In this document: in pieces, positions 1 through 64,000 of the stretch
How positions within the stretch are numbered: position 1 is the stretch's first letter
How the letters are laid out: every line of letters starts with the position of its first letter
Source: a virus
IMG/VR virus record: IMGVR_UViG_3300005056_000003
Location: 1-64,000 of that record
Reading direction: 5' to 3' (one strand)
Length of the DNA: 64,000 nt
Program-made: the position numbers and the translations under genes
The notes under the pieces: generated by a model
Seen by the model: the letters and a program-made list of their open reading frames with translations, nothing else
Databases searched by the model: none
Told to the model about the DNA's origin: nothing

Positions 1-1732
1 AAACCGCCATACCTGACGAAGCCCAAAAATAATGCGAATCTGATAAGTCGTTTTGAGTAGATAATGAAGCTTCTAAATTATCTTTCTCTTTAATTAATTC
101 AACTTTTCTTTCTTCAGGCAACCCTTCTTGTTTAAGTTGTTTTGTGATACCGCTAAGGGCCTGTTGATTGTCATGACGTTCTTTTCTTAGTTCAATTTCA
201 TTACCTTCTTTTTGACCCAATACAAACATTGTCTGTCCAAAATAAGGAATAGCTAGTTGTGTTAATGTTGAGGCGTTTTCGCTTAATCCATCAACCGTGA
301 AGTCAACCACATCTCCAAACGAACTTATTTGGTCTACCCTTAATTTTGGGCGCAATGCCTCTCTAGCTTCTATAGCTAAATCTTTTTCTTTAAACGTAGA
401 CTTAAGTGAGCTTTCTACAAGCCCCTCTGTTTCTGCGTCAAATTCTTCTTCGCTATACTTGTATGTGTTGGCTTTATACTGAGCAGGAACGTCGTCGCTG
501 TATGTCGGGTCGTTTTCAAGCCCGTTACTTAAAACCGCTTTTAAAGTTCTTCTTTGGCGCTTCAATTCATTACGCTGTAGTCCTGATTGAAAATTGCCAA
601 AAGTTTCAGCAAATCCTATTCTGGCACGATCCGTTATGTTGTCTATAAAAGAATAGTTCCTTTTCAATAAATCAAGTTCTTGGTTAAAGGTTCCTATGTT
701 TGTTTCTGTAGCTTCTATTTCGTTTAATTCGTCTGTTCTTTCTGTAAATAAAGTTACAGCACCCGTTCTTAAATCTTGGCTTTGCTCAACTAATGCGTTT
801 TCGGCAATTACTAAATTATCAAATTCATTCATTAATTCATTAGTTGGCCCTGTAGCTCTCACTTCTGTTTCGATCTCTTTAGCCCTGTCTTGAATTTCGG
901 TTCTTTGTCCGTTTATTTTCTGAAGATTGTTGTCTAAAGCGACAAGTCCTGTATTTATTTTTTCAATTTTAACTTGTGAAACATTAAGCTTTGTGTCGTC
1001 TCTAAACTTTTTAGCCGAAACCAATGATGTTAAGTTTTGTTGTTGATCGCCTTCTAAGTTTCTAATAAAATCTTGTTGTTTAGACGCAACGGTAGATTTA
1101 ATTAAATCATCTTTTTTAGAAGCTTCTGCCGATTGTGAGGGATCGAAAAAAGGATTGGGTAATGCGCCAAAACTAGGAGAGGTTCTGAAAACGTTTTGTA
1201 TGCTTTTAAGTACTCCAAACTTACCTTGTTTTTCTTCGGTAATTTGATTGTCAATTCCCGCTAATTCTTCATCTGAAAGGTTATTTAATTCTTCAAAAGT
1301 ATTAAAGTTGTCAATATCCCCTTGCGAAGCGCTTTCAAATATATCTCCTACAGGCTGTAACGCCTCAGCTTGCTCCTGTAATACTGTTTTTTCTTGTGAT
1401 TTTTCTAGGTTTTCAACTGTCGGGGCCTGACTGTCAACCTTTGGTAATTCCACAAATCCATCCGCTTGAGGTTGTGATAAATCCAATTCGATAGTTCCCG
1501 CATCTGAAGTAGGTTCGACCAAATCTTTTTTTTTTGGATCCCCAACAAATACAGCAGTATTCCAATCTTCATAAGAAGACTTTAATTTTTCTTGACCGCC
1601 ATAACTCTCAAACATTCCTTTTTTATAAACTTCGTTGTCCTTGATTTTACCAACCCAAGTATTATAATCGACTCCAAGAGTGTCTTGACCTCCAAAATTT
1701 TCATAAGCTCCTAATAAATATTCCTCATTCAT
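1..1732 (-). CDS. large internal-virion / cargo-type protein (C-terminus cut by window edge)
   Basis: An uninterrupted leftward frame starts at ATG 1730-1732 and runs off the left edge, giving at least 577 residues. The N-terminus carries two copies of a roughly 30-residue module (key stretches ENFGGQDTLGVDYNTW and ESYGGQEKLKSSYEDW). A long charged, Q/N/E-rich region follows that should form coiled coil. It is the last visible gene of the leftward virion operon, 3 bases after the preceding stop. In podoviruses this position downstream of the tail protein usually holds proteins packed in the capsid and ejected with the DNA, some with peptidoglycan-cleaving domains. No catalytic domain is visible in this part. 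Function is inferred from position and composition. Confidence 0.7.
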   Translation of the reverse strand, partial: MNEEYLLGAYENFGGQDTLGVDYNTWVGKIKDNEVYKKGMFESYGGQEKLKSSYEDWNTAVFVGDPKKKDLVEPTSDAGTIELDLSQPQADGFVELPKVDSQAPTVENLEKSQEKTVLQEQAEALQPVGDIFESASQGDIDNFNTFEELNNLSDEELAGIDNQITEEKQGKFGVLKSIQNVFRTSPSFGALPNPFFDPSQSAEASKKDDLIKSTVASKQQDFIRNLEGDQQQNLTSLVSAKKFRDDTKLNVSQVKIEKINTGLVALDNNLQKINGQRTEIQDRAKEIETEVRATGPTNELMNEFDNLVIAENALVEQSQDLRTGAVTLFTERTDELNEIEATETNIGTFNQELDLLKRNYSFIDNITDRARIGFAETFGNFQSGLQRNELKRQRRTLKAVLSNGLENDPTYSDDVPAQYKANTYKYSEEEFDAETEGLVESSLKSTFKEKDLAIEAREALRPKLRVDQISSFGDVVDFTVDGLSENASTLTQLAIPYFGQTMFVLGQKEGNEIELRKERHDNQQALSGITKQLKQEGLPEERKVELIKEKDNLEASLSTQNDLSDSHYFWASSGMAV

Positions 1733-1735
1733 ATT

Positions 1736-3136
1736 TTAAAAATTAGTTGGGTCAAATGCACTTGTTTTTGTTTCTGTATTTACTTTGGCATTAGGGTTTT
1801 TATTATTACCTGTTGCGACATTTATAGCTTCTCCTAACTCTCCTAAATTATTGATCCCGTCCATCTGAATAGCAAATTTATTTAATTCGCCTCTATCACT
1901 AATAATTACAGCTTGTTTCTTTTCTGTTTTAGGTGTTATTGGAGGTAATAAAAAACCTTCGTCGTCTAGCTTTTGAGTTCCATCTTCATTTAGCTCGAAT
2001 ACCGCAGGAACCGTTACAACTTCCTCTCCGAACCCTACAAGTTTTCCATTCTTGTTTCTTCCAAACATAGTGATAGTCGTTACCCTGTTACTGCTTTTGT
2101 TTCTGGTAGTAACTTTAACGCCTCCTTCGGGTGCGTTTATAATATCTCCTTCAAATGTTCCGCTTCCTTCTACAGCGAATTTTTTTAACGGAGCTCCGTT
2201 TTCGTCAGTTGCTAAAATCACAACGCCCTTACCTTCTTTATCATCTCCTGTAGCTGTGGGAGTTTTAACCGCCTCCTGTATTCCGCTCCTAACTTGTTCT
2301 TCGTAAAATCTAGTCGCCAATACGTTTCTTTCTGTTTCTGAAAGTTCGGAAGCTGCTTTATTTACACCTTTACTAACGGCCCAAGTAGTTAAAACGTTTG
2401 GGTCTTGCTTAAACATATTAAGAATTCTAGTAACTCCATCCCTAGCATTAGCCTCTCCAATACTTTTATTTCCGTCAAAAGATTTTAATTTAATACTTCC
2501 CGCTATAGCGTCTCCGATAGCATCAAAATTAACTTTTTTATGATATGTAGAATTCATAAAATCACTTTGAAGTTTATTTGGGTCAACTTCTAATAATTCG
2601 TCGTTTTCTTTATTATAAACTTTATATTTTCCTTCAGGCGTAATCATATAAATACCCTTATTTAGAGAGTCTACAAAATCGCTAAGTGGCTTATCTCTAG
2701 CCTCGTTAAAGGTTCCTTTTTCTTTTAAATCGAAAAGCTCCGCAACTTTACCTGAAATGGTTGTGCTTGCGTTTATAAGTCCTGAAAGTTTTTCTTTTTC
2801 TCTTGCAAGCTGTATTGTAGCGTCTTCATCTCCATCAGCCGAAGCTTTAGCCATTTCAAGCCACCTTTCTGAGTTTGCGTTTTTGTATTGGAGTACTTGT
2901 TCTGTAAAATACCCCTTCGCCTCTTGTGCGGAAAGTCCTTTATAATTATCAAAACCTAATTTAGCTTTTTTTCTTGCAAATTCATCTTGATTAGCTTGTT
3001 CGGCTTTACGTTGGGCTTCTTCTTCTGCGTCAAATTTTGCGTAAAACTTTTGGTGTTCTGAAACTATCTGATGCGTTGCGGTGTTTATTACGGGGCTTGT
3101 GCTTTGAAACGCTAAAGGATTTGTGTGTTTTGACAT
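1736..3136 (-). CDS. putative internal virion protein
   Basis: 466 residues. Residues 20-60 are a charged helix rich in E, K, A and Q; the rest is hydrophilic with no signal peptide or membrane segment. The C-terminal third is Thr/Lys/Gly-rich (motifs VTTRNKSSNRVTTITMFG and VVTVPAVFELNEDGTQ), possibly a beta-rich domain. It sits between two other presumed internal proteins, 6 bases after the upstream stop and 3 bases before the next ATG, so it is probably co-translated with them. No family is recognised. An internal or cargo role is inferred from gene order in podo- and crAss-like phages. Confidence 0.65.
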   Translation of the reverse strand: MSKHTNPLAFQSTSPVINTATHQIVSEHQKFYAKFDAEEEAQRKAEQANQDEFARKKAKLGFDNYKGLSAQEAKGYFTEQVLQYKNANSERWLEMAKASADGDEDATIQLAREKEKLSGLINASTTISGKVAELFDLKEKGTFNEARDKPLSDFVDSLNKGIYMITPEGKYKVYNKENDELLEVDPNKLQSDFMNSTYHKKVNFDAIGDAIAGSIKLKSFDGNKSIGEANARDGVTRILNMFKQDPNVLTTWAVSKGVNKAASELSETERNVLATRFYEEQVRSGIQEAVKTPTATGDDKEGKGVVILATDENGAPLKKFAVEGSGTFEGDIINAPEGGVKVTTRNKSSNRVTTITMFGRNKNGKLVGFGEEVVTVPAVFELNEDGTQKLDDEGFLLPPITPKTEKKQAVIISDRGELNKFAIQMDGINNLGELGEAINVATGNNKNPNAKVNTETKTSAFDPTNF

Positions 3137-3142
3137 AATAAT

Positions 3143-3751
3143 TTAGTTTGAAGGGAATAATTCGCCTTCTATAAGCGGTTGATTAAAGATTATATCTTGC
3201 TCTATATTTGGATCACCTCCCTCAAAAGGAGAACTTACTTGTGGTGTTAAACCTCCAAAATCTATACCCCTAGAGGATGATAAAACCCCTCCAATTATGT
3301 TGTTAATACCGTCCTGTCTTGCTTGTCTTGAATTTTGTAATTCTTGTCCAAATCCTAATAAAGCTTGTGTTTCTAAAAGCTCATTCGATCTGTTTCTCCT
3401 AGATTGTTCGGCTGATATTGCTATACTTCTTCTAGCGTCTTGTTCGCTTAAATCTTGAGTGATAAGGTTCCTTGTTAAAATATCAGACTCTAAAAGCTGC
3501 GGCATTCCCGCGATAATTGCTCTTGGCCCTGCTTGTTGTAGCGCACTTACACTTGTGGCTAGTGATGACGCGCTTGAGTCAAGCAACCTATCTGTGCCTA
3601 CGGTGCTTAATCTAATACTTTCTGCGGGGTTGTCTCTAATTTCCCGTTCAAAATTAGAAATGTTATCTTCCTGTTCTTGTGCGCGTTTATCCGCCTGTAC
3701 TGCTGAAAAAACACCTAGCCCGACTGTTGCTACTCCTGCGCCTATAGCCAT
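3143..3751 (-). CDS. small internal virion protein (T7 gp14-like position)
   Basis: 202 residues. A short Gly/Ala/Val-rich N-terminus (MAIGAGVATVGLGVFSAVQA) is followed by a Ser/Ala/Gln-rich, mostly helical body. Many podoviral ejection proteins start with such a hydrophobic, glycine-rich helix that can enter membranes. It follows the giant tail gene and precedes two larger internal-type genes. No catalytic motif is visible. The assignment rests on position and composition. Confidence 0.6.
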   Translation of the reverse strand: MAIGAGVATVGLGVFSAVQADKRAQEQEDNISNFEREIRDNPAESIRLSTVGTDRLLDSSASSLATSVSALQQAGPRAIIAGMPQLLESDILTRNLITQDLSEQDARRSIAISAEQSRRNRSNELLETQALLGFGQELQNSRQARQDGINNIIGGVLSSSRGIDFGGLTPQVSSPFEGGDPNIEQDIIFNQPLIEGELFPSN

Positions 3752-3817
3752 AATATATTGATTTTAATTACAAATATAGTTTATTGCTGTTTAAGTTTTA
3801 CCTTTTTAAAGTAATTG

Positions 3818-3825
3818 TATCTTTG
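3818..3825 (+). promoter_or_regulatory. promoter -7 box of the counter-oriented GNAT gene
   Basis: TATCTTTG matches the Bacteroidetes -7 consensus TAnnTTTG exactly. Only four bases separate it from the ATG at 3830, so the transcript would be nearly or fully leaderless. The -33 region (TTTT near 3794-3798) is weak. Confidence 0.6.
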
Positions 3826-3829
3826 CAAT

Positions 3830-4225
3830 ATGAAAGTTAGAATCGAAAGAACAAAAGAATTTTATCCAACTGCGGTGACTTGGTGGGAAAGACATAATTT
3901 TCCTACACCTCATAAATTACTTCTACCTCCTAATGTTTTTATCGTTTCCGATGATAGTCACGACCTTTTTTGCTGTTGGCTTTATCGGACTGATAGCTTG
4001 TTAGCTTATTTAGCATACCCTATATCAAATCTTGACTCGACAAAAGAGCAAAGAAAAGGGGCTTTACAGTTTTTACTTAACGAAATAGAGGTTTACGCAA
4101 AAAAAGAGGGTTTTGCAATGATATATACAACCTCCCCTATAGTTCCTGTAATTGAAGCTCTAACAAGTGAAGGTTATATTGAGGGGGATTTGTTGGTAAA
4201 TCAATATTTCAAGCAAGTAACTTAA
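3830..4225 (+). CDS. GNAT-fold acetyltransferase-like protein
   Basis: 131 residues from ATG 3830; an in-frame TTG at 3815 lies inside the promoter and is rejected. The pattern fits a small GNAT domain: strand CWLYRTDSLLAYLAYPISN, then R/K-rich helix EQRKGALQFLLNEIEVYAKKEG, strand FAMIYTTS, helix PVIEALTSEGYIEGD and a final strand. GNATs move acetyl from acetyl-CoA to an amine. The gene is alone on the plus strand in a leftward virion operon, has its own promoter, and its stop overlaps the 3' end of the convergent tail gene by 4 bases. That is a moron-like arrangement. Substrate unknown. Confidence 0.7.
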   Translation: MKVRIERTKEFYPTAVTWWERHNFPTPHKLLLPPNVFIVSDDSHDLFCCWLYRTDSLLAYLAYPISNLDSTKEQRKGALQFLLNEIEVYAKKEGFAMIYTTSPIVPVIEALTSEGYIEGDLLVNQYFKQVT

Positions 4226-7200
4226 TATTTTTCAACTTCTGTAGTGACTGAACTGATAATTACTTCATCTTCAGTTTCTATAGACAATTCAACTTCTAAA
4301 CAATCACCTGTAATATCTACCCCGTCTATAGCTTGGTTTTTAGAATACATTAAGAACGAAGTTGCTGTATTAAGTGGATCCTCAATAATTATTTTAGTCT
4401 CGGTAATGTCGATAATTTTAGATGGTGTAAATAAAAGTGTTGAGCTTACTATATGATCTCCAATAGAAATAACAGACGGTTTTTCAGTAATCTCTATTTC
4501 TCCGTTTACAATTGGTTTTTCTCCAATTCCAAAAATATTATTAGCTATCGTGTTGTTGTTGGTGTTTGTCATTATATCGGCAAACCAAAAACTACCGTGT
4601 TTTTCAAAATGTTCTTTTGGTATTGACCTAGAAGTGAGCGTTGTCGTTACAATAACGTCCCAAGCGTGAGAGCTAAACAAAGACATTGCTTTAAATATTT
4701 TATCTAAACCAAATTCGTGATTTACGTAAAACTTAAGTTTACTCAAATATTGAACTCCAAAAAAGTTGTTATGGTTTTCTGTTGCATTCATTTTATACAT
4801 TACTCCGTTCTTCCAACCATAAAGAGCGTTGTCGGCCCCAAGCATAAAGTCGGGCTGAAAAGTATAATAATTCGGAAAGCCTTTAGCTTTTTCTTTAAAA
4901 GCCAATACCCCTATTGTTTGGAACGTAGATAAATATTCTTTATGTTTTGGATCGAATGCTGAAACGAAAGAGTTGTTTAACGGGTCTTCCATTAAATTTG
5001 ACATTTCGTGTTCTAGCTCGTTTCTGTTTATTTCTGTAATGCCGTTATTGGCAAGCCTTAACGTATCTCCCCTGTTCTTGTCTTGAAGATAAACACTTCT
5101 ACCTCTAGCAACAACACTTTCGGGGTGTTTAGAAACCCCATGCAAGCCTCCTGCGTATGGACGATAACTTTCTTTGTTTAAAATATCTTTCGCTATTCCG
5201 ATTGCGCTTCCTCCCGCAATATCTTTAATAATGTTTTTATTATAAGGCATTATTCCAATTGCATTTTCTTGAAAAACTAACAAGTCGCTATTAAAGTTCA
5301 ATAATTTCTGAATAGAGGCGCTTTCTTTATCTAAGACAACCCAATTACGGGTTGAAAGGTTGAATGTGCTTAACCCGTTAAAATTCGCATTATCTTGATA
5401 GACTCCGCTCCAAGTAACGTCCGCAATTCTATCCACTTCTTTATATTCTTCATCTGAAACGGCTGAGGTTCTAATACCTAAATCAATTCCTTTCCTGTTA
5501 AATTCATCCTTAATTTTATAACTCTCTACTGCATTTCCGTAACAAAACGCATTAAACCAATCTAAGCGTACTTTTAAATCTATTGATCCTGTCTGATCTC
5601 TATCGGACGGAATGTTTGGATTATCGGAAATATGAAAACCGTTTACAATTTTATATGTTTTTCCTATTTCGTAATAAGTTTCAGGAGGTAGATTTTTACC
5701 TTCTGTTTCAAGTAAAATACCTACAGCAGATGACGATTGAATTATCTCTGTATCTGCATAGGCGGTTCCTATGCTTTGCTGACTTGTTACGCTTGTTCTA
5801 GCGACCATCGTCATTGCTCCTACCGCAAAATCATTATCTATTGTTAGTTTTGTCTCCGAACCGACCTTAGCTATTGTTCCTCTAGCAAACCATATATCCG
5901 TAGGGTTTTGAGTCGCATCTTCTATTAAATCTTTGATATTGTCTTCAAAAAACCATTCTTGAATATTATCATAATTATTTTGCGCAATTACCTCTATAAG
6001 ATACGAGTCGTTAGGTTCGGTTGATTGATATTCTATAGAAATCTGCGCTCCGTTCTTGACTTTATCATTTTCTAAAGAAATTAAATCCTCTCCGTGAGAC
6101 GCGAAAAATCTGAAAAATCCATAAATACGACCACCTCCCGCAACAGGAATATCAGCCCTTGTGTAAAAAGTCCAATTATCTAAAGCTGAATGCCCTGCGT
6201 CTGACGCAAAGGTAACGCTAACTCCGTCATTTAATAGCTGCGGGTTTCCTGCGTCTATATCGACCTCTGTGGTAAAAGTGTTCCCGTCGTCATCACTCCA
6301 TCTAAAAGTATTTGGAATGTTTGTTCCGTCAATTTCTACCCTGTACCTTCTTCCTAAGAAGGGGGTTGCTGTAAACGCTCCTGATGTAGTCATGTCGTCT
6401 AGCGTATCTCCATAAAAATGAGACTCTCCTACATACGTACCGTTGTTGATAATTGAATTAACCGCCTCATTTATACCTGACGAGTCTACTGTGCTTAAAT
6501 TAAAAGCAGACTGCTGACTTGTATCTAGCGTGTAATTTTTAGGTCTTAATTTAAAATAAACACCTGCTTTTTGTATCACATCAGACGTTGAGTCTTCGGG
6601 TTCTAAAAAGTTTTGTGGCTGAGAAACAACTTCTAAAACCTTAGTTCTAACTAAAGTACCTTTAATACCTACCGTGTCTGCTTTTACGATTAAATAATCC
6701 CCTTCCTTAACCTTGTCTATATCTCCTTTTTCTAGTTTAACCCAAACGTAAGCGTCGTCTTCGTGAAATATTATTGGAGATATTTGGTCGTAATTTCTTT
6801 TGTTTTGTTTAATAAAAAATCTATAATATTTTGCAAAATAAGGCGGAAGGTTTTTTAAAATTACGTCAAACGAGTTTACGTTTACGCTTTTCCCTGCATC
6901 TATAAAAACAGTATTTGTTTCGCTAACAAGGATGGTTGTAGCCCTAAGAGGGTCGTCGAAATACATTATCCCAATTTCATAACCCCTGTTGCTTTTAGCT
7001 GTTTCTCTAGGGATTAATGTAGGGATTATGTTGTATTCTAAAGCGAGTATTGTACCGTCCGTGTCTATTCCACTAAACGTAGGATTAGGTAAGTTGTCTT
7101 TCGTTAATACAAGTATATTTTCTTCCGAAGAAACTACGGTGTACTCACCTTCGTTTTCCGTACCCGCCTGTATAGTTATAGGATCTCCTGCGAAAAAAGA

Positions 7201-8400
7201 AAAACTCAAGAACCTATCTGATACCATTGTTAATATCGGGGAGCTTGGTGTTGTGGCGTGTGTTGCGGTTTCGAGTTCAAGTGTGGCAATACCTATAGGG
7301 GTGTCATTTTGTCTATCCCTGTTAGGGAACGTGTCAAGAACTACCGAATAATCTATTAATAGTTTTGTTCCTATAGGGTTTTCAATATTATAGCGCTCTT
7401 TGTAGTGCCCTAAATTAAGCCTTCCGTTAATCATTGCCTGAGCCTTATTAGTTCTCGGCACATTATCTTGACTTCCTCTTAAAACTTCATCACTTAAGGC
7501 CCTGTACCTCTTACTATTGTCAAAAGTAAATGTTCTTGGTTCGTTATGACCCCAACCAAGTTGTTCTTTATTAAAATCATCAATTATCCATTCACTATTA
7601 CTTTCGCTTTCTTTGAAAATTAATTGTATCTCAACAACTCTTTCGTTACCTGTATCAAACCCAATTACTATTTGGTTAAATCGATTAACCATTGAAACGC
7701 TGTTTTGTTCCTGATAGTCATATAGAAAATCTTTAGGTAAAAATGCAGGGTTAGAAAAAGGAGAGAGTACGCTATATTCTCCATCTAAATATTTCCATCT
7801 ATAAGAGAAGTAAGGGAATATTTCTTCAATAAAATTTTCTTGTGTTGTTGTTGTTATTTGTAGTGTTATATTAGGTTTGTTAAATGGGGGAATTACGATA
7901 AGCTGTATGTCTTCCTCGGTAAATCCGTTGGCTCCTACTGCTAGAAAATTAGCTTTAGATCTTTCGGTGTTAATTCTTCTTGGATTGTTTCCCCATTCGC
8001 TCCAAATCTGAAGCCCGTCAATTTCATCCCACCCCGTAATAAAGCCTGTTTTGTCGTATTTTAGAACGCCATTAGTGTCTTTTTGTACTATTGTTGTTTC
8101 GTCGTTAAGTATGTCGTATTCGGCATCAATACTGATAAGCCCGTCGGTACTTGCTAATTTATAGTAAATGACATTTAAGTCTTGGTTGTGATAGGCTCCA
8201 ATACATTTTAAATCAGTATTACCTTCTGTAACGTCACTAATCTTTAAACTTCCTTTTGGGCTTTTCCCTTTACCGTCGGCCCCGTCGTTTATATGAAATC
8301 TTAGGTTTTCAGCGTGAACAAAAGAAGTTTGAGGCAACAACTCTTTAGCCGTGTCCTTTCTCATTTTTCCCTCAACAAAAACGTTTCTTAATTTAGCCAT
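4222..8400 (-). CDS. giant tail protein, stabilisation/muzzle-type
   Basis: 1392 residues, the largest gene in the window. The N-terminus (LRNVFVEGKMRKDTAKELL, then HAENLRFHINDG and SPKGSLKISDV) resembles the start of the large stabilisation-type tail proteins of crAss-like and marine podoviruses, as I remember the family. The body is almost entirely beta-rich, with repeated short strands compatible with a beta-propeller or Ig-like assembly. There is no membrane segment or enzyme motif. Its start overlaps the stop of the upstream connector gene by one base. It probably forms the distal tail tube or the collar that closes the connector. Family assignment is by resemblance only. Confidence 0.65.
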   Translation of the reverse strand: MAKLRNVFVEGKMRKDTAKELLPQTSFVHAENLRFHINDGADGKGKSPKGSLKISDVTEGNTDLKCIGAYHNQDLNVIYYKLASTDGLISIDAEYDILNDETTIVQKDTNGVLKYDKTGFITGWDEIDGLQIWSEWGNNPRRINTERSKANFLAVGANGFTEEDIQLIVIPPFNKPNITLQITTTTQENFIEEIFPYFSYRWKYLDGEYSVLSPFSNPAFLPKDFLYDYQEQNSVSMVNRFNQIVIGFDTGNERVVEIQLIFKESESNSEWIIDDFNKEQLGWGHNEPRTFTFDNSKRYRALSDEVLRGSQDNVPRTNKAQAMINGRLNLGHYKERYNIENPIGTKLLIDYSVVLDTFPNRDRQNDTPIGIATLELETATHATTPSSPILTMVSDRFLSFSFFAGDPITIQAGTENEGEYTVVSSEENILVLTKDNLPNPTFSGIDTDGTILALEYNIIPTLIPRETAKSNRGYEIGIMYFDDPLRATTILVSETNTVFIDAGKSVNVNSFDVILKNLPPYFAKYYRFFIKQNKRNYDQISPIIFHEDDAYVWVKLEKGDIDKVKEGDYLIVKADTVGIKGTLVRTKVLEVVSQPQNFLEPEDSTSDVIQKAGVYFKLRPKNYTLDTSQQSAFNLSTVDSSGINEAVNSIINNGTYVGESHFYGDTLDDMTTSGAFTATPFLGRRYRVEIDGTNIPNTFRWSDDDGNTFTTEVDIDAGNPQLLNDGVSVTFASDAGHSALDNWTFYTRADIPVAGGGRIYGFFRFFASHGEDLISLENDKVKNGAQISIEYQSTEPNDSYLIEVIAQNNYDNIQEWFFEDNIKDLIEDATQNPTDIWFARGTIAKVGSETKLTIDNDFAVGAMTMVARTSVTSQQSIGTAYADTEIIQSSSAVGILLETEGKNLPPETYYEIGKTYKIVNGFHISDNPNIPSDRDQTGSIDLKVRLDWFNAFCYGNAVESYKIKDEFNRKGIDLGIRTSAVSDEEYKEVDRIADVTWSGVYQDNANFNGLSTFNLSTRNWVVLDKESASIQKLLNFNSDLLVFQENAIGIMPYNKNIIKDIAGGSAIGIAKDILNKESYRPYAGGLHGVSKHPESVVARGRSVYLQDKNRGDTLRLANNGITEINRNELEHEMSNLMEDPLNNSFVSAFDPKHKEYLSTFQTIGVLAFKEKAKGFPNYYTFQPDFMLGADNALYGWKNGVMYKMNATENHNNFFGVQYLSKLKFYVNHEFGLDKIFKAMSLFSSHAWDVIVTTTLTSRSIPKEHFEKHGSFWFADIMTNTNNNTIANNIFGIGEKPIVNGEIEITEKPSVISIGDHIVSSTLLFTPSKIIDITETKIIIEDPLNTATSFLMYSKNQAIDGVDITGDCLEVELSIETEDEVIISSVTTEVEKY

Positions 8401-9230
8401 TAATTCAAGTATCTAATTCCTACGGATTTTACTATTCCCTCAAGAGTTAAGTCAACATTCAAGGCTTCGCTTCTCTTTTTTTCCTTTTTATAAAGGTCGT
8501 AATATCTTTCTATTCTTGACTCAGATGTGTTTCTTGTGCCTAATAAAAGCTGCCATTGAATCCATCTAGTAATCGTTAGTTCTAGGTGGTTGTGAATTAA
8601 CACATCACAATCGTCTAGTTCCTGTAATCCCATAGAGGTAAATTCAATAACTATTAATTCGTCTTCAAGGTCAGGGCTAAATTCAAAATAACCGCCCTGT
8701 ATATTTGCCTTAACCCAACTATTTTTAAAAGTATCGTCAGGACAAGTTGTTTTTGGGTTGTCATCACATTGTATGGGAAGGCAGCAATATCCTGTTTGAT
8801 GATCTACGTCACTTCCTCTTAAAACCCTTCCTTCGCTGTCATACAGAAGTTCCCAATTATGATCTTGTAGATAGTCGTGTATTGTTGGAGTTTCGTTAAT
8901 TTCTAAAATTTCTAAGTTTCCGCATTTATTAACAACGCCTATCCGTACCCAATCCGTCATAAATCTAGGAAACGGAAAGATTAACGTTGGCTTTAATTGA
9001 ATTCTTATAGCTCTGCTTTCAGTTTTAATATCGACTAATAGTTTTTTCATTCCCATTTTGCCGTGTATAGAACAAGCTGTTGGGCTAGCGTGTTTGAAAT
9101 AGCTATCGTCACCTGCGGTAAGCATAATATTATCAATTACATTCTGTAATGTAATATATTGAGATTTTCCCCATGCTTCAGGGTCTTCGTAATAAGCTTG
9201 GTCGTTTTCTAATAAAGGATCTACTGCCAT
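8400..9230 (-). CDS. head-tail connector / ring protein
   Basis: 276 residues. The N-terminal segment YITLQNVIDNIMLTAGDDSYF followed by a helix ending GMKKLLVDIKTESRAIRIQL matches the layout I know for connector or ring proteins of crAss-like phages: a helix bundle plus a beta sandwich. A cysteine-rich middle (GYCCLPIQCDDN... TTCPDD) is unusual for a cytoplasmic protein and might bind metal or form disulfides in the virion. It lies 2 bases from the preceding gene and overlaps the giant tail gene by one base, so translation is probably coupled. Confidence 0.6.
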   Translation of the reverse strand: MAVDPLLENDQAYYEDPEAWGKSQYITLQNVIDNIMLTAGDDSYFKHASPTACSIHGKMGMKKLLVDIKTESRAIRIQLKPTLIFPFPRFMTDWVRIGVVNKCGNLEILEINETPTIHDYLQDHNWELLYDSEGRVLRGSDVDHQTGYCCLPIQCDDNPKTTCPDDTFKNSWVKANIQGGYFEFSPDLEDELIVIEFTSMGLQELDDCDVLIHNHLELTITRWIQWQLLLGTRNTSESRIERYYDLYKKEKKRSEALNVDLTLEGIVKSVGIRYLN

Positions 9231-9232
9231 TG

Positions 9233-9940
9233 TTATTGTCTATTTTGATTTTGAGCGTCTTGGGCCTGTTCCGTGTTAGTCGTTTGATGTACTTGAAAAT
9301 CTCTTAAATATACACTCGCCTGTTCTGTCACAAGACTAACTAACCTGTCAAACACGCCTGTTATTACAGGAAGGTCAATATCCTGAAAATCATTGGCGGA
9401 CGGATTAAAAACAGGTTTACCTTGAAAGTCTGAAAATGTCCAATTAGGGGATTTTACTTTTCTTAAATATATGATTTTTACAGCTACAGGCAGCGAAGGG
9501 CTAACTAACAAGTAATCGCTTAATTTTGTAGCTTTGGGTGTACATGCGCTTGGTTTGGCGTAAATATTTCTTTCTAGCAACGTAAATTTTCTGTAAGATA
9601 ATTTTTCTGCTAAATTCCCTAAAACAACAATATCTTTAACAAACTCTACGTCTGAAGGCAAGATATAATGTAGTTCGGTTCCTACCTCTGTAGATGAAAT
9701 AAATAATGGGGTTAAGAAATGTTCCATTATTTGCTTGTTGTGATCTGAAATATTTGCTAAATCTTGTCCGTCAAGCATCCAATTTTGCTTCCTAACGTTA
9801 GTTTTTATGGAAAGTAAAATATCTCCAACTATTTTTATTACACCGTTATTCGCGAATAAATTAAAGTTAATCGGTTTTAACCCGCCCAATTGAGCTTCGT
9901 TAAGGTTTGCTTGAACTGTTTTATATAATTTATCTAACAT
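9233..9940 (-). CDS. putative connector / tail-tube adaptor protein
   Basis: 235 residues, first gene of the tail operon, preceded by its own promoter and a strong terminator of the upstream unit. It has alternating helices and strands and a Gln/Asn/Thr-rich flexible C-terminus (TNTEQAQDAQNQNRQ). No known motif is recognised. The position between capsid genes and the ring/tail genes suggests a connector. Confidence 0.55.
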   Translation of the reverse strand: MLDKLYKTVQANLNEAQLGGLKPINFNLFANNGVIKIVGDILLSIKTNVRKQNWMLDGQDLANISDHNKQIMEHFLTPLFISSTEVGTELHYILPSDVEFVKDIVVLGNLAEKLSYRKFTLLERNIYAKPSACTPKATKLSDYLLVSPSLPVAVKIIYLRKVKSPNWTFSDFQGKPVFNPSANDFQDIDLPVITGVFDRLVSLVTEQASVYLRDFQVHQTTNTEQAQDAQNQNRQ

Positions 9941-9953
9941 GAGAGATTTGTAT

Positions 9954-9982
9954 AAAAAGTAAAAATAAGAATTATAAACAAA
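9954..9982 (-). promoter_or_regulatory. promoter of the tail operon
   Basis: Read leftward: TTTG at 9979-9982, 17 bases, then TACTTTTT at 9954-9961 (one mismatch to TAnnTTTG). It lies between the terminator at 10006-10039 and the ATG at 9940, as expected for a re-initiation point after termination. Confidence 0.45.
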
Positions 9983-10005
9983 AATCTTTTATTGAATTGG
10001 TAATA

Positions 10006-10039
10006 AAAAGCTCTCACGAAATTAATCGTGAGAGCTTTT
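10006..10039 (-). terminator. intrinsic terminator after the 10063-10413 gene
   Basis: Perfect 14-bp stem, AAAAGCTCTCACGA against TCGTGAGAGCTTTT, with a six-base loop. Read leftward it ends in a T run. It separates the small structural genes from the tail operon. Confidence 0.85.
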
Positions 10040-10062
10040 AGGGATATAGAGAATTGAAAGGT

Positions 10063-10413
10063 TTATTTTTTAGGTTCCTCTTTTTTAGGAGTTTCCTTTT
10101 CAGGAGTTTCTTTTTCCTCCTTCTTATTTGTCGGTGGCGGTGGGCTTGAGGGGTTTGTTGTTTTTTTTAGTTCCGAATATCCTGCCTCAAACTGTTTAGC
10201 GTCTTGGAAACCAATGGTTCCGTCAGCATACTGAACGTAGTACATTCCTAATTTCGGGTTTTTCGCGATCATTACGTGAGCAGGGACAATAAACTTTTTT
10301 CCTTTTTCAAGCTTCATTGTAGCTGTCTTGTCCATTTCACGAATAAGCTTCGTGATTTTCATTGCGCCAACAATCTTATTGCTCGCGAACTTTGGTAGTT
10401 TTCCTTTAAACAT
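10063..10413 (-). CDS. small structural-operon protein with K/E/P-rich tail
   Basis: 116 residues. The N-terminal 85 residues are a compact basic domain (KITKLIREMDKTATMKLEKG, then YYVQYADGTIGFQDAKQF). The last 30 residues are low complexity: PSSPPPP followed by repeated KEETPEK-type units. It lies between the capsid-side genes and a strong terminator, so it may be a decoration or head-completion protein with a flexible tail. No family recognised. Confidence 0.6.
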   Translation of the reverse strand: MFKGKLPKFASNKIVGAMKITKLIREMDKTATMKLEKGKKFIVPAHVMIAKNPKLGMYYVQYADGTIGFQDAKQFEAGYSELKKTTNPSSPPPPTNKKEEKETPEKETPKKEEPKK

Positions 10414-10433
10414 TTTGTATTAGATTTTATTGG

Positions 10434-11201
10434 TTACTTTTTCTTTAAATCTCCTATTTTTTTATTAAATATAGCTTGTGTTTGCCTTCCTTCTTCGTCA
10501 TTTTTAAGCCAAATCGCTAGCTCTCTAGGAGCGTCTTGAGCTTGAGATGCTGTATATATCTTTTCATCAGAGTCCATCCAACTAAATGTTTTCCCTGCTA
10601 ATTTAATAGTTTTTGAAATCAATAGAGCGGAAACTAATAATTTTTCTTGATTGAAATTATCGTCTTTAAAGTCATTAATAGCTTTAACTTCAGTCTCACC
10701 TTGCTCGGCAAATTCTCGTAACATTATACGAAGTTTACCAACTGTTCTGCTTTGACCGATAGAAGGAGAAAACATTTCAATAGCCATTGCTCTAATTGAA
10801 TTAGCGTCGGCTACTTTCAATACATACGATTTTGCGTCGTCTGATTCTCCCATTGCTTTTAACTGATACATTTCTTCTTGCGCAACATCTAAAACTCTAA
10901 ATCTAACGCCTAAATGTTCGTGTCTTTCTAAAAAGTCAACTTTATTTGGGTATAGATCCCTGTCTATAACTAAGGGACGTTTTTTTGTAAATTCAATCTT
11001 CTCTCTAACAGGAGTGGGGTCTATTTTGATTTGTTCGTTTATAAAGACGCTTGTTAGTGAAGGGACGTACTGCATTGATCGTTTTGCTTTTGTTCGTCCG
11101 TTGCCGTCTTTTTGTATGTAATCGGCAGGTTGCTTAACAATAAGTCGATTCATTGGGAAGATTTTTCCATCTCTTATTGTTACAAATGTTATTAAGTCCA
11201 T
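10434..11201 (-). CDS. structural-operon protein of unknown function
   Basis: 255 residues, mixed helix and strand, no membrane segment. The N-terminus contains FVTIRDGKIFPMNRLIVK and a stretch of K/R residues; the C-terminal part is helical. It is the first gene after the capsid gene's terminator, with its own -7 box (TATCTTTA) 16 bases upstream of the ATG. This suggests separate dosing from the capsid protein. It may be an accessory head protein. Confidence 0.6.
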   Translation of the reverse strand: MDLITFVTIRDGKIFPMNRLIVKQPADYIQKDGNGRTKAKRSMQYVPSLTSVFINEQIKIDPTPVREKIEFTKKRPLVIDRDLYPNKVDFLERHEHLGVRFRVLDVAQEEMYQLKAMGESDDAKSYVLKVADANSIRAMAIEMFSPSIGQSRTVGKLRIMLREFAEQGETEVKAINDFKDDNFNQEKLLVSALLISKTIKLAGKTFSWMDSDEKIYTASQAQDAPRELAIWLKNDEEGRQTQAIFNKKIGDLKKK

Positions 11202-11216
11202 ATATTTTATTTTTCG

Positions 11217-11224
11217 TAAAGATA
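11217..11224 (-). promoter_or_regulatory. promoter -7 box for the 11201 gene
   Basis: Read leftward TATCTTTA, one mismatch to TAnnTTTG, placed just after the capsid terminator T run and 16 bases before the ATG at 11201. No -33 box is clear because the terminator occupies that place. Confidence 0.4.
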
Positions 11225-11226
11225 GT

Positions 11227-11266
11227 AAAAAAAAGAAACCGTTACAAACGAGTCTGTAACGGCTTC
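11227..11266 (-). terminator. intrinsic terminator of the major capsid gene
   Basis: Read leftward: a 12-bp stem, GAAGCCGTTACA against TGTAACGGTTTC with one G-T pair, an 8-base loop, then eight T. It lies 25 bases after the capsid stop codon. Confidence 0.9.
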
Positions 11267-11290
11267 TAAAAAATAGAAATAATGGAGTCT

Positions 11291-12670
11291 TTAATCTATT
11301 ATAACCAATGGCTCAGGACAAGGAATAATTATTCCTGTAGTCGTAGACAAGGTTAGTTTTTCATACTCGCAATCGTTAGTTGGGGTCGGGGCAAATGCTC
11401 CTGTAATCACTTCTCTAACCATTCCGTTTTGATTATGCTCAGGGAATACTTGATACGCTTTAAAGATATAAGGCGTACTTTGTTCTATTCCGTTGATCTT
11501 AGTCATTGTAGAACCCATTGGGATAATAACACCTTTAGGGAATACATCTATAATTCTAGCTTTACCAAACGGGCTGTTTCCTTCAGTTAATCCCCATTTA
11601 GCGAAGTGAATGGTATAACCATCTACCTCAAGAGTATTATATCCAAACTTAGCAAAGTTTTCGCTGTTGTTATTTACATCAACATTGGTTATAGCTCCTA
11701 AATTAGACATAACTTCTTTTGCGATTTGCTCAAAGTGACGGTATTGTGTTTTATCAACTTTCGCTAAGAAAACTTTTTCTGTCATTCCAAGTTCATCCCA
11801 ATAATCAGTTACAGCTTGCATTCCTGCTAAATCCGTAATATATCCTGATTGTACGGCTCCGTTTGCTCTAATATTCTCAAACAATCCTTCGGTTCCGTAT
11901 TTTCCAATAGCATGCGCTCCTGAAGAATCAGCACTTTGAATACTAATTAAAAGTTTCTTCGCAACTTCCGAGTTTAGTAATTTTCTTACACGTTTCGTAT
12001 TGTCATCGTACCATTGCCAAGCTCCGTTATACAACCAAGCATATCTTTCTCCGCCATTACTCTGCATAGCAACTCTAGTAGTTGCAAGTTTTACAAAACG
12101 ATTAGTTGTTTTTCTGTTTTCAAGAGTCCCTTCAGGGCCACAACTACCTCTATCAAAGTCACCTCCAATAGTTCCTAACGTAAGTACAGATGTTGCAATA
12201 GTCCAAGACGCGCCATTAGCACATTTTGCAGTTATTGTTGCTGCTCCTATATCTACGGCAGTAATAACACCCTGTTCCATTTTAGTTCCATCTACTACGA
12301 AAATAGTAGTGTCTACTTTATAAGTGAAATGTTCTTGTGATGCGTCATAACCTTCAACGGCTGTCCAGTCAATTGTAAAAACATCTCCTGTTCTTGTTAC
12401 CGCTCCGTCATCATCAATTACATTATCTCTAGTTGTAGTTTCTACATACTCAACAGTATTAGTTACAAATGATTTGGTCATTGAGAATTCGTCTAAGAAT
12501 CCCATTACATCATCTTTCATCATCAAAAGACAATCATTCTGTATTGTGTCATATACCGATTGTGGTATTCCTGCGGATCCTGTTACAGTATAAGGATCGA
12601 CATAATTGTCCTGTGTTAGTAACAAAGGAGGTCTGTTATTGTGGGGGTTTGTTGGGCCAGTAATTGCCAT
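11291..12670 (-). CDS. probable major capsid protein
   Basis: 459 residues, directly downstream of the scaffold-like gene and isolated by a strong terminator, as expected for the most abundant virion protein. The N-terminal arm is Pro/Asn-rich (GPTNPHNNRPPLLLTQDN). The middle holds long helices (RVRKLLNSEVAKKLLISIQS) and an extended loop. Near 310-350 is HFEQIAKEVMSNLGAI, then YNTLEVDGYTIHFAKWGL, a layout seen in HK97-fold capsid proteins of Bacteroidetes phages. There is no cleavage signal that I can identify. The HK97 fold is inferred, not shown. Confidence 0.75.
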   Translation of the reverse strand: MAITGPTNPHNNRPPLLLTQDNYVDPYTVTGSAGIPQSVYDTIQNDCLLMMKDDVMGFLDEFSMTKSFVTNTVEYVETTTRDNVIDDDGAVTRTGDVFTIDWTAVEGYDASQEHFTYKVDTTIFVVDGTKMEQGVITAVDIGAATITAKCANGASWTIATSVLTLGTIGGDFDRGSCGPEGTLENRKTTNRFVKLATTRVAMQSNGGERYAWLYNGAWQWYDDNTKRVRKLLNSEVAKKLLISIQSADSSGAHAIGKYGTEGLFENIRANGAVQSGYITDLAGMQAVTDYWDELGMTEKVFLAKVDKTQYRHFEQIAKEVMSNLGAITNVDVNNNSENFAKFGYNTLEVDGYTIHFAKWGLTEGNSPFGKARIIDVFPKGVIIPMGSTMTKINGIEQSTPYIFKAYQVFPEHNQNGMVREVITGAFAPTPTNDCEYEKLTLSTTTGIIIPCPEPLVIID

Positions 12671-12685
12671 AATATTTAATTTTTG

Positions 12686-13879
12686 TTAAAAACGAGCTTT
12701 TGGTGCGAAGCCTTCTTTTTTGCGGCCTGTCACAACCATTCCGTCGTCGTTATTATTAATTTCCGTTATTTGCTTGTGCTTTCCTAAAGTTAAATTTCGG
12801 TTTTCCTTTGAGAAATTTTCAAGCGTCAATGCGTGAACTTGTTTGGCTACAGAAATTACAGCGTTTTGAAAGAATGTTGGGTCTGAATACAGCGTACTCC
12901 TTACGGTTCTGTCTGTGTTCATTTTACCATCTTCCCCTTTAAATCTACCAATGAAGTCGTCTACTGTTTGCGTATTTCTCGCTACAGTAATTCTATCTTC
13001 ATCGCTAACAGGAATGATAATATCTCCTAATCCTTTAATACTCACTTTAATATCTGTAAGTTTCTTCAAAGACTTATTACGATCTTTCCAATAAGGTGCG
13101 TGAGATTTAGCTATTTCCTCAGCAGTTGGCGGTTTTGCTACCTGTGTTTTTTCAAGAGAAACTTTGTGTTTCTTCTGAAAGTCAGACATAAATGATTTTG
13201 CTTTAGATATTTCTCTAACTAAATCATTCTTTCTTCCTGCCAATTCCCTGTCGTTAAGATCTACTTCATCTTGCTCAGAAACAGTAATGTGGTCGATTAG
13301 ACCTTGTACTGCTTCGGGCGATAAATTGGTGTCAGAATTCTCATAATAAGCTTTTAACAAACTGCTATCTGACTCTTTAGTCCAATCCTTCTGAATCGAA
13401 TAAAAATCAGCGATAGTGCCGTTTGTTTCTGCATTAAATTTTTGAAATTCCTTTACCTGTTCTGATAAGACTTCTTTTTTTGATAACTCCGAGACGTTTT
13501 TAACATTGATACCATTTTTGTTTAAAAACTCTAAAACATTAGCCTCGTTAACTTCAACTACAGTTTCCTGTTGTTGTTTTTTTTCTTGAGGTTTAGGCTT
13601 CTCATTATCAAACGTAAACTCTAAAGTTTCCTTTTCTTCGTCTACAATTGGTTTTTCAATTTTCTCTTTGCTTTCAATAGTTTTAGGTTTAACGTCTAAA
13701 ACGTCATCTATAACAGCTTTATCATCTACCTTAGTTTCCTTTTTCGGCTGATTATCTAAAACTACTATTTCGTTTTTAGGGTCGTTGTTTTCTAAAACTA
13801 CTTTTTTCTCTACCTGAGAATTATCCCCTAACGGGTCATCTCCAAGTATCACTATTCCATTATTAATACCTTTGTCCAT
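12686..13879 (-). CDS. probable scaffolding protein
   Basis: 397 residues, 15 bases upstream of the capsid gene. The first 130 residues are highly charged and low complexity (repeats of V/E/K/D with PKKETKVDDK and EEKETLEF). They are followed by helical segments (VLEFLNKNGINVKNVSELSKKEVLSEQVKEF split by short loops) and a basic C-terminus (TGRKKEGFAPKARF). Acidic N-terminus, coiled coil and basic tail next to the capsid gene is the standard profile of a phage scaffold. A candidate -7 box (TAGGTTTG) lies upstream at 13902-13909 on the minus strand. Confidence 0.7.
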   Translation of the reverse strand: MDKGINNGIVILGDDPLGDNSQVEKKVVLENNDPKNEIVVLDNQPKKETKVDDKAVIDDVLDVKPKTIESKEKIEKPIVDEEKETLEFTFDNEKPKPQEKKQQQETVVEVNEANVLEFLNKNGINVKNVSELSKKEVLSEQVKEFQKFNAETNGTIADFYSIQKDWTKESDSSLLKAYYENSDTNLSPEAVQGLIDHITVSEQDEVDLNDRELAGRKNDLVREISKAKSFMSDFQKKHKVSLEKTQVAKPPTAEEIAKSHAPYWKDRNKSLKKLTDIKVSIKGLGDIIIPVSDEDRITVARNTQTVDDFIGRFKGEDGKMNTDRTVRSTLYSDPTFFQNAVISVAKQVHALTLENFSKENRNLTLGKHKQITEINNNDDGMVVTGRKKEGFAPKARF

Positions 13880-13939
13880 TATTATAATTTTTATAATTAA
13901 GACAAACCTATAGATAAATATTTGATCGGGTTTTGAATA

Positions 13940-13971
13940 TTGGTAATATTGAAATGCTTTTGTTATTTTTA
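13940..13971 (+). promoter_or_regulatory. promoter of the counter-oriented regulator-like gene
   Basis: TTG at 13940-13942, 21 bases, then TATTTTTA at 13964-13971, four bases before the ATG at 13976. The boxes are imperfect, but the layout repeats that at 3818-3830 and would give a leaderless mRNA. Confidence 0.4.
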
Positions 13972-13975
13972 CATT

Positions 13976-14464
13976 ATGAAAAACATAAAGCTTAAGAATT
14001 TTAATCCATTAACGGAGGCTCCTGTAAAAATAGATTTTAAGTATAATAAAAAAGCCCTTACGAGAAAGCAGGTTTTTAATAAAGAGGAAATTGTTATGAA
14101 AAGTACTGACGTTAAAACTTCGTATTTAATATTTCAGCTTCAAGAAATTAAAGAAAAATACAAAATAAGCTATGAGAAGATATTGGTATTACTTTACTTA
14201 CAGGAATTGGGCCTATTCAGCGACCCGATAAAAGTGTTTGGGGAGAAGATTAAGTTAGCTGAGTTTATCCATGCAGGTTATATGGCTGAGTCGTTTAATA
14301 ATAAATCGACTGTATTGTATAAGCTTACGGATCGTGGTGTAGGTATAGTTTTAGAATTTAATAGCTTGGTTGATAACAACGAAGGGAATATAATGAAAAA
14401 CAGAAGTACGGATCTAAGTTTGGAAGCAAAAACAAAAGGTGTTCTCGCTGATTTTTATAGTTAA
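13976..14464 (+). CDS. winged-helix-like protein, possible regulator
   Basis: 162 residues from ATG 13976; an upstream in-frame start at 13940 lies within the promoter. Residues 55-115 contain helix-helix-wing spacing: YEKILVLLYLQELGLF, then LAEFIHAGYMAESF, then STVLYKLTDRGVGIVLEF, reminiscent of MarR/winged-helix domains. It is on the plus strand between the virion operon and the replication operon and converges on an XRE gene, with stops overlapping by 4 bases. That suggests a regulatory locus. No family match is certain. Confidence 0.55.
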   Translation: MKNIKLKNFNPLTEAPVKIDFKYNKKALTRKQVFNKEEIVMKSTDVKTSYLIFQLQEIKEKYKISYEKILVLLYLQELGLFSDPIKVFGEKIKLAEFIHAGYMAESFNNKSTVLYKLTDRGVGIVLEFNSLVDNNEGNIMKNRSTDLSLEAKTKGVLADFYS

Positions 14465-14742
14465 AACAACTCTTTAAAGATATTGTCAATAGTTGGTTTA
14501 AACACAAGTAGCTTGGGCCTGTTCTTTTTCTTTATCTCTTTTTCGTCTACGCCATTCCAAAATAAAACTGCGGGGTGTGTTTTTAGCGCTTTAGCAATGT
14601 TATAAAGTAATTTTATAGTTGGCGTTTTTCTTTCGTTCTCTAAAGCTCCTAAATGATTTACGTGTATTTTTAGCTTTGTAGATAGCTCTAGGAGAGTTAA
14701 ATTGTTTTGCTTTCTAGTGATTCTTATTCCTTTTCCTAGCAT
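14461..14742 (-). CDS. XRE/Cro-type HTH DNA-binding protein
   Basis: 93 residues. Residues 4-60 form a classic HTH_3 domain: IRITRKQNNLTLLELSTKLK, then IHVNHLGALENERKTP, then IKLLYNIAKALKTHPAVLF. The C-terminal 30 residues are basic and lack a recognised oligomerisation domain. It follows a 42-residue gene by 3 bases and converges with the plus-strand winged-helix gene. A repressor or middle-gene switch is likely. Its operators are unknown; the 26-bp repeat at 14888-14913 is a candidate. Confidence 0.85.
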   Translation of the reverse strand: MLGKGIRITRKQNNLTLLELSTKLKIHVNHLGALENERKTPTIKLLYNIAKALKTHPAVLFWNGVDEKEIKKKNRPKLLVFKPTIDNIFKELF

Positions 14743-14745
14743 TTT

Positions 14746-14874
14746 TTAAATATTTTTGGATCCGCCCCAAACTCCTTTAATTTTAGAGAAATCTATTTTA
14801 TTTTTACCGTTCTTTAAGTGATAATCCTCAATAGCTTTCGCTACTTCTAGTCCGTATTTTTGATTTTTCTTCAT
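14746..14874 (-). CDS. 42-residue basic protein upstream of the XRE gene
   Basis: ATG 14872-14874 to TAA 14746-14748. Residues 1-20 are helical (MKKNQKYGLEVAKAIEDYHL) and residues 21-42 basic (KNGKNKIDFSKIKGVWGG). It ends 3 bases before the XRE start, so the two are probably co-transcribed. Unknown function. Coding is supported by tight spacing and a plausible start just after the 26-bp repeat. Confidence 0.5.
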   Translation of the reverse strand: MKKNQKYGLEVAKAIEDYHLKNGKNKIDFSKIKGVWGGSKNI

Positions 14875-14887
14875 TTCTATAATTTAG

Positions 14888-14913
14888 TTGTATTTTGTAA
14901 TTAATGATAAAAG
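14888..14913. repeat. 26-bp repeat, copy 1 (second copy at 29867-29892)
   Basis: Identical to the copy at 29867-29892 except for one base. Both copies end 3 to 13 bases before the start of a leftward gene, as a shared operator or promoter part would. Confidence 0.7.
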
Positions 14914-14932
14914 TAGCTATAAACAAGGTTAT

Positions 14933-15277
14933 TTAGTTAGGCAACTCTGCATAAGCCTGTATGTTATCTGAAATATCTTGGTCATTAATAGAGTTATAAA
15001 ACCTATTATCTTCTTGACTAAATAATGCAGTTCTTACTTGCCCGTTATTATATTTAACCAAACATTCCTCTACATTTTCATTAGGCCTTACATTGCTTTT
15101 TATCGTAACCCAATTAATAACCGTGGGTGTATTCAATAAACTTAACTTACTTATCATTTCTTCATTATGCTGTAATTTGTAAGCGTCGCTAGACCAATCA
15201 AACTCTGTCGCCACTTTAGGGTTTCTAAGTAATATTATTTTATTTTCTTTTTTAAGTTCTTCTATTAAATCTTTCAT
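14933..15277 (-). CDS. small conserved-type phage protein, DUF551-like C-terminus
   Basis: 114 residues. The N-terminal 60 residues are helical. The C-terminal half (VRPNENVEECLVKYNNGQ, later FYNSINDQDISDNIQAYAELPN) recalls the DUF551 pattern: a Pro-containing strand, a hydrophobic strand, and a terminal x-LP motif. It opens the leftward run of small genes after the regulator locus, 12 bases after its upstream neighbour. The role is unknown and the family link tentative. Confidence 0.5.
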   Translation of the reverse strand: MKDLIEELKKENKIILLRNPKVATEFDWSSDAYKLQHNEEMISKLSLLNTPTVINWVTIKSNVRPNENVEECLVKYNNGQVRTALFSQEDNRFYNSINDQDISDNIQAYAELPN

Positions 15278-15289
15278 TATTTCTAGTTT

Positions 15290-15625
15290 TTAAGGCGCTC
15301 CTCCCGCTAATATATTGGGAGTATTATATAATTGATCTTTTACTTTTTCCTGCTCGTTATGACGTTCCCGCCACTTCTCACCGCGCAACTCTTTGAATTC
15401 CTCCTGTAGCTTGCGCCTGATCCTTCTAATGCTTTGGGCGTTTGGTATTTTATTCTCTGAAAACAATTCTAAAAACTTCTCGGCTGTAATATCTTTAGAG
15501 AGCATTCCTGCGTCTTTCAAGTGTTTGTGCCAAATGTTAGCGACAAGCTTATTATCGTCATCCCTTAAATGCGGGTGCGACTTTAAAAGTGCTATAACGC
15601 TGTCTTTATGTTTTAGAATGTCCAT
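15290..15625 (-). CDS. small basic phage protein, unknown
   Basis: 111 residues. The most striking part is AQSIRRIRRKLQEEFKELRGEKWRER, a strongly basic helix seen in many phage proteins of replication clusters. Its shape suggests nucleic-acid binding. N-terminal residues 15-55 are helical. It ends with a Gly/Ala/Pro tail (NILAGGAP). It is close to the helicase-loader operon; function unknown. Confidence 0.6.
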   Translation of the reverse strand: MDILKHKDSVIALLKSHPHLRDDDNKLVANIWHKHLKDAGMLSKDITAEKFLELFSENKIPNAQSIRRIRRKLQEEFKELRGEKWRERHNEQEKVKDQLYNTPNILAGGAP

Positions 15626-15634
15626 AGTTTTAAA

Positions 15635-15916
15635 TTATTCGCTCCCGTATTCAGAACACACATCTTTCATTATTTCTTCAAGAGCATCGTTTATAAAGGT
15701 TTGGTTATAACTACCATAACGATAAACTTCACATAGCCATTTATCGTTTTCCCACCAAACTCTACCGCAAAAATTCCATCCTGTGTAATGGCTAAATAAC
15801 TCTTTTCCTTTTATAGCTTTAACGGTTTCTTCTACTACTTTCCCGTCATAATTTGACATTATTTCTTCGCCCTTATATTTTTTATAGTCGTCAGACATTC
15901 TATATCTTTTATCCAT
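15635..15916 (-). CDS. small phage protein, unknown
   Basis: 93 residues; an internal ATG at residue 20 (MSNYDGKVVEETV) is an alternative start. The segment GWNFCGRVWWENDKWLCEVYRYGSYN and the C-terminal helix ALEEIMKDVCSEYGSE form a compact alpha/beta protein of a type common in phage early regions. It starts 3 bases after the DnaC-like gene's stop. Confidence 0.6.
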   Translation of the reverse strand: MDKRYRMSDDYKKYKGEEIMSNYDGKVVEETVKAIKGKELFSHYTGWNFCGRVWWENDKWLCEVYRYGSYNQTFINDALEEIMKDVCSEYGSE

Positions 15917-15919
15917 AAT

Positions 15920-16630
15920 CTATTTTCTAAAGCTTTCGCCTTTCCATTTTATAATATTAAACATCTTTTTTTGCCTATCTCCAATTGCAGGGCCATACCT
16001 CTCAAGAAGTTCTGACGGCTTTTTGTTGGTTGTAATAAAAGTTGGTGCATCATTTTTATCTCTCTCGAATAACAAGGTTCCTAGAAGTTCCTCACTATTA
16101 AAAGCTTTGTCCTCTAATCCTAAATCATCGATGTATAAAGCGCCTGTATAGTAATTTTTTAAATCGAAGACGCTACTTTTATTTGTAACGGCTTTCATAT
16201 AATCCTTGACAAAAGTTGGGGCAGATATTTTTCTAAACCATAAATCATAACAACCGAACTTGGTTAATTTATATCCTATTTCGTGTATGGTATCAAATAA
16301 CATTGTTTTTCCAACGCCATTATCTCCCCAAACTAATAACCCTTTTACTAAACTCGCCTCGTTTGATATTAAATTTGACGCTTCGTTAAAATCTTCCTGC
16401 TTTAAGAAATATTTAAAAATCGTGTAAATAACATCTGTATTGACTTCGTTGAAAATAAAATCTTTCCCAACCTGTTCTTTAAACAAGGCCCAAAATATTT
16501 TCTTTGTAAGAACCATTCCTTGTTTTTTAGGATCTTCTTTAGACCACGCATAAACTTTATGCGTTTGCTTCAACCTTTCCGACTGAGCATTGTCCTTTCT
16601 GTCTTGTATGTATTTATCGATTCCTTCCAT
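15920..16630 (-). CDS. DnaC/IstB-like helicase loader ATPase
   Basis: 236 residues. Walker A is GDNGVGKT near residue 102, Walker B ALYIDDLGLE near 166, sensor I TFITTNKKPSELL near 196. The C-terminal GDRQKKMFNIIKWKGESFRK carries the arginine finger region typical of DnaC-like loaders. Such AAA+ proteins load the host or phage replicative helicase onto DNA. It overlaps the DUF4373 gene by one base, forming a loader-initiator pair. No phage helicase or polymerase is visible here, so it probably loads the host DnaB-type helicase. Confidence 0.9.
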   Translation of the reverse strand: MEGIDKYIQDRKDNAQSERLKQTHKVYAWSKEDPKKQGMVLTKKIFWALFKEQVGKDFIFNEVNTDVIYTIFKYFLKQEDFNEASNLISNEASLVKGLLVWGDNGVGKTMLFDTIHEIGYKLTKFGCYDLWFRKISAPTFVKDYMKAVTNKSSVFDLKNYYTGALYIDDLGLEDKAFNSEELLGTLLFERDKNDAPTFITTNKKPSELLERYGPAIGDRQKKMFNIIKWKGESFRK

Positions 16631-17394
16631 TATTTCTCAAGCGCTTCTAGTTCTTCTTTAATTTTTTGCTCTGCCGAATTTAAAGGCTTAGTTTTTTTAG
16701 TAGATTTTCTGTTGTTATTAGTCCAAGCATCCATCCATCTCATTAATCGGGCGTTTAAAATTTTCCATTCATATTTTAATTCTTCTTCATCAACTTTATA
16801 AGAAAACAATTCTAGCATTCTATCCCAATCTCCATTAAATCTTTTTTTGTTTTGCATTTGAATAACCTCCCATTTACTTAAATGACTTTTTAAAAAAGTG
16901 AGCGCGTTTTTACTCTCACTTTTCTTTATTTTACTATACTCTACTTTACTTTGTGGGTTTCCGACACCTGTAAGGGGGAGTTTACTTTGTTTCCGTACCC
17001 CTAAACCTATTAAAAGGGAGATTAAACCCTCATAACTGATACATTTATTTTTTCTCTTAATATAAGCGTCTTGAATACTGTCAATAAAATCTTGACACCA
17101 AATTATATTATTTTCATTCCATAACACGCTATCAAACTTTTCTAATTCAACTAAATCATTTATGATATTTAATAGTAATTGTTTTGAAACTTTACATTTA
17201 GCACTAAGAAACATTTGAGTTGTGTTTTTAGATAGATCTAAGTAATGATAATCTGTTTTCGCTAATTCTCTAAGAAGCTTAATAAAAACAGCAAAACCAT
17301 CATTCCCATAAGTTTCTTCTAAGTAGTACATTTTTTTTCCTTCTTCACAATAAAAAGGAAAGTAATCTACATTATTTCTTTGTGGTCTAGCCAT
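16630..17394 (-). CDS. DUF4373 (Lin1244/Lin1753-like) replication initiator-type protein
   Basis: 254 residues. The N-terminus YFPFYCEEGKKMYYLEETYG, then NDGFAVFIKLLRELAKTDYH and later FLSAKCKVSKQLLLNIINDL, is the DUF4373 winged-helix domain, found in phage and plasmid DnaD/initiator-like proteins just upstream of DnaC. The C-terminal 100 residues are a charged linker and a helix ending EQKIKEELEALEK. It likely recognises the origin or bridges DNA and loader. It overlaps both neighbours. Confidence 0.8.
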   Translation of the reverse strand: MARPQRNNVDYFPFYCEEGKKMYYLEETYGNDGFAVFIKLLRELAKTDYHYLDLSKNTTQMFLSAKCKVSKQLLLNIINDLVELEKFDSVLWNENNIIWCQDFIDSIQDAYIKRKNKCISYEGLISLLIGLGVRKQSKLPLTGVGNPQSKVEYSKIKKSESKNALTFLKSHLSKWEVIQMQNKKRFNGDWDRMLELFSYKVDEEELKYEWKILNARLMRWMDAWTNNNRKSTKKTKPLNSAEQKIKEELEALEK

Positions 17395-17602
17395 TACTAG
17401 CCTCCGTTTCTATTTTATTTATTTCAGTTCGTAATGTTTTGGCTAATTTAATGGCGGTAGACTTATCTAAATACACCATTAATTCTTCACTATCGCTTTT
17501 ATTAGAAATGTAAAAAGTGATCTTGTTTTCGTTATTTAAAAAGCATTGGATATTAGTTCCGTCTCCTGACGAGCATAAGAAATGCGTATCTATATTTGGC
17601 AT
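17387..17602 (-). CDS. small protein, unknown
   Basis: 71 residues, strand-rich first half (KITFYISNKSDSEELMVYL) and a helical end (TAIKLAKTLRTEINKIE). It overlaps the DUF4373 gene by 8 bases and is the first gene after the structured RNA at 17650-17742. No known family. Confidence 0.6.
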   Translation of the reverse strand: MPNIDTHFLCSSGDGTNIQCFLNNENKITFYISNKSDSEELMVYLDKSTAIKLAKTLRTEINKIETEASNG

Positions 17603-17649
17603 ATTTTCGTAAAGGTTTTATTTAAAAACCCATAAAAAGTTAGATAATG

Positions 17650-17742
17650 AAAAACCGCATTAAGTTTCAAGGGCTGTACTCCTATCCACCTAATACGGTC
17701 AGTATTTTTTATAGTTATTTTTATGTACAGCGCAAATAACTT
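17650..17742 (-). ncRNA. candidate structured small RNA with terminator
   Basis: Read leftward: hairpin 1 pairs GTTATTT (17734-17740) with AAATAAC (17714-17720). Hairpin 2 pairs ACCGTATTA (17691-17699) with TAATGCGGT (17654-17662, one U-G pair) and is followed by five T. The two loops hold complementary sequences GCTGTAC and GTACAGC (17725-17731 and 17673-17679), a 7-bp loop-loop contact. The promoter box at 17748-17755 would start the RNA exactly at hairpin 1. It lies in a 153-base gene-free gap. No known RNA family is recognised. Confidence 0.6.
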
Positions 17743-17747
17743 CATTG

Positions 17748-17755
17748 CAAATATA
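17748..17755 (-). promoter_or_regulatory. promoter -7 box of the 17650-17742 RNA
   Basis: Read leftward TATATTTG, an exact TAnnTTTG match, placed immediately after the stop codon of the 17756-18160 gene. No convincing -33 TTTG is seen. Confidence 0.5.
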
Positions 17756-18160
17756 TTAAATTTGTATTACATTATTGGTTATTTCCGAAATTTCCTTTAC
17801 AAACATATTTGAAAACTCGGTGAATAACTCGTCGTTTAAGTCGGAGTCTACAAAGCTGAAGCTGTAAATGAAAAACGCAATATTTATTATAGAGGCGAAT
17901 AAGTGCTTTTGCTCTTGCAGGGAAAAATGATCCGTTTCCTCTTTTACCTGCTCTTTAGACCTACCTGCTGAGGTGGCTACGATTATTTCAATGTTCGCGT
18001 TAATGTCTAGTATTTTTTCGTGACTGAGCTTAAAACACAAAATAATAGCCTTTTCTGTGGCTCCTTTGTTTTTAATTTCAAAAATCTTAGCTATTTTAAG
18101 CATCAATCTTTCGCCTTCTAAGGAGTATAATTCCTCCATATTTAAAGGGTTTTGGTTCAT
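17756..18160 (-). CDS. unknown helical protein
   Basis: 134 residues, mostly helical, no membrane segment long enough to be certain (the stretch ASIINIAFFIYSFSFV near 90-105 is hydrophobic). It overlaps the upstream gene by 4 bases. No family recognised. Confidence 0.55.
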   Translation of the reverse strand: MNQNPLNMEELYSLEGERLMLKIAKIFEIKNKGATEKAIILCFKLSHEKILDINANIEIIVATSAGRSKEQVKEETDHFSLQEQKHLFASIINIAFFIYSFSFVDSDLNDELFTEFSNMFVKEISEITNNVIQI

Positions 18161-18501
18161 AATTCAGAGTTTTTTAAAAAGTTAGTCTTAGGTTTTTCTA
18201 ACAGAAGCGTATCATCCCAATCAATGTTTGTTGGAATATATGGAGTTGAAGGGTTTGATTTCTCTAACTGTAAATTTATTGGATTGTGAAGCTGTCTAAT
18301 TATATCTATAAACCTATCATGTTCAAAATACATTAAAGCTCCTTTTTCAGTGTCTTGAATTGTAACCGCTTTCTTTACCCATTTTTCTGATTTAACGAGT
18401 TTTGATTGCTTCCAAAACGCCCACCATTTAGGGTGTTTAATAATATTTGTTTCTATTTTAGTATAGAAAGAATAAGTATAGTCATTAATTTCGTTTTTCA
18501 T
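18157..18501 (-). CDS. unknown protein
   Basis: 114 residues, with an aromatic cluster HPKWWAFWKQSK near 18-30 and Pro-rich C-terminal half (NPSTPYIPTNIDWDDT). It overlaps the downstream gene by 4 bases. No family recognised. Confidence 0.55.
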   Translation of the reverse strand: MKNEINDYTYSFYTKIETNIIKHPKWWAFWKQSKLVKSEKWVKKAVTIQDTEKGALMYFEHDRFIDIIRQLHNPINLQLEKSNPSTPYIPTNIDWDDTLLLEKPKTNFLKNSEL

Positions 18502-18506
18502 ATTTA

Positions 18507-18794
18507 TTACTTTAAATATTTATCATATATTCTTTTTACGTTGTGGTATGAAATACCTGTCACTCTAGCGCACTCGCTGTAAGAAAACTCTAAAGAAGTA
18601 GAATTAAAATTATAATTAAAAACTTCATAACAATAATTCAATTCTAAATCTCTATAACTAAAGAATATTTTGTCGTAATTCATTTTCGACTCCAACTCTA
18701 TTAATACTGTCACTTTAGAATACCCGAAATTGAATAAATAGTTGCTGTCTCCAACAAACCTCTTTAATTCCTCATGACCGCCTATGTTCTTCAT
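18507..18794 (-). CDS. small protein with C-terminal HTH-like helix
   Basis: 95 residues. The C-terminal 25 residues (EFSYSECARVTGISYHNVKRIYDKYLK) have the spacing of a helix-turn-helix. The N-terminal part is aromatic and strand-rich. It sits just after the DnaA-domain gene. A DNA-binding role is an inference. Confidence 0.55.
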   Translation of the reverse strand: MKNIGGHEELKRFVGDSNYLFNFGYSKVTVLIELESKMNYDKIFFSYRDLELNYCYEVFNYNFNSTSLEFSYSECARVTGISYHNVKRIYDKYLK

Positions 18795-18801
18795 ACAAAC
18801 C

Positions 18802-19263
18802 TTATTTAGCTAATTCAAACTGCTGATTCCATACATTTTTTTGTTCTCCAACGACCACATCTTTTAACAGCTTGCGAAAAACATCTTTTTTAGTGATAAT
18901 TTTTCTTCTTTTGTATTTTAAAACTGCGGTTTCAATTTCGGACAGGAATTTTACAAGCCCTTTGTCATAAGACGTTAAATTTCCAATCACTTTTGTAGAA
19001 TGATTAACGGTTGCGTGATCTCTGTCGTATATATTACCTACAACGGACTGAGAAATTCCTTTCGTGTGTTTGTATGTTAAATGAAATATAATATGCCTAG
19101 ACAACGCTAAAGCCCTTTTTCTTGACCTTACGTTTAGCTGTTCGTCTGTTAAAGAGTAATGTCTTTTTACTTTTCCTGAGATAATATTAAACTCAACGGT
19201 CTTCCTTAATTCGTTGCTTTTATTATTTAAAACAACTTTCTCTATTTCTGTTAATCTTTTCAT
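18802..19263 (-). CDS. stand-alone DnaA domain IV-like DNA-binding protein
   Basis: 153 residues. Residues 48-100 match the DnaA C-terminal domain: RKRALALSRHIIFHLTYKHT, SQSVVGNIYDRDHATVNHS, with the RDHATVNHSTKVI signature that contacts the DnaA box (DnaA consensus RDHTTVLHA). No AAA+ domain is present, so it cannot be a full DnaA. It may bind DnaA boxes to redirect or block host DnaA, or mark the phage origin. It lies in the loader/initiator cluster. Confidence 0.8.
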   Translation of the reverse strand: MKRLTEIEKVVLNNKSNELRKTVEFNIISGKVKRHYSLTDEQLNVRSRKRALALSRHIIFHLTYKHTKGISQSVVGNIYDRDHATVNHSTKVIGNLTSYDKGLVKFLSEIETAVLKYKRRKIITKKDVFRKLLKDVVVGEQKNVWNQQFELAK

Positions 19264-19274
19264 GGTGTTTTTAT

Positions 19275-19688
19275 TTAAAAATATTGCTCTACGTTATCAA
19301 TAATATCCTGCTTATCAAAGTGAAAGTGTTTTACGATTGTATTTAATACGTCTTCGTACATTATATCGAAATCATCTTGCTTCATACTTGCAAAACTTAA
19401 GCTCTTTGCTTTTTTCCTTTCCTCACCCCAATAAGTAACAACTTTTATAAAGTGACCCGCCTCTATAAGCAGATCCTCTCTTAAATCGTCTGAATTGGAA
19501 TAGTGTTCTTGATTTTCATAAACCATTTTAATTAATGCAAAAAACTTTCTATGAAAACCTATATTCCGCTCCCGCTTTACTTCATAAAAGTAAATTTCGC
19601 CAACCTTAAGTTTTTTGATATACTCGTAATCGCTATCAAAAGCCGATTTAAAAGTGTTGTTTAGTTGTTTAATTAATCCAAGTTTCAT
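19275..19688 (-). CDS. DUF1367 family protein
   Basis: 137 residues. The motifs VKRERNIGFHRKFFALIKMV, LREDLLIEAGHFIKV and KSLSFASMKQDDFDIMY match the DUF1367 family of phage early/recombination-region proteins. The biochemical role is unknown. It overlaps the YopX-like gene by 4 bases. Confidence 0.8.
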   Translation of the reverse strand: MKLGLIKQLNNTFKSAFDSDYEYIKKLKVGEIYFYEVKRERNIGFHRKFFALIKMVYENQEHYSNSDDLREDLLIEAGHFIKVVTYWGEERKKAKSLSFASMKQDDFDIMYEDVLNTIVKHFHFDKQDIIDNVEQYF

Positions 19689-19993
19689 TTCAAAAGTTCA
19701 GGGTTTAAATGAATATTTCCTTTAATCTCTCCAATGTCGCCTTCGGTTGAAGCCTCGTAAAGTAATGTAAACAGGAACTCGCATTCGTATAATCCATACC
19801 CTGCAAGATAAACAACGTCACCTGCGTAAATGTCTGTGCCTTTTGAGTCGGGTAAACCTGAGTATAGTTCAATTATCGAGTCGTTAGAAGCCCAAGTATC
19901 TTCTATTGATACCGCCCCGTTAAAGAATATTTTGTAATTTTCGGGGTAACATTTACATACTTTGTCCCAAACTCTAGCTTTAAAATTCTCCAT
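19685..19993 (-). CDS. YopX-like protein (copy 1)
   Basis: 102 residues: FKARVWDKVCKCYP at the start, LYSGLPDSKGTDIYAGDVVYLA in the middle and GNIHLNPELL at the end are the three YopX hallmarks. YopX proteins are common in Gram-positive and Bacteroidetes phages; function unknown. It is next to a divergent second copy, so the pair probably arose by duplication or serial acquisition. Confidence 0.8.
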   Translation of the reverse strand: MENFKARVWDKVCKCYPENYKIFFNGAVSIEDTWASNDSIIELYSGLPDSKGTDIYAGDVVYLAGYGLYECEFLFTLLYEASTEGDIGEIKGNIHLNPELLK

Positions 19994-19997
19994 ACCT

Positions 19998-20471
19998 TTA
20001 TTTTAGTAGATTTTTATTAAAGTGAATATTTCCAACTACAGTATCTAAGTTCCCGATAGCGTCTGATAAACTTATTCGCTGTTCGTCGGAATACCTTACG
20101 TCCCACCTAGCTTTATCGTTATTATAAACAACTACAGAATAGCTATTTACACTTGCGTTGTGTAAAATGTCTCCGCTAAAAATCTCTACGCTTTTCATCC
20201 CGTTATTGCTCTCCGCTCCCGTAAACTGATCTAATATAAAATCATCTCCGTTATTTCTTTTTTTATGAACATCTAGCGAATGATTTATATATGAGAAAAA
20301 AGGCTTTACATCAGAATCAGGCTTTTCTATAATATCTCGATAAGCGTCAAATAACGGATTATCTACAAATATTTCTAAAGCTCCGCCATAACCTCTGTTA
20401 TAGTTTATTGTAGACGGGACAACCATCTTATTTTCTTTGATTAAATACGCTCTAAATTTTGGATTGTTCAT
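19998..20471 (-). CDS. YopX-like protein (copy 2, divergent)
   Basis: 157 residues. FRAYLIKENKMVVP at the start, QFTGAESNNGMKSVEIFSGD in the middle and VGNIHFNKNLLK at the end are YopX-like, with a 50-residue insertion between the first two motifs. It is 4 bases from copy 1 and 3 bases from the ATPase gene. Confidence 0.7.
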   Translation of the reverse strand: MNNPKFRAYLIKENKMVVPSTINYNRGYGGALEIFVDNPLFDAYRDIIEKPDSDVKPFFSYINHSLDVHKKRNNGDDFILDQFTGAESNNGMKSVEIFSGDILHNASVNSYSVVVYNNDKARWDVRYSDEQRISLSDAIGNLDTVVGNIHFNKNLLK

Positions 20472-20474
20472 AGC

Positions 20475-21785
20475 TTAATTTTCAATTATATCATACTTGA
20501 TTTCGCCACCATCCCACTCAGGACGCTCAATTAAAAGCTGTAAATCTTGTTCAATCGCCCACTCTTGAATTTCAGCTAACGACTGCTTATCTAATGTAGA
20601 CGCGTCAAAGTGCATTGTGCGTATTTTACCTAAAACCAAGACCCCAAGTTTTAAAGCGCAAATGTATTTTGCCGAACTAGAAATTTGATTATCGTCTAAA
20701 GGAAGCCCTTTGTAAAACAGCCCTTCGTCGGTCATTTCAAAATCAGCAGGGAGTTTTGCTTTTTTGATTAGTTTTAGTTTTTTACCCGCTATTACGCCAA
20801 TTTCATCATTAAGATCGTCGCGAGTAGCTAGGGCGGTATTCCCTTCTTCTCTCCAATCGTTAAAATCTTTAAGGTCGGTTTCGTAATTATCGAATTTAGC
20901 TTTGTCTCCTATAGCCGTTTCAATCTTAGCGTCAATATCAACAAAGTCGTTATACTTAGGTTCGTTTAAAGAAGTGATTTCTTTTAATTGCTCAGGAGAT
21001 TTCATTTTATCATAAAACCTACTAATGCTTTCTAGGTCTATAAAAGCGGTAATTTCGTGAGTGTCTTCGTCTTCAAGGTGGTCAACTGTTTTCCAATCTG
21101 TCATAAAATCCTCTCTGCGCTTCTTTCTTTCGGCTTGAATGTTATTGAAATCAGTAGCTTCTTTTTGGTGCGCTGTATTATCTATTTCCCATTTAGCTTT
21201 AAGAGCTGTATTTTTTTCTTTCAGTCCTTCTTTTTCTTTCTTTAATCCTTCAATATCAGGGGCGGTAACTACTTCGGGAGCTTTTTTGTCTAAAATCCGT
21301 AAACGCTTAATCTCTGCGTTAGCGATTGTTCTTTTATCGAAAGCAACTTTATGTTCTGCTTCCAATTCAGATAAATCTATGCCTAATAATTTTTGCACCA
21401 TTTTAAGCGCCTCTGCTTTACTGCTTTTAAGAAAGTCATCAATACTAAACCTTTCTCCAAAATACTTCTTTCCGATAGCTGACAATACGCCTGTGGTCAT
21501 TTTAATGTCGTCTGCGGTTGTGAATGAAAAGGATTCTCCTTTCTTGGTAAATTTCCAATCAATTTTAGATCCATCGGTTAGCTCCATTCTATTGAAGCCT
21601 TTTTCCTCACCTTCCTTAACTATTATTTCAGGTTTTTCGCCTCTGAAACGGTCAATTAACCCGCGTAAAGCGCTTGTTTTACCTTTGTTATTTCCTGCCA
21701 TAACAATAACGGAAGCTCCGTTTAAATCTAAATTCTGACTAGATATAGCTTTGTAATTCTGTATTTTAATGTTTTTTATTTTCAT
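20475..21785 (-). CDS. SbcC/Rad50-like AAA ATPase
   Basis: 436 residues. It begins MKIKNIKIQNYKAISSQNL, the usual start of SMC/Rad50-type ATPases, with Walker A GNNKGKTSALRGL near 32-44. A central coiled coil (about 150-330) contains LKKEKEGLKEKNTALKAKW. The signature region is near ISSSAKYICALKLG, and the Walker B-like stretch IRTMHFDASTLDKQS carries Asp but no following Glu. No nuclease partner (SbcD-like) is adjacent; the RecE-like exonuclease lies two genes away. It may support recombination or end processing. Confidence 0.75.
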   Translation of the reverse strand: MKIKNIKIQNYKAISSQNLDLNGASVIVMAGNNKGKTSALRGLIDRFRGEKPEIIVKEGEEKGFNRMELTDGSKIDWKFTKKGESFSFTTADDIKMTTGVLSAIGKKYFGERFSIDDFLKSSKAEALKMVQKLLGIDLSELEAEHKVAFDKRTIANAEIKRLRILDKKAPEVVTAPDIEGLKKEKEGLKEKNTALKAKWEIDNTAHQKEATDFNNIQAERKKRREDFMTDWKTVDHLEDEDTHEITAFIDLESISRFYDKMKSPEQLKEITSLNEPKYNDFVDIDAKIETAIGDKAKFDNYETDLKDFNDWREEGNTALATRDDLNDEIGVIAGKKLKLIKKAKLPADFEMTDEGLFYKGLPLDDNQISSSAKYICALKLGVLVLGKIRTMHFDASTLDKQSLAEIQEWAIEQDLQLLIERPEWDGGEIKYDIIEN

Positions 21786-21787
21786 TT

Positions 21788-21982
21788 TTAAAGTTTTTCG
21801 ATTTTGACTAATGGAATATTAAGATTTTTGGCTATTTTTTTAACGTCTACAAGTGTTATAGAAAGATATTGTTCTCCTAAAGGGAACGGGTGTTTTGGAT
21901 TGGGTATATCTTTACTTTCAACCGCATATATTAAGCTTCTTAAGGCTTTTTCAACTTCTGATAATTCTTCAAACTCTCTCAT
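21788..21982 (-). CDS. small protein, unknown
   Basis: 64 residues, acidic helical start (EFEELSEVEKALRSLIYAVE) and a C-terminal strand-helix. It is nested tightly between the ATPase and the exonuclease genes (2-base gaps), so it is probably part of the recombination module. No family known. Confidence 0.6.
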   Translation of the reverse strand: MREFEELSEVEKALRSLIYAVESKDIPNPKHPFPLGEQYLSITLVDVKKIAKNLNIPLVKIEKL

Positions 21983-21984
21983 AA

Positions 21985-22953
21985 TTATTCTCCTTTTAAA
22001 TCAAATCCTCTAGCCCAATTAGGCTTAGTAGCTGTAAATTCTTTTTTAAAGAAACCGTATGATTTCCCGAATTGCTTGTATTTTGACATTTGGCTCATTT
22101 TCTGTGTAAGAAATTGAAATTCACGTATGCCATAATTGATATAATTTCTATCCATTTTAATAACGGAGTAGTTGTAAGATTTATCATAAGTTAAAAACGT
22201 GTATTCAGGAAACATATTAATACCTGACTCAATCAAGTAAGAGCTATAAACACCCGCTTGGAGGTGGTATTTTAAATTGTAAATATCTCTATTAAATTGT
22301 TCAGGGTTTGAATCCTTTGTGTATTTCCCGTCAAGAATATTGTCACCTTTCATATACGCGTCTAAATACCCTATAAACTCCCAACCGTCGTAGATAAAGC
22401 CTATTTTCTTTTGCGTCTCAACCATTTGGTCTAACAATTCGTCAACCTCGTTATGCTCTTTAAGATTTCCAATTAAATCTTTCGCAGTTTCAAGCAATAC
22501 CTTTGTTCCAACGTCTTTTTTAGCAATCTTACCTTCAATAAATACTTCTAGCTTCTCGTAGGTTTTCTCAAATGTCCCTTTCTTATACCAATTAGAATAA
22601 ATCGCTTGCTTTGTGTCGTCGTCAGCTTCTTTACCTTCCAATCCTAACTGAATCATGTCGTTAGCAAATCCAATCATTAAGTCTGTGCTTGGAATATGGT
22701 CGGTAAAAACAAAGTTCTTATCTATGTCGTCGGGAGTGAAAAGAAGTTGATCGCAAATACTTCCAAATACCATTGCTTCTGTAGGTATAAAAACCGTTGT
22801 TCTTTTTTTAACCAAATGGTTTATGATAGAAATTGGGCTGTCAAACTTTTTTAAAGTTGAATAACTTAGCCGTACTTTTTTATCAATCAAGTCTTGAATA
22901 ACTTGTTGACGTACTGACATTTCTTCGTAGGGTACTGCTTTAGTTTTTTCCAT
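21985..22953 (-). CDS. RecE/ExoVIII-like PD-(D/E)XK exonuclease
   Basis: 322 residues. SYSTLKKFDSP near 30-40, FGSICDQLLFTPDDIDKNFV near 64-84, GYLDAYMKGDNILDGKYT near 208-225 and the helix YNLKYHLQAGVYSSYL match the phage RecE/PF12684-type exonuclease: conserved Asp, then D-x-K, then a YhxQ helix. Such enzymes chew the 5' strand to give a 3' overhang for an annealing protein. The ERF protein at 26108-27178 is the probable partner, although eleven genes lie between them. Confidence 0.8.
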   Translation of the reverse strand: MEKTKAVPYEEMSVRQQVIQDLIDKKVRLSYSTLKKFDSPISIINHLVKKRTTVFIPTEAMVFGSICDQLLFTPDDIDKNFVFTDHIPSTDLMIGFANDMIQLGLEGKEADDDTKQAIYSNWYKKGTFEKTYEKLEVFIEGKIAKKDVGTKVLLETAKDLIGNLKEHNEVDELLDQMVETQKKIGFIYDGWEFIGYLDAYMKGDNILDGKYTKDSNPEQFNRDIYNLKYHLQAGVYSSYLIESGINMFPEYTFLTYDKSYNYSVIKMDRNYINYGIREFQFLTQKMSQMSKYKQFGKSYGFFKKEFTATKPNWARGFDLKGE

Positions 22954-23261
22954 TATTTGATCTTAAATTCTTTAATTAGCATTAAAAACGTTTCGGCATT
23001 TAACATATCTCTTTTCGCGTATTGAAAAGATTTTTTAGTTCTTTTTGTGAAGCTGTCAAAAGCTTCTTCTTTTGTTGGGTATGCAAATCTTCGGTTTGAA
23101 ACTTTCAAAACAAACTTGTCTGCTGAATATTGCTGTTTAAGCCAATAACCCCCATTTGTTTCTCTAATAGCTTCATACTTTATAAGCTCTATACTTTTAA
23201 CCGTTTGGTCTAAGGAATATCGTCTTTCGTACCTGTAGTGTGTTGGTAAATTAGTTTCCAT
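22953..23261 (-). CDS. unknown basic protein
   Basis: 102 residues, rich in Tyr, Lys and Arg (THYRYERRYSLDQTVKS, TKRTKKSFQYAKRD). It overlaps the exonuclease by one base and the next gene by 11. It could be a small DNA-binding accessory of the nuclease. No family recognised. Confidence 0.6.
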   Translation of the reverse strand: METNLPTHYRYERRYSLDQTVKSIELIKYEAIRETNGGYWLKQQYSADKFVLKVSNRRFAYPTKEEAFDSFTKRTKKSFQYAKRDMLNAETFLMLIKEFKIK

Positions 23262-23547
23262 TACGTTTTTTTGATTTTAAGTTTTTTGAAGCTAATAATG
23301 CTAATCCGCAAGCGACTGTGAGGTCGTGTATTTCAGTTAAGCTATATTTGATATATATTTTCTCTGCAAGATTAAACTTACCTACAGCTAAACACATTTT
23401 ATGAATTCGTGTCGCCTTGCTTTCTTCTTCGTAATCAGCAAACTCTTGAAGCAACCCTTTGCAATAAATACGGTCAATAGCGAAGACGGGCGTGTCCTGA
23501 ATCCACTTTTGTTGCATTTCTATAAGTTGTTCTTTAGATCCTCTCAT
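23251..23547 (-). CDS. unknown helical protein
   Basis: 98 residues, all helical in appearance, with a basic end (KNLKSKKRNGN). It overlaps neighbours on both sides by 1-11 bases. No family recognised. Confidence 0.6.
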   Translation of the reverse strand: MRGSKEQLIEMQQKWIQDTPVFAIDRIYCKGLLQEFADYEEESKATRIHKMCLAVGKFNLAEKIYIKYSLTEIHDLTVACGLALLASKNLKSKKRNGN

Positions 23548-23966
23548 TATTTCAAAGTATTAATGTCAACCGCTTGCTTTTTCTCTATTAAGCCGAAAAT
23601 ATCAAAATGATGTTCGAGCAAATACTCCATCACTTCGTATGGGAGTTTTTCAAGACCATGCGTATCTAAAAACTTGAATATATTAATATCATATTCTACT
23701 AAAATCCAATCAAAATAAGTACACTCTAATTCGTCTTTATGTATCAACGTGTTAAGGTCTGCGATTGGTTTTAATATCGGCTTGCAGTTATTGGTGTTTT
23801 TACCCGCAGTACTTCTGTCTTTAAAAGTATAATACGCTCCATCTCCTATAAAGTAGAATCCGTTACATATTCCGTATTTCTCACCTACGTAATCCGACTT
23901 ATAATCTAACAATTCAAATTTTAATTGATAAGGTAAGTAGGGTATTATATGGTTTATTGGTGTCAT
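23547..23966 (-). CDS. unknown protein
   Basis: 139 residues from ATG 23964-23966. A TTG eight codons upstream is open too, but the ATG lies just after the stop of the 43-residue gene, so the ATG is preferred. Contains GICNGFYFIGDGAYYTFKDR and a C-terminal helix. No family recognised. Confidence 0.6.
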   Translation of the reverse strand: MTPINHIIPYLPYQLKFELLDYKSDYVGEKYGICNGFYFIGDGAYYTFKDRSTAGKNTNNCKPILKPIADLNTLIHKDELECTYFDWILVEYDINIFKFLDTHGLEKLPYEVMEYLLEHHFDIFGLIEKKQAVDINTLK

Positions 23967-23970
23967 AATT

Positions 23971-24102
23971 CTATCTGTTATCAGCCTCAAAGCAAGACCT
24001 TTTGTTACATATTCCTTCGCTTTCTATCTCGCACTCACAAACGTTGCATTGGTGCGCTTCTTTTTCATTTTGTGGGTCGTCAAAGTCGGTTCTTTCGCTC
24101 AT
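23971..24102 (-). CDS. 43-residue Cys-rich zinc-finger-like protein
   Basis: ATG 24100-24102 to TAG 23971-23973. Residues 17-39 read HQCNVCECEIESEGICNKRS followed by CF, with five cysteines spaced like a small zinc knuckle. It is 5 bases after the upstream stop and 4 bases before the next ATG. Similar mini-proteins appear in Bacteroidetes phage early regions. Function unknown. Confidence 0.65.
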   Translation of the reverse strand: MSERTDFDDPQNEKEAHQCNVCECEIESEGICNKRSCFEADNR

Positions 24103-24107
24103 AATTA

Positions 24108-24608
24108 TTATTTATGTAATTTTCCTCCGCTTAACTCACAAAGAAATTTCATCACAAGCTCCATTTCAGGGTTTCTAGTCGCGTGAGAAAGATAATCTAC
24201 AGGATTGTTGTAATGATAGCTGTTTTGTTCTATATGAGCTTTACAAGCCTTTTCTGTGAAAAAAGAATTTTCAAGTCTTTTAACGGTGTCGAAATTACAT
24301 TTACTCCAACCCGCTTCTTCTAAATATTCTTCAATTTCAGAATCGGTAAGCTTGTCAAATTCAGCCTTATAATCCTCCCATTCTTTATACTCAATAACAG
24401 CGTCTTTAATTTCCTCGTCGGTTTCTATAACAGCCCCGTCATAGTGCCAAGCCTCCGTACCATTTCCTTCGGGAACAGCCACTTGCTCGTCTGTTTGGAT
24501 TTGGAAAAAGTAAGGCATTGTTGTAATTCTATGGTTTTGACTGTTTAGGTCTTTTGATAGCTCCATTAACGAATTATACATTTCGTCTGATATTTCTATT
24601 TTTTTCAT
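24108..24608 (-). CDS. conserved-type phage protein, unknown
   Basis: 166 residues. The C-terminus FFTEKACKAHIEQNSYHYN, then HATRNPEMELVMKFLCELSGG, is a pattern I recognise from many Bacteroidetes phage hypothetical proteins. The middle is acidic (TDEEIKDAVIEYKEWEDYKAEF). It overlaps its upstream neighbour by 4 bases. No function known. Confidence 0.7.
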   Translation of the reverse strand: MKKIEISDEMYNSLMELSKDLNSQNHRITTMPYFFQIQTDEQVAVPEGNGTEAWHYDGAVIETDEEIKDAVIEYKEWEDYKAEFDKLTDSEIEEYLEEAGWSKCNFDTVKRLENSFFTEKACKAHIEQNSYHYNNPVDYLSHATRNPEMELVMKFLCELSGGKLHK

Positions 24609-24814
24609 AACTTTTCTTCTTTATTACACTCTTTCATTTCTTTTAAAATATTGTCAAGCGATTCAGATTTTGGATTGCTTTTAATGATCTTCTTCATTTT
24701 CCGAATAACACTAAACCACATCAGTTTCCTTTTGATAAAGGGAATTACAAAGTCGTGAACGGCTATTACTGTAAAGCCTATCGCTATAATCCATAAAATA
24801 ACATCTATCATCAT
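24605..24814 (-). CDS. small single-span membrane protein
   Basis: 69 residues. Residues 3-28 are one hydrophobic helix (IDVILWIIAIGFTVIAVHDF), followed by a basic cytoplasmic tail (KRKLMWFSVIRKMKKIIK) and an acidic end. Position inside the early operon suggests host takeover or superinfection control rather than lysis; this is inference. Confidence 0.6.
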   Translation of the reverse strand: MMIDVILWIIAIGFTVIAVHDFVIPFIKRKLMWFSVIRKMKKIIKSNPKSESLDNILKEMKECNKEEKL

Positions 24815-25065
24815 AACTTAAAATTATTCGGCTCAACACCTAATTCACTAAGAATGTCGTTATACTCATTAATCCACTTAATATCTATATTCATTTTTGC
24901 TTCGGCATATCTTTGAATGGCTCCGTTTAAGTCACCTAGCCTTTTGGTTCTTATGGAATTTAAACTCATTCCTCCGTTTGCGTCAATATCTTCTCTTAAG
25001 AAAGCGGTGTAGTGCCTTTTACTCATTACACCTAATGGTGGTTTAACGGCTTTTTCTGCTTTCAT
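24811..25065 (-). CDS. unknown protein
   Basis: 84 residues, basic start (KAEKAVKPPLGVMSKRHYTAF) and helical body (RLGDLNGAIQRYAEAKMNID). Overlaps the membrane-protein gene by 4 bases and its upstream neighbour by 1. No family recognised. Confidence 0.6.
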   Translation of the reverse strand: MKAEKAVKPPLGVMSKRHYTAFLREDIDANGGMSLNSIRTKRLGDLNGAIQRYAEAKMNIDIKWINEYNDILSELGVEPNNFKL

Positions 25066-25439
25066 TACAGTTGTGATTTTTTATTATGTTGCATTTCTTT
25101 GTCAGCGTATTTGTAAAGCTTTTCGCTACATTTTAAAGAATACTCCCCGTACAATATTTCGTACCTGTCGTCATTGAACTTGCATTCAACCTTAAAAACC
25201 TTTGTAGGCTTCACCCCTTCTATCAATTCGTATAGATATGGCTCGGTTGACTTTATGTTATTTTCATAAAGCATAACCTCAAACTTGAACCTTTCGTGCG
25301 GAAACAATAGTTTTTTAGAAAAGTCGAAGTCGAACTTTCTAAGACCTTCAACAAGGGCTAGGTATTTTAAAGGGATTGTTTTGTGTTTTCCGTCGTTGTT
25401 TTCAACACAATTTCTGCTACCTATTTGTACAATTTCCAT
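25065..25439 (-). CDS. unknown protein
   Basis: 124 residues of mixed strand and helix, with a basic C-terminus (YADKEMQHNKKSQL). One-base overlaps on both sides. No family recognised. Confidence 0.55.
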   Translation of the reverse strand: MEIVQIGSRNCVENNDGKHKTIPLKYLALVEGLRKFDFDFSKKLLFPHERFKFEVMLYENNIKSTEPYLYELIEGVKPTKVFKVECKFNDDRYEILYGEYSLKCSEKLYKYADKEMQHNKKSQL

Positions 25440-25621
25440 TATTTCGTATTTTTAAATGAGCTAAATCCTAATTGATAATTTGTATAAGACCATCCCTTTG
25501 CTTTTTTCGCGTTAAGGGCTTTTCCGTAAGTCATAACCTGTTTAATAATCGTGTCACCTTTGATAGCCACTACTTCAATTTCCGTTTCAAGCGGTAACGT
25601 GCTGTTAGCTTTCCGTTTCAT
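25439..25621 (-). CDS. small basic protein, unknown
   Basis: 60 residues, strand-rich (TEIEVVAIKGDTIIKQVMTYG) with Lys-rich helix ALNAKKAKGW. Overlaps the secreted-protein gene by 4 bases. No family recognised. Confidence 0.55.
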   Translation of the reverse strand: MKRKANSTLPLETEIEVVAIKGDTIIKQVMTYGKALNAKKAKGWSYTNYQLGFSSFKNTK

Positions 25622-25860
25622 CTACCTTCAAAATCCTTTATCCCTTTTATAAAGCCCCGATTATACCCGTCTTGATAATCTTCTTTGTAAATCTCAGGCA
25701 AGGGGCAATTAGGAGTATTTGGTGTCGTGCAAGGCGAAATTTGATTATAACACCATCCATTTTTGTAGCCTATTTTAAATCCACTACAGAAGGTTTGTTG
25801 ACTGCTATGGAATGAAGCTAAAAACAATAATGCGGGGAATATAAATAACAAGTTTTTCAT
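25618..25860 (-). CDS. small secreted Cys-rich protein
   Basis: 80 residues. A signal peptide (MKNLLFIFPALLFLASFHSS) is followed by a mature part of about 58 residues with four Cys (TFCSGFK, GWCYNQISPC, PNCPLP) and the Gly/Tyr-rich tail YQDGYNRGFIKGI. It is probably periplasmic with disulfides. An early secreted protein in a phage may act in superinfection exclusion; that is inference. Confidence 0.65.
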   Translation of the reverse strand: MKNLLFIFPALLFLASFHSSQQTFCSGFKIGYKNGWCYNQISPCTTPNTPNCPLPEIYKEDYQDGYNRGFIKGIKDFEGR

Positions 25861-25863
25861 AGC

Positions 25864-26091
25864 TTAAATCTTTTTAATCATTCCTTGTATTTTATCTCTA
25901 GCAACATCATAAGCAATTAATATACTTTCGTGCATCTCTCTATGAGTCTTATCAAGACTATGCTCTATACTTGGAGCTTGTGATCCACAACCATGCATTT
26001 GGTGATTATGAGGGAGTGATTCCTTAAAGCCCTTTATTTCTTTTAGGTGTTTTTTACAATATTCGTAGTTTTGAATTTCCTGATCTGTCAT
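25864..26091 (-). CDS. small protein, unknown
   Basis: 75 residues, His-rich middle (PHNHQMHGCGSQAPSIEHSL) and helical ends. It lies 16 bases downstream of the ERF gene. The HNH-like spelling is not a nuclease motif. No family recognised. Confidence 0.6.
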   Translation of the reverse strand: MTDQEIQNYEYCKKHLKEIKGFKESLPHNHQMHGCGSQAPSIEHSLDKTHREMHESILIAYDVARDKIQGMIKKI

Positions 26092-26107
26092 TATGCTGAA
26101 TTTTTAA

Positions 26108-27178
26108 TTATTTAGATAGGTTTTCAAGCGTCTTGCGTTGATCTGCCGACATTCTGTATTTTTCAAGTATTGGGATTATGTCTAGCTTCTCCATTTTCAA
26201 CACTTCTTTGTAAACAGCGATTGGAATTGCAGGTTTTCTTTCTTGCTGTTCAGGGATTTCTACTTGCTTGGTAGCTATTAATCCTTTTATGGTTTTCGTT
26301 AAAGCTACAGTAACTTTGAATTTCGCTTGTACTTGAGACATAGCAACTAAGGTTCCGTCTTCGATATACCCTACAACTTTCTTCCAATCGTCACTCCCTT
26401 TAGTTAATTTAGGCAGTTCTTTCGGTTTAATATCGGTTCCTGTTTCCCCCGCTTTCACTTCAACGGTATTTTCTTCTTCCTTTGTCGGTTCCTTTTTGGC
26501 TCCTGAAGATAACGACTCAATTTTCGCAGTAAGTTCTTGGGCGTGTTCGGGAGTAACATTGTAAAGTCTTAGCAACTTTTCAATTTCAGGCTTTGTAAAC
26601 TTAAGAGCTTTTTGGAACGCTTCCTCTGTAAGTGTCTTTTTAACTTCCGTAACAGTTTTTTTCTGTTGAGTCTGTTGAGGTTTTTGTTTGTTTGCAGGGA
26701 CGTTTGGAATATCGTTTGAATGAGTGTTGTCGCTATCGTCAATGTCACCTGTAGGGGTTAAGAACGTGTACAGGAGCGTGTATTTTAAGGCGTAAGTCGT
26801 GCTTTTACCACACGATTTGTCTTGACTGTCAACTCCATGTCCGTACCCAACAATCACTTGACTTTCTCCGCTCTCTGCGTGAATTAATAAATATTCGGTG
26901 TCTACTTCGGTGAAAACAGAACGTTTTAGCTTTGTGGTATTGTATTGCTGATTTACTTCCTCCCAAGAGTCAATGTGTATTCTTGGCGTTACTTTAATAG
27001 GTAGTATGACAAGATTTGCGTCTATAAATGCTTTTTGAAAGGCTATTTTAACATCTTTGTCGGAAACCCCTTTATATGAGCTTCTTCCTGTGCCGACGTT
27101 GGTGTTTTTTTCAACACTACTAACGGCTTTCATTACTTTAAGTACTGCTTTTGCTAAATTTGCTTTTGGATTATCCAT
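26108..27178 (-). CDS. ERF-superfamily single-strand annealing protein
   Basis: 356 residues. Residues 1-155 match the ERF core: LAKAVLKVMKAVSSVEKN, YKGVSDKDVKIAFQKAF, then YGHGVDSQDKSCGKSTTYALKYTLLYTF, the diagnostic G-x-D--DK-x-x-K--TYA-KY-LL pattern, and the end PTGDIDDSDN. Residues 160-356 are a Lys/Gln-rich linker and a helical domain probably binding partners. ERF proteins anneal complementary single strands during phage recombination and end circularisation. Likely partner: the RecE-like nuclease at 21985-22953. Confidence 0.9.
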   Translation of the reverse strand: MDNPKANLAKAVLKVMKAVSSVEKNTNVGTGRSSYKGVSDKDVKIAFQKAFIDANLVILPIKVTPRIHIDSWEEVNQQYNTTKLKRSVFTEVDTEYLLIHAESGESQVIVGYGHGVDSQDKSCGKSTTYALKYTLLYTFLTPTGDIDDSDNTHSNDIPNVPANKQKPQQTQQKKTVTEVKKTLTEEAFQKALKFTKPEIEKLLRLYNVTPEHAQELTAKIESLSSGAKKEPTKEEENTVEVKAGETGTDIKPKELPKLTKGSDDWKKVVGYIEDGTLVAMSQVQAKFKVTVALTKTIKGLIATKQVEIPEQQERKPAIPIAVYKEVLKMEKLDIIPILEKYRMSADQRKTLENLSK

Positions 27179-27179
27179 A

Positions 27180-27683
27180 TTATTTATATTGTTTATGCTC
27201 TTTTGTTTTATTAATTACAAATTCTTCTAGTTTTGTGGTAAAATCTTCGTCTGTAATTTTACAGTACCAAAGGTTTTTAGCTCTCCCTGACGGGTTTCTT
27301 TTGTCGTATTGATATTTTTCGTGATGCAAGCAAAAATAATATAACGCTGATTTTACCCCTAACCGCTCTATTTTGTTTTTGCAAGCCTGAACCCTTGCCT
27401 TTAAAGGGTTTGTTATTTTTAAATCTATAAACTCGACATCTATATAGTGAATTGCTTGTTTTAATGTTTTTTCATCAAAAGAGTACCACTCTCTTGATCC
27501 GTCAACCCTAAAGTCTTTGAAAATCTTGTGCATTATCGACTCAACAGTCCCTTTGCTTCCAAAATGAATTAATTTAACCGTAGGGTTCATTGTTCTTATA
27601 TTTGCTATTCTTATATTTGGATTGATAGAAGACCCTATCTTGTAGTTCTGTCCGTCAAATGCTATGTAGGTATTTGCTTTCAT
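27180..27683 (-). CDS. T5orf172/MUG113-type GIY-YIG nuclease-like protein
   Basis: 167 residues. Residues 1-80 read TYIAFDGQNYKIGSSINPNI, then RTMNPTVKLIHFG, VESIMHKIFKDFRVDGSREWY: the Y-KIG core, the helix Arg/His and the final Glu-Trp-Tyr of the T5orf172 branch of GIY-YIG domains. The C-terminal 85 residues look like an HNH-flanking or DNA-binding helix set, with HHEKYQYDKRNPSGR. First gene behind the 27699-27730 promoter. It could be a homing-type nuclease or DNA-binding regulator. Confidence 0.8.
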   Translation of the reverse strand: MKANTYIAFDGQNYKIGSSINPNIRIANIRTMNPTVKLIHFGSKGTVESIMHKIFKDFRVDGSREWYSFDEKTLKQAIHYIDVEFIDLKITNPLKARVQACKNKIERLGVKSALYYFCLHHEKYQYDKRNPSGRAKNLWYCKITDEDFTTKLEEFVINKTKEHKQYK

Positions 27684-27698
27684 TAAAAATATTTTTTA

Positions 27699-27730
27699 CA
27701 AAATTACAACATAATTGTATCGCTGACAAG
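27699..27730 (-). promoter_or_regulatory. promoter for the GIY-YIG / ERF unit
   Basis: Read leftward: CTTG at 27727-27730, 20 bases, TAATTTTG (exact TAnnTTTG) at 27699-27706, 16 bases before the ATG at 27683. This starts a long leftward unit. Confidence 0.65.
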
Positions 27731-27745
27731 ATAAATGTAAATTAT

Positions 27746-28183
27746 TTACGATTTTACCTTATCACGATTACCTATATACTCCTTAATCTTGTCGTGCATT
27801 TCGTTTAAAGCTACTTGTTTAGCTTCTTCGGTAAGGTTTTTTTGGTGCGGAGTATAGAACCTGTAAAATTCTTCACTTATCTTGCTGTAATAGACTGAGC
27901 ATTTAGGAACCAATGTTTTTGTGATTTTTATATACTCTTTTTCTTCAGTAATAATAAAGGGCCTGAATTGATATTGCCTAAAAGTTAATACGGTTTTTGA
28001 AAACGCGATTAGGTTTGATAAGTCGCTGACTACATTATTAGATTCGTCAAAAAATATATCTAAAATTTCTTCGGAAACCCCCATACTGTCGGAAATCTCT
28101 TTCAACGAAAGGTTGTTGTTTATAAGCCGTTCTTTTACAGCCTTAAAAACGTCTTCTAATGTGTGTTGGTTTTTTTTTGCCAT
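27746..28183 (-). CDS. HTH-containing protein, unknown
   Basis: 145 residues. Residues 10-45 form a helix-turn-helix of MerR/sigma-like look (VKERLINNNLSLKEISDSMG, then VSEEILDIFF). The C-terminal half is strand-rich with basic stretches. Its gene overlaps its upstream neighbour by 28 bases, and it is the last gene before the promoter at 27699-27730. Could be a regulator of that promoter; inference. Confidence 0.55.
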   Translation of the reverse strand: MAKKNQHTLEDVFKAVKERLINNNLSLKEISDSMGVSEEILDIFFDESNNVVSDLSNLIAFSKTVLTFRQYQFRPFIITEEKEYIKITKTLVPKCSVYYSKISEEFYRFYTPHQKNLTEEAKQVALNEMHDKIKEYIGNRDKVKS

Positions 28184-28479
28184 TGCAAGGATTTTACGTA
28201 ATTAAAAATTGACATTGGTTTTTTTGTCGCTACATATAGTTTTGGGCTTGATTTTACCAAGCTTTTTCTAGGTCGCTTTATCAGCCGAAACAACTCAAGG
28301 TACTTGGTGTAGTTTTTAGCGTTGGTTAAGTATGTTTTTAGAAAATCATCGTCGGTTAAAAGGGCGTAGTCGATAAAAAAATGACATTCTCCGTTATGGT
28401 TGTCTATTATTTTATCGCAAAGGTCGCTTATGTTATCAGACTTAAGAACGGCTCCTTTTTTGTCGATCATTTTAAACAT
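28156..28479 (-). CDS. unknown protein
   Basis: 107 residues, helical, C-terminal third basic (KRPRKSLVKSSPKLYVATKK). It overlaps the next gene by 28 bases and its upstream neighbour by 8. No family recognised. Confidence 0.55.
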   Translation of the reverse strand: MFKMIDKKGAVLKSDNISDLCDKIIDNHNGECHFFIDYALLTDDDFLKTYLTNAKNYTKYLELFRLIKRPRKSLVKSSPKLYVATKKPMSIFNYVKSLQWQKKTNTH

Positions 28480-28720
28480 TGGCCCTGTGAATATCGTAAA
28501 GTTCTTTTATAATATCTTTATTGATATTCGTAGCGTTGGTGTCTTTGCTCCAATTTTCATAACCTAAATGAAGTGAAACTTTAAGCCCGTTATCAATGGC
28601 TTTTATATTATTCCATTTACGAATGATCTGTTTTCTGATAGGGTTCATTTTAGAATAAGCTGTTGTTGCGACAACTTGTTCTATTGTTATTGTTGTTGGT
28701 GGTTGTTTAGATAGTTCCAT
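28472..28720 (-). CDS. small basic protein, unknown
   Basis: 82 residues, with Thr/Ile-rich start and helix KMNPIRKQIIRKWNNIKAID. No family recognised. Preceded by a 29-base gap without a visible promoter. Confidence 0.55.
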   Translation of the reverse strand: MELSKQPPTTITIEQVVATTAYSKMNPIRKQIIRKWNNIKAIDNGLKVSLHLGYENWSKDTNATNINKDIIKELYDIHRANV

Positions 28721-28749
28721 GACTTTGTGTTTTAATTATGATAAGGGCT

Positions 28750-29046
28750 TTATTTACTAAAAAAAGTTTCAATTTTTGATTGGTTTTTTGTGTTTATAGA
28801 TAGCTTTCTAAGCCTATTAAACACCTCTCTGCCTACGCCAATATTCTCCATAGCCCTTCCTATTGTCAGTTCGTTTAACGCCATATATTCCTCTATTTTC
28901 TTAGCATATTCTAGCTTTGTTTTATCGCCCCACCTGTTATTGTTAGCTAATTTTAAATGCCACTTTTTACCAAACTTATTAATCCTTTTTTCTTTTAGTC
29001 TTATAATTGCGTCTGTAAGCATTTGCAGTTCTTTTAAATCTTCCAT
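28750..29046 (-). CDS. small HTH-like helical protein
   Basis: 98 residues, basic. MEDLKELQMLTDAIIRLKEK at the start; residues 55-90 (MALNELTIGRAMENIGVGREVFNRLRKL) have helix-turn-helix spacing. It overlaps nothing but is 2 bases from the outer-membrane-like gene. Role unknown. Confidence 0.55.
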   Translation of the reverse strand: MEDLKELQMLTDAIIRLKEKRINKFGKKWHLKLANNNRWGDKTKLEYAKKIEEYMALNELTIGRAMENIGVGREVFNRLRKLSINTKNQSKIETFFSK

Positions 29047-29048
29047 AA

Positions 29049-29624
29049 CTATCGTGTTGTGCCTTTAAGCTTGTTAGTTTTCTTTTTCCATTCCCAAGTA
29101 TAATTAAACACAATAGCCCCGTTTTCTTGGGTCATTGGATTGTCTATAATTATCCCCGATATATAAGCGGTGTCGTCGCCATAAAATTGATTATCTTGAC
29201 TTGCTCTATAATCTACCCAAGCTCTTAGTCCTATAGTAAAATTGTCGGTTGCTTTCCAATCAAAACCTAGTACTGCTCCAACTAAAGGGTGGGGGTTTCC
29301 TTCTCTAAATTCAACACCTATTCTACCTCCTGCATAATATCTTACCCTATCAAAATTAAATAAATTAAGGTTAATACCTCCTGAAACTGTTATGTCGAAA
29401 TAAGCGGGGGTTAAATCAAAATACGATATTCCTAGAGAGACAAACCCGCCTCCTGAATACGTTACTTCTACTCCGATATGAGGCGGTAAAATTTCTTCAT
29501 TTATAGCAGAAATTATATCTGTCCATACTGTAAATTGAAAACTCTCTTGTTTTGGCAACGAAATCCATTGTGCCTGTGCTGTTACTCCTGTCGCAAGGAG
29601 TATAATTAAAATTGTTTTTTTCAT
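29049..29624 (-). CDS. secreted outer-membrane beta-barrel-like protein
   Basis: 191 residues. Signal peptide MKKTILIILLATGVTAQAQ, then alternating hydrophobic and polar strands rich in Gly, Tyr and Phe (VEVTYSGGGFVSLGISYFDL, RYYAGGRIGVEFREG, TIGLRAWVDYRAS, IVFNYTWEW). It resembles small Bacteroidetes outer-membrane barrels. A phage gene for such a protein may alter the host surface to exclude other phages. Function inferred. Confidence 0.65.
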   Translation of the reverse strand: MKKTILIILLATGVTAQAQWISLPKQESFQFTVWTDIISAINEEILPPHIGVEVTYSGGGFVSLGISYFDLTPAYFDITVSGGINLNLFNFDRVRYYAGGRIGVEFREGNPHPLVGAVLGFDWKATDNFTIGLRAWVDYRASQDNQFYGDDTAYISGIIIDNPMTQENGAIVFNYTWEWKKKTNKLKGTTR

Positions 29625-29632
29625 AATATAGT

Positions 29633-29863
29633 TTAGTTTATAATAAATATTTTCCCAATCATTTTTATATACGGGTCGTTTTTAGATTTTAGCCTTGCTA
29701 ATACTCCTTGTGGAGAAACGCCTTCTTTTCTTGCGTATTCGCTTTTAGAAATGAAGTTGTATTTTGTAACTAACAAGCTTATCATTTCTAATTCTTCTTT
29801 CATATTGAAAGTTCCATTATTCAATGCTTTTTCAAAACGCTCAATGTTTGTAAGTGTCTTCAT
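29633..29863 (-). CDS. small HTH-type DNA-binding protein
   Basis: 76 residues from ATG 29861-29863; an upstream ATG at 29920 would place the start inside the methyltransferase 3' end and across the 26-bp repeat, so the inner start is preferred. Residues 30-65 (ISLLVTKYNFISKSEYARKE, then GVSPQGVLARLKS) form a helix-turn-helix. It is preceded by the second copy of the 26-bp repeat, which could be its own operator. Confidence 0.6.
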   Translation of the reverse strand: MKTLTNIERFEKALNNGTFNMKEELEMISLLVTKYNFISKSEYARKEGVSPQGVLARLKSKNDPYIKMIGKIFIIN

Positions 29864-29866
29864 AGG

Positions 29867-29892
29867 TTGTATTTTGCAATTAATGATAAAAG
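29867..29892. repeat. 26-bp repeat, copy 2
   Basis: 25 of 26 bases match 14888-14913. It ends 3 bases before the ATG of the HTH gene at 29863 and overlaps the last coding part of no gene. Confidence 0.7.
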
Positions 29893-29912
29893 GAGTTAAC
29901 TGCAATAATTTT

Positions 29913-30599
29913 TTAGCCATCTACACGTGCCAATGTTTGCGTTAAAATCTCTTCGCATAATTCTTTAGGTACTTTGCTTCTTTCGTAATTCCCTTTAAGT
30001 CCTTGCGTTCCTGTTTTTGCTCCACGCCTTGCGCTTTCGTGGTGGCAATGTTTATCTATTATTTCGCCAGTTTCTTTATTGTATTTAAAGTTTTTGCACA
30101 TTGGTCTAGGTTTCCACCCTTTTAAATTAAAAGAATCGTAAATGTTATTGCTGAAAATATCAGTCGGCTTTGCTCTAAAATCCCCATACTTACAATACCA
30201 AACGGTCGCTCTGTTCATTCCTTTCATATATGGCATTTTACGCAACATTGCCCTTGGGTTTTCAATGTAATAAATACAATTCCATTTTTTATAAAGGTTG
30301 TTTAATTTAATATTCATCCTATCACACTTTGCAGCAAATGGTGTTTTTGGGTCAAAGTTTGGTTTCAGCCTATGCGTTCTTCCTGCTGCCATAGAAAATG
30401 TTGTACAAGGTCTTCCGTCAATTACTACATCAGGTATCCAAGGCAACATTTCTTCCGTTAAATCTTCAATATCAATAACTAAATCAATACCATCAAAAGG
30501 TTTGTGGTCTACGCTAAAAACTTCATACCCTAATTCTTCTGCTATTTTACCCCAGGATCTACTTCCTGCAAATAATTCTAATAATTTCGGTTTACTCAT
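29913..30599 (-). CDS. DNA cytosine-5 methyltransferase-like protein
   Basis: 228 residues, shorter than typical Dcm enzymes. Motif I is LLELFAGSRSWGKIAEELG (residues 5-23), then VFSVDHKPF; motif IV with the catalytic Cys is DGRPCTTFSMAAG near 60-72; YYIENPRAMLRKM near 107-119 is motif VI-like (ENP where ENV is usual). The C-terminal part TVWYCKYGDFRAKPTDIF is typical of small phage cytosine MTases. No restriction partner is adjacent, so self-protection of phage DNA is the likely job. Specificity unknown. Confidence 0.8.
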   Translation of the reverse strand: MSKPKLLELFAGSRSWGKIAEELGYEVFSVDHKPFDGIDLVIDIEDLTEEMLPWIPDVVIDGRPCTTFSMAAGRTHRLKPNFDPKTPFAAKCDRMNIKLNNLYKKWNCIYYIENPRAMLRKMPYMKGMNRATVWYCKYGDFRAKPTDIFSNNIYDSFNLKGWKPRPMCKNFKYNKETGEIIDKHCHHESARRGAKTGTQGLKGNYERSKVPKELCEEILTQTLARVDG

Positions 30600-31042
30600 A
30601 ATCTATATTTTAATTTTTACTAAAATTAATTTGCCAACGCTCAAAAAATAAAAGCAGTTAACACCGTATATAATTCATAATTTTAAGAAAAATAAAATTC
30701 CGACATCATATACAATTCGTTATGTGTAATGCTAAGGGTAGTGTACAAAATAACCGCAGTCATCACAGTTTTCACCTCTTGCCACGCTTACATATTTTTT
30801 GCTACCACATTTAGGGCAACTTCCAAATCCATAATCGTCGTTTTCTTCTGTCATTTCGTTTTCAAAATCGTGTTGTTCTTGTTCTTCTTGCCAAGTCGTT
30901 TCTTCTTCGTGTTCTTCAATTTGTATTTCCATTTTTATAAAATTTTAGTTATTATTCAGTCGCACTACACATAACAATACCTATAATTCATTTTGTGAAA
31001 AATAAAACGTAATCATAGCCAAATTCGTTATAAAAATAAAAA
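30600..31042 (-). repeat. two homologous cassette-type spacers
   Basis: The 132-base gap before the methyltransferase (30600-30731) and the 110-base gap after the zinc ribbon (30933-31042) share, read leftward, ATAACGAATT, TATGAT, TTTTATTTTTC, AAAAT and GAATTATA in the same order with matching spacing. They look like two copies of one spacer. No recombination core is proven. Confidence 0.55.
30732..30932 (-). CDS. zinc-ribbon protein with acidic N-terminus
   Basis: 66 residues. The first 36 are Glu/Gln-rich and acidic; the rest is a zinc ribbon (CPKCGSKKYVSVARGENCDD followed by CGYF: C-x2-C...C-x2-C). Similar folds bind nucleic acid or polymerase. It lies in the region of repeated spacers. 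Confidence 0.65.
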   Translation of the reverse strand: MEIQIEEHEEETTWQEEQEQHDFENEMTEENDDYGFGSCPKCGSKKYVSVARGENCDDCGYFVHYP

Positions 31043-31213
31043 TTATTTAGTAAATGTTTTTGATAACTTAAATGCGGTCATCATTCCTATTCCAAAAGAT
31101 TGTCTTTCGTTTTTATTTGCGTCATAATAATCACCATCAATATCTCTTACTGTTTGTATTGGGTATCTAGCTTTTGCAATATCAACTATATCTTCCATTG
31201 TAAATTTTTTCAT
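31043..31213 (-). CDS. 56-residue protein, unknown
   Basis: ATG 31211-31213 to TAA 31043-31045. The helical N-terminus (KKFTMEDIVDIAKARYP) is followed by IDGDYYDANKNERQSFGIGM and TAFKLSKTF. Positioned 4 bases after the upstream stop. No family known. Confidence 0.55.
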   Translation of the reverse strand: MKKFTMEDIVDIAKARYPIQTVRDIDGDYYDANKNERQSFGIGMMTAFKLSKTFTK

Positions 31214-31217
31214 AATT

Positions 31218-31358
31218 TTAACTATTTATAACACTAGGTATATCACATTGCTTTTGTAGTTTATCTACCATAATAGACAACTCCATTAACATAGTCCGAA
31301 GGTCTGCGCTCATATCTTCTTTAAGTATTCCATCAAAAAGTCTGTTTAAATCTTCCAT
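31218..31358 (-). CDS. 46-residue protein, unknown
   Basis: ATG 31356-31358 to TAA 31218-31220. An amphipathic helix (MEDLNRLFDGILKEDMSADL, then RTMLMELSIMVDKLQKQCD) suggests a small helical dimer. Coding is supported by tight spacing and the preceding AT-rich leader. Confidence 0.5.
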   Translation of the reverse strand: MEDLNRLFDGILKEDMSADLRTMLMELSIMVDKLQKQCDIPSVINS

Positions 31359-31441
31359 TTTTATATAATTTTATATTAATTAAATTCTTTTTATTCGCAA
31401 CGTGCCATACCCTGTAAAGTTATAAACAATACTATTTGTTT

Positions 31442-31519
31442 TTAATCCGTAGGCATTTTCCAAATACCATAACAAGCTAAAACGTGTACTATTATTAAAT
31501 ATATATCTAGTATTTCCAT
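31442..31519 (-). CDS. 25-residue membrane peptide (possible)
   Basis: ATG 31517-31519 to TAA 31442-31444. Almost wholly hydrophobic (LDIYLIIVHVLACYGIW), one possible transmembrane helix. Short, so coding is uncertain. Confidence 0.3.
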   Translation of the reverse strand: MEILDIYLIIVHVLACYGIWKMPTD

Positions 31520-31553
31520 TTTTTATATTTTTTTGTTGTTCATTTTTTTAGAC

Positions 31554-31572
31554 TGTTCATGTTACATGAACA
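31554..31572. promoter_or_regulatory. perfect palindrome, operator-like
   Basis: TGTTCATG, 3-base spacer, CATGAACA: a perfect 8-bp inverted repeat in a gap between two tiny genes. It has no following T run, so it is more like a protein site than a terminator. Confidence 0.5.
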
Positions 31573-31582
31573 AATAGCACAG

Positions 31583-31717
31583 TTAATAACTACGCATAAC
31601 ATTAATAGTTTCTATACCTTTTTCAGCTAATTTATATATTTTTGTTGTTCTAGCTAATTGTACTGTCTGCATTTGATGTTCTTTTATTTCTTCAAGTATT
31701 TTAATTAAATCATCCAT
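31583..31717 (-). CDS. 44-residue helical protein, unknown
   Basis: ATG 31715-31717 to TAA 31583-31585. Amphipathic helix (MDDLIKILEEIKEHQMQTVQ, then LARTTKIYKLAEKG). No family recognised. Confidence 0.5.
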   Translation of the reverse strand: MDDLIKILEEIKEHQMQTVQLARTTKIYKLAEKGIETINVMRSY

Positions 31718-31805
31718 TGTATTAAATTTTATTATTATTTCACACTACTAATGTTATACTGTAAAGTTGTAGTGCATTAAAACGACACAACAACAACGTA
31801 TATAA

Positions 31806-32078
31806 TTAATCACTAACTAAGTCTTTAACCTCTACTTTATTGCCTGTAACCGCAAAAAATAGATTATCAAAATCAGTAATAGTTTCTATGTTGTTTAATC
31901 TCTTAATATGTCCGTAACCATTTAATTGTATTGATACGGTCATTGTTTTGAAATCTACCGTAAAATAAAACTTATCATCTACATTTTGTAATAAGTAAAA
32001 TCCATCTATTCTATCAGCGTATTCCTTTGTAAAACCTCTATTTAATAAGTTTTCTTTACTAATTTTTTTTGCTTTCAT
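31806..32078 (-). CDS. unknown protein
   Basis: 90 residues of strand and helix, basic start (KAKKISKENLLNRGFTKEYA), acidic C-terminus. No family recognised. Flanked by cassette-type spacers. Confidence 0.55.
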   Translation of the reverse strand: MKAKKISKENLLNRGFTKEYADRIDGFYLLQNVDDKFYFTVDFKTMTVSIQLNGYGHIKRLNNIETITDFDNLFFAVTGNKVEVKDLVSD

Positions 32079-32134
32079 TTCGTTATTTATTTAAGTTTTT
32101 TTCTTTTAATCCGTGACTAATCATATACGAGTAC

Positions 32135-32440
32135 TTATGCCCAATTTTGCTCAAACTTTAAAGGGCAAGTATATTCCTTACCTTCCATTGTAACGGTAGC
32201 GTTATGGGGTCTACAGTCATTTACTAAAATACAGTCTTGGCAATCGCCTTTTTGCTTAGTGTAGTTATCAAACGAAAAAGAACTAGGCATAACAACGGGT
32301 ATAGTTAATTTTTTAACCGCGTCCAATACTTCTATTATTTTATATCCTAAATCACCATAACCTAAAATACTTTCAATATTCTCTATATCTTTATTATTTT
32401 TAATTTTGTCAATTTTTTCTTTTATCTGTTTTAAATTCAT
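32135..32440 (-). CDS. Cys-containing unknown protein
   Basis: 101 residues. The N-terminal half is Lys/Ile-rich helix (LKQIKEKIDKIKNNKDIENI); the C-terminal half has CQDCILVNDCRPHN and YTCPLKF, four Cys that could bind a metal. No family recognised. Confidence 0.55.
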   Translation of the reverse strand: MNLKQIKEKIDKIKNNKDIENIESILGYGDLGYKIIEVLDAVKKLTIPVVMPSSFSFDNYTKQKGDCQDCILVNDCRPHNATVTMEGKEYTCPLKFEQNWA

Positions 32441-32454
32441 TGTTTCTGTTTTTT

Positions 32455-32489
32455 AATCGTTAAAAATCTAAGCATACCCAAATTCGTTA
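32455..32489 (-). repeat. 35-bp spacer repeat, copy 1
   Basis: One mismatch to 33425-33459. Its first three bases (read leftward) are the stop codon of the 32487-32693 gene, so the repeat begins at that gene's end. A shorter relative is at 31010-31036. Confidence 0.7.
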
Positions 32490-32693
32490 CCTACCATTTA
32501 GATATTCAGCTATTTTTTCTGCTACATCATTAGGTAAGTTCATTTCACTATTTTCTCCGCAAACCATTAAAATTCTAAAATCTTCATCCGCTTCATTGTA
32601 AACTGTTCCATTCTCAGCGTACCATAGTTTATTATCAATCAAAGGGTAAACGGTAGGTAACACTGTATAAATTCCATTGCTTTCTTTACTCAT
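32487..32693 (-). CDS. unknown acidic protein
   Basis: 68 residues with acidic helical C-terminus (LPNDVAEKIAEYLNG). The stop lies in the 35-bp repeat. No family recognised. Confidence 0.5.
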   Translation of the reverse strand: MSKESNGIYTVLPTVYPLIDNKLWYAENGTVYNEADEDFRILMVCGENSEMNLPNDVAEKIAEYLNGR

Positions 32694-32748
32694 ATCTTTT
32701 TAATTTAGTGCCGTATATCGCAACGGCATTTATACTTAACGTTAGCGG

Positions 32749-33027
32749 TCATTGGTTATTACCTTTCACTAACTCTTCTGCAATCCATACAGCATGTAGT
32801 TGGTTATTTAACTTACTACACATCCAGTCTGGTGTCAATACAGTTCTTTCGGTGTGTAGTCGTTCTCTTTCTTTTTGTAGCAGCTCCAACGAACCGCTAA
32901 CACCAAATAAATCCAAAAGCTCATTTTTCAACTCAGCTTTTCTACCGTCATTTAACCATGTGTATTTTTCTAATATTTCATGTACTTGTGTCATCGCTTC
33001 AGTATTTATTATTTTCGTTATAAACAA
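32749..33027 (-). CDS. unknown helical protein
   Basis: 92 residues, helical, with Leu-rich middle (AELKNELLDLFGVSGSLELL) and Arg/Glu-rich stretch QKERERLHTERT. It overlaps the upstream gene by 10 bases. Downstream (32694-32748) is a spacer with a GCCGT/ACGGC hairpin. No family recognised. Confidence 0.55.
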   Translation of the reverse strand: MFITKIINTEAMTQVHEILEKYTWLNDGRKAELKNELLDLFGVSGSLELLQKERERLHTERTVLTPDWMCSKLNNQLHAVWIAEELVKGNNQ

Positions 33028-33329
33028 TAAAAATTAATATCGTCAAAAAACAAACCGTAAACCGTTCCATCCAAAAACAAAATTTCCATCCAACCTGTTT
33101 CTCTACCAACGTTAGGGTTATGTCTAGCAATTCCAAGCACGTAACCCAATCCGTTTTGTTTAATTCCTGTTTCAGACGTGTTTCCTGTAAATTCTATTTT
33201 CTTACCAAATTCACCAGTATTATGATCCGTAAATTCAATCGGGTATAGTGGTTTGTTTTTTAGTAAGTCTATAAAGGTTTCGTCTTTACCTTGTTCTTGT
33301 GCCATTTCAATAAGTGTATTGTAATTCAT
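33018..33329 (-). CDS. unknown protein
   Basis: 103 residues with strand-rich C-terminal half (WMEILFLDGTVYGLFFDD). It shares ATGA with the upstream 27-residue ORF. No family recognised. Confidence 0.55.
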   Translation of the reverse strand: MNYNTLIEMAQEQGKDETFIDLLKNKPLYPIEFTDHNTGEFGKKIEFTGNTSETGIKQNGLGYVLGIARHNPNVGRETGWMEILFLDGTVYGLFFDDINFYCL

Positions 33330-33409
33330 AATGTTAATTTTAAGTGTCTATCTTCTAAAGCGTTTATAACCTCATTTATTTGTTCATTAATTTTATCTAT
33401 GTTATCCAT
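33326..33409 (-). CDS. 27-residue peptide (possible)
   Basis: ATG 33407-33409 to TGA 33326-33328, overlapping the next start as ATGA. Amphipathic helix (DKINEQINEVINALEDRH). Very short; supported mainly by the stop-start overlap. Confidence 0.35.
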   Translation of the reverse strand: MDNIDKINEQINEVINALEDRHLKLTL

Positions 33410-33424
33410 AATTATTTTTTATTA

Positions 33425-33459
33425 AATCGTTAAAAATCTAACCATACCCAAATTCGTTA
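33425..33459 (-). repeat. 35-bp spacer repeat, copy 2
   Basis: Same sequence as 32455-32489 except one base, again beginning at the stop codon of the gene to its right (33457-33858). Confidence 0.7.
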
Positions 33460-33858
33460 GCTAATTATTTTAAAATCCTCTATACAATCTATGGAGAAGT
33501 ATTTTTTTTCTCCTTTATACCAAGTTGTATTGTTTTTTACATAATCCTCTAATAACAATAGCTGTAGTGTTAAAAGTGTATATTTACGCACAACACCCCT
33601 AACATCTATATCCATATAAGTAAACGTTACTTTCTCCCCATTAGTCAAGCCTAAGCCTTCTAAACTCCTTTTTTCTTTCGTGCCAAAATACAAATGCGTC
33701 TCCCAATCTGAAAACTCTTTTTGAAACGCCTCTAGGTCTTCTTTAAACAACAAATTTAAAGACATGAGTTGGTTTTTGCTGTTGTGTTTGCACAATTCTC
33801 TTTTGTACTTTTTAACTAGCTTTTTATGGGCGGAAATACATTTATATTTTAAACTCAT
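33457..33858 (-). CDS. unknown protein
   Basis: 133 residues: basic helical start (CISAHKKLVKKYKRELCKHN) and strand-rich C-terminus (GEKVTFTYMDIDVRGVVRKY). Its stop forms the start of the spacer repeat. No family recognised. Confidence 0.55.
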   Translation of the reverse strand: MSLKYKCISAHKKLVKKYKRELCKHNSKNQLMSLNLLFKEDLEAFQKEFSDWETHLYFGTKEKRSLEGLGLTNGEKVTFTYMDIDVRGVVRKYTLLTLQLLLLEDYVKNNTTWYKGEKKYFSIDCIEDFKIIS

Positions 33859-33868
33859 GGTTGTGGCT

Positions 33869-34114
33869 TTATAGTAGTTTTAGCGCTGTATATAGTTCGC
33901 TTGCTTGTGTTCGATAAACTATACAGTTTTGGCTTTTATCGTGCTTAATCTTGTCTGTGACGGCTTTTAAAATATTAACCTGTTCAACTTCTTTAAATCC
34001 TGATTCGGTTATTCTTAGATACAATCCTGTAATGGTTGAATTGATATTATCTAAGTGTTGTTTGCGTTTTCTTTTTTCTCTCCAACGAGAGATTTTTGAT
34101 TTTAAATTTTCCAT
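33869..34114 (-). CDS. small basic helical protein, unknown
   Basis: 81 residues from ATG 34112-34114; a start 12 codons upstream lies inside the neighbouring gene. The N-terminus (LKSKISRWREKRKRKQHLD) is strongly basic. It could bind nucleic acid. No family recognised. Confidence 0.55.
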   Translation of the reverse strand: MENLKSKISRWREKRKRKQHLDNINSTITGLYLRITESGFKEVEQVNILKAVTDKIKHDKSQNCIVYRTQASELYTALKLL

Positions 34115-34115
34115 A

Positions 34116-34427
34116 TTACAATAGTTTACTATAATGTTCTTTATGAGCATTATACTCCAAAGTTAAATTTAGCTTGCTTAAAAAATGCAAAACGTTGGTC
34201 TTTCCTTTTACTAGAGCGTCGGTCAAAATAAAAAACTTGTTAATATCTTCTACGCGCTCCCTGAAGGTGGTTAAAAACTCCCGTCGGTCAAAAATGCGGG
34301 GCTTTGCCGAATAATCCATTTGCCGAATTTTCGTATCATTATGCTTTATGATAAAATCATAGCATTTATTGAAATCTTGAGTAACAAGAATTCCCCTGTC
34401 TTTTTTAGTTGTTAAGATATAATACAT
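34116..34427 (-). CDS. unknown protein
   Basis: 103 residues, basic. Contains ILTTKKDRGILVTQDFNKCY and helix VEDINKFFILTDALVKG. It sits 1 base from the next ATG. No family recognised. Confidence 0.55.
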   Translation of the reverse strand: MYYILTTKKDRGILVTQDFNKCYDFIIKHNDTKIRQMDYSAKPRIFDRREFLTTFRERVEDINKFFILTDALVKGKTNVLHFLSKLNLTLEYNAHKEHYSKLL

Positions 34428-34459
34428 TTTATAATTTTTTTCGGTTAATGGATCTTCGT

Positions 34460-34633
34460 TTATTCCTGACTTTCGCCAAAAACAATAATTTCAATGTCAA
34501 GTTCAGTATAACAACCCATTTCAGGAATTGTTTTAGCTCTGTCTATTACCTCTTTTTTATGGGTTTGTTTTCCTAAGTAAAAAGAAATAGGAGTTAAGAT
34601 TATCAGTAATATGATTACAATATTTTTTTGCAT
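34460..34633 (-). CDS. 57-residue single-span membrane protein
   Basis: ATG 34631-34633 to TAA 34460-34462. Residues 5-20 hydrophobic (IVIILLIILTPISFYL), then a soluble part with one Cys and an acidic end. The gap of 2 bases to the upstream stop indicates co-translation. Unknown function. Confidence 0.55.
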   Translation of the reverse strand: MQKNIVIILLIILTPISFYLGKQTHKKEVIDRAKTIPEMGCYTELDIEIIVFGESQE

Positions 34634-34635
34634 GG

Positions 34636-34986
34636 TTATCGGTTTTTATAATATTCTTCTTCGTGGTGTTCAATCATTTCGTAAGTATCTGAAAAATGAT
34701 CTCTGTAGTCAATTTCTATTTCAGATTTTTCTTCTGTTCCGTTTAAAATATGTTGCATTGCGTGAAAACCTGCGCAAGCTAATGACTTTTCACCTCTTAC
34801 TATTTCGTTTTGCCTGTCTTCGTCGGGGAGGTCTTCATGTGTTACTCCTGTTTTATGACATACAAAATCACTATAAGGGTTTTCGGCAGAATAAGCAAAA
34901 TCAGTCGCTCTTTCAGGGTGTAGGAATAGTGTGTTTTTCCTAGAATACGGGCATAGCCCACAACATTTTTTCATTGTTTCGCTCAT
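34636..34986 (-). CDS. Cys-rich conserved-type phage protein, unknown
   Basis: 116 residues. Near the N-terminus KKCCGLCPYSRKNTLFLHPE, then FVCHKTGV and LACAGFHAMQH: Cys/His arrangement for a metal site. The rest is acidic (EEKSEIEIDYRDHF). I recall similar proteins in Bacteroidetes phages. Function unknown. Confidence 0.65.
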   Translation of the reverse strand: MSETMKKCCGLCPYSRKNTLFLHPERATDFAYSAENPYSDFVCHKTGVTHEDLPDEDRQNEIVRGEKSLACAGFHAMQHILNGTEEKSEIEIDYRDHFSDTYEMIEHHEEEYYKNR

Positions 34987-34988
34987 AG

Positions 34989-35354
34989 CTAATTTTTAGA
35001 TAATGCTTTTCTAGCTTTTTCTTGTTCCCTTTTTTTAAATTCTCCGATAAATAAATTAAAAGCGTGTTCTATTGAATTTTCTTCTGTTTCGGTAAGGTTT
35101 ATAAAAACTTCCATTTCGTTATTGTAAACACTTAATCCGATTGTGTTCCAACTAATAATTATCGGCTTACTTTTATGATATGCTTTAAAAGACCTAGAAT
35201 AAAAACTCGTTATTTCTTCAAGCTTCCAACGATTAGTTTTTTGAAGTTCTGAAACTATTGTTGCTTGAAATTCCGACGGCTTTTTTAAAGTGTCCGACTG
35301 TGAATAGTTGGTAAATGCAATAAGCATTATTAATATTATTAGAATGTTTTTCAT
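34989..35354 (-). CDS. secreted protein, unknown
   Basis: 121 residues. A flavobacterial signal peptide (MKNILIILIMLIAFTNYSQS) precedes a 100-residue mixed alpha/beta part (FQATIVSELQKTNRWKLEE, FINLTETEENSIEHAFN) and a basic tail. Probably periplasmic. Role unknown. Confidence 0.6.
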   Translation of the reverse strand: MKNILIILIMLIAFTNYSQSDTLKKPSEFQATIVSELQKTNRWKLEEITSFYSRSFKAYHKSKPIIISWNTIGLSVYNNEMEVFINLTETEENSIEHAFNLFIGEFKKREQEKARKALSKN

Positions 35355-35359
35355 GATAT

Positions 35360-35539
35360 TTAATTTAATTCGTTTAACTGGTTTTCAATTTGCGCTTTAT
35401 ACCCTAAAAAAAGAAAGGGCTTTATAAAATACTTTTCGGCTTTTATACTGTAGCCAATAGCAAAAGAATATCTCGCTACTATGATCTTGTATTGCTTTTC
35501 GTTTACCTCTGTATAGGTGCTTATGCTTAGAGTTATCAT
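35360..35539 (-). CDS. 59-residue protein, unknown
   Basis: ATG 35537-35539 to TAA 35360-35362, overlapping the upstream stop by 4 bases. Strand-rich (MITLSISTYTEVNEKQYKII) then helix with Leu/Phe cluster (FIKPFLFLGYKAQIENQL). No family recognised. Confidence 0.55.
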   Translation of the reverse strand: MITLSISTYTEVNEKQYKIIVARYSFAIGYSIKAEKYFIKPFLFLGYKAQIENQLNELN

Positions 35540-35835
35540 AGGGCTTTGTTTAGCACTTCATTATTTCTTTTAATGCCATAAGTTAAAGCGTCGGTAAAAT
35601 CTTTTGAATTAGAAACCATCGGCAATATTTTTATAAGCCATTTATTTGATAATTCTAATGCCTCTAATAATTCTTTAGAGGCTGCCATTACTTTGGCGTT
35701 GGCTTTTGCTTCTCCTTTTAAATCTCTTGGCTTTACTGTGGCTATTACTGTCCCGCCTCCTGCAACTATATCTATTTGTTGACTATGTGACGGCAATGCT
35801 TTCCATGTAAACGGTGTTCCTTTAAAATTTTTCAT
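35536..35835 (-). CDS. phage protein of unknown role, Ala/Leu-rich helix
   Basis: 99 residues. The middle is AKANAKVMAASKELLEALEL followed by SNKWLIKILPMVS, a pattern seen in many phage hypothetical proteins with a SPOR-like N-terminal strand pair (FTWKALPSHSQQIDIVAGGG). No function known. Confidence 0.6.
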   Translation of the reverse strand: MKNFKGTPFTWKALPSHSQQIDIVAGGGTVIATVKPRDLKGEAKANAKVMAASKELLEALELSNKWLIKILPMVSNSKDFTDALTYGIKRNNEVLNKAL

Positions 35836-35837
35836 AA

Positions 35838-36095
35838 TTATATATATTTTTCGTTAAAAGCTCTTTGCTTTATTCCTATTTTGATTTTTAAATTTGCTAA
35901 TTGGTTGCTTCTTTTTTCGTCGGCTTGGGTTGTTCTTCCCCACGCTCCCCGTCTGTTTCCCATTAAATAACGGGCGGTTTCTTGCTTGCCTCTATACTCG
36001 CTTGATAGGTCAAAAATTTCCTTTTGTGCCTGTGCCTGTTCATAGCTTATTACGCTTTTAGATTCTTGTACATTAAAAGATATTTCTATTTGCAT
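35838..36095 (-). CDS. unknown protein
   Basis: 85 residues, Arg/Gln-rich (RGKQETARYLMGNRRGAWGR). Strongly basic C-terminal half; possible nucleic-acid binder. 2 bases from the next gene. Confidence 0.55.
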   Translation of the reverse strand: MQIEISFNVQESKSVISYEQAQAQKEIFDLSSEYRGKQETARYLMGNRRGAWGRTTQADEKRSNQLANLKIKIGIKQRAFNEKYI

Positions 36096-36096
36096 T

Positions 36097-36270
36097 TTAA
36101 AGGGCGTTTATAAAGTTTTCTAAATTGGTTAATTGAATAAGGCTAAGGTTAGTAATTTCTATGATCGCAAATTTACCCGCTTTCAATTCCATGTCTCCTT
36201 CAATTTCAAAAGTCCATGTACCTTCTTTTAGATTTCCTGTTAAGGTTTCTCCTATTTGTATTTTTTTCAT
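36097..36270 (-). CDS. 57-residue strand-rich protein, unknown
   Basis: ATG 36268-36270 to TAA 36097-36099. Several short strands (KIQIGETLTGNLKEGTWTFE, LKAGKFAIIEITNLS), consistent with a small beta-sandwich. 1 base from the next gene. Confidence 0.55.
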   Translation of the reverse strand: MKKIQIGETLTGNLKEGTWTFEIEGDMELKAGKFAIIEITNLSLIQLTNLENFINAL

Positions 36271-36282
36271 TTTCGCGGGTTT

Positions 36283-36606
36283 TTACTCTATTAAAATAAA
36301 TGATTTACAATACTCAGTAACTTCTATGGAGTGGTTAACACCTATTACCCATACTTCTCCGTCTTCTTCAATAGTTACTCCGCATTGCGTGTGGATTTCA
36401 ACCTCTTTTAAGATTGTAAGTAGTTCGTGGTTTCCTATTTGCTGTTGTTCTAATACAATAAATAGGTTTAGTAATGCTGTTTCTACTTTCTTTTCGTAGG
36501 TTACAAATTTTTCAATTTCTTCATCTTTAAAAAAGCCTAAGCTTCTGCCGTTGAACATGATTTCTTTGTTATCCAGTAATAAGCATCCTAATTTAATTGT
36601 TTTCAT
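36283..36606 (-). CDS. unknown protein
   Basis: 107 residues, strand-rich start (KTIKLGCLLLDNKEIMFNG), long helix (KFVTYEKKVETALLNLFIVL) and a C-terminal strand pair (CGVTIEEDGEVWVIGVNH). No family recognised. Confidence 0.55.
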   Translation of the reverse strand: MKTIKLGCLLLDNKEIMFNGRSLGFFKDEEIEKFVTYEKKVETALLNLFIVLEQQQIGNHELLTILKEVEIHTQCGVTIEEDGEVWVIGVNHSIEVTEYCKSFILIE

Positions 36607-36635
36607 AATATTTATTTTAAAATTGTTGTTTTTAA

Positions 36636-36962
36636 TTAAGAGTTATCCCCTTGAAATTGTCCTATAAAATGTGCTGTAAATTTGTTCCATTTTTCGCGGC
36701 TTCCGTATCTGAAAAAACGAATTAATGGTTTGTCTCTATTTTTTTTAGTTTCATCATTAAACCAGTCGTTCATTATCGCAAACCCTAAATCCTCCTTTTC
36801 TTTTCCATATCCTAAAGGAAACATTCTTAATCCGTAATTTCTAGGGTCTGTAACTTGCTTGCTGTCGGGCTGTCCTAAAACATAATGAAACATGTGTTTA
36901 GTAAATTCTTCTAATGAAATTTCTTTCATTCCTTCGGGTGCTGTGTTAAATTCGTGTGCCAT
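36636..36962 (-). CDS. unknown protein
   Basis: 108 residues, no membrane segment. Contains EISLEEFTKHMFHYVLGQ and GLRMFPLGYGKEKEDLGFAI, then ATPase-unlike strands. Followed to the right (36963-37057) by a spacer with a GGGGG/CCCCC hairpin. No family recognised. Confidence 0.55.
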   Translation of the reverse strand: MAHEFNTAPEGMKEISLEEFTKHMFHYVLGQPDSKQVTDPRNYGLRMFPLGYGKEKEDLGFAIMNDWFNDETKKNRDKPLIRFFRYGSREKWNKFTAHFIGQFQGDNS

Positions 36963-37057
36963 ATCGTTGTATTTTGTTGTTTTTTCGTGGGCTTTGCTTT
37001 GCTGTTTTCGGGGGTCATAGTTTTACCCGTTTCCCCCTCAAAAACAACAACGTATAT

Positions 37058-37381
37058 TTAGTAATTTTGTATAGTTTCGTTTTTATTAAAATTCATTACC
37101 TCGTTACCTTCAAATAATTGTAAATTTCTTTTACTGCTAATTTTTACAATACGGGTTTTAAATAGTTCTTTTCCTTTCTCGGTTAAATTATACCAATTAA
37201 TAATTTTTGGAGTTTCTGAGCTACTAGGCTTTAAAATTCCTTTAGCTTTTAAAGTTTTTACATTTGAAGGAAATTCTAATAATAATAAACGGCTGTTTAA
37301 ATCGCCTTTAGCTAGATAGTTAAGCCGTCGGTATGTTTCGGTTAAAATTCGGTTTTCTGCTTCTGTGAATTGATTTTTCAT
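37058..37381 (-). CDS. winged-helix-like protein
   Basis: 107 residues: AENRILTETYRRLNYLAKGD, then VKTLKAKGILKPSSS, then INWYNLTEKGKELF, resembling a small winged-helix domain with a wing before the terminal helix. C-terminal 30 residues are Asn/Lys-rich. Possible regulator of this small-gene block. Confidence 0.55.
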   Translation of the reverse strand: MKNQFTEAENRILTETYRRLNYLAKGDLNSRLLLLEFPSNVKTLKAKGILKPSSSETPKIINWYNLTEKGKELFKTRIVKISSKRNLQLFEGNEVMNFNKNETIQNY

Positions 37382-37392
37382 AATGTTGTTTT

Positions 37393-37644
37393 TTATAAAA
37401 TTCTTCTTAATTGATTTGCGGTCTTTTTCCCGTTACCTGTTAAGGGCTTCAAATCATAAATTATATTTTCAAGGGTGCAAATTAAAATAGCTTTCGCGGT
37501 TTCCATGTCGCCCTCTTTTATTGCGTCTTTAACTATTGCCCCGCTTCTTAATGCTTTGTTTCTGTTATCGTCTAATGATTGCGGGATATTAGCATTATTC
37601 AATAATTCGTGCGTCTGGACTTTTAAAATGTGTTTTACTCCCAT
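37393..37644 (-). CDS. unknown helical protein
   Basis: 83 residues, helical, Ala/Lys/Asn-rich, ending GNGKKTANQLRRIL. 2 bases from the upstream gene. No family recognised. Confidence 0.55.
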   Translation of the reverse strand: MGVKHILKVQTHELLNNANIPQSLDDNRNKALRSGAIVKDAIKEGDMETAKAILICTLENIIYDLKPLTGNGKKTANQLRRIL

Positions 37645-37646
37645 GA

Positions 37647-38192
37647 TTAGTTTATATTAATTTCTATTTTATCAAAATCTTCTCCGTAAATTTCTGTGAA
37701 AGATTTTTTTACTTCTTCTTTGTCAGGAAATTCGTCATGAGTAATTGAAAAATAATAATCTTCCTCACTTTCTCCTTTAAATTTTTTGCCGTCGATTTCT
37801 ACTACTTCAAATTGATTGGCTTGATAATTATTATTGTGAGTAAATGACCTTTCCAAATGTTTCACTAAATCACTAAAATACATTCTTTGCTGTGGTGTTT
37901 TTAGCTCTTTTTCGTTATAATAAAGAGTATAATCTTGCCAGTCGCTTTGAGAATAGCCTTTTGCATTTACCTGAATACTATTTTTATAATCTTCCTTTTC
38001 TCCTGCATATCTTTTTTCCTGTTCGACTATGTTTATAAAATCGCGGTTCGATATTTCACAAAAAACATTTATTTCATTAACTATCAAATTTATGTCTTCG
38101 GTTCTTTCTTGTTCTGCGGTGTCTCCGTTATAATCGTTTTCGATTACTATTAAAGTTGTGGTTTTTACGTTTTCTTTTGTTGCTGTTTTCAT
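37647..38192 (-). CDS. unknown acidic protein
   Basis: 181 residues, rich in Glu and Asn, with Thr-rich beginning (MKTATKENVKTTTLIVIEND). Residues 90-110 LYYNEKELKTPQQRMYFSDL. Acidic C-terminus (FPDKEEVKKSFTEIYGEDFD). A DNA-mimic role can be imagined from the charge but nothing else supports it. Confidence 0.55.
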   Translation of the reverse strand: MKTATKENVKTTTLIVIENDYNGDTAEQERTEDINLIVNEINVFCEISNRDFINIVEQEKRYAGEKEDYKNSIQVNAKGYSQSDWQDYTLYYNEKELKTPQQRMYFSDLVKHLERSFTHNNNYQANQFEVVEIDGKKFKGESEEDYYFSITHDEFPDKEEVKKSFTEIYGEDFDKIEININ

Positions 38193-38203
38193 GATGTTGT
38201 TTT

Positions 38204-38401
38204 TTAGGCGTTAATATCTGTTAAATAGTATTGTATTATGGTTTTACTACTTGTGAAATTATATATTATAATTCCCCTTTGTTCGCTGTCTTCGTTGTAG
38301 TAATGATGTTTTCTAGCGCTTTCTAAATGTTCTGTATTTAGAAAATCATCTGACGGTATGAAAATTTTATGAAATGTCGAGTTTGTTACTTCTATATGCA
38401 T
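38204..38401 (-). CDS. unknown small protein
   Basis: 65 residues, His-rich (FHKIFIPSDDFLNTEHLESA, RKHHYYNED). Strand-rich C-terminus. No family recognised. Confidence 0.5.
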   Translation of the reverse strand: MHIEVTNSTFHKIFIPSDDFLNTEHLESARKHHYYNEDSEQRGIIIYNFTSSKTIIQYYLTDINA

Positions 38402-38424
38402 GATTTTAGGTTTTTAGTTGTTGC

Positions 38425-38450
38425 GGGGCTTTGGTTTCATCCTCTGCCCC
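38425..38450 (-). repeat. GGGGC/GCCCC spacer hairpin, copy 1
   Basis: 5-bp GC-only stem with a 16-base loop in the gap between two leftward genes. The loop starts with TTTGG, as in the copy at 39654-39680, and both are close to AACAA-type sequence. Confidence 0.55.
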
Positions 38451-38469
38451 TATCAATAACAATTATTTT

Positions 38470-38685
38470 TTAAAGTATTTGAGTTCTCATTTCTTTTATA
38501 TTATCAACAACTTGATAGGGTTCATTGTATTCGTAAAAAGAAAATCCATTTTTTCCGTTTCCGTAGGCTTTCATTTTTCCTTTAGGTTCACGAATAAAGT
38601 TCGCGGTATCGCTTCCGATTGATAATTGTGTTTGAAATCTCTCTGTACCGTCATTAAGAGAGGCTATTTTAAATAACTTTATCAT
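38470..38685 (-). CDS. unknown small protein
   Basis: 71 residues, basic N-terminus (IKLFKIASLNDGTERFQTQL) and Gly/Asn-rich middle (KAYGNGKNGFSFYEYNEPYQ). No family recognised. Confidence 0.55.
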   Translation of the reverse strand: MIKLFKIASLNDGTERFQTQLSIGSDTANFIREPKGKMKAYGNGKNGFSFYEYNEPYQVVDNIKEMRTQIL

Positions 38686-38696
38686 AATATTGTTTT

Positions 38697-39617
38697 TTAT
38701 AGATCGTTAATAAATGAGCTTACATTTTTAGAGGGCAAGTATAACCCTGCTTTTACGTGCTGTACTTTTTCCCCTTCTTCAACGTGTCCCGCTTCTAAAA
38801 TTACGTTATACTTTACTTTAAAAGCTTCTGCATCTGAACCAAAAAAGAAAAATCCGCCATATTTTGCAATTAAATCAATCTTCTTTTTTCCTGTCTTGGC
38901 TTTGGCTTCTTCTTCTTTCTCCCTGTTAATTAGCTGTATTTCTTCATCAGTTCCCCAAAGTTTAACAGCTAAATCTATATTTTTCTTTGCGTCTTTTACT
39001 CTTTTACCTGCATAGGTTAATGAGTAACTGTGCACTCTTTGGCTTGGGTTGTCTTTTAAATTTTTATGCTCCTTAGTGGCTTCTAATAGCTTAAATTCGT
39101 AAAAACTTAAACTTTCGGGCATAGATAAATTAATATCTTTGGCTTTTCTTTCCCAATATTCGGCCCTATTTATATAGTCTTTTGCTTTTTCGCTTTCTTC
39201 AACACTTTTACCCATTTGCGCCCATGCTCTTTCAATGGTTTTACGGTGTCTTCTTTCGCTGTGGTGTCCTATTAAAATAGGCTGACCGAATGGAATACCT
39301 GTTGCATTTTCTGACATATCAGATTTTTTGTAAGCCTCTGTACTTCTTTTTTCTGCGTTGCTTGCATAACCGTTTAACTTTTCGGCTTTTTTCTTGGCTC
39401 TTTCTTGACTATTAAAACCGTCGCGCCTTGTAATAGAATACAAATAAAAACCGTCTGCCGTTTTGCCTAGATAATTGTGTACCTCACATTCATGCTCCTG
39501 TCCGTATTTGGTGGTTAAAATAATAGTTTCCCCTTTTTCGTGCTTTCCTGTACATTTTGCCACAAATACATTAGGGCAATATTTTTTATAGGTGTTTTCT
39601 GCTGTTGCTGTTTCCAT
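38697..39617 (-). CDS. DUF3560 family protein
   Basis: 306 residues. Near residues 108-125 is GIPFGQPILIGHHSERRHRK, the DUF3560 hallmark. N-terminal residues 1-60 form a strand domain with Cys/His (YCPNVFVAKCTGKHEKGETI). Long charged helices follow. The family is widespread in plasmids and phages; its molecular role is unknown. Preceded by the GGGGC hairpin spacer at 39654-39680. Confidence 0.8.
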   Translation of the reverse strand: METATAENTYKKYCPNVFVAKCTGKHEKGETIILTTKYGQEHECEVHNYLGKTADGFYLYSITRRDGFNSQERAKKKAEKLNGYASNAEKRSTEAYKKSDMSENATGIPFGQPILIGHHSERRHRKTIERAWAQMGKSVEESEKAKDYINRAEYWERKAKDINLSMPESLSFYEFKLLEATKEHKNLKDNPSQRVHSYSLTYAGKRVKDAKKNIDLAVKLWGTDEEIQLINREKEEEAKAKTGKKKIDLIAKYGGFFFFGSDAEAFKVKYNVILEAGHVEEGEKVQHVKAGLYLPSKNVSSFINDL

Positions 39618-39653
39618 GATATTTTATTTTAGGTTTGTTTTTTCGCTGTTGTC

Positions 39654-39680
39654 GGGGCTTTGGCTTGTGGCTTCTGCCCC
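39654..39680 (-). repeat. GGGGC/GCCCC spacer hairpin, copy 2
   Basis: 5-bp GC stem with 17-base loop, related to 38425-38450 in stem and in the first bases of its loop. Confidence 0.55.
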
Positions 39681-39697
39681 TTAACAACAACAATTTT

Positions 39698-39820
39698 TTA
39701 TATTTTACGGTTGTTTACTTCGTTTTCAAGCTTTGCAATTATTTGCTTTGCTCGTATCAGTTCCAACGGTTCTAAATGATAACCGTTTAAAAGTTGCTCT
39801 AATATTTTTAAGTCTGTCAT
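39698..39820 (-). CDS. 40-residue helical protein, unknown
   Basis: ATG 39818-39820 to TAA 39698-39700. One long amphipathic helix (MTDLKILEQLLNGYHLEPLE, then LIRAKQIIAKLENEV). It may be a coiled-coil mini-protein. Unknown. Confidence 0.5.
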   Translation of the reverse strand: MTDLKILEQLLNGYHLEPLELIRAKQIIAKLENEVNNRKI

Positions 39821-39842
39821 GGCTGCGGTTTTTAAAGTTGGC

Positions 39843-40289
39843 TTATTTTAGTTTTGTCCAGTTTTTTAAATATTCGTGCGAATCTTGCAATAAAATAGGG
39901 TTTTGTTTTATGCTTATTTGGTAGCGTTCGCGCCCCATGTGCTTTTTAATAAAACTATGATTTAAAAAATATGTTTTCGCTTCCTCTACCGTATAAACAT
40001 CACAATAATAGGAGGCTATTTCATCATAATTATTAATACTATCATTTACGGTACAAATAAAATGAATTGTTTTTCTGTCGGTTAATTTAAAGATTAGACC
40101 TTCATAAAATGCGCTTATATTCTCACTTAATACCTTGTTAGATAATGCGCTGTTAAATAGTGGGCTTTTGTTATGATCTACGAAATCAAAGTATTTAAAA
40201 CCGTTTCTTTGCCCTATTTCAAAAACTTTTTTATTAAAGAATTTGTTTACTCTTTCGGCTTGCTTTCTTAATGTTGCTAATGTGTTCAT
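39843..40289 (-). CDS. unknown protein
   Basis: 148 residues. Starts with a basic helix (TLATLRKQAERVNKFFNKKV); strand-rich middle (GLIFKLTDRKTIHFICTVND); C-terminus basic (KKHMGRERYQISIKQNPILL). No family recognised. Confidence 0.6.
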   Translation of the reverse strand: MNTLATLRKQAERVNKFFNKKVFEIGQRNGFKYFDFVDHNKSPLFNSALSNKVLSENISAFYEGLIFKLTDRKTIHFICTVNDSINNYDEIASYYCDVYTVEEAKTYFLNHSFIKKHMGRERYQISIKQNPILLQDSHEYLKNWTKLK

Positions 40290-40320
40290 GATAAATTTAT
40301 TTTGTTGTTGTTATTTGTTT

Positions 40321-40395
40321 TTAAATTGTTCCTATACCTATAATTAAAAGCGTAATTACTAAAATTATATAGGCTTTGCGCTCTGTTGGTGTCAT
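40321..40395 (-). CDS. 24-residue membrane peptide (possible)
   Basis: ATG 40393-40395 to TAA 40321-40323. Hydrophobic (YIILVITLLIIGIG) after a short basic start (PTERKA). One transmembrane helix. Too short to be sure. Confidence 0.35.
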   Translation of the reverse strand: MTPTERKAYIILVITLLIIGIGTI

Positions 40396-40407
40396 AGCTT
40401 TAAATTG

Positions 40408-40578
40408 TTAACTTAAATAAATGTAGGTTTTGCCTTGCTTCCTGTTAAAGAAGTAATAAACACCTTCTTCTTTTATTACATTTCCTGAAAAAACAGTTTT
40501 TTTAATTGCGTCCTTTTCAATACCTTTTATTATAGCTCCGTTTTTATTTAGTCTGTAGCCTGTTGCGGTTGTTTTCAT
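40408..40578 (-). CDS. 56-residue protein, unknown
   Basis: ATG 40576-40578 to TAA 40408-40410. Strand-rich (KTVFSGNVIKEEGVYYFFNR) with a basic KQGKTYIYLS end. No family recognised. Confidence 0.5.
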   Translation of the reverse strand: MKTTATGYRLNKNGAIIKGIEKDAIKKTVFSGNVIKEEGVYYFFNRKQGKTYIYLS

Positions 40579-40584
40579 GGCGTT

Positions 40585-40734
40585 TTAAATTGCTGAATTA
40601 TTCATATTAAATTGGTGGTTTGCTTGCGCTCTGTACTCTGTGCGCTCAATGAATGAGGTTTCTTTATCGGTTAAAAAATCACCGTTGTAAGTTCTTTCTA
40701 TTAATTTGAAGTATAAATAAATTGAATTGTTCAT
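40585..40734 (-). CDS. 49-residue protein, unknown
   Basis: ATG 40732-40734 to TAA 40585-40587. Mixed residues (NNSIYLYFKLIERTYNGDF, TSFIERTEYRAQANH). Six bases from the next ATG. No family recognised. Confidence 0.5.
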   Translation of the reverse strand: MNNSIYLYFKLIERTYNGDFLTDKETSFIERTEYRAQANHQFNMNNSAI

Positions 40735-40745
40735 GGTATTTGGTT

Positions 40746-40949
40746 TTAATGATAAGTTTTAGTTAGTTTATTGTTATAGTATATTATCAGGTAAATATTA
40801 ATCATTATAATGATTGCAAATAATATAAAAGTATTGAAGTTTGCCGCTTCTCGCCCTATATAAAGCGCGGATAAAAACAAGGTTAAAAGAATAACTAAGA
40901 TAAAAATAAGGGCTTTAATTACTCGCGTTAATTGTTTACGTGTTTTCAT
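40746..40949 (-). CDS. two-span small membrane protein
   Basis: 67 residues: short basic start (KTRKQLTRVIK), transmembrane helix about 12-32 (ALIFILVILLTLFLSALYIG), second helix about 40-58 (FILFAIIIMINIYLIIYY). Overlaps the upstream gene by 4 bases. Possibly a membrane effector. Confidence 0.6.
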   Translation of the reverse strand: MKTRKQLTRVIKALIFILVILLTLFLSALYIGREAANFNTFILFAIIIMINIYLIIYYNNKLTKTYH

Positions 40950-41155
40950 TTTATTGTTGTTATGAAAGTGTTTTTGTCGGCTGTTGTAGAAAAATGTTTT
41001 ATATGTCCTTTAAATAGCAGGGCATTAAATGAACCGTCGAAGCTCTTAAAATCACAAGCTTTTTTAATTTCTTCATACTCAAATATTCCATTTTCGGGGC
41101 GGTATTTACGTATCAATTCAAGAAGATTAAATTGTACGGCTGTTAACTTTTTCAT
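40946..41155 (-). CDS. winged-helix-like small protein
   Basis: 69 residues: AVQFNLLELIRKYRPENGIF, then EEIKKACDFKSFDGSFNALL, then a hydrophobic strand. Helix-turn-helix-wing-like. Upstream, a long hairpin (41179-41227) sits in its leader. Possible regulator. Confidence 0.5.
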   Translation of the reverse strand: MKKLTAVQFNLLELIRKYRPENGIFEYEEIKKACDFKSFDGSFNALLFKGHIKHFSTTADKNTFITTIK

Positions 41156-41178
41156 AATATCAAATTGTTGTTGTTAGT

Positions 41179-41227
41179 TCCCTGCATCCTATCGAAAGGT
41201 AAAAATCTTAATACATTTATGCAGGGA
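41179..41227 (-). promoter_or_regulatory. hairpin in the leader of the 40946-41155 gene
   Basis: Perfect 9-bp stem, TCCCTGCAT against ATGCAGGGA, with a 31-base loop, 24 bases upstream of ATG 41155. No T run follows, so it is unlikely to be a simple terminator. Confidence 0.5.
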
Positions 41228-41253
41228 GTAATTAAGGGGAGTTAATTACGTTT

Positions 41254-41397
41254 TTAATCGTTTTTAATCTGAGATAAAACTATTGTACAATTCTTTTTTA
41301 TACTTCTTAATTTGTTTCTTACCTCGATTCGTTGTTCTTCTTTTACTAAAACGGTTTCTCCGTTAATTAGTTTTTTTATAACGTATTCGGTTGTCAT
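41254..41397 (-). CDS. 47-residue basic protein, unknown
   Basis: ATG 41395-41397 to TAA 41254-41256, 3 bases downstream of the previous gene's stop. Contains EYVIKKLINGETVLVKEE and a basic helix (VRNKLRSIKKN). No family recognised. Confidence 0.5.
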   Translation of the reverse strand: MTTEYVIKKLINGETVLVKEEQRIEVRNKLRSIKKNCTIVLSQIKND

Positions 41398-41400
41398 AGC

Positions 41401-41715
41401 TTAATTTTTAAAGATTGCTTTATCAAAATATTGCTTTCTAGTTTTTCCGCTTTTCTTAGCTACTCGAATAATAAAATAACTGCCTCGACTACTTTTATAA
41501 ACAGGGTAAACAATATCTTTAATTGTAAAAGTATATTCCGTTATTGTTGGGGGCGTTTTAACTCTCGCGGGTGTAACTCTTACTATTTCATTATTAACGA
41601 CTTTATACTGTGTTTTCGCTCTCGTCGTGTCTTGTGCTGCTGCTACTGCGCAAACTAAAAGGATTAACATTGTAATAAATAATCGTCGTAACTGTGTAAA
41701 ATTTAAAGTTTTCAT
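41401..41715 (-). CDS. secreted protein, unknown
   Basis: 104 residues. N-terminus MKTLNFTQLRRLFITMLILL then VCAVAAAQ, a signal peptide with a possible cut after AAAQ. The mature part is basic and strand-rich (YPVYKSSRGSYFIIRVAKKS). Role unknown. Confidence 0.6.
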   Translation of the reverse strand: MKTLNFTQLRRLFITMLILLVCAVAAAQDTTRAKTQYKVVNNEIVRVTPARVKTPPTITEYTFTIKDIVYPVYKSSRGSYFIIRVAKKSGKTRKQYFDKAIFKN

Positions 41716-41751
41716 ATTATATAGTATTAAGGTTTATAAATTTAATTGTTT

Positions 41752-41952
41752 TTATTCTCCGCTTAACTCAATAATAAATTCTATCTCGTCAATACCTAAC
41801 AGTCCCTTTTCAATTCCGTTAATATTTAATTGCGCTACTGTTAAAGCGTCCTTTCTTGTTTCAATGGTTTTAATAGATACGTGAGAGTGTTGAGATAGTA
41901 CGTTTTTAATCCCTTCAGTACTTAATTGGTTTAATGTGTCGCAAATTTTCAT
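41752..41952 (-). CDS. first gene of the leftward early block, unknown
   Basis: 66 residues, mixed helix/strand (DTLNQLSTEGIKNVLSQHSH, GIEKGLLGIDEIEFIIELSG). It is the most upstream gene of the leftward block, with 1.4 kb of non-coding DNA ahead of it. No family recognised. Confidence 0.55.
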   Translation of the reverse strand: MKICDTLNQLSTEGIKNVLSQHSHVSIKTIETRKDALTVAQLNINGIEKGLLGIDEIEFIIELSGE

Positions 41953-41966
41953 AATGTTTTTTTTAT

Positions 41967-42103
41967 GCTCTTATAAATAATGCTTATACTAATAACAGTC
42001 TTTTTTTACCCTCCTATACCCTTTTGCTAGTGTCTATGTCCGTATCTAGTTACTCGGTGCGGTTTGGCTTGCTGAAATCTCGAAACAAAATATTTATAAG
42101 AGC
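41967..42103. repeat. 12-bp inverted repeat enclosing a possible leader RNA
   Basis: GCTCTTATAAAT (41967-41978) and ATTTATAAGAGC (42092-42103) are perfect inverted copies 113 bases apart. Read leftward the interval contains AGGAGGGT and lies just before ATG 41952, so it may be a structured 5' leader of the early transcript. Confidence 0.5.
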
Positions 42104-42332
42104 GTTAATTAATTATAGTACTAAGATAACTCTTTAACTGTATATACAACTAATAAAAGCAATAAAAATATAATGACCTGCAACCCAATGACAACAACAC
42201 TTAACAAGCAATACAAGAAACGATACAACAAACTAAACAACTAAATCACTCAACAATCTACTACAAAAACGCATATTTATAGTACAACAAACATAAACCC
42301 GACGAACTACACACCTAACACTTAACCGTTTA

Positions 42333-42414
42333 CAAACGACTACAAACGAATAACACATAACAATTCAAGACTACAAACGAAACACCAAACGAACAAACAC
42401 CAAACGACAAACGA
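42333..42414. repeat. CAAACGA iterons (six copies)
   Basis: CAAACGA at 42333, 42343, 42374, 42386, 42401 and 42408, some preceded by CTA or AC, in an A/C-rich, G-poor tract. Typical of initiator binding sites. Confidence 0.65.
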
Positions 42415-43092
42415 TTTAAAGAGTTAAAGATACCCGCGCTTTGGTGGTGCAAACGTGCGTAAACGTTCACATTGCAAAGGTTTTCCGTCACTCTCTGTCA
42501 TTCAATCGCGTGAAGTGGTCACGTTGTCCCCTGAACCGTTGAACGCGTTGTAATTCGTTGCGCTGAGTGTTCACGTTGTCACGCAATAGTATAACGCAAT
42601 GCAAGAGCGCGCGAAGATCTGACCAATACAATTGTAAACGTTTACCTCATTGCAAACGGTTAACGCATAACAGCAGGATATTAACCGCGTGACGTTTACG
42701 TATTAGTATAATACCCCGCACCATTTACAAATACGCGATTGTCAGGCGTTATAAAACAAGCATTCACAGTACATTAGGTTAATTCGATACCTCAACCGCG
42801 ACGAGCTTAAAAAGTTCAAAAACTTTCGCAACCGCAAACCAAAACCGACCCCACCCCATTGCGAGAAAGCGAATACCCTCAGCGCCAAAGACGTCCATAC
42901 CCCTACCCTAAGCCGTAACATATAAGTAGTCGAACAATTTGTAAATAGCGTTTGTATTCGTGGCTCCAAGTAACTGTAAGTTTATACGCTCACGTAATCA
43001 GATGTTATCATTTCTGAACGTTTTGCAAATGAATCAATACATTATGCCGTAGCAGTATAAAAACGCTTACAACGCTTTAAATGAATTATTAC

Positions 43093-43132
43093 CCGTTTAC
43101 AAATGGATATAGCCGTTTACAAATGGATAAAT
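43093..43132. repeat. tandem CCGTTTACAAATGGATA repeat
   Basis: Two identical 17-base copies at 43093-43109 and 43113-43129, period 20 (near two helical turns). A related palindrome (CCGTTTGTAAACGG) is at 44876-44889 with the same flanks. Confidence 0.75.
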
Positions 43133-43139
43133 GTTGTAG

Positions 43140-43155
43140 ACTAACGAGCGTTAGT
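43140..43155. repeat. perfect palindrome ACTAACG-AG-CGTTAGT
   Basis: 7-bp arms separated by AG, next to the tandem repeat. Operator- or iteron-like. Confidence 0.5.
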
Positions 43156-43261
43156 TTGTTTGCCTAATCTTGCTTTTCCGTATACTACGTAATAGGATTA
43201 TTTTTATTTTGGCTTAAAAAACGCTGTCGTTGTATGCTGTATATGGGCGCATCCCGAATTG

Positions 43262-43330
43262 GGTACTGTACCTCTTTAAGGTACTCTCAGGTTTGGATAA
43301 AACACCACAGTACCTCTTTAGGGTACTCTC
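43262..43330. promoter_or_regulatory. operator array upstream of the rightward promoter
   Basis: Two 21-base repeats (43268-43288 and 43310-43330), each an inverted repeat GTACC-N7-GGTAC, plus a further GGTAC-T-GTACC at 43262-43272. Repeat spacing is 42 bases, about four helical turns. The array ends 5 bases before the -33 box of the promoter, ideal for a repressor. Confidence 0.7.
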
Positions 43331-43334
43331 ACGT

Positions 43335-43365
43335 TTTGTAATGCCATTTATAAGCTTTATCTTTG
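43335..43365 (+). promoter_or_regulatory. rightward promoter for the Rep-like gene
   Basis: TTTG (43335-43338), 19 bases, TATCTTTG (43358-43365): a perfect Bacteroidetes promoter. Transcription would start near 43371, leaving a leader of about 100 bases. Confidence 0.85.
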
Positions 43366-43392
43366 AAACGTTGTTGTCATCTACTTAAAACA

Positions 43393-43437
43393 ATGAAAGA
43401 AATTATTAGACCTCTTTTTAATTTAAGTAGTGAGTAG
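43393..43437 (+). CDS. 14-residue leader peptide (possible)
   Basis: ATG AAA GAA ... GAG TAG encodes MKEIIRPLFNLSSE. It overlaps the first arm of the attenuator hairpin, so ribosome movement here could change folding. Not proven to be translated. Confidence 0.4.
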   Translation: MKEIIRPLFNLSSE

Positions 43438-43472
43438 ATGCACTGCTTTTTTTATTTAGAGGTCTTTTTTTT
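43408..43472 (+). terminator. attenuator hairpin directly before the Rep-like gene
   Basis: Outer 8-bp stem AGACCTCT (43408-43415) with AGAGGTCT (43458-43465). Inner 7-bp stem AGTAGTG (43426-43432) with CACTGCT (43441-43447, one G-T pair). Then a run of eight T (43465-43472) ending at the ATG (43473). This is a full intrinsic terminator placed immediately upstream of the start codon. Confidence 0.75.
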
Positions 43473-43874
43473 ATGGACAAAAGGTTATTACATATCGTTG
43501 ATAAGTATTGGATTCCTAGATATAAAAAGGTTTACTACAACAATTCCGTTGAGTATTGGGGGTATAGCGCCAATCAATATCGACCTTATTCGACTACAAT
43601 GCTTAGAATGTTTGTCACCGATTTCTATGGAGTTGACGGTAGATTGCTTCATAACATTGTCAATGGTGTAAACAGAACCGATAGCTATGTCAAGTCAGGA
43701 GGATCCTTTGTGAGTTATGAAAAGCATAAAGATATTATTGGGCGCAACCAATTTTATAAAGCAATGGCGGTCTTTAAAGAGCTTGAGATATTAATACCTG
43801 TAGGTTACAATTACTATATTTTCAATGAAAGATATATCTATAAAATAAAAAATGTTGTTTTAGACAAGGAATAG
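43473..43874 (+). CDS. small winged-helix protein, RepL-like replication initiator candidate
   Basis: 133 residues from ATG 43473. The second half (IIGRNQFYKAMAVFKELEIL, then IPVGYNYYIFNERYIYKI) resembles the winged-helix end of RepL-type plasmid replication proteins: a helix, an I-x-P turn, then a strand ending in N-E/P-x-x-I/Y. The first half is Tyr/Arg-rich. It is alone behind a perfect promoter with operators and an attenuator, next to iterons, all typical of a copy-controlled replication gene. Family link is tentative. Confidence 0.55.
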   Translation: MDKRLLHIVDKYWIPRYKKVYYNNSVEYWGYSANQYRPYSTTMLRMFVTDFYGVDGRLLHNIVNGVNRTDSYVKSGGSFVSYEKHKDIIGRNQFYKAMAVFKELEILIPVGYNYYIFNERYIYKIKNVVLDKE

Positions 43875-43875
43875 T

Positions 43876-43905
43876 TTTGTAGTTACAATGTATTTACTAT
43901 CTTTG
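43876..43905 (+). promoter_or_regulatory. promoter of the permuted tmRNA
   Basis: TTTG (43876-43879), 18 bases, TATCTTTG (43898-43905). It starts two bases after the stop codon of the Rep-like gene. The predicted start near 43912 is the first base of the acceptor piece's long helix. Confidence 0.85.
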
Positions 43906-43910
43906 TCGCT

Positions 43911-44164
43911 TAATGATTTGTTGACGTTTTGAATAAATATGTTTGGACGAGGGTTCGACTCCCTCCGACTCCACTAAGTTTAGAAAGTGTGGGGAGCTAG
44001 TTACTCCCTCTTGGGGTCGCTTGGATTTGACAGCATAAGGAAGCATTACCGAGAATCATTTAACCATAACTGTAAAAGTTATAAACCTTTTTACTCCACA
44101 GCTTAGAGCGGTGGCGTAGAACGTTACGGGGAGAAACGACAGGCGTAAGCCACTCCCCTTTTTT
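43911..44164 (+). ncRNA. ssrA: tmRNA in circularly permuted gene order
   Basis: The 3' part of tmRNA comes first: GGACGAGGGTTCGACTCCCT (43944-43963), with T arm GAGGG-TTCGACT-CCCTC, then CGACTCC and ACTA. After a 35-base spacer with a GGGAG/CTCCC hairpin comes the 5' part, GGGGTCGCTTGGATTTGACA (44013-44032). The acceptor stem GGGGTCG/CGACTCC pairs over 7 bp with one G-U. Helix 2 pairs GCATA with TATGT and AATCATT (44054-44060) with AATGATT (43912-43918). A hairpin (44066-44082) precedes, after 10 bases, a frame ACT CCA CAG CTT AGA GCG GTG GCG TAG (44093-44119): candidate tag TPQLRAVA. A pseudoknot (44112-44158) and six T end the RNA. Processing would give two pieces, as in other permuted tmRNAs. 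The tag frame is the least certain part. Confidence 0.85.
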
Positions 44165-44175
44165 AATTCTTAAAT

Positions 44176-44472
44176 ATGAAAGCTAAATATTTTAAAAAGT
44201 TACGTGAAAAGTCTGATTGGTATGACGTAGAGGTTACTAAAGGGTTGTTTGGAGAGTTTCTTGGATTTGATAAAGAAGGTTTCAGGCAAAGCGATTACAT
44301 TACGGTATTAGCCACTAGCTACGAAAACGCTTGCTTAAGAGCGTGTAGGCGTGGTTATGGCAGAATACACTTCGGAATGTTTAACGTTAGTCCTCAGAAT
44401 TGGGCTAGGTTTGCGGTTAAACTTACAAAGAAAAACAACCATTGGAGGAACATTGCTTATAGAGGAAATTAA
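44176..44472 (+). CDS. small basic phage protein, unknown
   Basis: 98 residues, start ATG 44176 just after the tmRNA terminator. Basic start (KAKYFKKLREKSDWYDVEV), then GLFGEFLGFDKEGFRQSDYI, CRRGYGRIHFGMFNVSPQNW. I recall similar phage proteins of this layout. Function unknown. Confidence 0.65.
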   Translation: MKAKYFKKLREKSDWYDVEVTKGLFGEFLGFDKEGFRQSDYITVLATSYENACLRACRRGYGRIHFGMFNVSPQNWARFAVKLTKKNNHWRNIAYRGN

Positions 44473-44482
44473 AACATTAATT

Positions 44483-44617
44483 ATGCAAGGTTTAAGCGAG
44501 GCGCAAATACAGGAAATGAAAGACTTAATGGATCAGACACAAATGACTTGGATGAAACTGCATACGTTAATGAACGTTACTGTAAAGCGTGACGGAGAAA
44601 TTAAATCAAAAAAATAG
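44483..44617 (+). CDS. 44-residue helical protein
   Basis: From ATG 44483 to TAG 44615-44617. A longer frame from 44351 exists but overlaps the previous gene by over 100 bases, so the inner ATG is preferred. Residues MQGLSEAQIQEMKDLMDQTQ then MTWMKLHTLMNV suggest a helix pair. Unknown. Confidence 0.5.
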   Translation: MQGLSEAQIQEMKDLMDQTQMTWMKLHTLMNVTVKRDGEIKSKK

Positions 44618-44619
44618 AC

Positions 44620-44868
44620 ATGGCTACTAGAAAAGATTTACAGGAATGGCTTAATAGGTTCCCTGAAGACACGATAATTGAATTTGGAATACAACAACAG
44701 GCGGGAGCATACGAAAGCTACGGTAGTGTTGAGTTCAAAACACCAATCCTTAACGATTATGATGATGGTGATGGTTGGGAGTTTAGTGACTTTAGGAATA
44801 ACCAATTTGTTGAACCTGATTCAGATCATTTCGGTAAGTGTTACCTTAAAATCGGGGAACCATTATAA
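44620..44868 (+). CDS. small acidic phage protein, unknown
   Basis: 82 residues: TRKDLQEWLNRFPEDTIIEF at the start, a common opening of phage hypothetical proteins, then Gly/Tyr/Asp-rich part ending CYLKIGEPL. Two bases from the previous stop. Function unknown. Confidence 0.6.
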   Translation: MATRKDLQEWLNRFPEDTIIEFGIQQQAGAYESYGSVEFKTPILNDYDDGDGWEFSDFRNNQFVEPDSDHFGKCYLKIGEPL

Positions 44869-44873
44869 TAAAT

Positions 44874-44895
44874 AGCCGTTTGTAAACGGATAAAT
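44874..44895. repeat. relative of the 43093-43132 repeat
   Basis: AGCCGTTTGTAAACGGATAAAT; 19 of 22 bases equal to 43111-43132. Here the core CCGTTTGTAAACGG is a perfect palindrome. It lies in the leader of the 44905 gene. Confidence 0.65.
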
Positions 44896-44904
44896 TAAAG
44901 CGAT

Positions 44905-45195
44905 ATGGAAAACAAATTTGTAATTGGAGATAAGGTTAAAGTTGTGGGATATGGACACCTTTTTTGGTTAGCTAAAGACTCAGAAATGAAAACAAACTTT
45001 CCTATTATACATAAGGAGGGAGATATTATATGGCACGATATGAATAGCGGTGTAGTAGGAAAAAAGGGGGTTGTTGATAAAGTAACCGAAACGCAGGGGC
45101 AAATTAAATATTCGATTAAAGGAATACCTGAAAAAAGCGCTTGGTATAATGAAGAACAACTTAAAATGGTTAAAGCAAACCCAAACAGGGATTAA
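44905..45195 (+). CDS. KOW/SH3-like small protein
   Basis: 96 residues. FVIGDKVKVVGYGHLFW at the start and VGKKGVVDKVTETQGQIKYS, then EEQLKMVK near the end, have the strand-turn pattern of KOW/SH3-like domains (GDKV-KV... G-V-V---- ... EE-L). Preceded by the palindromic repeat at 44874-44895. Function unknown. Confidence 0.6.
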   Translation: MENKFVIGDKVKVVGYGHLFWLAKDSEMKTNFPIIHKEGDIIWHDMNSGVVGKKGVVDKVTETQGQIKYSIKGIPEKSAWYNEEQLKMVKANPNRD

Positions 45196-45197
45196 TT

Positions 45198-45563
45198 ATG
45201 GAGAAACAGGATCCAACAAAAGAAATTAAAATAGGAGTCATCGCTTGCGATAAATGCGGGAAAGAATATCCTAGCGGAATGTTTAGCTTTTTCAAACATA
45301 ACGAGAAATGCAATCCTCCCGTCGCTTACGGTAAAATGCCTACAGAAAAAGAACTTAACGATATGTTAACTGATTGGGCCGACAAAGATAAAGAGCGACG
45401 ACTTGAAAGAGAGAAAACGATTAAAGAAAATATAAAACACCTGCTCGATAAAGAAAAGGAGCTTGGAAAAGATTGTCCTGTAAATTTGCTTTGTATGGTC
45501 GCTCACTCACACCCGCTTTTCGTTTCACAAGAGTTTTTAGATAAATACAAGGAATGGTTTTGA
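45198..45563 (+). CDS. zinc-finger protein, unknown
   Basis: 121 residues. The N-terminus IACDKCGKEYPSGMFSFFKH then NEKCNPP forms C-x2-C...H-x3-C-like finger. A charged helix (KERRLEREKTIKENIKHLLD) and CPVNLLCMVAHSHPLF follow. 2 bases from the previous stop. Function unknown. Confidence 0.6.
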   Translation: MEKQDPTKEIKIGVIACDKCGKEYPSGMFSFFKHNEKCNPPVAYGKMPTEKELNDMLTDWADKDKERRLEREKTIKENIKHLLDKEKELGKDCPVNLLCMVAHSHPLFVSQEFLDKYKEWF

Positions 45564-45582
45564 GGATTAAATCAAGTAACTC

Positions 45583-45613
45583 TTGCTTTGTATGTTATTT
45601 GTAACTACATTTG
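45583..45613 (+). promoter_or_regulatory. promoter of the 45619-45711 RNA
   Basis: TTG (45583-45585), 20 bases, TACATTTG (45606-45613, exact TAnnTTTG). Confidence 0.7.
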
Positions 45614-45618
45614 CAATA

Positions 45619-45711
45619 GAAATAATGGAATGCCGAGTCCTGTGCCGTGAACCTTCGCGGACTTGTTCTTTTTTTGTGAGAAATTGATAACCAAGAGGAC
45701 TCGGCTTTTTT
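45619..45711 (+). ncRNA. candidate structured RNA / attenuator before the ParB-like gene
   Basis: Outer 10-bp stem GCCGAGTCCT (45632-45641) with AGGACTCGGC (45696-45705), followed by six T. Inside: hairpin CCGTG (45645-45649)/CGCGG (45656-45660), and CTTG (45662-45665)/CAAG (45692-45695) closing a U-rich loop. It ends 11 bases before ATG 45723. It is either a stand-alone small RNA or a switch that decides read-through. Confidence 0.65.
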
Positions 45712-45722
45712 AAAACTTAGAA

Positions 45723-46457
45723 ATGAAAACACAACTAATTAACCAAACATCAGATTATTCTAAATTCGAGAGTATTTTAGGTAATCGAATTATCAACGAA
45801 ATAAAAGTTAAAAAGCTAACAAAAGACATTGAGGCGGGCCTTAATTTATTACCGTATTGTCCTATAATAGTTTACAGTCAAAACGGATTGTTTAAAATAA
45901 TTGACGGCCAACACCGTTTCGAGGTTTCTAAATTACTAAATCATCCCGTTCATTATATTGTATGTGATGTTTTAAATTTACGTCAAATAGCTAGATTGAA
46001 TTCTCGTAGCGATAAATGGAGTAACCGCGATTTCATAGCTTGTTATGTAAGTGTTGGTGTTGAGGATTACGTGACACTACTTGAAACTATGCAAGCTCAT
46101 AATCTAGTTTATTCTTGCGCTGTAGATTTTTTAATGTTCGGAAAAATAGATAGTAAGCAGGGCGGTATGGAGTTCTTTAGAGATGGAGAATTTAAGGTAA
46201 GATTTCTTAAAGAAACTGTCGATTTAGCCGAAACCGTAAAAGATATTTTCGGAAGATATAAGTTTTACAGTCATTCAAGACTTCTTGTTGCAATGCAAAA
46301 GCTTATAAAAATTGGAAAAATAGACCTTGAAGTTCTTAAAACTAAGATTTCTCAAGCCCCGAATATAATGGATAAGCAAGGAACCGCTAAAGACTATATC
46401 TATAACATAGAAAAGGTTTACAATTTCAAAAACAGAAAACGCGAACGAATTATATAA
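45723..46457 (+). CDS. ParB/sulfiredoxin-fold nuclease-like protein
   Basis: 244 residues. Residues 55-75 read KIIDGQHRFEVSKLL, the DGQHR motif of ParB/Srx-fold domains (nuclease or CTPase). A C-terminal helical part has LLVAMQKLIKIGKIDLEVLK. It is behind the structured RNA at 45619-45711. It may be a plasmid-partition-like or DNA-modifying factor; no ParA is adjacent. Confidence 0.75.
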   Translation: MKTQLINQTSDYSKFESILGNRIINEIKVKKLTKDIEAGLNLLPYCPIIVYSQNGLFKIIDGQHRFEVSKLLNHPVHYIVCDVLNLRQIARLNSRSDKWSNRDFIACYVSVGVEDYVTLLETMQAHNLVYSCAVDFLMFGKIDSKQGGMEFFRDGEFKVRFLKETVDLAETVKDIFGRYKFYSHSRLLVAMQKLIKIGKIDLEVLKTKISQAPNIMDKQGTAKDYIYNIEKVYNFKNRKRERII

Positions 46458-46459
46458 TT

Positions 46460-46639
46460 ATGGAATGTAATAAATGTAAAGTTTCAAACGGACAGCCGTT
46501 ACAGCGAGTAAATGAAACGGGCGTAGATGGTATTTGGTGGTGTGAGCCCTGCCTTGAAAAACACGAACCTGAACTCTATAATAATACTATGGAAGACGAA
46601 ACTAAATTGGAAAAGGATTTGAAAGAAATACTTGAATAA
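46460..46639 (+). CDS. 59-residue zinc-finger protein
   Basis: ATG 46460-46462 to TAA 46637-46639. MECNKCKVSNGQPLQRVNET then WWCEPCLEKH: C-x2-C and C-x2-C. Acidic C-terminal helix. Two bases after the previous stop, one base before the next ATG. Confidence 0.65.
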   Translation: MECNKCKVSNGQPLQRVNETGVDGIWWCEPCLEKHEPELYNNTMEDETKLEKDLKEILE

Positions 46640-46640
46640 T

Positions 46641-47174
46641 ATGAATTTTTACTACGACGCAATAATAGGCCTTGTCTACAGTTTTGAGCCTAACATAGTG
46701 ATTTTAGAAGTCAACAAGCTACCTGAGATTACTCCTAAAGAAATAATAGACTTATATTTCGCTAAAAGTATTCTTTGGGAAAACGCTTCAGAAGCCGATA
46801 AAGCTGAAGTTAGTTTCAACGTTTACATCACCTGTAATTTATTCGACTGTGAGTTTGATGTAATGGATTGGGAGCCTATTAAAAATTCTTCCTATGACGG
46901 CATGAAATGTGATCCTCATTTTCTTATGGACGAAATCGGACATTATGATTTTGGACACCATTCTTGGCTTTTAGACAAACGAACTGAAAAAGAAAAACCT
47001 AATTTTGCAGGGACAAAAGGTTGGATTCAACAAATTGAGGAAGCTCCTATACCTGAGTTATTAACTAGAGAAGAAGCGAAAAGAAAAATGGATGCTATGG
47101 GTAAGGAAGTGTCTAATAGAGTAAAAGAAAATATGTTAAACTATATGTTCCCTGAAAACAAAAATAAAAACTAG
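46641..47174 (+). CDS. unknown acidic protein
   Basis: 177 residues from ATG 46641 (a TTG three codons upstream overlaps the previous gene). Contains CNLFDCEFDVMDWEP, HFLMDEIGHYDFGHHSWLLD and a Lys-rich C-terminus. Function unknown. Confidence 0.6.
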   Translation: MNFYYDAIIGLVYSFEPNIVILEVNKLPEITPKEIIDLYFAKSILWENASEADKAEVSFNVYITCNLFDCEFDVMDWEPIKNSSYDGMKCDPHFLMDEIGHYDFGHHSWLLDKRTEKEKPNFAGTKGWIQQIEEAPIPELLTREEAKRKMDAMGKEVSNRVKENMLNYMFPENKNKN

Positions 47175-47176
47175 AT

Positions 47177-47326
47177 ATGAAATATATATCAGCAGTAATT
47201 GGAATAATGTTTTGGATTGTTTTCACGTCATTTTTGGCCCTTACGGTATATGGATTAATTTTAATGGCTCAAATTGGGGCTTATTGGAAAATCCCCCGTA
47301 AACTATTGAAAGTGTTTAAAAAATAA
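47177..47326 (+). CDS. 49-residue single-span membrane protein
   Basis: ATG 47177-47179 to TAA 47324-47326. Residues 3-30 hydrophobic (ISAVIGIMFWIVFTSFLAL), then basic end (WKIPRKLLKVFKK). Last gene of the rightward block, just before the terminator. Confidence 0.6.
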   Translation: MKYISAVIGIMFWIVFTSFLALTVYGLILMAQIGAYWKIPRKLLKVFKK

Positions 47327-47334
47327 CAGCATTA

Positions 47335-47369
47335 AAAAACCCTCTAGTTTCGACAATTAGAGGGTTTTT
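47335..47369. terminator. bidirectional terminator between converging operons
   Basis: 12-bp stem AAAAACCCTCTA with TAGAGGGTTTTT, 11-base loop, T run on either strand. It separates the rightward block from the leftward 47395 gene. Confidence 0.9.
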
Positions 47370-47394
47370 GACTTTATATTTCTGACGAATATCA

Positions 47395-47787
47395 TTATGC
47401 CCGTAGGCGCACCTGATTACGGCCCAAGCAAAAGCTTGACAGTTTCTTAAGAGTGATCGAAGGCGGTTTAAATGTATCTTCCCTGTATTTGGATTGGTAA
47501 AAACTTTCTATATCTAAAAATTTATTACTTTTTTCCAGAAATTGCGAGATATAAAAATCTCGACTAATATTAAATTCTGTTCCGAGAATTCCCGTACTAG
47601 GGTATAAAACAAGGATCTCTGCCGTAGCAAAGTAGTTTTCTAAAGACATTACGTCTAAAGTTACAGAATCAGCGAATAACGCAAGCTCAATGCCTACATC
47701 ATCATCTACCGTAGGACGCACCTCTGCCGAAGCAAACGTGACCGAAGCCAACAATAGGATAGAAAATAAAACTAAGATTTTTTTCAT
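47395..47787 (-). CDS. secreted protein, unknown
   Basis: 130 residues. Signal peptide MKKILVLFSILLLASVTFAS. Mature part acidic then basic, ends CLGRNQVRLRA. It is monocistronic: own promoter with a palindrome, terminators on both sides. A surface or superinfection role is possible; not shown. Confidence 0.6.
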   Translation of the reverse strand: MKKILVLFSILLLASVTFASAEVRPTVDDDVGIELALFADSVTLDVMSLENYFATAEILVLYPSTGILGTEFNISRDFYISQFLEKSNKFLDIESFYQSKYREDTFKPPSITLKKLSSFCLGRNQVRLRA

Positions 47788-47821
47788 CTTAAAGGTTTTA
47801 AGGGGTTAGTAAATATATATG

Positions 47822-47844
47822 TAAAGATAGTGAATATAATTCAC
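47822..47844 (-). promoter_or_regulatory. promoter with adjoining operator for the 47395-47787 gene
   Basis: -7 box TATCTTTA (47822-47829, read leftward), directly preceded by GTGAAT-ATA-ATTCAC (47830-47844), a perfect 6-bp inverted repeat, in the -10 to -30 region. A repressor bound here would block the promoter. Confidence 0.55.
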
Positions 47845-47860
47845 ATAAATTGGGGCTATA

Positions 47861-47892
47861 AAAAAGCTGTAGGTGTTCGCTACAGCTTTTTA
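47861..47892 (-). terminator. intrinsic terminator
   Basis: 12-bp stem AAAAAGCTGTAG with CTACAGCTTTTT, 7-base loop. It ends the leftward block coming from 55.8 kb. Confidence 0.9.
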
Positions 47893-47916
47893 AGATTTAT
47901 TAACTTAAAATATCAA

Positions 47917-47973
47917 TTACCAAAACGAACCATCAACGTCTTGAGAGGCTAAAGTACTGAAAAATATTGACAT
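47917..47973 (-). CDS. 18-residue peptide (possible)
   Basis: ATG 47971-47973 to TAA 47917-47919 encodes MSIFFSTLASQDVDGSFW, between the last gene of the leftward operon and its terminator. Too short for confidence. Confidence 0.25.
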   Translation of the reverse strand: MSIFFSTLASQDVDGSFW

Positions 47974-47980
47974 AACAAAA

Positions 47981-48238
47981 TTATTTAGAAACGATAACGC
48001 TCATTGAGTTTATTATAAGGGTTCTAACTTCTTCTTTGGTTTCTTTCCAAAACTCTATAGCTTCAGTATCTTCTATCCGAACCAATACCAAGCCTATGTG
48101 TATATTGATATTAGCCTTTATAATAGCCAACTTACTCGGTTCTCTTATTATCGCGTAAACAACGTTATTGATATTGCTGAACTCGGTAACTAGCGTTTTA
48201 GCCATTGCTTTCGATGTAATGTTGTGTGGTGTGTTCAT
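47981..48238 (-). CDS. unknown protein
   Basis: 85 residues, Ile/Val-rich strands (VVYAIIREPSKLAIIKANIN) and helix (EDTEAIEFWKETKEEVRTLI). Two bases from the upstream gene. No family recognised. Confidence 0.55.
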   Translation of the reverse strand: MNTPHNITSKAMAKTLVTEFSNINNVVYAIIREPSKLAIIKANINIHIGLVLVRIEDTEAIEFWKETKEEVRTLIINSMSVIVSK

Positions 48239-48240
48239 AA

Positions 48241-48618
48241 TTATTTATTTTTTGAGTCTTTATCTATTTTCTCCCAATCTATATTAAACATCTCCGTCAT
48301 TCTGCCGTTTTGGTCTTTAAAGAATATCGGGGCAATCACATCGTCATTTTTCGGATATTTCTCTGAATGAGTTATATTTCCTTCCTTGTCTATATAATTA
48401 ATTATTCCTGTAGGGCATTGAACAAATATCTTTTTTTTACAAGATTCTTTTATTTGCTCATATTCATAGATGCCTTCATTTTCAATTCTCTTTTTCCAAT
48501 ATTCTGTTATCGCCTTTGGAATACTACTACTAGAATGAGATATTGCCGAACTAGCTTCTTCGTAATGCTTTAAATCGGCATTCATTAAATCGATTAAAGG
48601 TGTTTTATTCGCTCCCAT
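48241..48618 (-). CDS. unknown protein
   Basis: 125 residues, mostly helical with Lys/Glu-rich helix (EYWKKRIENEGIYEYEQIKE) and strand part (VQCPTGIINYIDKEGNITH). Overlaps its upstream gene by 1 base. Confidence 0.55.
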   Translation of the reverse strand: MGANKTPLIDLMNADLKHYEEASSAISHSSSSIPKAITEYWKKRIENEGIYEYEQIKESCKKKIFVQCPTGIINYIDKEGNITHSEKYPKNDDVIAPIFFKDQNGRMTEMFNIDWEKIDKDSKNK

Positions 48619-48806
48619 TATTCCTCTTTTAGTAAATTTCTAGCTTTGATCCATCCAAATTTTTTCCTTTGCATGTAAATAGAGTCTTGACCTATCGTGT
48701 CCTTTCTTTCCTTAGTATCAACCAAGTATTGTAAAGCGTCTCTAAATGCTTTTAGTTTCCATTCAAGTTTTTGTATTTCGGTTGGTTCTCCTGTTATTTT
48801 AGCCAT
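48618..48806 (-). CDS. small helical protein
   Basis: 62 residues, one long basic/acidic helix (PTEIQKLEWKLKAFRDALQY, LVDTKERKDTIGQD). One-base overlaps on both sides. No family recognised. Confidence 0.55.
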   Translation of the reverse strand: MAKITGEPTEIQKLEWKLKAFRDALQYLVDTKERKDTIGQDSIYMQRKKFGWIKARNLLKEE

Positions 48807-49006
48807 TATCCAATTATTTTTAATAAGTTATCCCAACCAATGCCGTTTTCAATTCCTAGACCAATGTATTTCTGCGTAACAGGAAAGTAACATATAGTCT
48901 CTTTTTTAAACGTAAAATCTAAACGCTCCATTACTCTAAATACTATTGGATAGCCTAAAGCATTTAAGTCGTTAGAAGCGCTGTCTAGTTGTTGTTTAAC
49001 GGTCAC
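48806..49006 (-). CDS. unknown small protein
   Basis: 66 residues, helical start (VKQQLDSASNDLNALGYPIV) and strand region. Overlaps the exonuclease gene by 4 bases. No family recognised. Confidence 0.55.
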   Translation of the reverse strand: MTVKQQLDSASNDLNALGYPIVFRVMERLDFTFKKETICYFPVTQKYIGLGIENGIGWDNLLKIIG

Positions 49007-49929
49007 TTTAAAGTATTTATAAATTCATATAATTTCTTACCCCATCTCGCGTCGTGAATAGCGCTGTGTTTCCCTTCATTGAACGGGAATTTTGCAAAAG
49101 TCTTAAACGATTTAAGTTGCCCTTTAATACTTCTTTTCACCATTCTTTCTTTTTCTTCGTCGGTATCTCCAATAGCAAACCCTCTTACCATATTTTCCGC
49201 TTCTTCATCAAGCATCTGTTTTAGATCACGACAATACATCGGGAAACCTTTTGGAAGGTCTATCATTTTGCCGAATAACCAACAAAAAACAACCCAATCA
49301 TAATCGGCATAATAAGCGTAGAACTCAATCGGTTCTTCTGTCCCCATAGGTCTAACACTTTCAGGATTATAAACAAATTCTTCAATTTCTTTAGCTATTT
49401 CCTTATTGGTTTTACCGTATTTCTTTAGAAGTTTTTTAAAGCGTCTATAAGTGAACTTGTCTTTAACTTCGCCACTAATAGCTACACCTAAATTTTGAGC
49501 CTTATATACATAAGCACGTTCCTTTTCTAAAAATTCCTCGAATATAGGTCTTAATACATTTTCTCTAATCCAATATTCTTTAAATTTTGGTTTTGTTATT
49601 GAGCCTGAAACCTCAGTCCATTGATACCTATTCCAAGCTTCTTTTAAATTAAAGTCTTTTGAAATAGCGTAATACTCTCTGTCATCTTCCGAGACAATAC
49701 CTATAGAGATTAAGTCTATTGTGTTTGCGGTTTTGTCTTTAGCTTTTCCGTACAAATACATAAACACAGTCCAAGCGATAACAAAAAAACTGAAATCGAA
49801 AAAATGTTTCTGTAAAAAGCTCACTACGGCTAATCCTGCGCAAAAGCCTAAAATGATAGCTATTAAAGTTTTCTCTTTTCTAGTCTTTTGAGTTCCTTCT
49901 AAAAATTCCGTATCTAAAAATATTTTCAT
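49003..49929 (-). CDS. DEDDh 3'-5' exoribonuclease-like protein with inserted membrane hairpin
   Basis: 308 residues. Motif I is KIFLDTEFLEG (residues 2-12); then, instead of the usual ISIGIV strand, about 40 residues with two hydrophobic helices (IAIILGFCAGLAVVSFL and FSFFVIAWTVFMYLYG) are inserted before NTIDLISIGIV. Later DYDWVVFCWLFGKMIDLP (motif II region) and HSAIHDARWGKKLYEF (motif III H-x4-D). The family (Rv2179c/DUF5051-type) trims RNA 3' ends. Here the enzyme would be tied to the membrane. Confidence 0.75.
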   Translation of the reverse strand: MKIFLDTEFLEGTQKTRKEKTLIAIILGFCAGLAVVSFLQKHFFDFSFFVIAWTVFMYLYGKAKDKTANTIDLISIGIVSEDDREYYAISKDFNLKEAWNRYQWTEVSGSITKPKFKEYWIRENVLRPIFEEFLEKERAYVYKAQNLGVAISGEVKDKFTYRRFKKLLKKYGKTNKEIAKEIEEFVYNPESVRPMGTEEPIEFYAYYADYDWVVFCWLFGKMIDLPKGFPMYCRDLKQMLDEEAENMVRGFAIGDTDEEKERMVKRSIKGQLKSFKTFAKFPFNEGKHSAIHDARWGKKLYEFINTLK

Positions 49930-49941
49930 AATTTTATTATT

Positions 49942-50382
49942 TTAAAAATCCCCGTCTGCAACTTGCATACAAATTAATCCCATTTTTCTCCATTGAATAA
50001 CCATCGAATTGCGGTCTTCTAATACGAAGGCTATATCTTCAAGTTTGATCCCCGCCTTTTCTAATTGTTCGGGTTTAACTATTGTGTCGTGCCTGTAGTC
50101 TTCATCAGGACGCATTAATAAAAGAGATAAGCTTTCCAACCCGTTTTTTATTAGCCACTTTTCAGTAACACCCCTTACACTCTCTCGTCTTCCTGTGCAA
50201 AAAACTATTTTATAATCAGATTCTAGCTTTTTAACCATATCAACAACCTCCTGAATTGGCTCGTCTTCAAAACAAGCGTTGTAAAAAGCATCCCAATCTT
50301 TAGGGGTTTGCTGTAGATATTTTAATCTATCTCCTACTTTAGATATTGTTCCGTCAATATCAACTATAATTGTGTTTTTCAT
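49942..50382 (-). CDS. HAD-family phosphatase, polynucleotide 3'-phosphatase-like
   Basis: 146 residues. IIVDIDGTISKV holds the DxDGT nucleophile, IVFCTGRRESVRG motif II (Thr), RHDTIVKPEQL the Lys and AFVLEDRNSMVIQWRKMG motif III. This is the T4 Pnkp 3'-phosphatase-like HAD subtype used in RNA or DNA end healing. No kinase domain in the same protein. Overlaps the next gene by one base. Confidence 0.85.
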   Translation of the reverse strand: MKNTIIVDIDGTISKVGDRLKYLQQTPKDWDAFYNACFEDEPIQEVVDMVKKLESDYKIVFCTGRRESVRGVTEKWLIKNGLESLSLLLMRPDEDYRHDTIVKPEQLEKAGIKLEDIAFVLEDRNSMVIQWRKMGLICMQVADGDF

Positions 50383-50615
50383 TATTTCTGTTTTTTATCT
50401 TTAATCCAATCAATAGCATGAGGTATGCACCTTCCATGTGTTTTACATTCGGGTATTTCATCGATAACCCTGTGTTGGTCTTCTAAATTTTCTTCGGTGA
50501 CTTTAAGTAGCTTTTCTAAATAATCGATGTAATTCTCCATAGCAAGCGTATGCGCAAGCTTCTTGGTGTTTGGGCTTTTATAGCTGTTAAAGTCTTGTAG
50601 TTTTGGTCTTTCCAT
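50382..50615 (-). CDS. small helical protein, unknown
   Basis: 77 residues: LQDFNSYKSPNTKKLAHTLA, NYIDYLEKLLKVTEENLEDQ, ECKTHGRCIPHAIDW. Coiled-coil-like helix, C-terminal Cys pair. Function unknown. Confidence 0.6.
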   Translation of the reverse strand: MERPKLQDFNSYKSPNTKKLAHTLAMENYIDYLEKLLKVTEENLEDQHRVIDEIPECKTHGRCIPHAIDWIKDKKQK

Positions 50616-50640
50616 TATGTGTGTAAAGTTTTATATTCAT

Positions 50641-51138
50641 CTACCATGTCGGATTAATCATTTGTTTATTATAACTAATCATATTATAAAATTGCCCGTA
50701 ATCGTGACAAACGTAATTCTTTCCAATCCAACCAAAATTATTATGCTTTATATCCCAAAGGAATTTAGGTATTTTAGTTGGTAGTTTTTTCTCTGCCTTA
50801 GACTGAGGTATTGTTTTTCTCATTACCAATATTCTTCCGTTTGGAGAAATCCATTTTACAGGAGCAAACCAATCTTTAACCCAAGCTAATTCATTTTGAA
50901 GGTGCTGTATTTCGTTCCACATCATCCACTCAATAGTGTTTTGGTTAGTGTTTAGCGGCTCTATTTTGATAACATACTTCTCATCTAAAGCATAATGAAA
51001 AACGCTTCTGTGAAGTCCTGAATTTATAAACTCCCCGCACATTGAAGTCACGAAGTCATAACTTACCGCAGGAATTTTAAGCATATCATTCGCTCTTTCT
51101 AAATCTAATAAATCATCCTCTATTACAAAACACATCAT
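50641..51138 (-). CDS. protein-kinase-like fold protein
   Basis: 165 residues. GEFINSGLHRSVFHYALDEK, then KYVIKIE (candidate ATP-binding Lys), NEIQHLQNELAWV, then a short C-lobe with FLWDIKHNNFGWIG and YVCHDYG (catalytic loop and D-x-G equivalents). This is a minimal kinase-like layout found in many phages. Shorter than ordinary kinases; activity not assured. 4-base overlap with the upstream gene. Confidence 0.6.
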   Translation of the reverse strand: MMCFVIEDDLLDLERANDMLKIPAVSYDFVTSMCGEFINSGLHRSVFHYALDEKYVIKIEPLNTNQNTIEWMMWNEIQHLQNELAWVKDWFAPVKWISPNGRILVMRKTIPQSKAEKKLPTKIPKFLWDIKHNNFGWIGKNYVCHDYGQFYNMISYNKQMINPTW

Positions 51139-51320
51139 TCCATTATTCTTTTATAAACTTTTTGCCCGTCTGTAAAGTGATTTTCTAGCTTCTCCCAACA
51201 ACTCGGACAATCGCCACTCTTTAAAATATGCACCAAAACAGCTTTCTTTGTCACTCCGTTAGGGTAATACAGATATTGCGGATCTTTATCTTCTTGGTTT
51301 CCGATTAATTCTCTAGGCAT
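51135..51320 (-). CDS. small zinc-binding-like protein
   Basis: 61 residues: VHILKSGDCPSCWEKLENHF carries C-x2-C. Basic end. Overlaps both neighbours. Function unknown. Confidence 0.5.
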   Translation of the reverse strand: MPRELIGNQEDKDPQYLYYPNGVTKKAVLVHILKSGDCPSCWEKLENHFTDGQKVYKRIME

Positions 51321-51576
51321 CTTTATCGTCTATATTTTTAAATGGATTATTAAGCTCCTGTTTTCTAAAATCATCAATAGCTTTTTCAGCGTCTCTCCTA
51401 GCTCTAACTGACTCTATGTTCCAAAAGATTGAAGAAGTAAAACCGCCAACCATACCTGTCCCAATGCCAACGTCAGCTTTAGACTTTGGTTTTTTACTCT
51501 TAAAGTAAGATTGAATTGTTTTCCAATTAACTAATAATCCATATCCTAAAACACAACATATAATTAATGTTACCAT
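51313..51576 (-). CDS. single-span membrane protein
   Basis: 87 residues. N-terminal hydrophobic helix (VTLIICCVLGYGLLVNW), a Lys-rich linker (KSKKPKSKAD), a Gly-rich region and a C-terminal charged helix (RARRDAEKAIDDFRKQ). Function unknown. Confidence 0.6.
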   Translation of the reverse strand: MVTLIICCVLGYGLLVNWKTIQSYFKSKKPKSKADVGIGTGMVGGFTSSIFWNIESVRARRDAEKAIDDFRKQELNNPFKNIDDKDA

Positions 51577-51579
51577 AGC

Positions 51580-51732
51580 TTATTTTTTTAAGTCTGTTAC
51601 CTTCTTATGTTCCTGTTGGATCACTTCTAAATATTCACCACAACTCCAACAAAAATAATCCAGTACATTTTTATCCCAAGTCATATATTCTTTATGCTTA
51701 TAGCAATAAGGTGTTGTGTCGTTATCAGGCAT
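51580..51732 (-). CDS. 50-residue zinc-ribbon-like protein
   Basis: ATG 51730-51732 to TAA 51580-51582. PYCYKHKEYM and FCWSCGEYLEV give C-x2-H and C-x2-C ligands. One-base overlap with NinG. Function unknown. Confidence 0.6.
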   Translation of the reverse strand: MPDNDTTPYCYKHKEYMTWDKNVLDYFCWSCGEYLEVIQQEHKKVTDLKK

Positions 51733-52358
51733 TATTTCAATTCTTTAATTTTCGTCAAATAATACTTTCTTGTTTCAATCAGCTTTTCCCTATCCCATTT
51801 AAAGCCTAATATTTTATATTCTTTAGAAAGCCGATCTAATTCCTGTACGTTTTCAAGCCCAATCCTTTTAGGAAGATGTACCCTATACTCGCTTTCGTTT
51901 CCGTCTTTCCGAATATTACAGCCAACACATTGCCCGTTTATATTAAATTCATTAAACTTAATGTTGCTAAATTTTTCAGCTTTGTAATAGTGTCCTGCTT
52001 GGTGTCCTGAGTTATAAGGCTCTTGGCAACTAATACAGGCTTTTCCTTTATCTCTTAATCTAATGTATTCATGACAAGCTATAACGGTGTTTTTTAACAG
52101 CCAACTAAGTGATTTTCTTGTTTTTTCCTCCTTCTCAAATTCCTTAAATTCCCTAGTAGTTTTTGTGGCGTTTAATGTGTGCTTGCTTAAAAGCTCCTTA
52201 CCCACATCGGTCGTTTGAAGCCAAGTACTGTAACATCTGCAATCTAAACCTAATCCGAACTTTCTATTTGCTTTACCGTATTTTATTACAGCTACCATTT
52301 TACCGCAACCGCTACCTGCTGCTTTGCCTACGCCTTTGCAAATCTTAGAATCAATCAT
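51732..52358 (-). CDS. NinG-type recombination protein
   Basis: 208 residues. A Cys-containing N-terminus (CGKMVAVIKYGKANRKFGL, LDCRCYSTWL) and an HNH-like core: ACISCQEPYNSGHQAGHYYK, then FSNIKFNEFNINGQCVGCNI and the ending helix region. This is the NinG/Rap signature of a zinc-containing branch-processing nuclease. It probably serves the ERF/RecE pathway. Confidence 0.85.
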   Translation of the reverse strand: MIDSKICKGVGKAAGSGCGKMVAVIKYGKANRKFGLGLDCRCYSTWLQTTDVGKELLSKHTLNATKTTREFKEFEKEEKTRKSLSWLLKNTVIACHEYIRLRDKGKACISCQEPYNSGHQAGHYYKAEKFSNIKFNEFNINGQCVGCNIRKDGNESEYRVHLPKRIGLENVQELDRLSKEYKILGFKWDREKLIETRKYYLTKIKELK

Positions 52359-52476
52359 TATTAAAAGGGGTTTTAAAATACATAAAATAAAATTCCGCTA
52401 CTTGCAAGTCTATAACATCTTGAATAGCTTTAGCTACGTCTTCTTGAGGTATATCGAAATAGTATCCGTCAATCAT
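52351..52476 (-). CDS. 41-residue acidic protein
   Basis: ATG 52474-52476 to TGA 52351-52353, overlapping the NinG start by 8 bases. MIDGYYFDIPQEDVAKAIQD, VIDLQVAEFYFMYF. Function unknown. Confidence 0.5.
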   Translation of the reverse strand: MIDGYYFDIPQEDVAKAIQDVIDLQVAEFYFMYFKTPFNND

Positions 52477-52479
52477 TTA

Positions 52480-52743
52480 CTAAAATAATTTTATAAATTC
52501 TTTATATGTAATGTTGCTTACAAAACTTTCATCGCCAATCCAAAATGTTGTATGGTTTTTGTTATCCATATTTACATAAGCGTAATCGACTTTCCAAAAA
52601 GTTCTTTTTTCCCAAAGATTATTTTCAGAAGGCGTAAAAACCCCAAGCCCTTTTAACTGAAATTCGTCTTTTGAATAAATACTTATTTCAATTTCCGTTC
52701 CTGTCCCTGTCATTCCTCCAAGTATTTTTTCACCAATTTCCAA
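52480..52743 (-). CDS. unknown strand-rich protein
   Basis: 87 residues, strands and turns (GIGEKILGGMTG-like start, GTGTEIEISIYSKDEFQLKG, HTTFWIGDESFVSNITYKEF). Overlaps its upstream gene by 34 bases. No family recognised. Confidence 0.5.
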   Translation of the reverse strand: MEIGEKILGGMTGTGTEIEISIYSKDEFQLKGLGVFTPSENNLWEKRTFWKVDYAYVNMDNKNHTTFWIGDESFVSNITYKEFIKLF

Positions 52744-52964
52744 AACTTTAGCTTATGTATTTTACCCATTCCTTTTATTACAGATAATTCTTCAATCATT
52801 TCGTCAGCTATTTTAACGGCACACTTTACGCAGTTCATCAAAATCACCGAATTATCTGCTGTATCGGTCATAAACCCGCTTCCTGAATACGGGTAAACTA
52901 TATGAACGAAAAAATCCTTTAGCTCTGTAGCTTTAGCTTCCGCTTTTATCTCTGTAGGTGTCAT
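52710..52964 (-). CDS. unknown protein
   Basis: 84 residues: TEIKAEAKATELKDFFVHIV, DNSVILMNCVKCAVKIADEM. Overlaps the next gene by 34 bases. No family recognised. Confidence 0.5.
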   Translation of the reverse strand: MTPTEIKAEAKATELKDFFVHIVYPYSGSGFMTDTADNSVILMNCVKCAVKIADEMIEELSVIKGMGKIHKLKFWKLVKKYLEE

Positions 52965-52966
52965 AA

Positions 52967-53233
52967 TTAATTAGCTTTATGTATTATAGGGCAATATCCT
53001 TTTGCTGTACCAAGTGAGTTATTAGGATCAGGACTACAAGAGTGTCCTTGACAACCTGTATAACACCAAGTAGCTTTTTCATTACTCATGCTTTGACAGT
53101 CTTTATCGTGATCGGGACAAATACTACTTCCCGCCTGTTCTTTCGCTAATTCAGAAATAAATTCTAAAGCCTCTAAATGGTTTTTGATATTTTCACTAAG
53201 CTTTGTCGATATAGGTTTAATTTCTAATGTCAT
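52967..53233 (-). CDS. Cys-rich protein
   Basis: 88 residues from ATG 53231-53233; another ATG four codons upstream (53245) overlaps the next gene more. Seven Cys in SSICPDHDKDCQSMSNEKAT, WCYTGCQGHSC and GYCPIIH suggest zinc or disulfides. Function unknown. Confidence 0.6.
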   Translation of the reverse strand: MTLEIKPISTKLSENIKNHLEALEFISELAKEQAGSSICPDHDKDCQSMSNEKATWCYTGCQGHSCSPDPNNSLGTAKGYCPIIHKAN

Positions 53234-53552
53234 GTTCCTCTGCATTTCTTTGAAAACTATCGATACCTTCTAAAAATAAAGCTTTTATTGCATTTGCAAA
53301 AACTATATCCTCAATAGTGTTGTTATATTTTGTTATAGAATATACAAAGTGAACATTTGTTTTTTCGTTAAAAAAGACAACCTTATTGTCGCCTCTAAAA
53401 ATGGTAAGTTTTTTCTCTAAAACACCATGGGTTTTAGGTTTTAAATCACCGCCTTTAGTTTCTAGCGTAAAGGATATTCTGTTTCTTTCTTTAGATAAAG
53501 CTCCGTTGAAAGAATTTATTATTTCTTCAAATATGTTTTTTGCGTTTTCCAT
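53217..53552 (-). CDS. unknown protein
   Basis: 111 residues: AKNIFEEIINSFNGALSKER, then strand-rich RISFTLETKGGDLKPKT and VVFFNEKTNVHFVYSITK, helix AFANAIKALFLEGIDSFQRN-like end. Function unknown. Confidence 0.55.
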   Translation of the reverse strand: MENAKNIFEEIINSFNGALSKERNRISFTLETKGGDLKPKTHGVLEKKLTIFRGDNKVVFFNEKTNVHFVYSITKYNNTIEDIVFANAIKALFLEGIDSFQRNAEEHDIRN

Positions 53553-53556
53553 TATC

Positions 53557-53814
53557 TTACTTTAAAAAAGGGTTAGCTTTCGCTAAAATTTCATCAAAGT
53601 CTGCAAAGATTTCTTCTTCTTTAAAACTGTCTTCTTTCAAGTAAAAAACTACGCAATCTGTATATTTAGAATTTCCGCTAGAAAAAACAAAATCGATTGT
53701 CCAATAATCTTTACCGCTATGGTGATTTAGCTTCAAACTATCTAACCCGCTATAATCTTGCGTTTTTGCTATTCTAATTAATAAGTCTTGAATAAATAAA
53801 ATGTACTTTTCCAT
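53557..53814 (-). CDS. unknown protein
   Basis: 85 residues, similar in strand-turn-strand pattern to the upstream 111-residue protein (KDYWTIDFVFSSGNSKYTDC, VVFYLKEDSFKEEEIFADFD), perhaps a distant paralogue. Function unknown. Confidence 0.5.
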   Translation of the reverse strand: MEKYILFIQDLLIRIAKTQDYSGLDSLKLNHHSGKDYWTIDFVFSSGNSKYTDCVVFYLKEDSFKEEEIFADFDEILAKANPFLK

Positions 53815-53824
53815 TATCTGTGTT

Positions 53825-53983
53825 TTAAAATATTTCCATTTCTATTGCTTGTGTCTCAGTAGGAGAAAGCGCGTCTGCTTCCGTTTTAGGCAACTGTATT
53901 TCTTTTCCAATTACCCAAACATCTTTGCATCTATCGTTGTTGTAAACTCTATAAAGACTGTCGTGTATCTTGATTATTTTCAA
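53825..53983 (-). CDS. 52-residue protein with TTG start
   Basis: TTG 53981-53983 (overlapping the upstream stop as TTGA) to TAA 53825-53827. No ATG is available upstream of the conserved-looking part (KIIKIHDSLYRVYNNDRCKD, VWVIGKEIQLPKTEADALS). Function unknown. Confidence 0.5.
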   Translation of the reverse strand: MKIIKIHDSLYRVYNNDRCKDVWVIGKEIQLPKTEADALSPTETQAIEMEIF

Positions 53984-54228
53984 CTTCTGCTTCTAATAAA
54001 AAAAGCTAACATTAACGATGTTACTATGTATAAAGCTATTACCTTCTTCCAAATAGCAAAGAACCTTTGTTTATATTCTTCTAAAAGAACAGGGATTTCA
54101 TTATCCCATAACGCTATTAAAAACTCTAAAACAAAGACAAAAAGAAGTGTTATTGAAAACACCATAAACATTATTATAAGCCCTCTATATATTGAATAGT
54201 TTTCTAGATTTTCAAGTAACTTCTTCAT
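53980..54228 (-). CDS. two-span membrane protein
   Basis: 82 residues. Helix 1 (RGLIIMFMVFSITLLFVFVL), helix 2 near the C-terminus (VIALYIVTSLMLAFFI). Amphipathic linker between. Possibly a membrane effector; function unknown. Confidence 0.6.
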   Translation of the reverse strand: MKKLLENLENYSIYRGLIIMFMVFSITLLFVFVLEFLIALWDNEIPVLLEEYKQRFFAIWKKVIALYIVTSLMLAFFIRSRS

Positions 54229-54230
54229 AA

Positions 54231-54389
54231 TTAATAACCCCTTCCTTTACTTTTTTTAGATCCCGCTTTCTTCTTCTTTGTCGTCGGGTGTTTGCTTCCA
54301 ACCATCCATTTGCCATTAGGCATTTTATGAACCCCTTTACCTTTTGAAGCGGTTACTGCTGCTGCCCTTGTTGCGTATGTAATTGCCAT
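54231..54389 (-). CDS. 52-residue strongly basic protein
   Basis: ATG 54387-54389 to TAA 54231-54233. N-terminal MAITYATRAAAVTASKGKGV, then HKMPNGKWMVGSKHPTTKKK and a run of Lys/Gly. High charge suggests DNA or RNA binding, perhaps a nucleoid-like or genome-packed protein. Confidence 0.6.
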   Translation of the reverse strand: MAITYATRAAAVTASKGKGVHKMPNGKWMVGSKHPTTKKKKAGSKKSKGRGY

Positions 54390-54426
54390 AACTATTTGAT
54401 TTAGTGATTAGTTGCTAATTTACAAC

Positions 54427-54837
54427 TTAATTATCGAAATTAATAAGCATTGAAAACCCTAAAGAAACAGCTATATATATCGATAATATTATACCCCAAC
54501 TCTCTTTAAAATCTCTCCAATACAAACTAAATAGAGTGTAATCGTCTGTACGGTAGCAATAAAGCCAAGTTCCGACAAGCGCTAAAAACACCACTACAGC
54601 GACAATAATAAATACTACTTTAAATCCTTTAAAAAGGACTGTACCTGTAAATTTCTTAATCGCTTCCATATAGTTTGATTTATTATTATATTCTTCTAAA
54701 AGTCTCCATCTAGTCGCATAAACAACACCTCCGTTGTCTAAGGGAATCATATAATGACTCCCGTTTTCGTTCTCAAGAAACTTTAAGCTTCTCTCCCCGT
54801 CTTTCCAACCAAAAATTAAATTGCCGTAGTTGTTCAT
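54427..54837 (-). CDS. two-span membrane protein, unknown
   Basis: 136 residues. A soluble N-terminal 60 residues (MNNYGNLIFGWKDGERSLKF, DNGGVVYATRWRLLEEY) precedes two hydrophobic helices (GFKVVFIIVAVVVFLALVG and IILSIYIAVSLGFSML). Function unknown. Confidence 0.6.
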   Translation of the reverse strand: MNNYGNLIFGWKDGERSLKFLENENGSHYMIPLDNGGVVYATRWRLLEEYNNKSNYMEAIKKFTGTVLFKGFKVVFIIVAVVVFLALVGTWLYCYRTDDYTLFSLYWRDFKESWGIILSIYIAVSLGFSMLINFDN

Positions 54838-54864
54838 TTGTATAACGCATTGATAATCAGTTAA

Positions 54865-55242
54865 TTAGAAAGGAAGGTCATCGTGTTCCTTAGAGTCTAA
54901 GTCGTTTGCAGGTTCAAAAGCATCTGCGGGAGGCATTGGAGGTATATCGTCGCTTGAAGCAGATCCATTTACGTTTTCAATACGCCAACCTTGAATTGAG
55001 TTAAAATATTTTTCTTCACCCTGCGGATTCAACCAACAGCGACCTCTTAAGTTAATGCTTATTTTTACATCTTGCCCAACATTGCAACTGTCGAGCAAGT
55101 CGCATTTATCTTGAACAAATTCAATCATTATATCTTGCGGGTACGTTTCTTCGGTAGTCACCACTATCTCTCTTTTTCTGAATCCATTAGACCCAAAGGT
55201 TTGAGTTTCTCCTATTACTTTAACTTTTCCTTCAACTTGCAT
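54865..55242 (-). CDS. DUF3127-type single-stranded DNA-binding protein
   Basis: 125 residues. MQVEGKVKVIGETQTFGSNG then FRKREIVVTTEETYPQDIMI, then CDLLDSCNVGQDVKISINLRG and KYFNSIQGWRIENV: the OB-fold of the Bacteroidetes DUF3127 family. A flexible region and the tip DDLPF close the protein, like the acidic tip of SSB that recruits partners. Likely coats phage ssDNA in replication or recombination. Confidence 0.8.
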   Translation of the reverse strand: MQVEGKVKVIGETQTFGSNGFRKREIVVTTEETYPQDIMIEFVQDKCDLLDSCNVGQDVKISINLRGRCWLNPQGEEKYFNSIQGWRIENVNGSASSDDIPPMPPADAFEPANDLDSKEHDDLPF

Positions 55243-55244
55243 AA

Positions 55245-55604
55245 TTATTTTTTATCTGTTTTAGTTTCGTTTTCTTTTTTGTCGTACTGTTTCGAGTCAA
55301 TTATACCGAAGGCTCCTGTCATTCTCGGTTGCTCGCTTTTAGGATCGTGAGACATGATTGTTGCCATTCCTTGCCCTGCCGACATAACCGCAAAAGCTAC
55401 ACCTTGTAAATTAATAAGAACGTCTCCTTTTTGTATTTTTCCCGAATAATATTCGACTTGGTAAATAAACTGATACCTGTGTAGTACGGGTATTCGCATC
55501 CACTTACATATTTTAAGTTTCCAATCCTTAAAAACGTTCTCTCTCCTAGTCTGAATCAGGTTGTGTTTTCTGATTTTTATACTTTTTTGTTTTGAGCTTG
55601 CCAT
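55245..55604 (-). CDS. unknown basic protein
   Basis: 119 residues. Strongly basic start (SKQKSIKIRKHNLIQTRREN), then a strand-rich part (VEYYSGKIQKGDVLINLQGV, AFAVMSAGQGMATI). Ends with Lys/Glu. It overlaps the upstream gene by 28 bases. Function unknown; possible nucleic-acid binding. Confidence 0.55.
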   Translation of the reverse strand: MASSKQKSIKIRKHNLIQTRRENVFKDWKLKICKWMRIPVLHRYQFIYQVEYYSGKIQKGDVLINLQGVAFAVMSAGQGMATIMSHDPKSEQPRMTGAFGIIDSKQYDKKENETKTDKK

Positions 55605-55768
55605 TTTTCTTTTTTCATTTTTTCGTTAATAGATAATCTTACAAGTCCCGATAATCCAATATCACCTAAAGATTTAGCGAATTTAGTCGCATCGTCTTTA
55701 AACGCTTTATCGCAACGAGTAATTATGTTTTCGTTTTTCGATGTTGATTTTGTATTTCTTTTTGCCAT
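55577..55768 (-). CDS. small ribbon-helix-helix-like basic protein
   Basis: 63 residues from ATG 55766-55768; an upstream start lies in the promoter. Starts AKRNTKSTSKNENIITRCDK, then AFKDDATKFAKSLGDIGLSG and LVRLSINEKMKKEK, consistent with a strand-helix-helix DNA-binding fold. It is first behind the strong promoter at 55790-55821 and may regulate it. Confidence 0.6.
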   Translation of the reverse strand: MAKRNTKSTSKNENIITRCDKAFKDDATKFAKSLGDIGLSGLVRLSINEKMKKEKWQAQNKKV

Positions 55769-55789
55769 TATTTCTAATAATAAGTATTG

Positions 55790-55821
55790 CAAATGTAAGT
55801 ACATTATATTTAACTACCAAA
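55790..55821 (-). promoter_or_regulatory. promoter of the 55768-to-47.98-kb operon
   Basis: Read leftward: TTTG (55818-55821), 20 bases, TACATTTG (55790-55797). An exact match to the Bacteroidetes consensus; heads about 25 leftward genes. Confidence 0.85.
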
Positions 55822-55892
55822 CATATTAAAAAAATAACTAACTTTGTTTTGTAATTACACGGCTTTTATAAAATGGAAGTAATGGAAATATT

Positions 55893-55900
55893 TATATTTT
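55893..55900 (+). promoter_or_regulatory. candidate -7 box of the 55903 operon
   Basis: TATATTTT, one mismatch to TAnnTTTG, 2 bases before ATG 55903. The third plus-strand locus with a leaderless layout. No good -33 box. Confidence 0.35.
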
Positions 55901-55902
55901 AA

Positions 55903-56265
55903 ATGAGCAAAATAAAGTATGGTTTTTTGATAGACGGAAATAAAATCTTTGACACGAAAATAGAAACGTATGAGTTAAAGAAAAAAGAACTAGGCCCTAA
56001 TATCATTTACTATATGAAGCCAAAATACTACAAACGACTGTATTATTTTGAGCCTTTATTGTTTACTTATTCTCAAGAAAAAGTGTTTGAGATCCTTAAT
56101 TTCAATAAAAAACTGAAAAAGGAACGAGAAGCAAAACAGCACGAAAGTTACTTGAATAATATGGCTAATTTTAGCGTTATATACAATTATCCTCCATTAC
56201 ACTTAATGCCCCGAATGTTTGAACACTATAAAAAATGTCAAAACCTAAAAAAAAGATTGGCTTAA
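55903..56265 (+). CDS. unknown protein (counter-oriented pair, first gene)
   Basis: 120 residues, Lys/Tyr-rich: FLIDGNKIFDTKIETYELKK, IYYMKPKYYKRLYYFEPLLF, FNKKLKKEREAKQHESYLNN. No family recognised. It overlaps the second gene by 31 bases, so translation is coupled. Moron-like. Confidence 0.55.
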   Translation: MSKIKYGFLIDGNKIFDTKIETYELKKKELGPNIIYYMKPKYYKRLYYFEPLLFTYSQEKVFEILNFNKKLKKEREAKQHESYLNNMANFSVIYNYPPLHLMPRMFEHYKKCQNLKKRLA

Positions 56266-56573
56266 TTGCTACCGAGATTGAATTTACATTCTTCTCAATT
56301 AAATACAAAGTAAAATACGACGACGGGCGTAAAACATTCCAAAAAGATAAAATAGGCCCTGTTTCCTGCTCTGAAGATATAGGCAATAAGGATCTGAATT
56401 TAAAACCGACAATACTTTCTGAAAATATGGAAGTTATATTTATGTCAATTTATATGACCCCTCACTTCTATCAGGGATTGTTGGATAGGACTAGAAAGGA
56501 TTTTAGCGAATTAAGAGATGAATTAAATAATATCTACAAAGTAGGTGACGTTGTGGGTTATATACTTATTTAG
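56235..56573 (+). CDS. unknown protein (counter-oriented pair, second gene)
   Basis: 112 residues: KPKKKIGLIATEIEFTFFSI, YDDGRKTFQKDKIGPVSC, MSIYMTPHFYQGLLDR. Its stop overlaps the 3' end of the convergent leftward gene by 8 bases. No family recognised. Confidence 0.5.
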   Translation: MSKPKKKIGLIATEIEFTFFSIKYKVKYDDGRKTFQKDKIGPVSCSEDIGNKDLNLKPTILSENMEVIFMSIYMTPHFYQGLLDRTRKDFSELRDELNNIYKVGDVVGYILI

Positions 56574-56796
56574 GATCCTTGTCTTTTAATGACCCAAAGG
56601 CTTTTAGGTATTTCAGAATATCTAAACCAAGTAAAATACAGGCTATTATTAAGAAATATTTAAAAACCTCCAAGTTTTGTACAGTTAGATTATGCCATTC
56701 TTTCCAACAAAAAATAAGAAGAAGGACAAGCATAATTATACTTCCCCAAACTCTTTTTACTGATGTTTTTCCCGATTCTTCTTCTAACATTTTCAT
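56566..56796 (-). CDS. two-span small membrane protein
   Basis: 76 residues: MKMLEEESGKTSVKRVWGSI, helix 1 (IIMLVLLLIFCW), helix 2 (VFKYFLIIACILLGLDILKY), charged end. Between fibre genes and a convergent pair; could be a holin-like or receptor-related membrane protein. Confidence 0.55.
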   Translation of the reverse strand: MKMLEEESGKTSVKRVWGSIIMLVLLLIFCWKEWHNLTVQNLEVFKYFLIIACILLGLDILKYLKAFGSLKDKDPK

Positions 56797-56818
56797 AATT
56801 ATAAGCTTTAATTTTATA

Positions 56819-58678
56819 TTATCCTCCTATTACTAATATTGTAGATTCACTTGCTATAACATCAGCCGTACTGCCTTCGTTTCCTGTAAATAATTGTATT
56901 GTGTCGCCTGTTGACAATGTGAACAATCCTATTGAAGCCACCCCCGTAGCTGTGGCGTTTTCTGTACAGCTAATTGTTTTATCTACTACAGTGCCGTTAA
57001 TTGCTATTTTAGTACATATTTTATCAGTACCGCCACCATCTTTCTCAACCGTAGAATGTCCGCTAATAGCAACCTCTATATTTTTTAATCCTATATACGT
57101 AATTAATCCTGCTGTTGAAACTGTAAACCTGTCGCTTATATCACTACTCCAATTAACCCCTCCAACCGCTACATAAACACCTATAGATCCTATTGTAGCT
57201 GTTGTGCTAGCTGTCAAAAACGCATCCGATACTTCTCTTGAATTTAAAGTTGTTCCGTCTACAAAAGTATTGCCAATAAAATTCCACTTTAAATCCATTG
57301 TATCGATACCACCTAAAGCAGTACCTAAACCGTTAAACAGATTGTTAGTTACCAATCCCCTACCTGTAGCTGTTAAGTTAGCACTTGCAGCAGCACCGCT
57401 TAAAATAGTAGTTCCTGATGGTGATATAAACCTGTTCCCTGTACCTATATTGATAATATCAAAAGTTGCTGTTCCTAAGTCGAGTAATGTGCCTGTCCAA
57501 TCAATACCTAGCATTTGTGATATATTTATTTGACCATTATCCGCTCCTGTCCAAGTAATGCCTCCTGACTGAGTAGTTACTACGCTAAGAGTCCTTAATG
57601 AAGTTGTAAACGCTCCGTCTATAACAGCTATCTCGTCGCAATCCCTTATAATAACATTATCTAAAGTGAGTGATTTAAAAGTTTCTACGGGAGTACTAAA
57701 ATCTATTACAGTAGCGGCAGAGCAATCGAACCCTATAAATTCAGGAAAGAAAGCGGCATCTACAACTGTAAAGAATACTGTTGCGTTTGTAGTTGTAAGT
57801 GTTGATTCTGTTCTATGGTTTCCTTTCATAACAATATCACCATCTGTAACAGTAAATCTATCACTTCCCATATCAATATTTTTTCCTGCAATAGTGTAAG
57901 TAATAGCAGCACCACTAAAAGGAACTAACTCTATTACACCCGCAACGGCAGCAGGAAAATCAGAAGCGTCATTAATTATAACTTCATTATCTAAGGGTAA
58001 ATTGTCGTAATAATATTTTCTAGTAATGGCAGAAAAATCACCTGCGCTATCTATTTCTGTTGCTGTTGTGGATTGAAATGTTATCTCTGCGTTTTTGAGT
58101 ACCGTAACTACATTTGAGTTAGCGCCATTTCCGTTACCTATATTGAATATCCTGTCTGTACCAACCCAAGCCGTAGACGAACTTGCTGTATATGTAAGCG
58201 GGTTCATTCCGATTGAAAATTCAGCAAAAGAAGGAGCTTCTACACTTTCTCCTGAGCCAAAAGAAATCTCTCCTGCGGTGATAACACCTCTACCTATAGC
58301 TGCCGAATGATCTCCTAAAGCCCAAACACTTTCTCCTGACGCAAACGAATAGTCTCCACTTGCCCCTTTATTGGTTGAACCGCTACTGAAAAAACTTAAA
58401 TCTACACCTCCTAAACCTGAGTTTCTAGGCGCTCTATCTTTTAATCTATAACCGATTCCTTGACCTTCATCTACAGCTTCTAACCCTGTGTATGGGGTAA
58501 TATCATCTACGGTAAGTCCTGAGTCTGAAAGTTGATTAGCACCGTTCCGAGTAACAATCTCGTCTGTCCCCGTAGAAACTCCTAATGTTTCGACTGTAAT
58601 AACATCGACTTTTGTAGTAATTTGAGCGCTTAATAGTCCTGTAAATAATACTGCGAGTATAATAAATAACTTTTTCAT
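56819..58678 (-). CDS. fibre/adhesin-like protein with signal-like N-terminus
   Basis: 619 residues. Starts MKKLFIILAVLFTGLLSAQI, a good signal peptide, odd for a virion protein. Near 95-150 are tandem units of YadA-head type (GDYSFASGESVWALGDHSAA, IGRGVITAGEISFGSGES). The rest is Thr/Ser/Ala-rich and strand-repetitive, as in trimeric fibres. Probably a receptor-binding fibre or a secreted adhesin-like protein that alters the host surface. Confidence 0.6.
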   Translation of the reverse strand: MKKLFIILAVLFTGLLSAQITTKVDVITVETLGVSTGTDEIVTRNGANQLSDSGLTVDDITPYTGLEAVDEGQGIGYRLKDRAPRNSGLGGVDLSFFSSGSTNKGASGDYSFASGESVWALGDHSAAIGRGVITAGEISFGSGESVEAPSFAEFSIGMNPLTYTASSSTAWVGTDRIFNIGNGNGANSNVVTVLKNAEITFQSTTATEIDSAGDFSAITRKYYYDNLPLDNEVIINDASDFPAAVAGVIELVPFSGAAITYTIAGKNIDMGSDRFTVTDGDIVMKGNHRTESTLTTTNATVFFTVVDAAFFPEFIGFDCSAATVIDFSTPVETFKSLTLDNVIIRDCDEIAVIDGAFTTSLRTLSVVTTQSGGITWTGADNGQINISQMLGIDWTGTLLDLGTATFDIINIGTGNRFISPSGTTILSGAAASANLTATGRGLVTNNLFNGLGTALGGIDTMDLKWNFIGNTFVDGTTLNSREVSDAFLTASTTATIGSIGVYVAVGGVNWSSDISDRFTVSTAGLITYIGLKNIEVAISGHSTVEKDGGGTDKICTKIAINGTVVDKTISCTENATATGVASIGLFTLSTGDTIQLFTGNEGSTADVIASESTILVIGG

Positions 58679-58690
58679 AATTTAATTGAT

Positions 58691-60943
58691 TTATGCACCG
58701 ATAACGATGTCTACTAAAAATTGATAATTAGCTGCGTTTGTTAAATCTTGGTCTGTTAAAGTATCCTTCCATATAGCGTTTACCCATCTATTGTTAGAAT
58801 AAAAGTAACCTACTCTAACATCGTTTATTTCAACTCCATCACCTGTACTCCCTGAACCTTTGAAAAGTTGCATTTGACCATCGTCAATAACGGTGCTTGA
58901 AATAAAAGGATTTAACCCGTCTTGACCATCATTAGTAAGTTGTGATGTTCTTTCAACAGCCCCGCCAATAGGAGGTCGTGAAGTTCCGCTTTGTAAAAAG
59001 ATTAAATCTAGTTGTCCATGTGAGGAATTAGATATTTTAATTTCAAAAACATCATGTTGCCCCCAACCATTTCCAACGCTGTAAAACTCTATTACAGGTA
59101 TGGTAATTACGCTCCAACCTGTTTTTGTATTCGGGTTAAACCCGTAATTATAAATATTTTTATAATTAAGATTAAAAGAACCTCTTTCGGCTGCTCCTTC
59201 TTTTAATTTCACCTCTATAGAAAGACTATTCGATATAGGATTATTGAAAAATACAGCAAATGAAACTTTTGCTTTTGGATCATAAGGAACTGTAGCTCCT
59301 AATTGCCAAGCAAGTTCTACTTTGGTTAAAGGTTCGTTTTTAGGAAAGAACACCGACTTAGCTCCTGAATATGGAGAAATAAGATACTCTAAATCAACTC
59401 CTGCTGACGCTAAAATATTTGTCGCCTCAGTACCTTCGTCATAAAAGATTGACGTTTCAACGTCGGGAGGTGTAGTTTCTCCTTGACTTAATGTTATAAA
59501 AGTAAGTTCTGCATCTGTTAGTAAATTAATAGGTGGCTTTGCGAAAATAGTTCCCGCAACACCCTCTACAACTACTATAGATTTTGTTGGAGGATTAGTT
59601 AATGTATTTACACGAACCACTATAACGTCAGTTCTTTGATGCCCTACCGTTATTGGAGGGGCGCTTAATGTTACTTCATTAGTTATGTAGTCATTTACAT
59701 CTGCATAAGGAACGTTATCGACAATATATAAACTAGCCCAAGGCAAATAAGTCCTGTCTGTATCAGGTACGTGAGAATAATCACCTACAATAACCTTACT
59801 TCCTTTATATAAATCTGTTAATAAAGCTGCTCTTTCTAAAACCATTCCCGAACCTCTAGTTACAAGCCCGAACCCTTCTTTGCCTAAATATGTAGTGCTT
59901 AAAATATCTCTCAACCCTAAAAGAGTGTTGGCGTAAATTGGGGGCTGTACTCCGCTTGTTAAATGAAATGTATCTAAGAATATTTCTGTACCAAGCTGTC
60001 CTACAAATCCTAAAACGATATTATTTAAAAAGTATTCAGCAGCTAAGAATCCCGATGTTGAACCTGCGTTAAAATCTGATATAGGTATAGAAATAAGCTG
60101 ATAAACTCCCGTTATACTTGTGTCTAGTCCATATACTCCGTTTTTTAACTGAACTTCTGAGCCAATCCGATTAAGATTACTGAAAAGACCTATTGACATA
60201 TAATCTAATGGGTCAGGCGCTAATAATCCTGAAATTTCTGTCCCTATATAAATATATAAATCAAGACTAGAAATATCATTAACACTATAGCTGTTTGAAG
60301 TAGACATTGTAATAACGTCTGTAGGTTCTAATAAAGCATAATTAACTTTAATGTTTTTAGTTCCTGTATTTGGGTGTTCTGAATTGTTTACTGTTATTCC
60401 TATTCCTCCTGAATTTTCTGTAACCACGAACTCGTCAGGTTCTCCTAATAATTCATCGTACATTAATACGTTAGAAACTTCATCAGGAGTTGTTGAGCCT
60501 TTACTAATTCTAATCGTTGTAAGGACTATTTCAACGTCAGAAAATTCAACTGTAGGAATTGCAGGATGCTCCGCGTACTGTCCTTTTATAACACGAACGG
60601 AGGCGCTTTGACCATCTTCGTCAAGTTTAAGGGTGATAATGTCATATCTATTTAATGTGTCGTGAGATCCTTCTAATGTCTGTGTAGTTGAAGTTGTGGT
60701 GTAGGTCGAGTTATTAAATACAGATACTATTTGAGTTGTTTTGTACTGAAAGAACTGAAACCAAGTCGCTCTACCTGAAAGAATCCTGTTAGTTGTGGCT
60801 CCTGTAATAATAATCTCTCCATTAACCTCTGCTAAAGTTATGTGTGTTGTCTTGCCCGTTACAGGATCAGTAAGCACCCAATACGCTTCGGGGTTTATTG
60901 GATTAAGCTTTCTGTACGCATCTTTATTATCAATTTTAGCCAT
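58691..60943 (-). CDS. large tail-fibre-type protein with internal duplication
   Basis: 750 residues. Two related stretches, EFSDVEIVLTTIRISKGSTT then DEVSNVLMYDELLG (around 135-175), and LTDAELTFITLSQGETTPPD then VETSIFYDEGTEAT (around 475-515), indicate a duplicated jelly-roll or carbohydrate-binding-like module. N-terminal residues 10-60 are strand-rich (YWVLTDPVTGKTTHITLAEV). The C-terminus (DLTNAANYQFLVDIVIGA) probably trimerises. Likely the main host-recognition fibre. Confidence 0.65.
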   Translation of the reverse strand: MAKIDNKDAYRKLNPINPEAYWVLTDPVTGKTTHITLAEVNGEIIITGATTNRILSGRATWFQFFQYKTTQIVSVFNNSTYTTTSTTQTLEGSHDTLNRYDIITLKLDEDGQSASVRVIKGQYAEHPAIPTVEFSDVEIVLTTIRISKGSTTPDEVSNVLMYDELLGEPDEFVVTENSGGIGITVNNSEHPNTGTKNIKVNYALLEPTDVITMSTSNSYSVNDISSLDLYIYIGTEISGLLAPDPLDYMSIGLFSNLNRIGSEVQLKNGVYGLDTSITGVYQLISIPISDFNAGSTSGFLAAEYFLNNIVLGFVGQLGTEIFLDTFHLTSGVQPPIYANTLLGLRDILSTTYLGKEGFGLVTRGSGMVLERAALLTDLYKGSKVIVGDYSHVPDTDRTYLPWASLYIVDNVPYADVNDYITNEVTLSAPPITVGHQRTDVIVVRVNTLTNPPTKSIVVVEGVAGTIFAKPPINLLTDAELTFITLSQGETTPPDVETSIFYDEGTEATNILASAGVDLEYLISPYSGAKSVFFPKNEPLTKVELAWQLGATVPYDPKAKVSFAVFFNNPISNSLSIEVKLKEGAAERGSFNLNYKNIYNYGFNPNTKTGWSVITIPVIEFYSVGNGWGQHDVFEIKISNSSHGQLDLIFLQSGTSRPPIGGAVERTSQLTNDGQDGLNPFISSTVIDDGQMQLFKGSGSTGDGVEINDVRVGYFYSNNRWVNAIWKDTLTDQDLTNAANYQFLVDIVIGA

Positions 60944-61006
60944 GACATATTTAATTTACTCAAAAATACTTTATTTTAATTTTTAACCGCTTCATTATCG
61001 GTAATG

Positions 61007-61504
61007 TTACAGTCTAAACAACGTGTAATTAAGAGATATATTTATTGAAGGGCTTACACCCATAGTATTTACACCGTAACCAACAGAAAATCCAATCCCT
61101 AGCTTTTTAGCCTTTAACTTATCGTATTTTAATTGCCAACGATCATCTTCAATAGCGTATAGCTTTTCATTGGAAACTTCTTTTTGCTTGTATAAAGAGA
61201 TTTGGTGTTCAAGATTTGGGACAATATTGTTTTTATACCAGTCATTTACTTTTGTCAAAGCCTGTATAATACTATCCTGCCTCGCGATAGTTTCTCTTTG
61301 AATACTATCATTTTTCTTTAAAAGCTTTTCAGACTCAGCGATTTTCAAAGCTTCGTTTAACGTTCTGTATTTTATCGGTCTTGTTTCGCTAAAGAAACTC
61401 GGCTCACTTGTGTTTTGCGTGTTCTGCGAAACTGTCAAGCCTACGTTGAGTATATTGAGCAAACCGAATAAAATCAAGCTCTTTATGTAGTGCTTTATTT
61501 TCAT
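61007..61504 (-). CDS. secreted outer-membrane-anchored spanin-like protein
   Basis: 165 residues. Signal peptide (SLILFGLLNILNVGLTVSQN) then a coiled coil (LNEALKIAESEKLLKKNDSI, QRETIARQDSIIQALTKVND) and a C-terminal strand end (SVGYGVNTMGVSPSINISLN) suited to the outer membrane. Its start overlaps the preceding gene by 101 bases, an arrangement like Rz/Rz1 spanins. A lysis role is inferred. Confidence 0.55.
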   Translation of the reverse strand: MKIKHYIKSLILFGLLNILNVGLTVSQNTQNTSEPSFFSETRPIKYRTLNEALKIAESEKLLKKNDSIQRETIARQDSIIQALTKVNDWYKNNIVPNLEHQISLYKQKEVSNEKLYAIEDDRWQLKYDKLKAKKLGIGFSVGYGVNTMGVSPSINISLNYTLFRL

Positions 61505-61784
61505 TTTTAAGTCTATTTATTTCATTGTTTTGATTAGGGATAAATATAGTTACAACACCTTCTACGCTATCTTTATATGTTTTAAAAAGTTCCCTATCGT
61601 TTTTAAGGCTGTCTATTATTTTTTTTTGGATTTCCTTTTCAATAACCTCAAATTTATCTAAGTATTTTTCGGCTCTATCCCATCCTTTAGGACTCCCGAA
61701 AAGGAAAAAACAAGCCACAACAGCTATGAATAAAATAATGATCCATTTTTTGTATTTCGCTATAAAACCGCGTGTTTTAACCAT
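61404..61784 (-). CDS. inner-membrane spanin-like protein
   Basis: 126 residues. An N-terminal transmembrane helix (KWIIILFIAVVACFFLFG), then a periplasmic coiled coil (KYLDKFEVIEKEIQKKIIDS, EINRLKNENKALHKELDFIR). That is the i-spanin layout. Its 3' end overlaps the outer-membrane-type gene in another frame over 101 bases. Confidence 0.55.
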   Translation of the reverse strand: MVKTRGFIAKYKKWIIILFIAVVACFFLFGSPKGWDRAEKYLDKFEVIEKEIQKKIIDSLKNDRELFKTYKDSVEGVVTIFIPNQNNEINRLKNENKALHKELDFIRFAQYTQRRLDSFAEHAKHK

Positions 61785-61800
61785 TTTAATTAATTTATTG

Positions 61801-61808
61801 TACTTTTG
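61801..61808 (+). promoter_or_regulatory. promoter -7 box of the 61814-61911 RNA
   Basis: TACTTTTG, exact TAnnTTTG, on the plus strand in a gap between leftward genes. -33 box weak (TTTTAA). Confidence 0.45.
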
Positions 61809-61813
61809 TCCTG

Positions 61814-61911
61814 TCAGGAGTTAACGTCCCTGTTAGTTTTAATGAACTATTAAATTGCGCACTATGTATTATTTAGAGTAAAAAGTCCTTGTTTACAGCA
61901 GGGGCTTTTTC
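61814..61911 (+). ncRNA. candidate small RNA on the plus strand in the lysis region
   Basis: Runs from the palindrome TCCTGTCAGGA (61809-61819 overlaps the start) to a 12-bp hairpin AAAAAGTCCTTG/CAGGGGCTTTTT (61880-61891, 61899-61910; two G-U pairs that exist only on the plus strand). No gene reads rightward here, so the asymmetric terminator speaks for a plus-strand RNA. Confidence 0.5.
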
Positions 61912-61922
61912 GTCTGATAATA

Positions 61923-62345
61923 CTAACTAATGTCTCTATATTGCAATAATCTGTCTCTACGATACGCTTGTATACACACCTTGTTTCCTTGATTACCTCC
62001 TAAAACATAAACAAAATCTTTCGTTTGCCTTATAAATATAGCTACGTGTCCTTTCCAAGAGTCCTTCGACCCTCTCCAAAAAACAGCTACATCACCCTTT
62101 TCAGGAGATTCAGTTTCTTCACCAACGGTTAACCAACTTCTAGCGTTTAGCTTTCCGCTTGTTTTCGCTCCCGCAGACATAGCAACCCAATTCATAAAAG
62201 CACTACACCAAGCGGTTTCATCGTCATTAACCCAACTATTACCCGTCTCTTTAAAATACTTTAACACTCTAGGATTGTGGTTTTTCCCCACAATCTCTTT
62301 AACCCCGTATTCTTCTAAAGCAATGTCAATAATACAATCTTTCAT
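61923..62345 (-). CDS. NlpC/P60-CHAP-like cell-wall peptidase (TIGR02594 type)
   Basis: 140 residues. DIALEEYGVKEIVGKNHNPR, then DDETAWCSAFMNWVAMSAGA (catalytic Cys near 47), SWLTVGEETESPEKGDVAVF, and SWKGHVAIFI (catalytic His near 99) followed by GGNQGNKVCIQAY: the TIGR02594 amidase/peptidase pattern. It cuts peptidoglycan cross-links. No signal peptide, so it needs a holin; several membrane genes lie beside it. Confidence 0.9.
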   Translation of the reverse strand: MKDCIIDIALEEYGVKEIVGKNHNPRVLKYFKETGNSWVNDDETAWCSAFMNWVAMSAGAKTSGKLNARSWLTVGEETESPEKGDVAVFWRGSKDSWKGHVAIFIRQTKDFVYVLGGNQGNKVCIQAYRRDRLLQYRDIS

Positions 62346-62347
62346 AA

Positions 62348-62860
62348 CTAATTATTTTGATTTTCTAAGCCGTCAAATCTCTCGTTCGTTTTTCTTTGAG
62401 CTTCTTTTATAAGTATTAATTCATCCCATATATCTTTTTGTAATAGATATTTTTTTTCTCTAAGTTTTTGAATCTCTATCGCTCTTACATTTTCTGTAGA
62501 ATCTTGAACTCTTGTATATTCTGCGTCAATTATTTTTTGATTAAGAGTGGTAGTGATTAAAGAATCTACCTCTACTAGATGATCCTTTATTTCTGTTTGC
62601 GATACTCCTATTTCTTTTTGCGCTTCTCCTAATCTAAAAGGATGAATATCTACGGTTAATAGATTTACAACGTCATTTTTTTGCTTAGAATCATCAAAAG
62701 TAACTTCTTTTTGCCCTTGTTTATATTCCTGCAAATCTCCTTTTTTCTTTTGCTCATTTGTAAAGAAAGCGCCAATAATTGATATTGCAACCAACAAGGT
62801 GCTTATACCTATAATAGTTTTCTTTAATTTACTGCCGTTTTTTTTATCTTTAGGTGTCAT
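62348..62860 (-). CDS. membrane-anchored coiled-coil protein
   Basis: 170 residues from ATG 62858-62860; an ATG 15 codons upstream overlaps the holin-like gene. One transmembrane helix (TIIGISTLLVAISIIGAFFT) and a long coiled coil with many E, Q, K (SQTEIKDHLVEVDSLITTTL, AIEIQKLREKKYLLQKDIWD). Between a peptidase and a holin-like gene; could be a spanin or lysis accessory. Confidence 0.55.
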   Translation of the reverse strand: MTPKDKKNGSKLKKTIIGISTLLVAISIIGAFFTNEQKKKGDLQEYKQGQKEVTFDDSKQKNDVVNLLTVDIHPFRLGEAQKEIGVSQTEIKDHLVEVDSLITTTLNQKIIDAEYTRVQDSTENVRAIEIQKLREKKYLLQKDIWDELILIKEAQRKTNERFDGLENQNN

Positions 62861-62882
62861 CGTCTTTTTTTTAAAAGGTTTG

Positions 62883-63269
62883 TTATTTTTTTCCCCAACT
62901 CTCAATTATTCTTAATATCACACTCGGCAGTCCTCTTATAACACTACTAACTAACAGTATCACTTCTATTGAAAAATAAGATACCAATGCGCTTCCTGCT
63001 CCCGCTATACTCATAGATCTATAATGAGTTGCTAAGTCAAACATCAAATAACTTAAAAAGAACCCTGTCGAATAAATAGCAAATATATTTTTAAATTTAG
63101 CTCTTTCGTTTTCATATTTCTTTGCGATAAAAGCAGTACTCCCTACTACTGATGCTGAAACTGCTATTATCAATAACGAAAAATTAACATCATAATTCGC
63201 GCCTTTAAATATAAGGTCTGCGAAAAAAGGAATTAAAAATAGTACCCAAGTATATCCGTTTATTTTCAT
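62883..63269 (-). CDS. multi-span holin-like membrane protein
   Basis: 128 residues with about four hydrophobic helices (YTWVLFLIPFFADLIF, LLIIAVSASVVGSTAFIA, IFAIYSTGFFLSYLMF, LVSYFSIEVILLVSSVI). Gene neighbour of the peptidase. Best holin candidate by position and topology. Confidence 0.55.
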   Translation of the reverse strand: MKINGYTWVLFLIPFFADLIFKGANYDVNFSLLIIAVSASVVGSTAFIAKKYENERAKFKNIFAIYSTGFFLSYLMFDLATHYRSMSIAGAGSALVSYFSIEVILLVSSVIRGLPSVILRIIESWGKK

Positions 63270-63541
63270 TTGTTAAGGAGTCTTTTTATTTTTCTAATCA
63301 GATATACTAACCCAATTTTTTCCGCCACATATTTTATTCCATATTTTTTTAAATCTTCATAAAAGCTTATAGTCCCGTAAGTCGCTGCTGCTGTGAATAT
63401 AAAAAGGTTACACGACCAAAAAAAAACAGACCAATTATTATCTCCCATATCTGCTTCCGTTAATATCACAACGCCCATAATTCCCATATAAGCCCATAAT
63501 AAACAAACCAATACTTTAGGTAATCTTACTCTTTCATCCAT
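63266..63541 (-). CDS. two-span membrane protein
   Basis: 91 residues: LPKVLVCLLWAYMGIMGVVI and WSVFFWSCNLFIFTAAATYG. Basic end (YLIRKIKRLLNK). Overlaps its neighbours by 4 and 16 bases. Possibly a second holin or antiholin. Confidence 0.5.
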   Translation of the reverse strand: MDERVRLPKVLVCLLWAYMGIMGVVILTEADMGDNNWSVFFWSCNLFIFTAAATYGTISFYEDLKKYGIKYVAEKIGLVYLIRKIKRLLNK

Positions 63542-63879
63542 TTGTACCCTATTAAATAATAAAACAATCCTATAAATACAGCAAACGCGATCACTATAAT
63601 GTCTGATTTAGCATAAGTTAAAACCCCTGACATTTTATCTACAATAGATAACGCAACGACTACAGAAGTAGCGAATATCAAAGCTCTCGACTCTCTTGAT
63701 GGTTTAAAAATTGAGCTTATTAATAATATAAAAAACATTGTTTCAAATATCATTTCTCTAAGCACCATATACCCGTCCCATGCTAGTCTTTCAATTTTGT
63801 AGTTTGGATAAAAATAAGCTGCCAACCAATAATTAGAAAACCAAAGAACTATAAATAATATGACTAATATATTTTTCAT
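63526..63879 (-). CDS. four-span membrane protein
   Basis: 117 residues, four hydrophobic stretches (ILVILFIVLWFSNYWLAAYF, MIFETMFFILLISSIF, ALIFATSVVVALSIV, IVIAFAVFIGLFYYLIG). Shares ATGA with the upstream gene's stop. Lysis-related by position. Confidence 0.5.
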   Translation of the reverse strand: MKNILVILFIVLWFSNYWLAAYFYPNYKIERLAWDGYMVLREMIFETMFFILLISSIFKPSRESRALIFATSVVVALSIVDKMSGVLTYAKSDIIVIAFAVFIGLFYYLIGYKWMKE

Positions 63880-64000
63880 TGTTTTGGTGGTGGCGGTGGT
63901 GGAGATGACGGATTGGTAGTGTCTCCTTTTTGCTGATCTATGTCAGTTAAATCTCTATTACCCGCACCTTGAATACTCGTTACTTTTGAAGATAATACTT
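63876..64000 (-). CDS. Pro-rich C-terminus of a gene cut by the right edge
   Basis: The last 40 codons of a leftward gene: SSKVTSIQGAGNRDLTDIDQ, then QKGDTTNPSSPPPPPPKQ, stop TGA 63876-63878. Poly-Pro tail like that of the structural protein at 10063-10413. N-terminus lies outside the window. Confidence 0.6.
   Translation of the reverse strand, partial: VLSSKVTSIQGAGNRDLTDIDQQKGDTTNPSSPPPPPPKQ

Follow-up and report, generated by a model that had tools for sequence, protein, structure and literature searches.

A circularly permuted tmRNA gene in a probable flavobacterial phage belongs to a conserved phage family with a likely separate origin of the permutation

Circularly permuted tmRNA has previously been known from three bacterial lineages, besides mitochondria. 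The general covariance model for such genes, RF04321 (tmRNA_permuted), is a merger of three older permuted models, RF01849, RF01850, and RF01851 (PMC11915505). Phages also carry two-piece tmRNAs, which made up 53 of the 133 unique phage tmRNAs in a January 2021 collection (PMC9004378). Like the gene described here, those of the methylophage Melnitz and other marine phages are phage-encoded and permuted; they differ in being of alphaproteobacterial lineage and linked to a glutamine riboswitch (PMC9004378). With the permuted tmRNAs of alpha- and betaproteobacteria and cyanobacteria, the present gene shares the order of the pieces, the acceptor stem, the T arm, helix 2, and the tag frame.

The gene lies in an IMG/VR phage record of 79,890 bases, of which 64,000, referred to as the window, were analysed. 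It occupies positions 43912-44164 of the + strand, between small open reading frames at 43473-43874 and 44176-44472. The large structural proteins of the phage resemble those of Tenacibaculum phage Gundel_1 (Pachyviridae) with 46–47% identity, and its structural proteins also match those of Cellulophaga phages and Maribacter phage Panino. The phage is related to the flavobacterial podophages, and these matches indicate that its host is most likely a flavobacterium or another member of the Bacteroidota. No further tRNA or tmRNA genes were found in the record, nor did a search for phage SmpB identify an SmpB gene there. A match to the S15 leader at 44642-44772 scored 18.5 bits against a cut-off of 39.5 and was put down to chance. 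On the minus strand, positions 38697-39617 encode a protein of 306 residues in which a DUF3560 domain is recognised (Pfam PF12083, E = 2.2e-38).

Neither ARAGORN nor RF04321 identified a tmRNA in Gundel_1. This phage, the closest named relative, does have an annotated ClpX-like Clp protease ATP-binding subunit (L206, 7823-8638). The tmRNA of Panino is permuted and those of the Cellulophaga phages phi38:1 and Calle_1 are standard. The one-piece genes of Calle_1 (L002, 2672-3031) and phi38:1 (L007, 1672-2031), the latter unannotated, have the Bacteroidota-type D-loop TTTGACAG. If read from TAAAC|GGA, their tag would be about 30 residues long and end in LNLEVAVGV, which is longer than the ARAGORN call.

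The first-pass annotation had proposed a phage-encoded, circularly permuted tmRNA in a Bacteroidetes phage, and the present analysis supports that identification. RF04321 recognises the site with 54.1 bits (E = 5.6e-9, cut-off 47) and ARAGORN reports it as a permuted gene (tmRNA*) with the tag VKVINLFTPQLRAVA. Sequence features by which RF04321 membership is judged are found in the window: the piece order, an acceptor stem with G3:U70, the T arm, helix 2, a tag frame with resume and stop codons, and a pseudoknot in the coding piece. As claimed, GGGGTCG (44013-44019) is preceded by the T arm and the 3' strand of the acceptor stem (43949-43972), and the 7-bp acceptor stem and the helix 2 pairings GCATA/TATGT and AATCATT/AATGATT are present, with compensatory changes across 50 sequences. 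Of the covariance models that had been suggested as a check, the general permuted model exceeds its cut-off in the window, while the alpha (RF01849, 19.9 bits against 50), beta (RF01850, 33.6 against 84), and cyano (RF01851, 30.1 against 70) models fall below theirs. The standard model RF00023 reaches 27 bits (cut-off 47) on the T arm alone, and the contiguous gene order is absent. The parts of the gene are collected in Table 1.

Table 1. Parts of the permuted tmRNA gene and its putative promoter (window coordinates).
Feature	Position	Strand	Sequence and evidence
Candidate Bacteroidota-type promoter	43876..43905	+	TTTG 43876-43879, 18-nt spacer, TATCTTTG 43898-43905
Acceptor piece	43912..43973	+	RF04321, ARAGORN, covariation in 50 sequences
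Helix 2 3' strands	distal 43912-43918; proximal 43938-43942	+	AATGATT; TATGT; within acceptor piece
Acceptor-piece linker		+	GTTTGGAC; within acceptor piece
T arm	43949-43965	+	
Acceptor 3' strand	43966-43972	+	CGACTCC, then discriminator A
Intervening spacer	43974..44012	+	39 nt; starts CTA; hairpin GGGGAG/CTCCC; presumably removed
Coding piece, 5' part	44013..44060	+	RF04321, covariation, Bacteroidota signature
Acceptor 5' strand	44013-44019	+	GGGGTCG
D-loop region		+	TGGATTTGACAG
Helix 2 5' strands	proximal 44033-44037; distal 44054-44060	+	GCATA; AATCATT
Tag frame and stop	44072..44119	+	VKVINLFTPQLRAVA, stop TAG, resume codon GTA; ARAGORN; in-frame constraint in relatives
Tag-end stem-loop	44096..44114	+	CCAC.GC/GC.GTGG, loop TTAGA; covaries in 24 relatives
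Coding piece, 3' end	44122..44164	+	pseudoknot CGTT 44122-44125/AACG 44135-44138; covariation of CGN/NCG pairing
3' hairpin and T run	44128-44133/44153-44158; T6 44159-44164	+	GGGGAG/CTCCCC; fold

What was overlooked in the first-pass annotation is that the window gene comes from a large phage family, conserved and apparently of independent origin. Family members were collected by blastn of phage records (Panino and the crAss-like cr10_1 and cr125_1) and by IMG/VR patterns with the D-loop TGGWTTTGAC, which yielded dozens more. A tag-derived pattern that does not include the D-loop added one member (L212) and refound others, all with TTTGAC. A covariance search across 395 genomes of the phylum contributed a further member, whose neighbours are genes for DNA polymerase, helicase, and exonuclease of phage type. 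Once duplicates and unclear cases had been set aside, the alignment held 50 non-identical sequences including the window, nearly all from phage contigs. Two other searches produced no members. The single IMG/VR match to a strict window-derived pattern was a standard tmRNA with GGGGTCG occurring after it by chance. When 84,980 bacterial genomes were searched with a permuted pattern, seven matches in Bacteroidota emerged, five loci of which are standard tmRNAs by ARAGORN; since all seven genomes hold an above-cut-off standard tmRNA, these matches reflect a chance CTCCAC upstream. RAGATH-9 RNAs occur near the permuted tmRNAs of cr125_1 (L004) and cr10_1 (L005, 628-806), and cr125_1 also has an above-cut-off Hatchet ribozyme match. 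The two elements of cr125_1 lie at 1788-1956 and 429-557.

The pairs of the window's own helices were projected onto the alignment and compared with 500 shuffles per helix. Pairing across the 50 sequences amounts to 95.7% in the acceptor stem (47 both-side changes), 99.2% in the T stem (62), 85.9% in proximal helix 2 (64), and 67.8% in distal helix 2 (65). None of the 500 shuffles matched any helix in percent paired or in both-side changes, and shifting the partner by 1–3 columns lowered the pairing to 28–74%. G3:U70 is found in all 50. The outer four acceptor pairs carry no weight here, since the search pattern prescribed them for most members, though not for the window, L003–L005, and L089; acceptor pairs 5–7 and helix 2 are unconstrained by the pattern and the T stem is partly constrained.

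The 5' end had been assigned to a perfect promoter. The -7 box TATCTTTG is indeed perfect; the full promoter pattern, with 5 occurrences in the window against 3.15 expected, is close to chance. In nine family members TAnnTTTG lies 41–48 nt upstream of GGAC. Thirteen others have a tRNA T arm 53–64 nt upstream of it, ending at the corresponding place, so the promoter-type and tRNA-junction arrangements place the start of the acceptor piece alike. The shared position of TAnnTTTG is better evidence for a promoter than the pattern match in the window. Spacers between the pieces are about 20–165 nt long within the family. CCA is unencoded in the window, where CTA is found, and encoded in about seven members.

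The peptide TPQLRAVA, first proposed as the tag, falls within what is really a 15-codon frame, VKVINLFTPQLRAVA, starting at 44072. The position of the resume codon follows from homology, as TAAcU|GGC is found in relatives and hosts; the codon is GTA (Val) in the window and GGC in most relatives. The family consensus is about GKVINLFNAPLRAVA, and the 15-residue tags of 24 members give approximately G-K-V-I-N/Q-L-F-N-A-P-L-R-A/M-A/V-A. Other tags of the family are GEQVEYAMAA, GNFYVTDYTRIAA, and longer ones. Among the 24 relatives, the pN/pS of the tag is 0.73 in frame, while the two remaining frames give 1.00 and 0.88, so that purifying selection on the peptide is visible yet mild. The stem at the end of the tag, with a TTAGA or TAAGA loop, is 64% paired against a shuffle mean of 50% (0 of 1000 as good), and the conservation of LR may be due in part to this RNA stem. 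Long permuted tags of about 26–50 codons were observed in phages (L076, 4512-4957; L079, 4435 onwards; L138, L139, L157, L159, L162, L169), both within the Bacteroidota family and among proteobacterial-type genes.

Both the pseudoknot and the T6 that had been described at the 3' end are present, and the pseudoknot is best drawn as CGTT/AACG, with AACG in the loop of the hairpin. The third pair of the CGN/NCG pairing, with pairs read by eye, is formed in 21 of 31 sequences against a mean of 13, a value reached by 13 of 10,000 shuffles. An alternative, GTGGC/GCCAC, was dropped for its lack of conservation in close relatives. When pseudoknots are disallowed, the minimum-energy fold of this end is a nested hairpin. 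The distance from helix 2 to the resume codon is only about 11 nt, leaving no room for a PK1 of the one-piece type.

The origin of the permutation was considered from the distribution of the genes and from their tRNA-like domains. A standard tmRNA scores above the cut-off in 60 of 61 genomes of the phylum and the permuted model in 1 of 395, at a phage-like locus; the permuted form occurs almost only in phages and the hosts keep a one-piece tmRNA. All three elements of the Bacteroidota signature, namely TTTGACAGC, GTTTGGAC, and TAAcUG at the resume site, are found in the window, and the TTTGAC D-loop occurs together with the linker GTTTGGAC in 10 of 60 one-piece genes. As the linker, 38 family members have TTTGGAC; of 32 permuted genes from viral records outside the family, 31 have CGGAC. 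A tree built on the tRNA-like domain contains a branch (94/89) that groups 49 of the 50 family members with 17 Bacteroidota one-piece genes, and the other permuted genes, drawn from viral contigs rather than curated alpha, beta, and cyano members, all fall on the opposite side. One phage domain is identical to that of a host one-piece gene. A single clade of all permuted genes was rejected by the AU test (p = 0.0055). Masking the D-loop (p = 0.0001) or keeping only those members found independently of the D-loop pattern (p = 0.007) led to the same rejection.

These comparisons suggest that the permutation arose separately in Bacteroidota phages from a Bacteroidota one-piece tmRNA. Given an alignment of about 56 columns, a family grouping chosen after the signatures had been seen, and possible adaptation to host SmpB and alanyl-tRNA synthetase (AlaRS), this is likely and not proven. 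The unlikely alternative is that the gene descends horizontally from an alpha-, beta-, or cyanobacterial permuted tmRNA whose tRNA-like domain later adapted to Bacteroidota hosts. The known permuted genes do have their break point in this same region of the molecule, the tree has about 56 columns, and co-evolution with host SmpB and AlaRS could imitate common ancestry; against this, the three lineage-specific models stay below their cut-offs, the linker, D-loop, and Gly resume codon are Bacteroidota-like, a single clade is rejected in all three AU tests, and one phage domain matches a host gene exactly. Modestly favoured is the fuller proposal of a fourth independent origin of permuted tmRNA, in Bacteroidota phages and not in bacteria, giving a compact molecule that dispenses with PK1 and whose conserved, phage-specific tag may route rescued proteins differently from the tag of the host.

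The anatomy, homology, covariation, and tag conservation of the gene, together with the separate affinity of its tRNA-like domain, are consistent with an RNA that would be transcribed, cut, charged, and used for tagging to the benefit of the phage. The roles of host SmpB, AlaRS, EF-Tu, and the processing enzymes are established parts of trans-translation. A single transcript would start near 43912 and end at the hairpin and T run near 44164. Host tRNA-processing enzymes would excise the 39-nt spacer, with RNase P acting at the GGGG end; the CTCCA end would undergo 3' trimming and be served by the CCA-adding enzyme. The products would be an acceptor piece of 62 nt and a coding piece of roughly 150 nt, joined through the acceptor stem and helix 2. 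The acceptor piece could then be charged by alanyl-tRNA synthetase via G3:U70, and host SmpB and EF-Tu would bring the tmRNA to ribosomes stalled on broken mRNA. The tag added would be (A)VKVINLFTPQLRAVA, whose small C-terminal residues would suit ClpXP-type proteolysis, and ribosomes might be kept free during infection while host mRNA is destroyed. Judged from the sequences compared, the locus is quite probably an active ssrA gene, belonging to a phage of Bacteroidota (probably of flavobacteria) and specifying a working two-piece tmRNA with its own permutation. Counted against this reading are the unencoded CCA, the GTA resume codon, the lack of SmpB in the phage and of a tmRNA in Gundel_1, the modest constraint on the tag, and an origin test of about 56 columns.

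It is distinctly improbable that the RNA instead acts as a decoy, blocking trans-translation in the host by binding its SmpB, AlaRS, or ribosomes, with no role in tagging. There is precedent in the reported tmRNA of mycobacteriophage DS6A, which consists of the tRNA-like domain only, and such RNA inhibits tmRNA (PMC4131195, PMC11915505); moreover, the family tags differ strongly from the ALAA type of the hosts. A decoy would have no need of a tag, yet the frame, length, and stem of the tag are conserved across the family, and this conservation of the tag and its context makes the role less likely. That the window holds a dead remnant of a captured tmRNA, as its non-canonical GTA codon and unencoded CCA might hint, is scarcely credible with all helices intact and covarying in the family, an RF04321 score far above chance, and a tag frame that is intact and matches those of its nearest relatives.

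The claim of novelty made at first has to be reduced, as phage two-piece tmRNAs are published and the records of Panino, cr10_1, and cr125_1 annotate a tmRNA that ARAGORN calls permuted. Permuted phage tmRNA is already known as a kind; the Bacteroidota-phage lineage seems undescribed. No such lineage appears in the literature covered on tmRNA in crAss-like, Bacteroides, and flavobacterial phages, which took in few subscription journals, and this statement is made apart from the supplementary tables of the tmRNA database paper, which may list such genes. If this widespread lineage did arise separately, permutation can arise anew, and phages can be its home while their hosts keep the one-piece gene. 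The family would also offer a tractable case for understanding why phages carry their own ribosome rescue and degradation tag, one that is testable in cultured marine phage-host pairs and bears on the crAss-like gut phages.

Two further phage tmRNAs were observed during the comparisons. Alcaligenes phage vB_Af_QDWS595 has an unannotated beta-type permuted tmRNA (L006, 1940-2322; tag ANDNVYAAAA) with an above-cut-off RF01850 score of 93.8 bits. Enterococcus phage Efs 1-1-1 has a standard tmRNA with the tag AKNENNSFALAA (L008, 675-1041), on an unverified, unannotated contig that may be host DNA.

Among known systems, the genes of Panino, cr10_1, and cr125_1 are the same in permuted order, the TTTGAC D-loop, the linker (GTTTGGAC or GTTAGGAC), a Gly or related resume codon, and tags ending in RQFA, LAVA, and RIAA. 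They differ in having other tags and spacers, and their records say "tmRNA" and leave the permuted state unmentioned. Other permuted genes that were sampled differ in having a TTCGAC D-loop, a CGGAC linker, and an Ala resume codon. The one-piece tmRNAs of the Bacteroidota (with tags such as GENNYALAA) share, in part of the phylum, the D-loop TTTGACAGC and the linker GTTTGGAC, as well as TAAcUGGC before and at the resume codon. They differ in that they are contiguous, 347–403 nt in total length in the sample, with tags of the ALAA or AMAA type and the resume codon at about 90–103, compared to about 60 in the permuted family.
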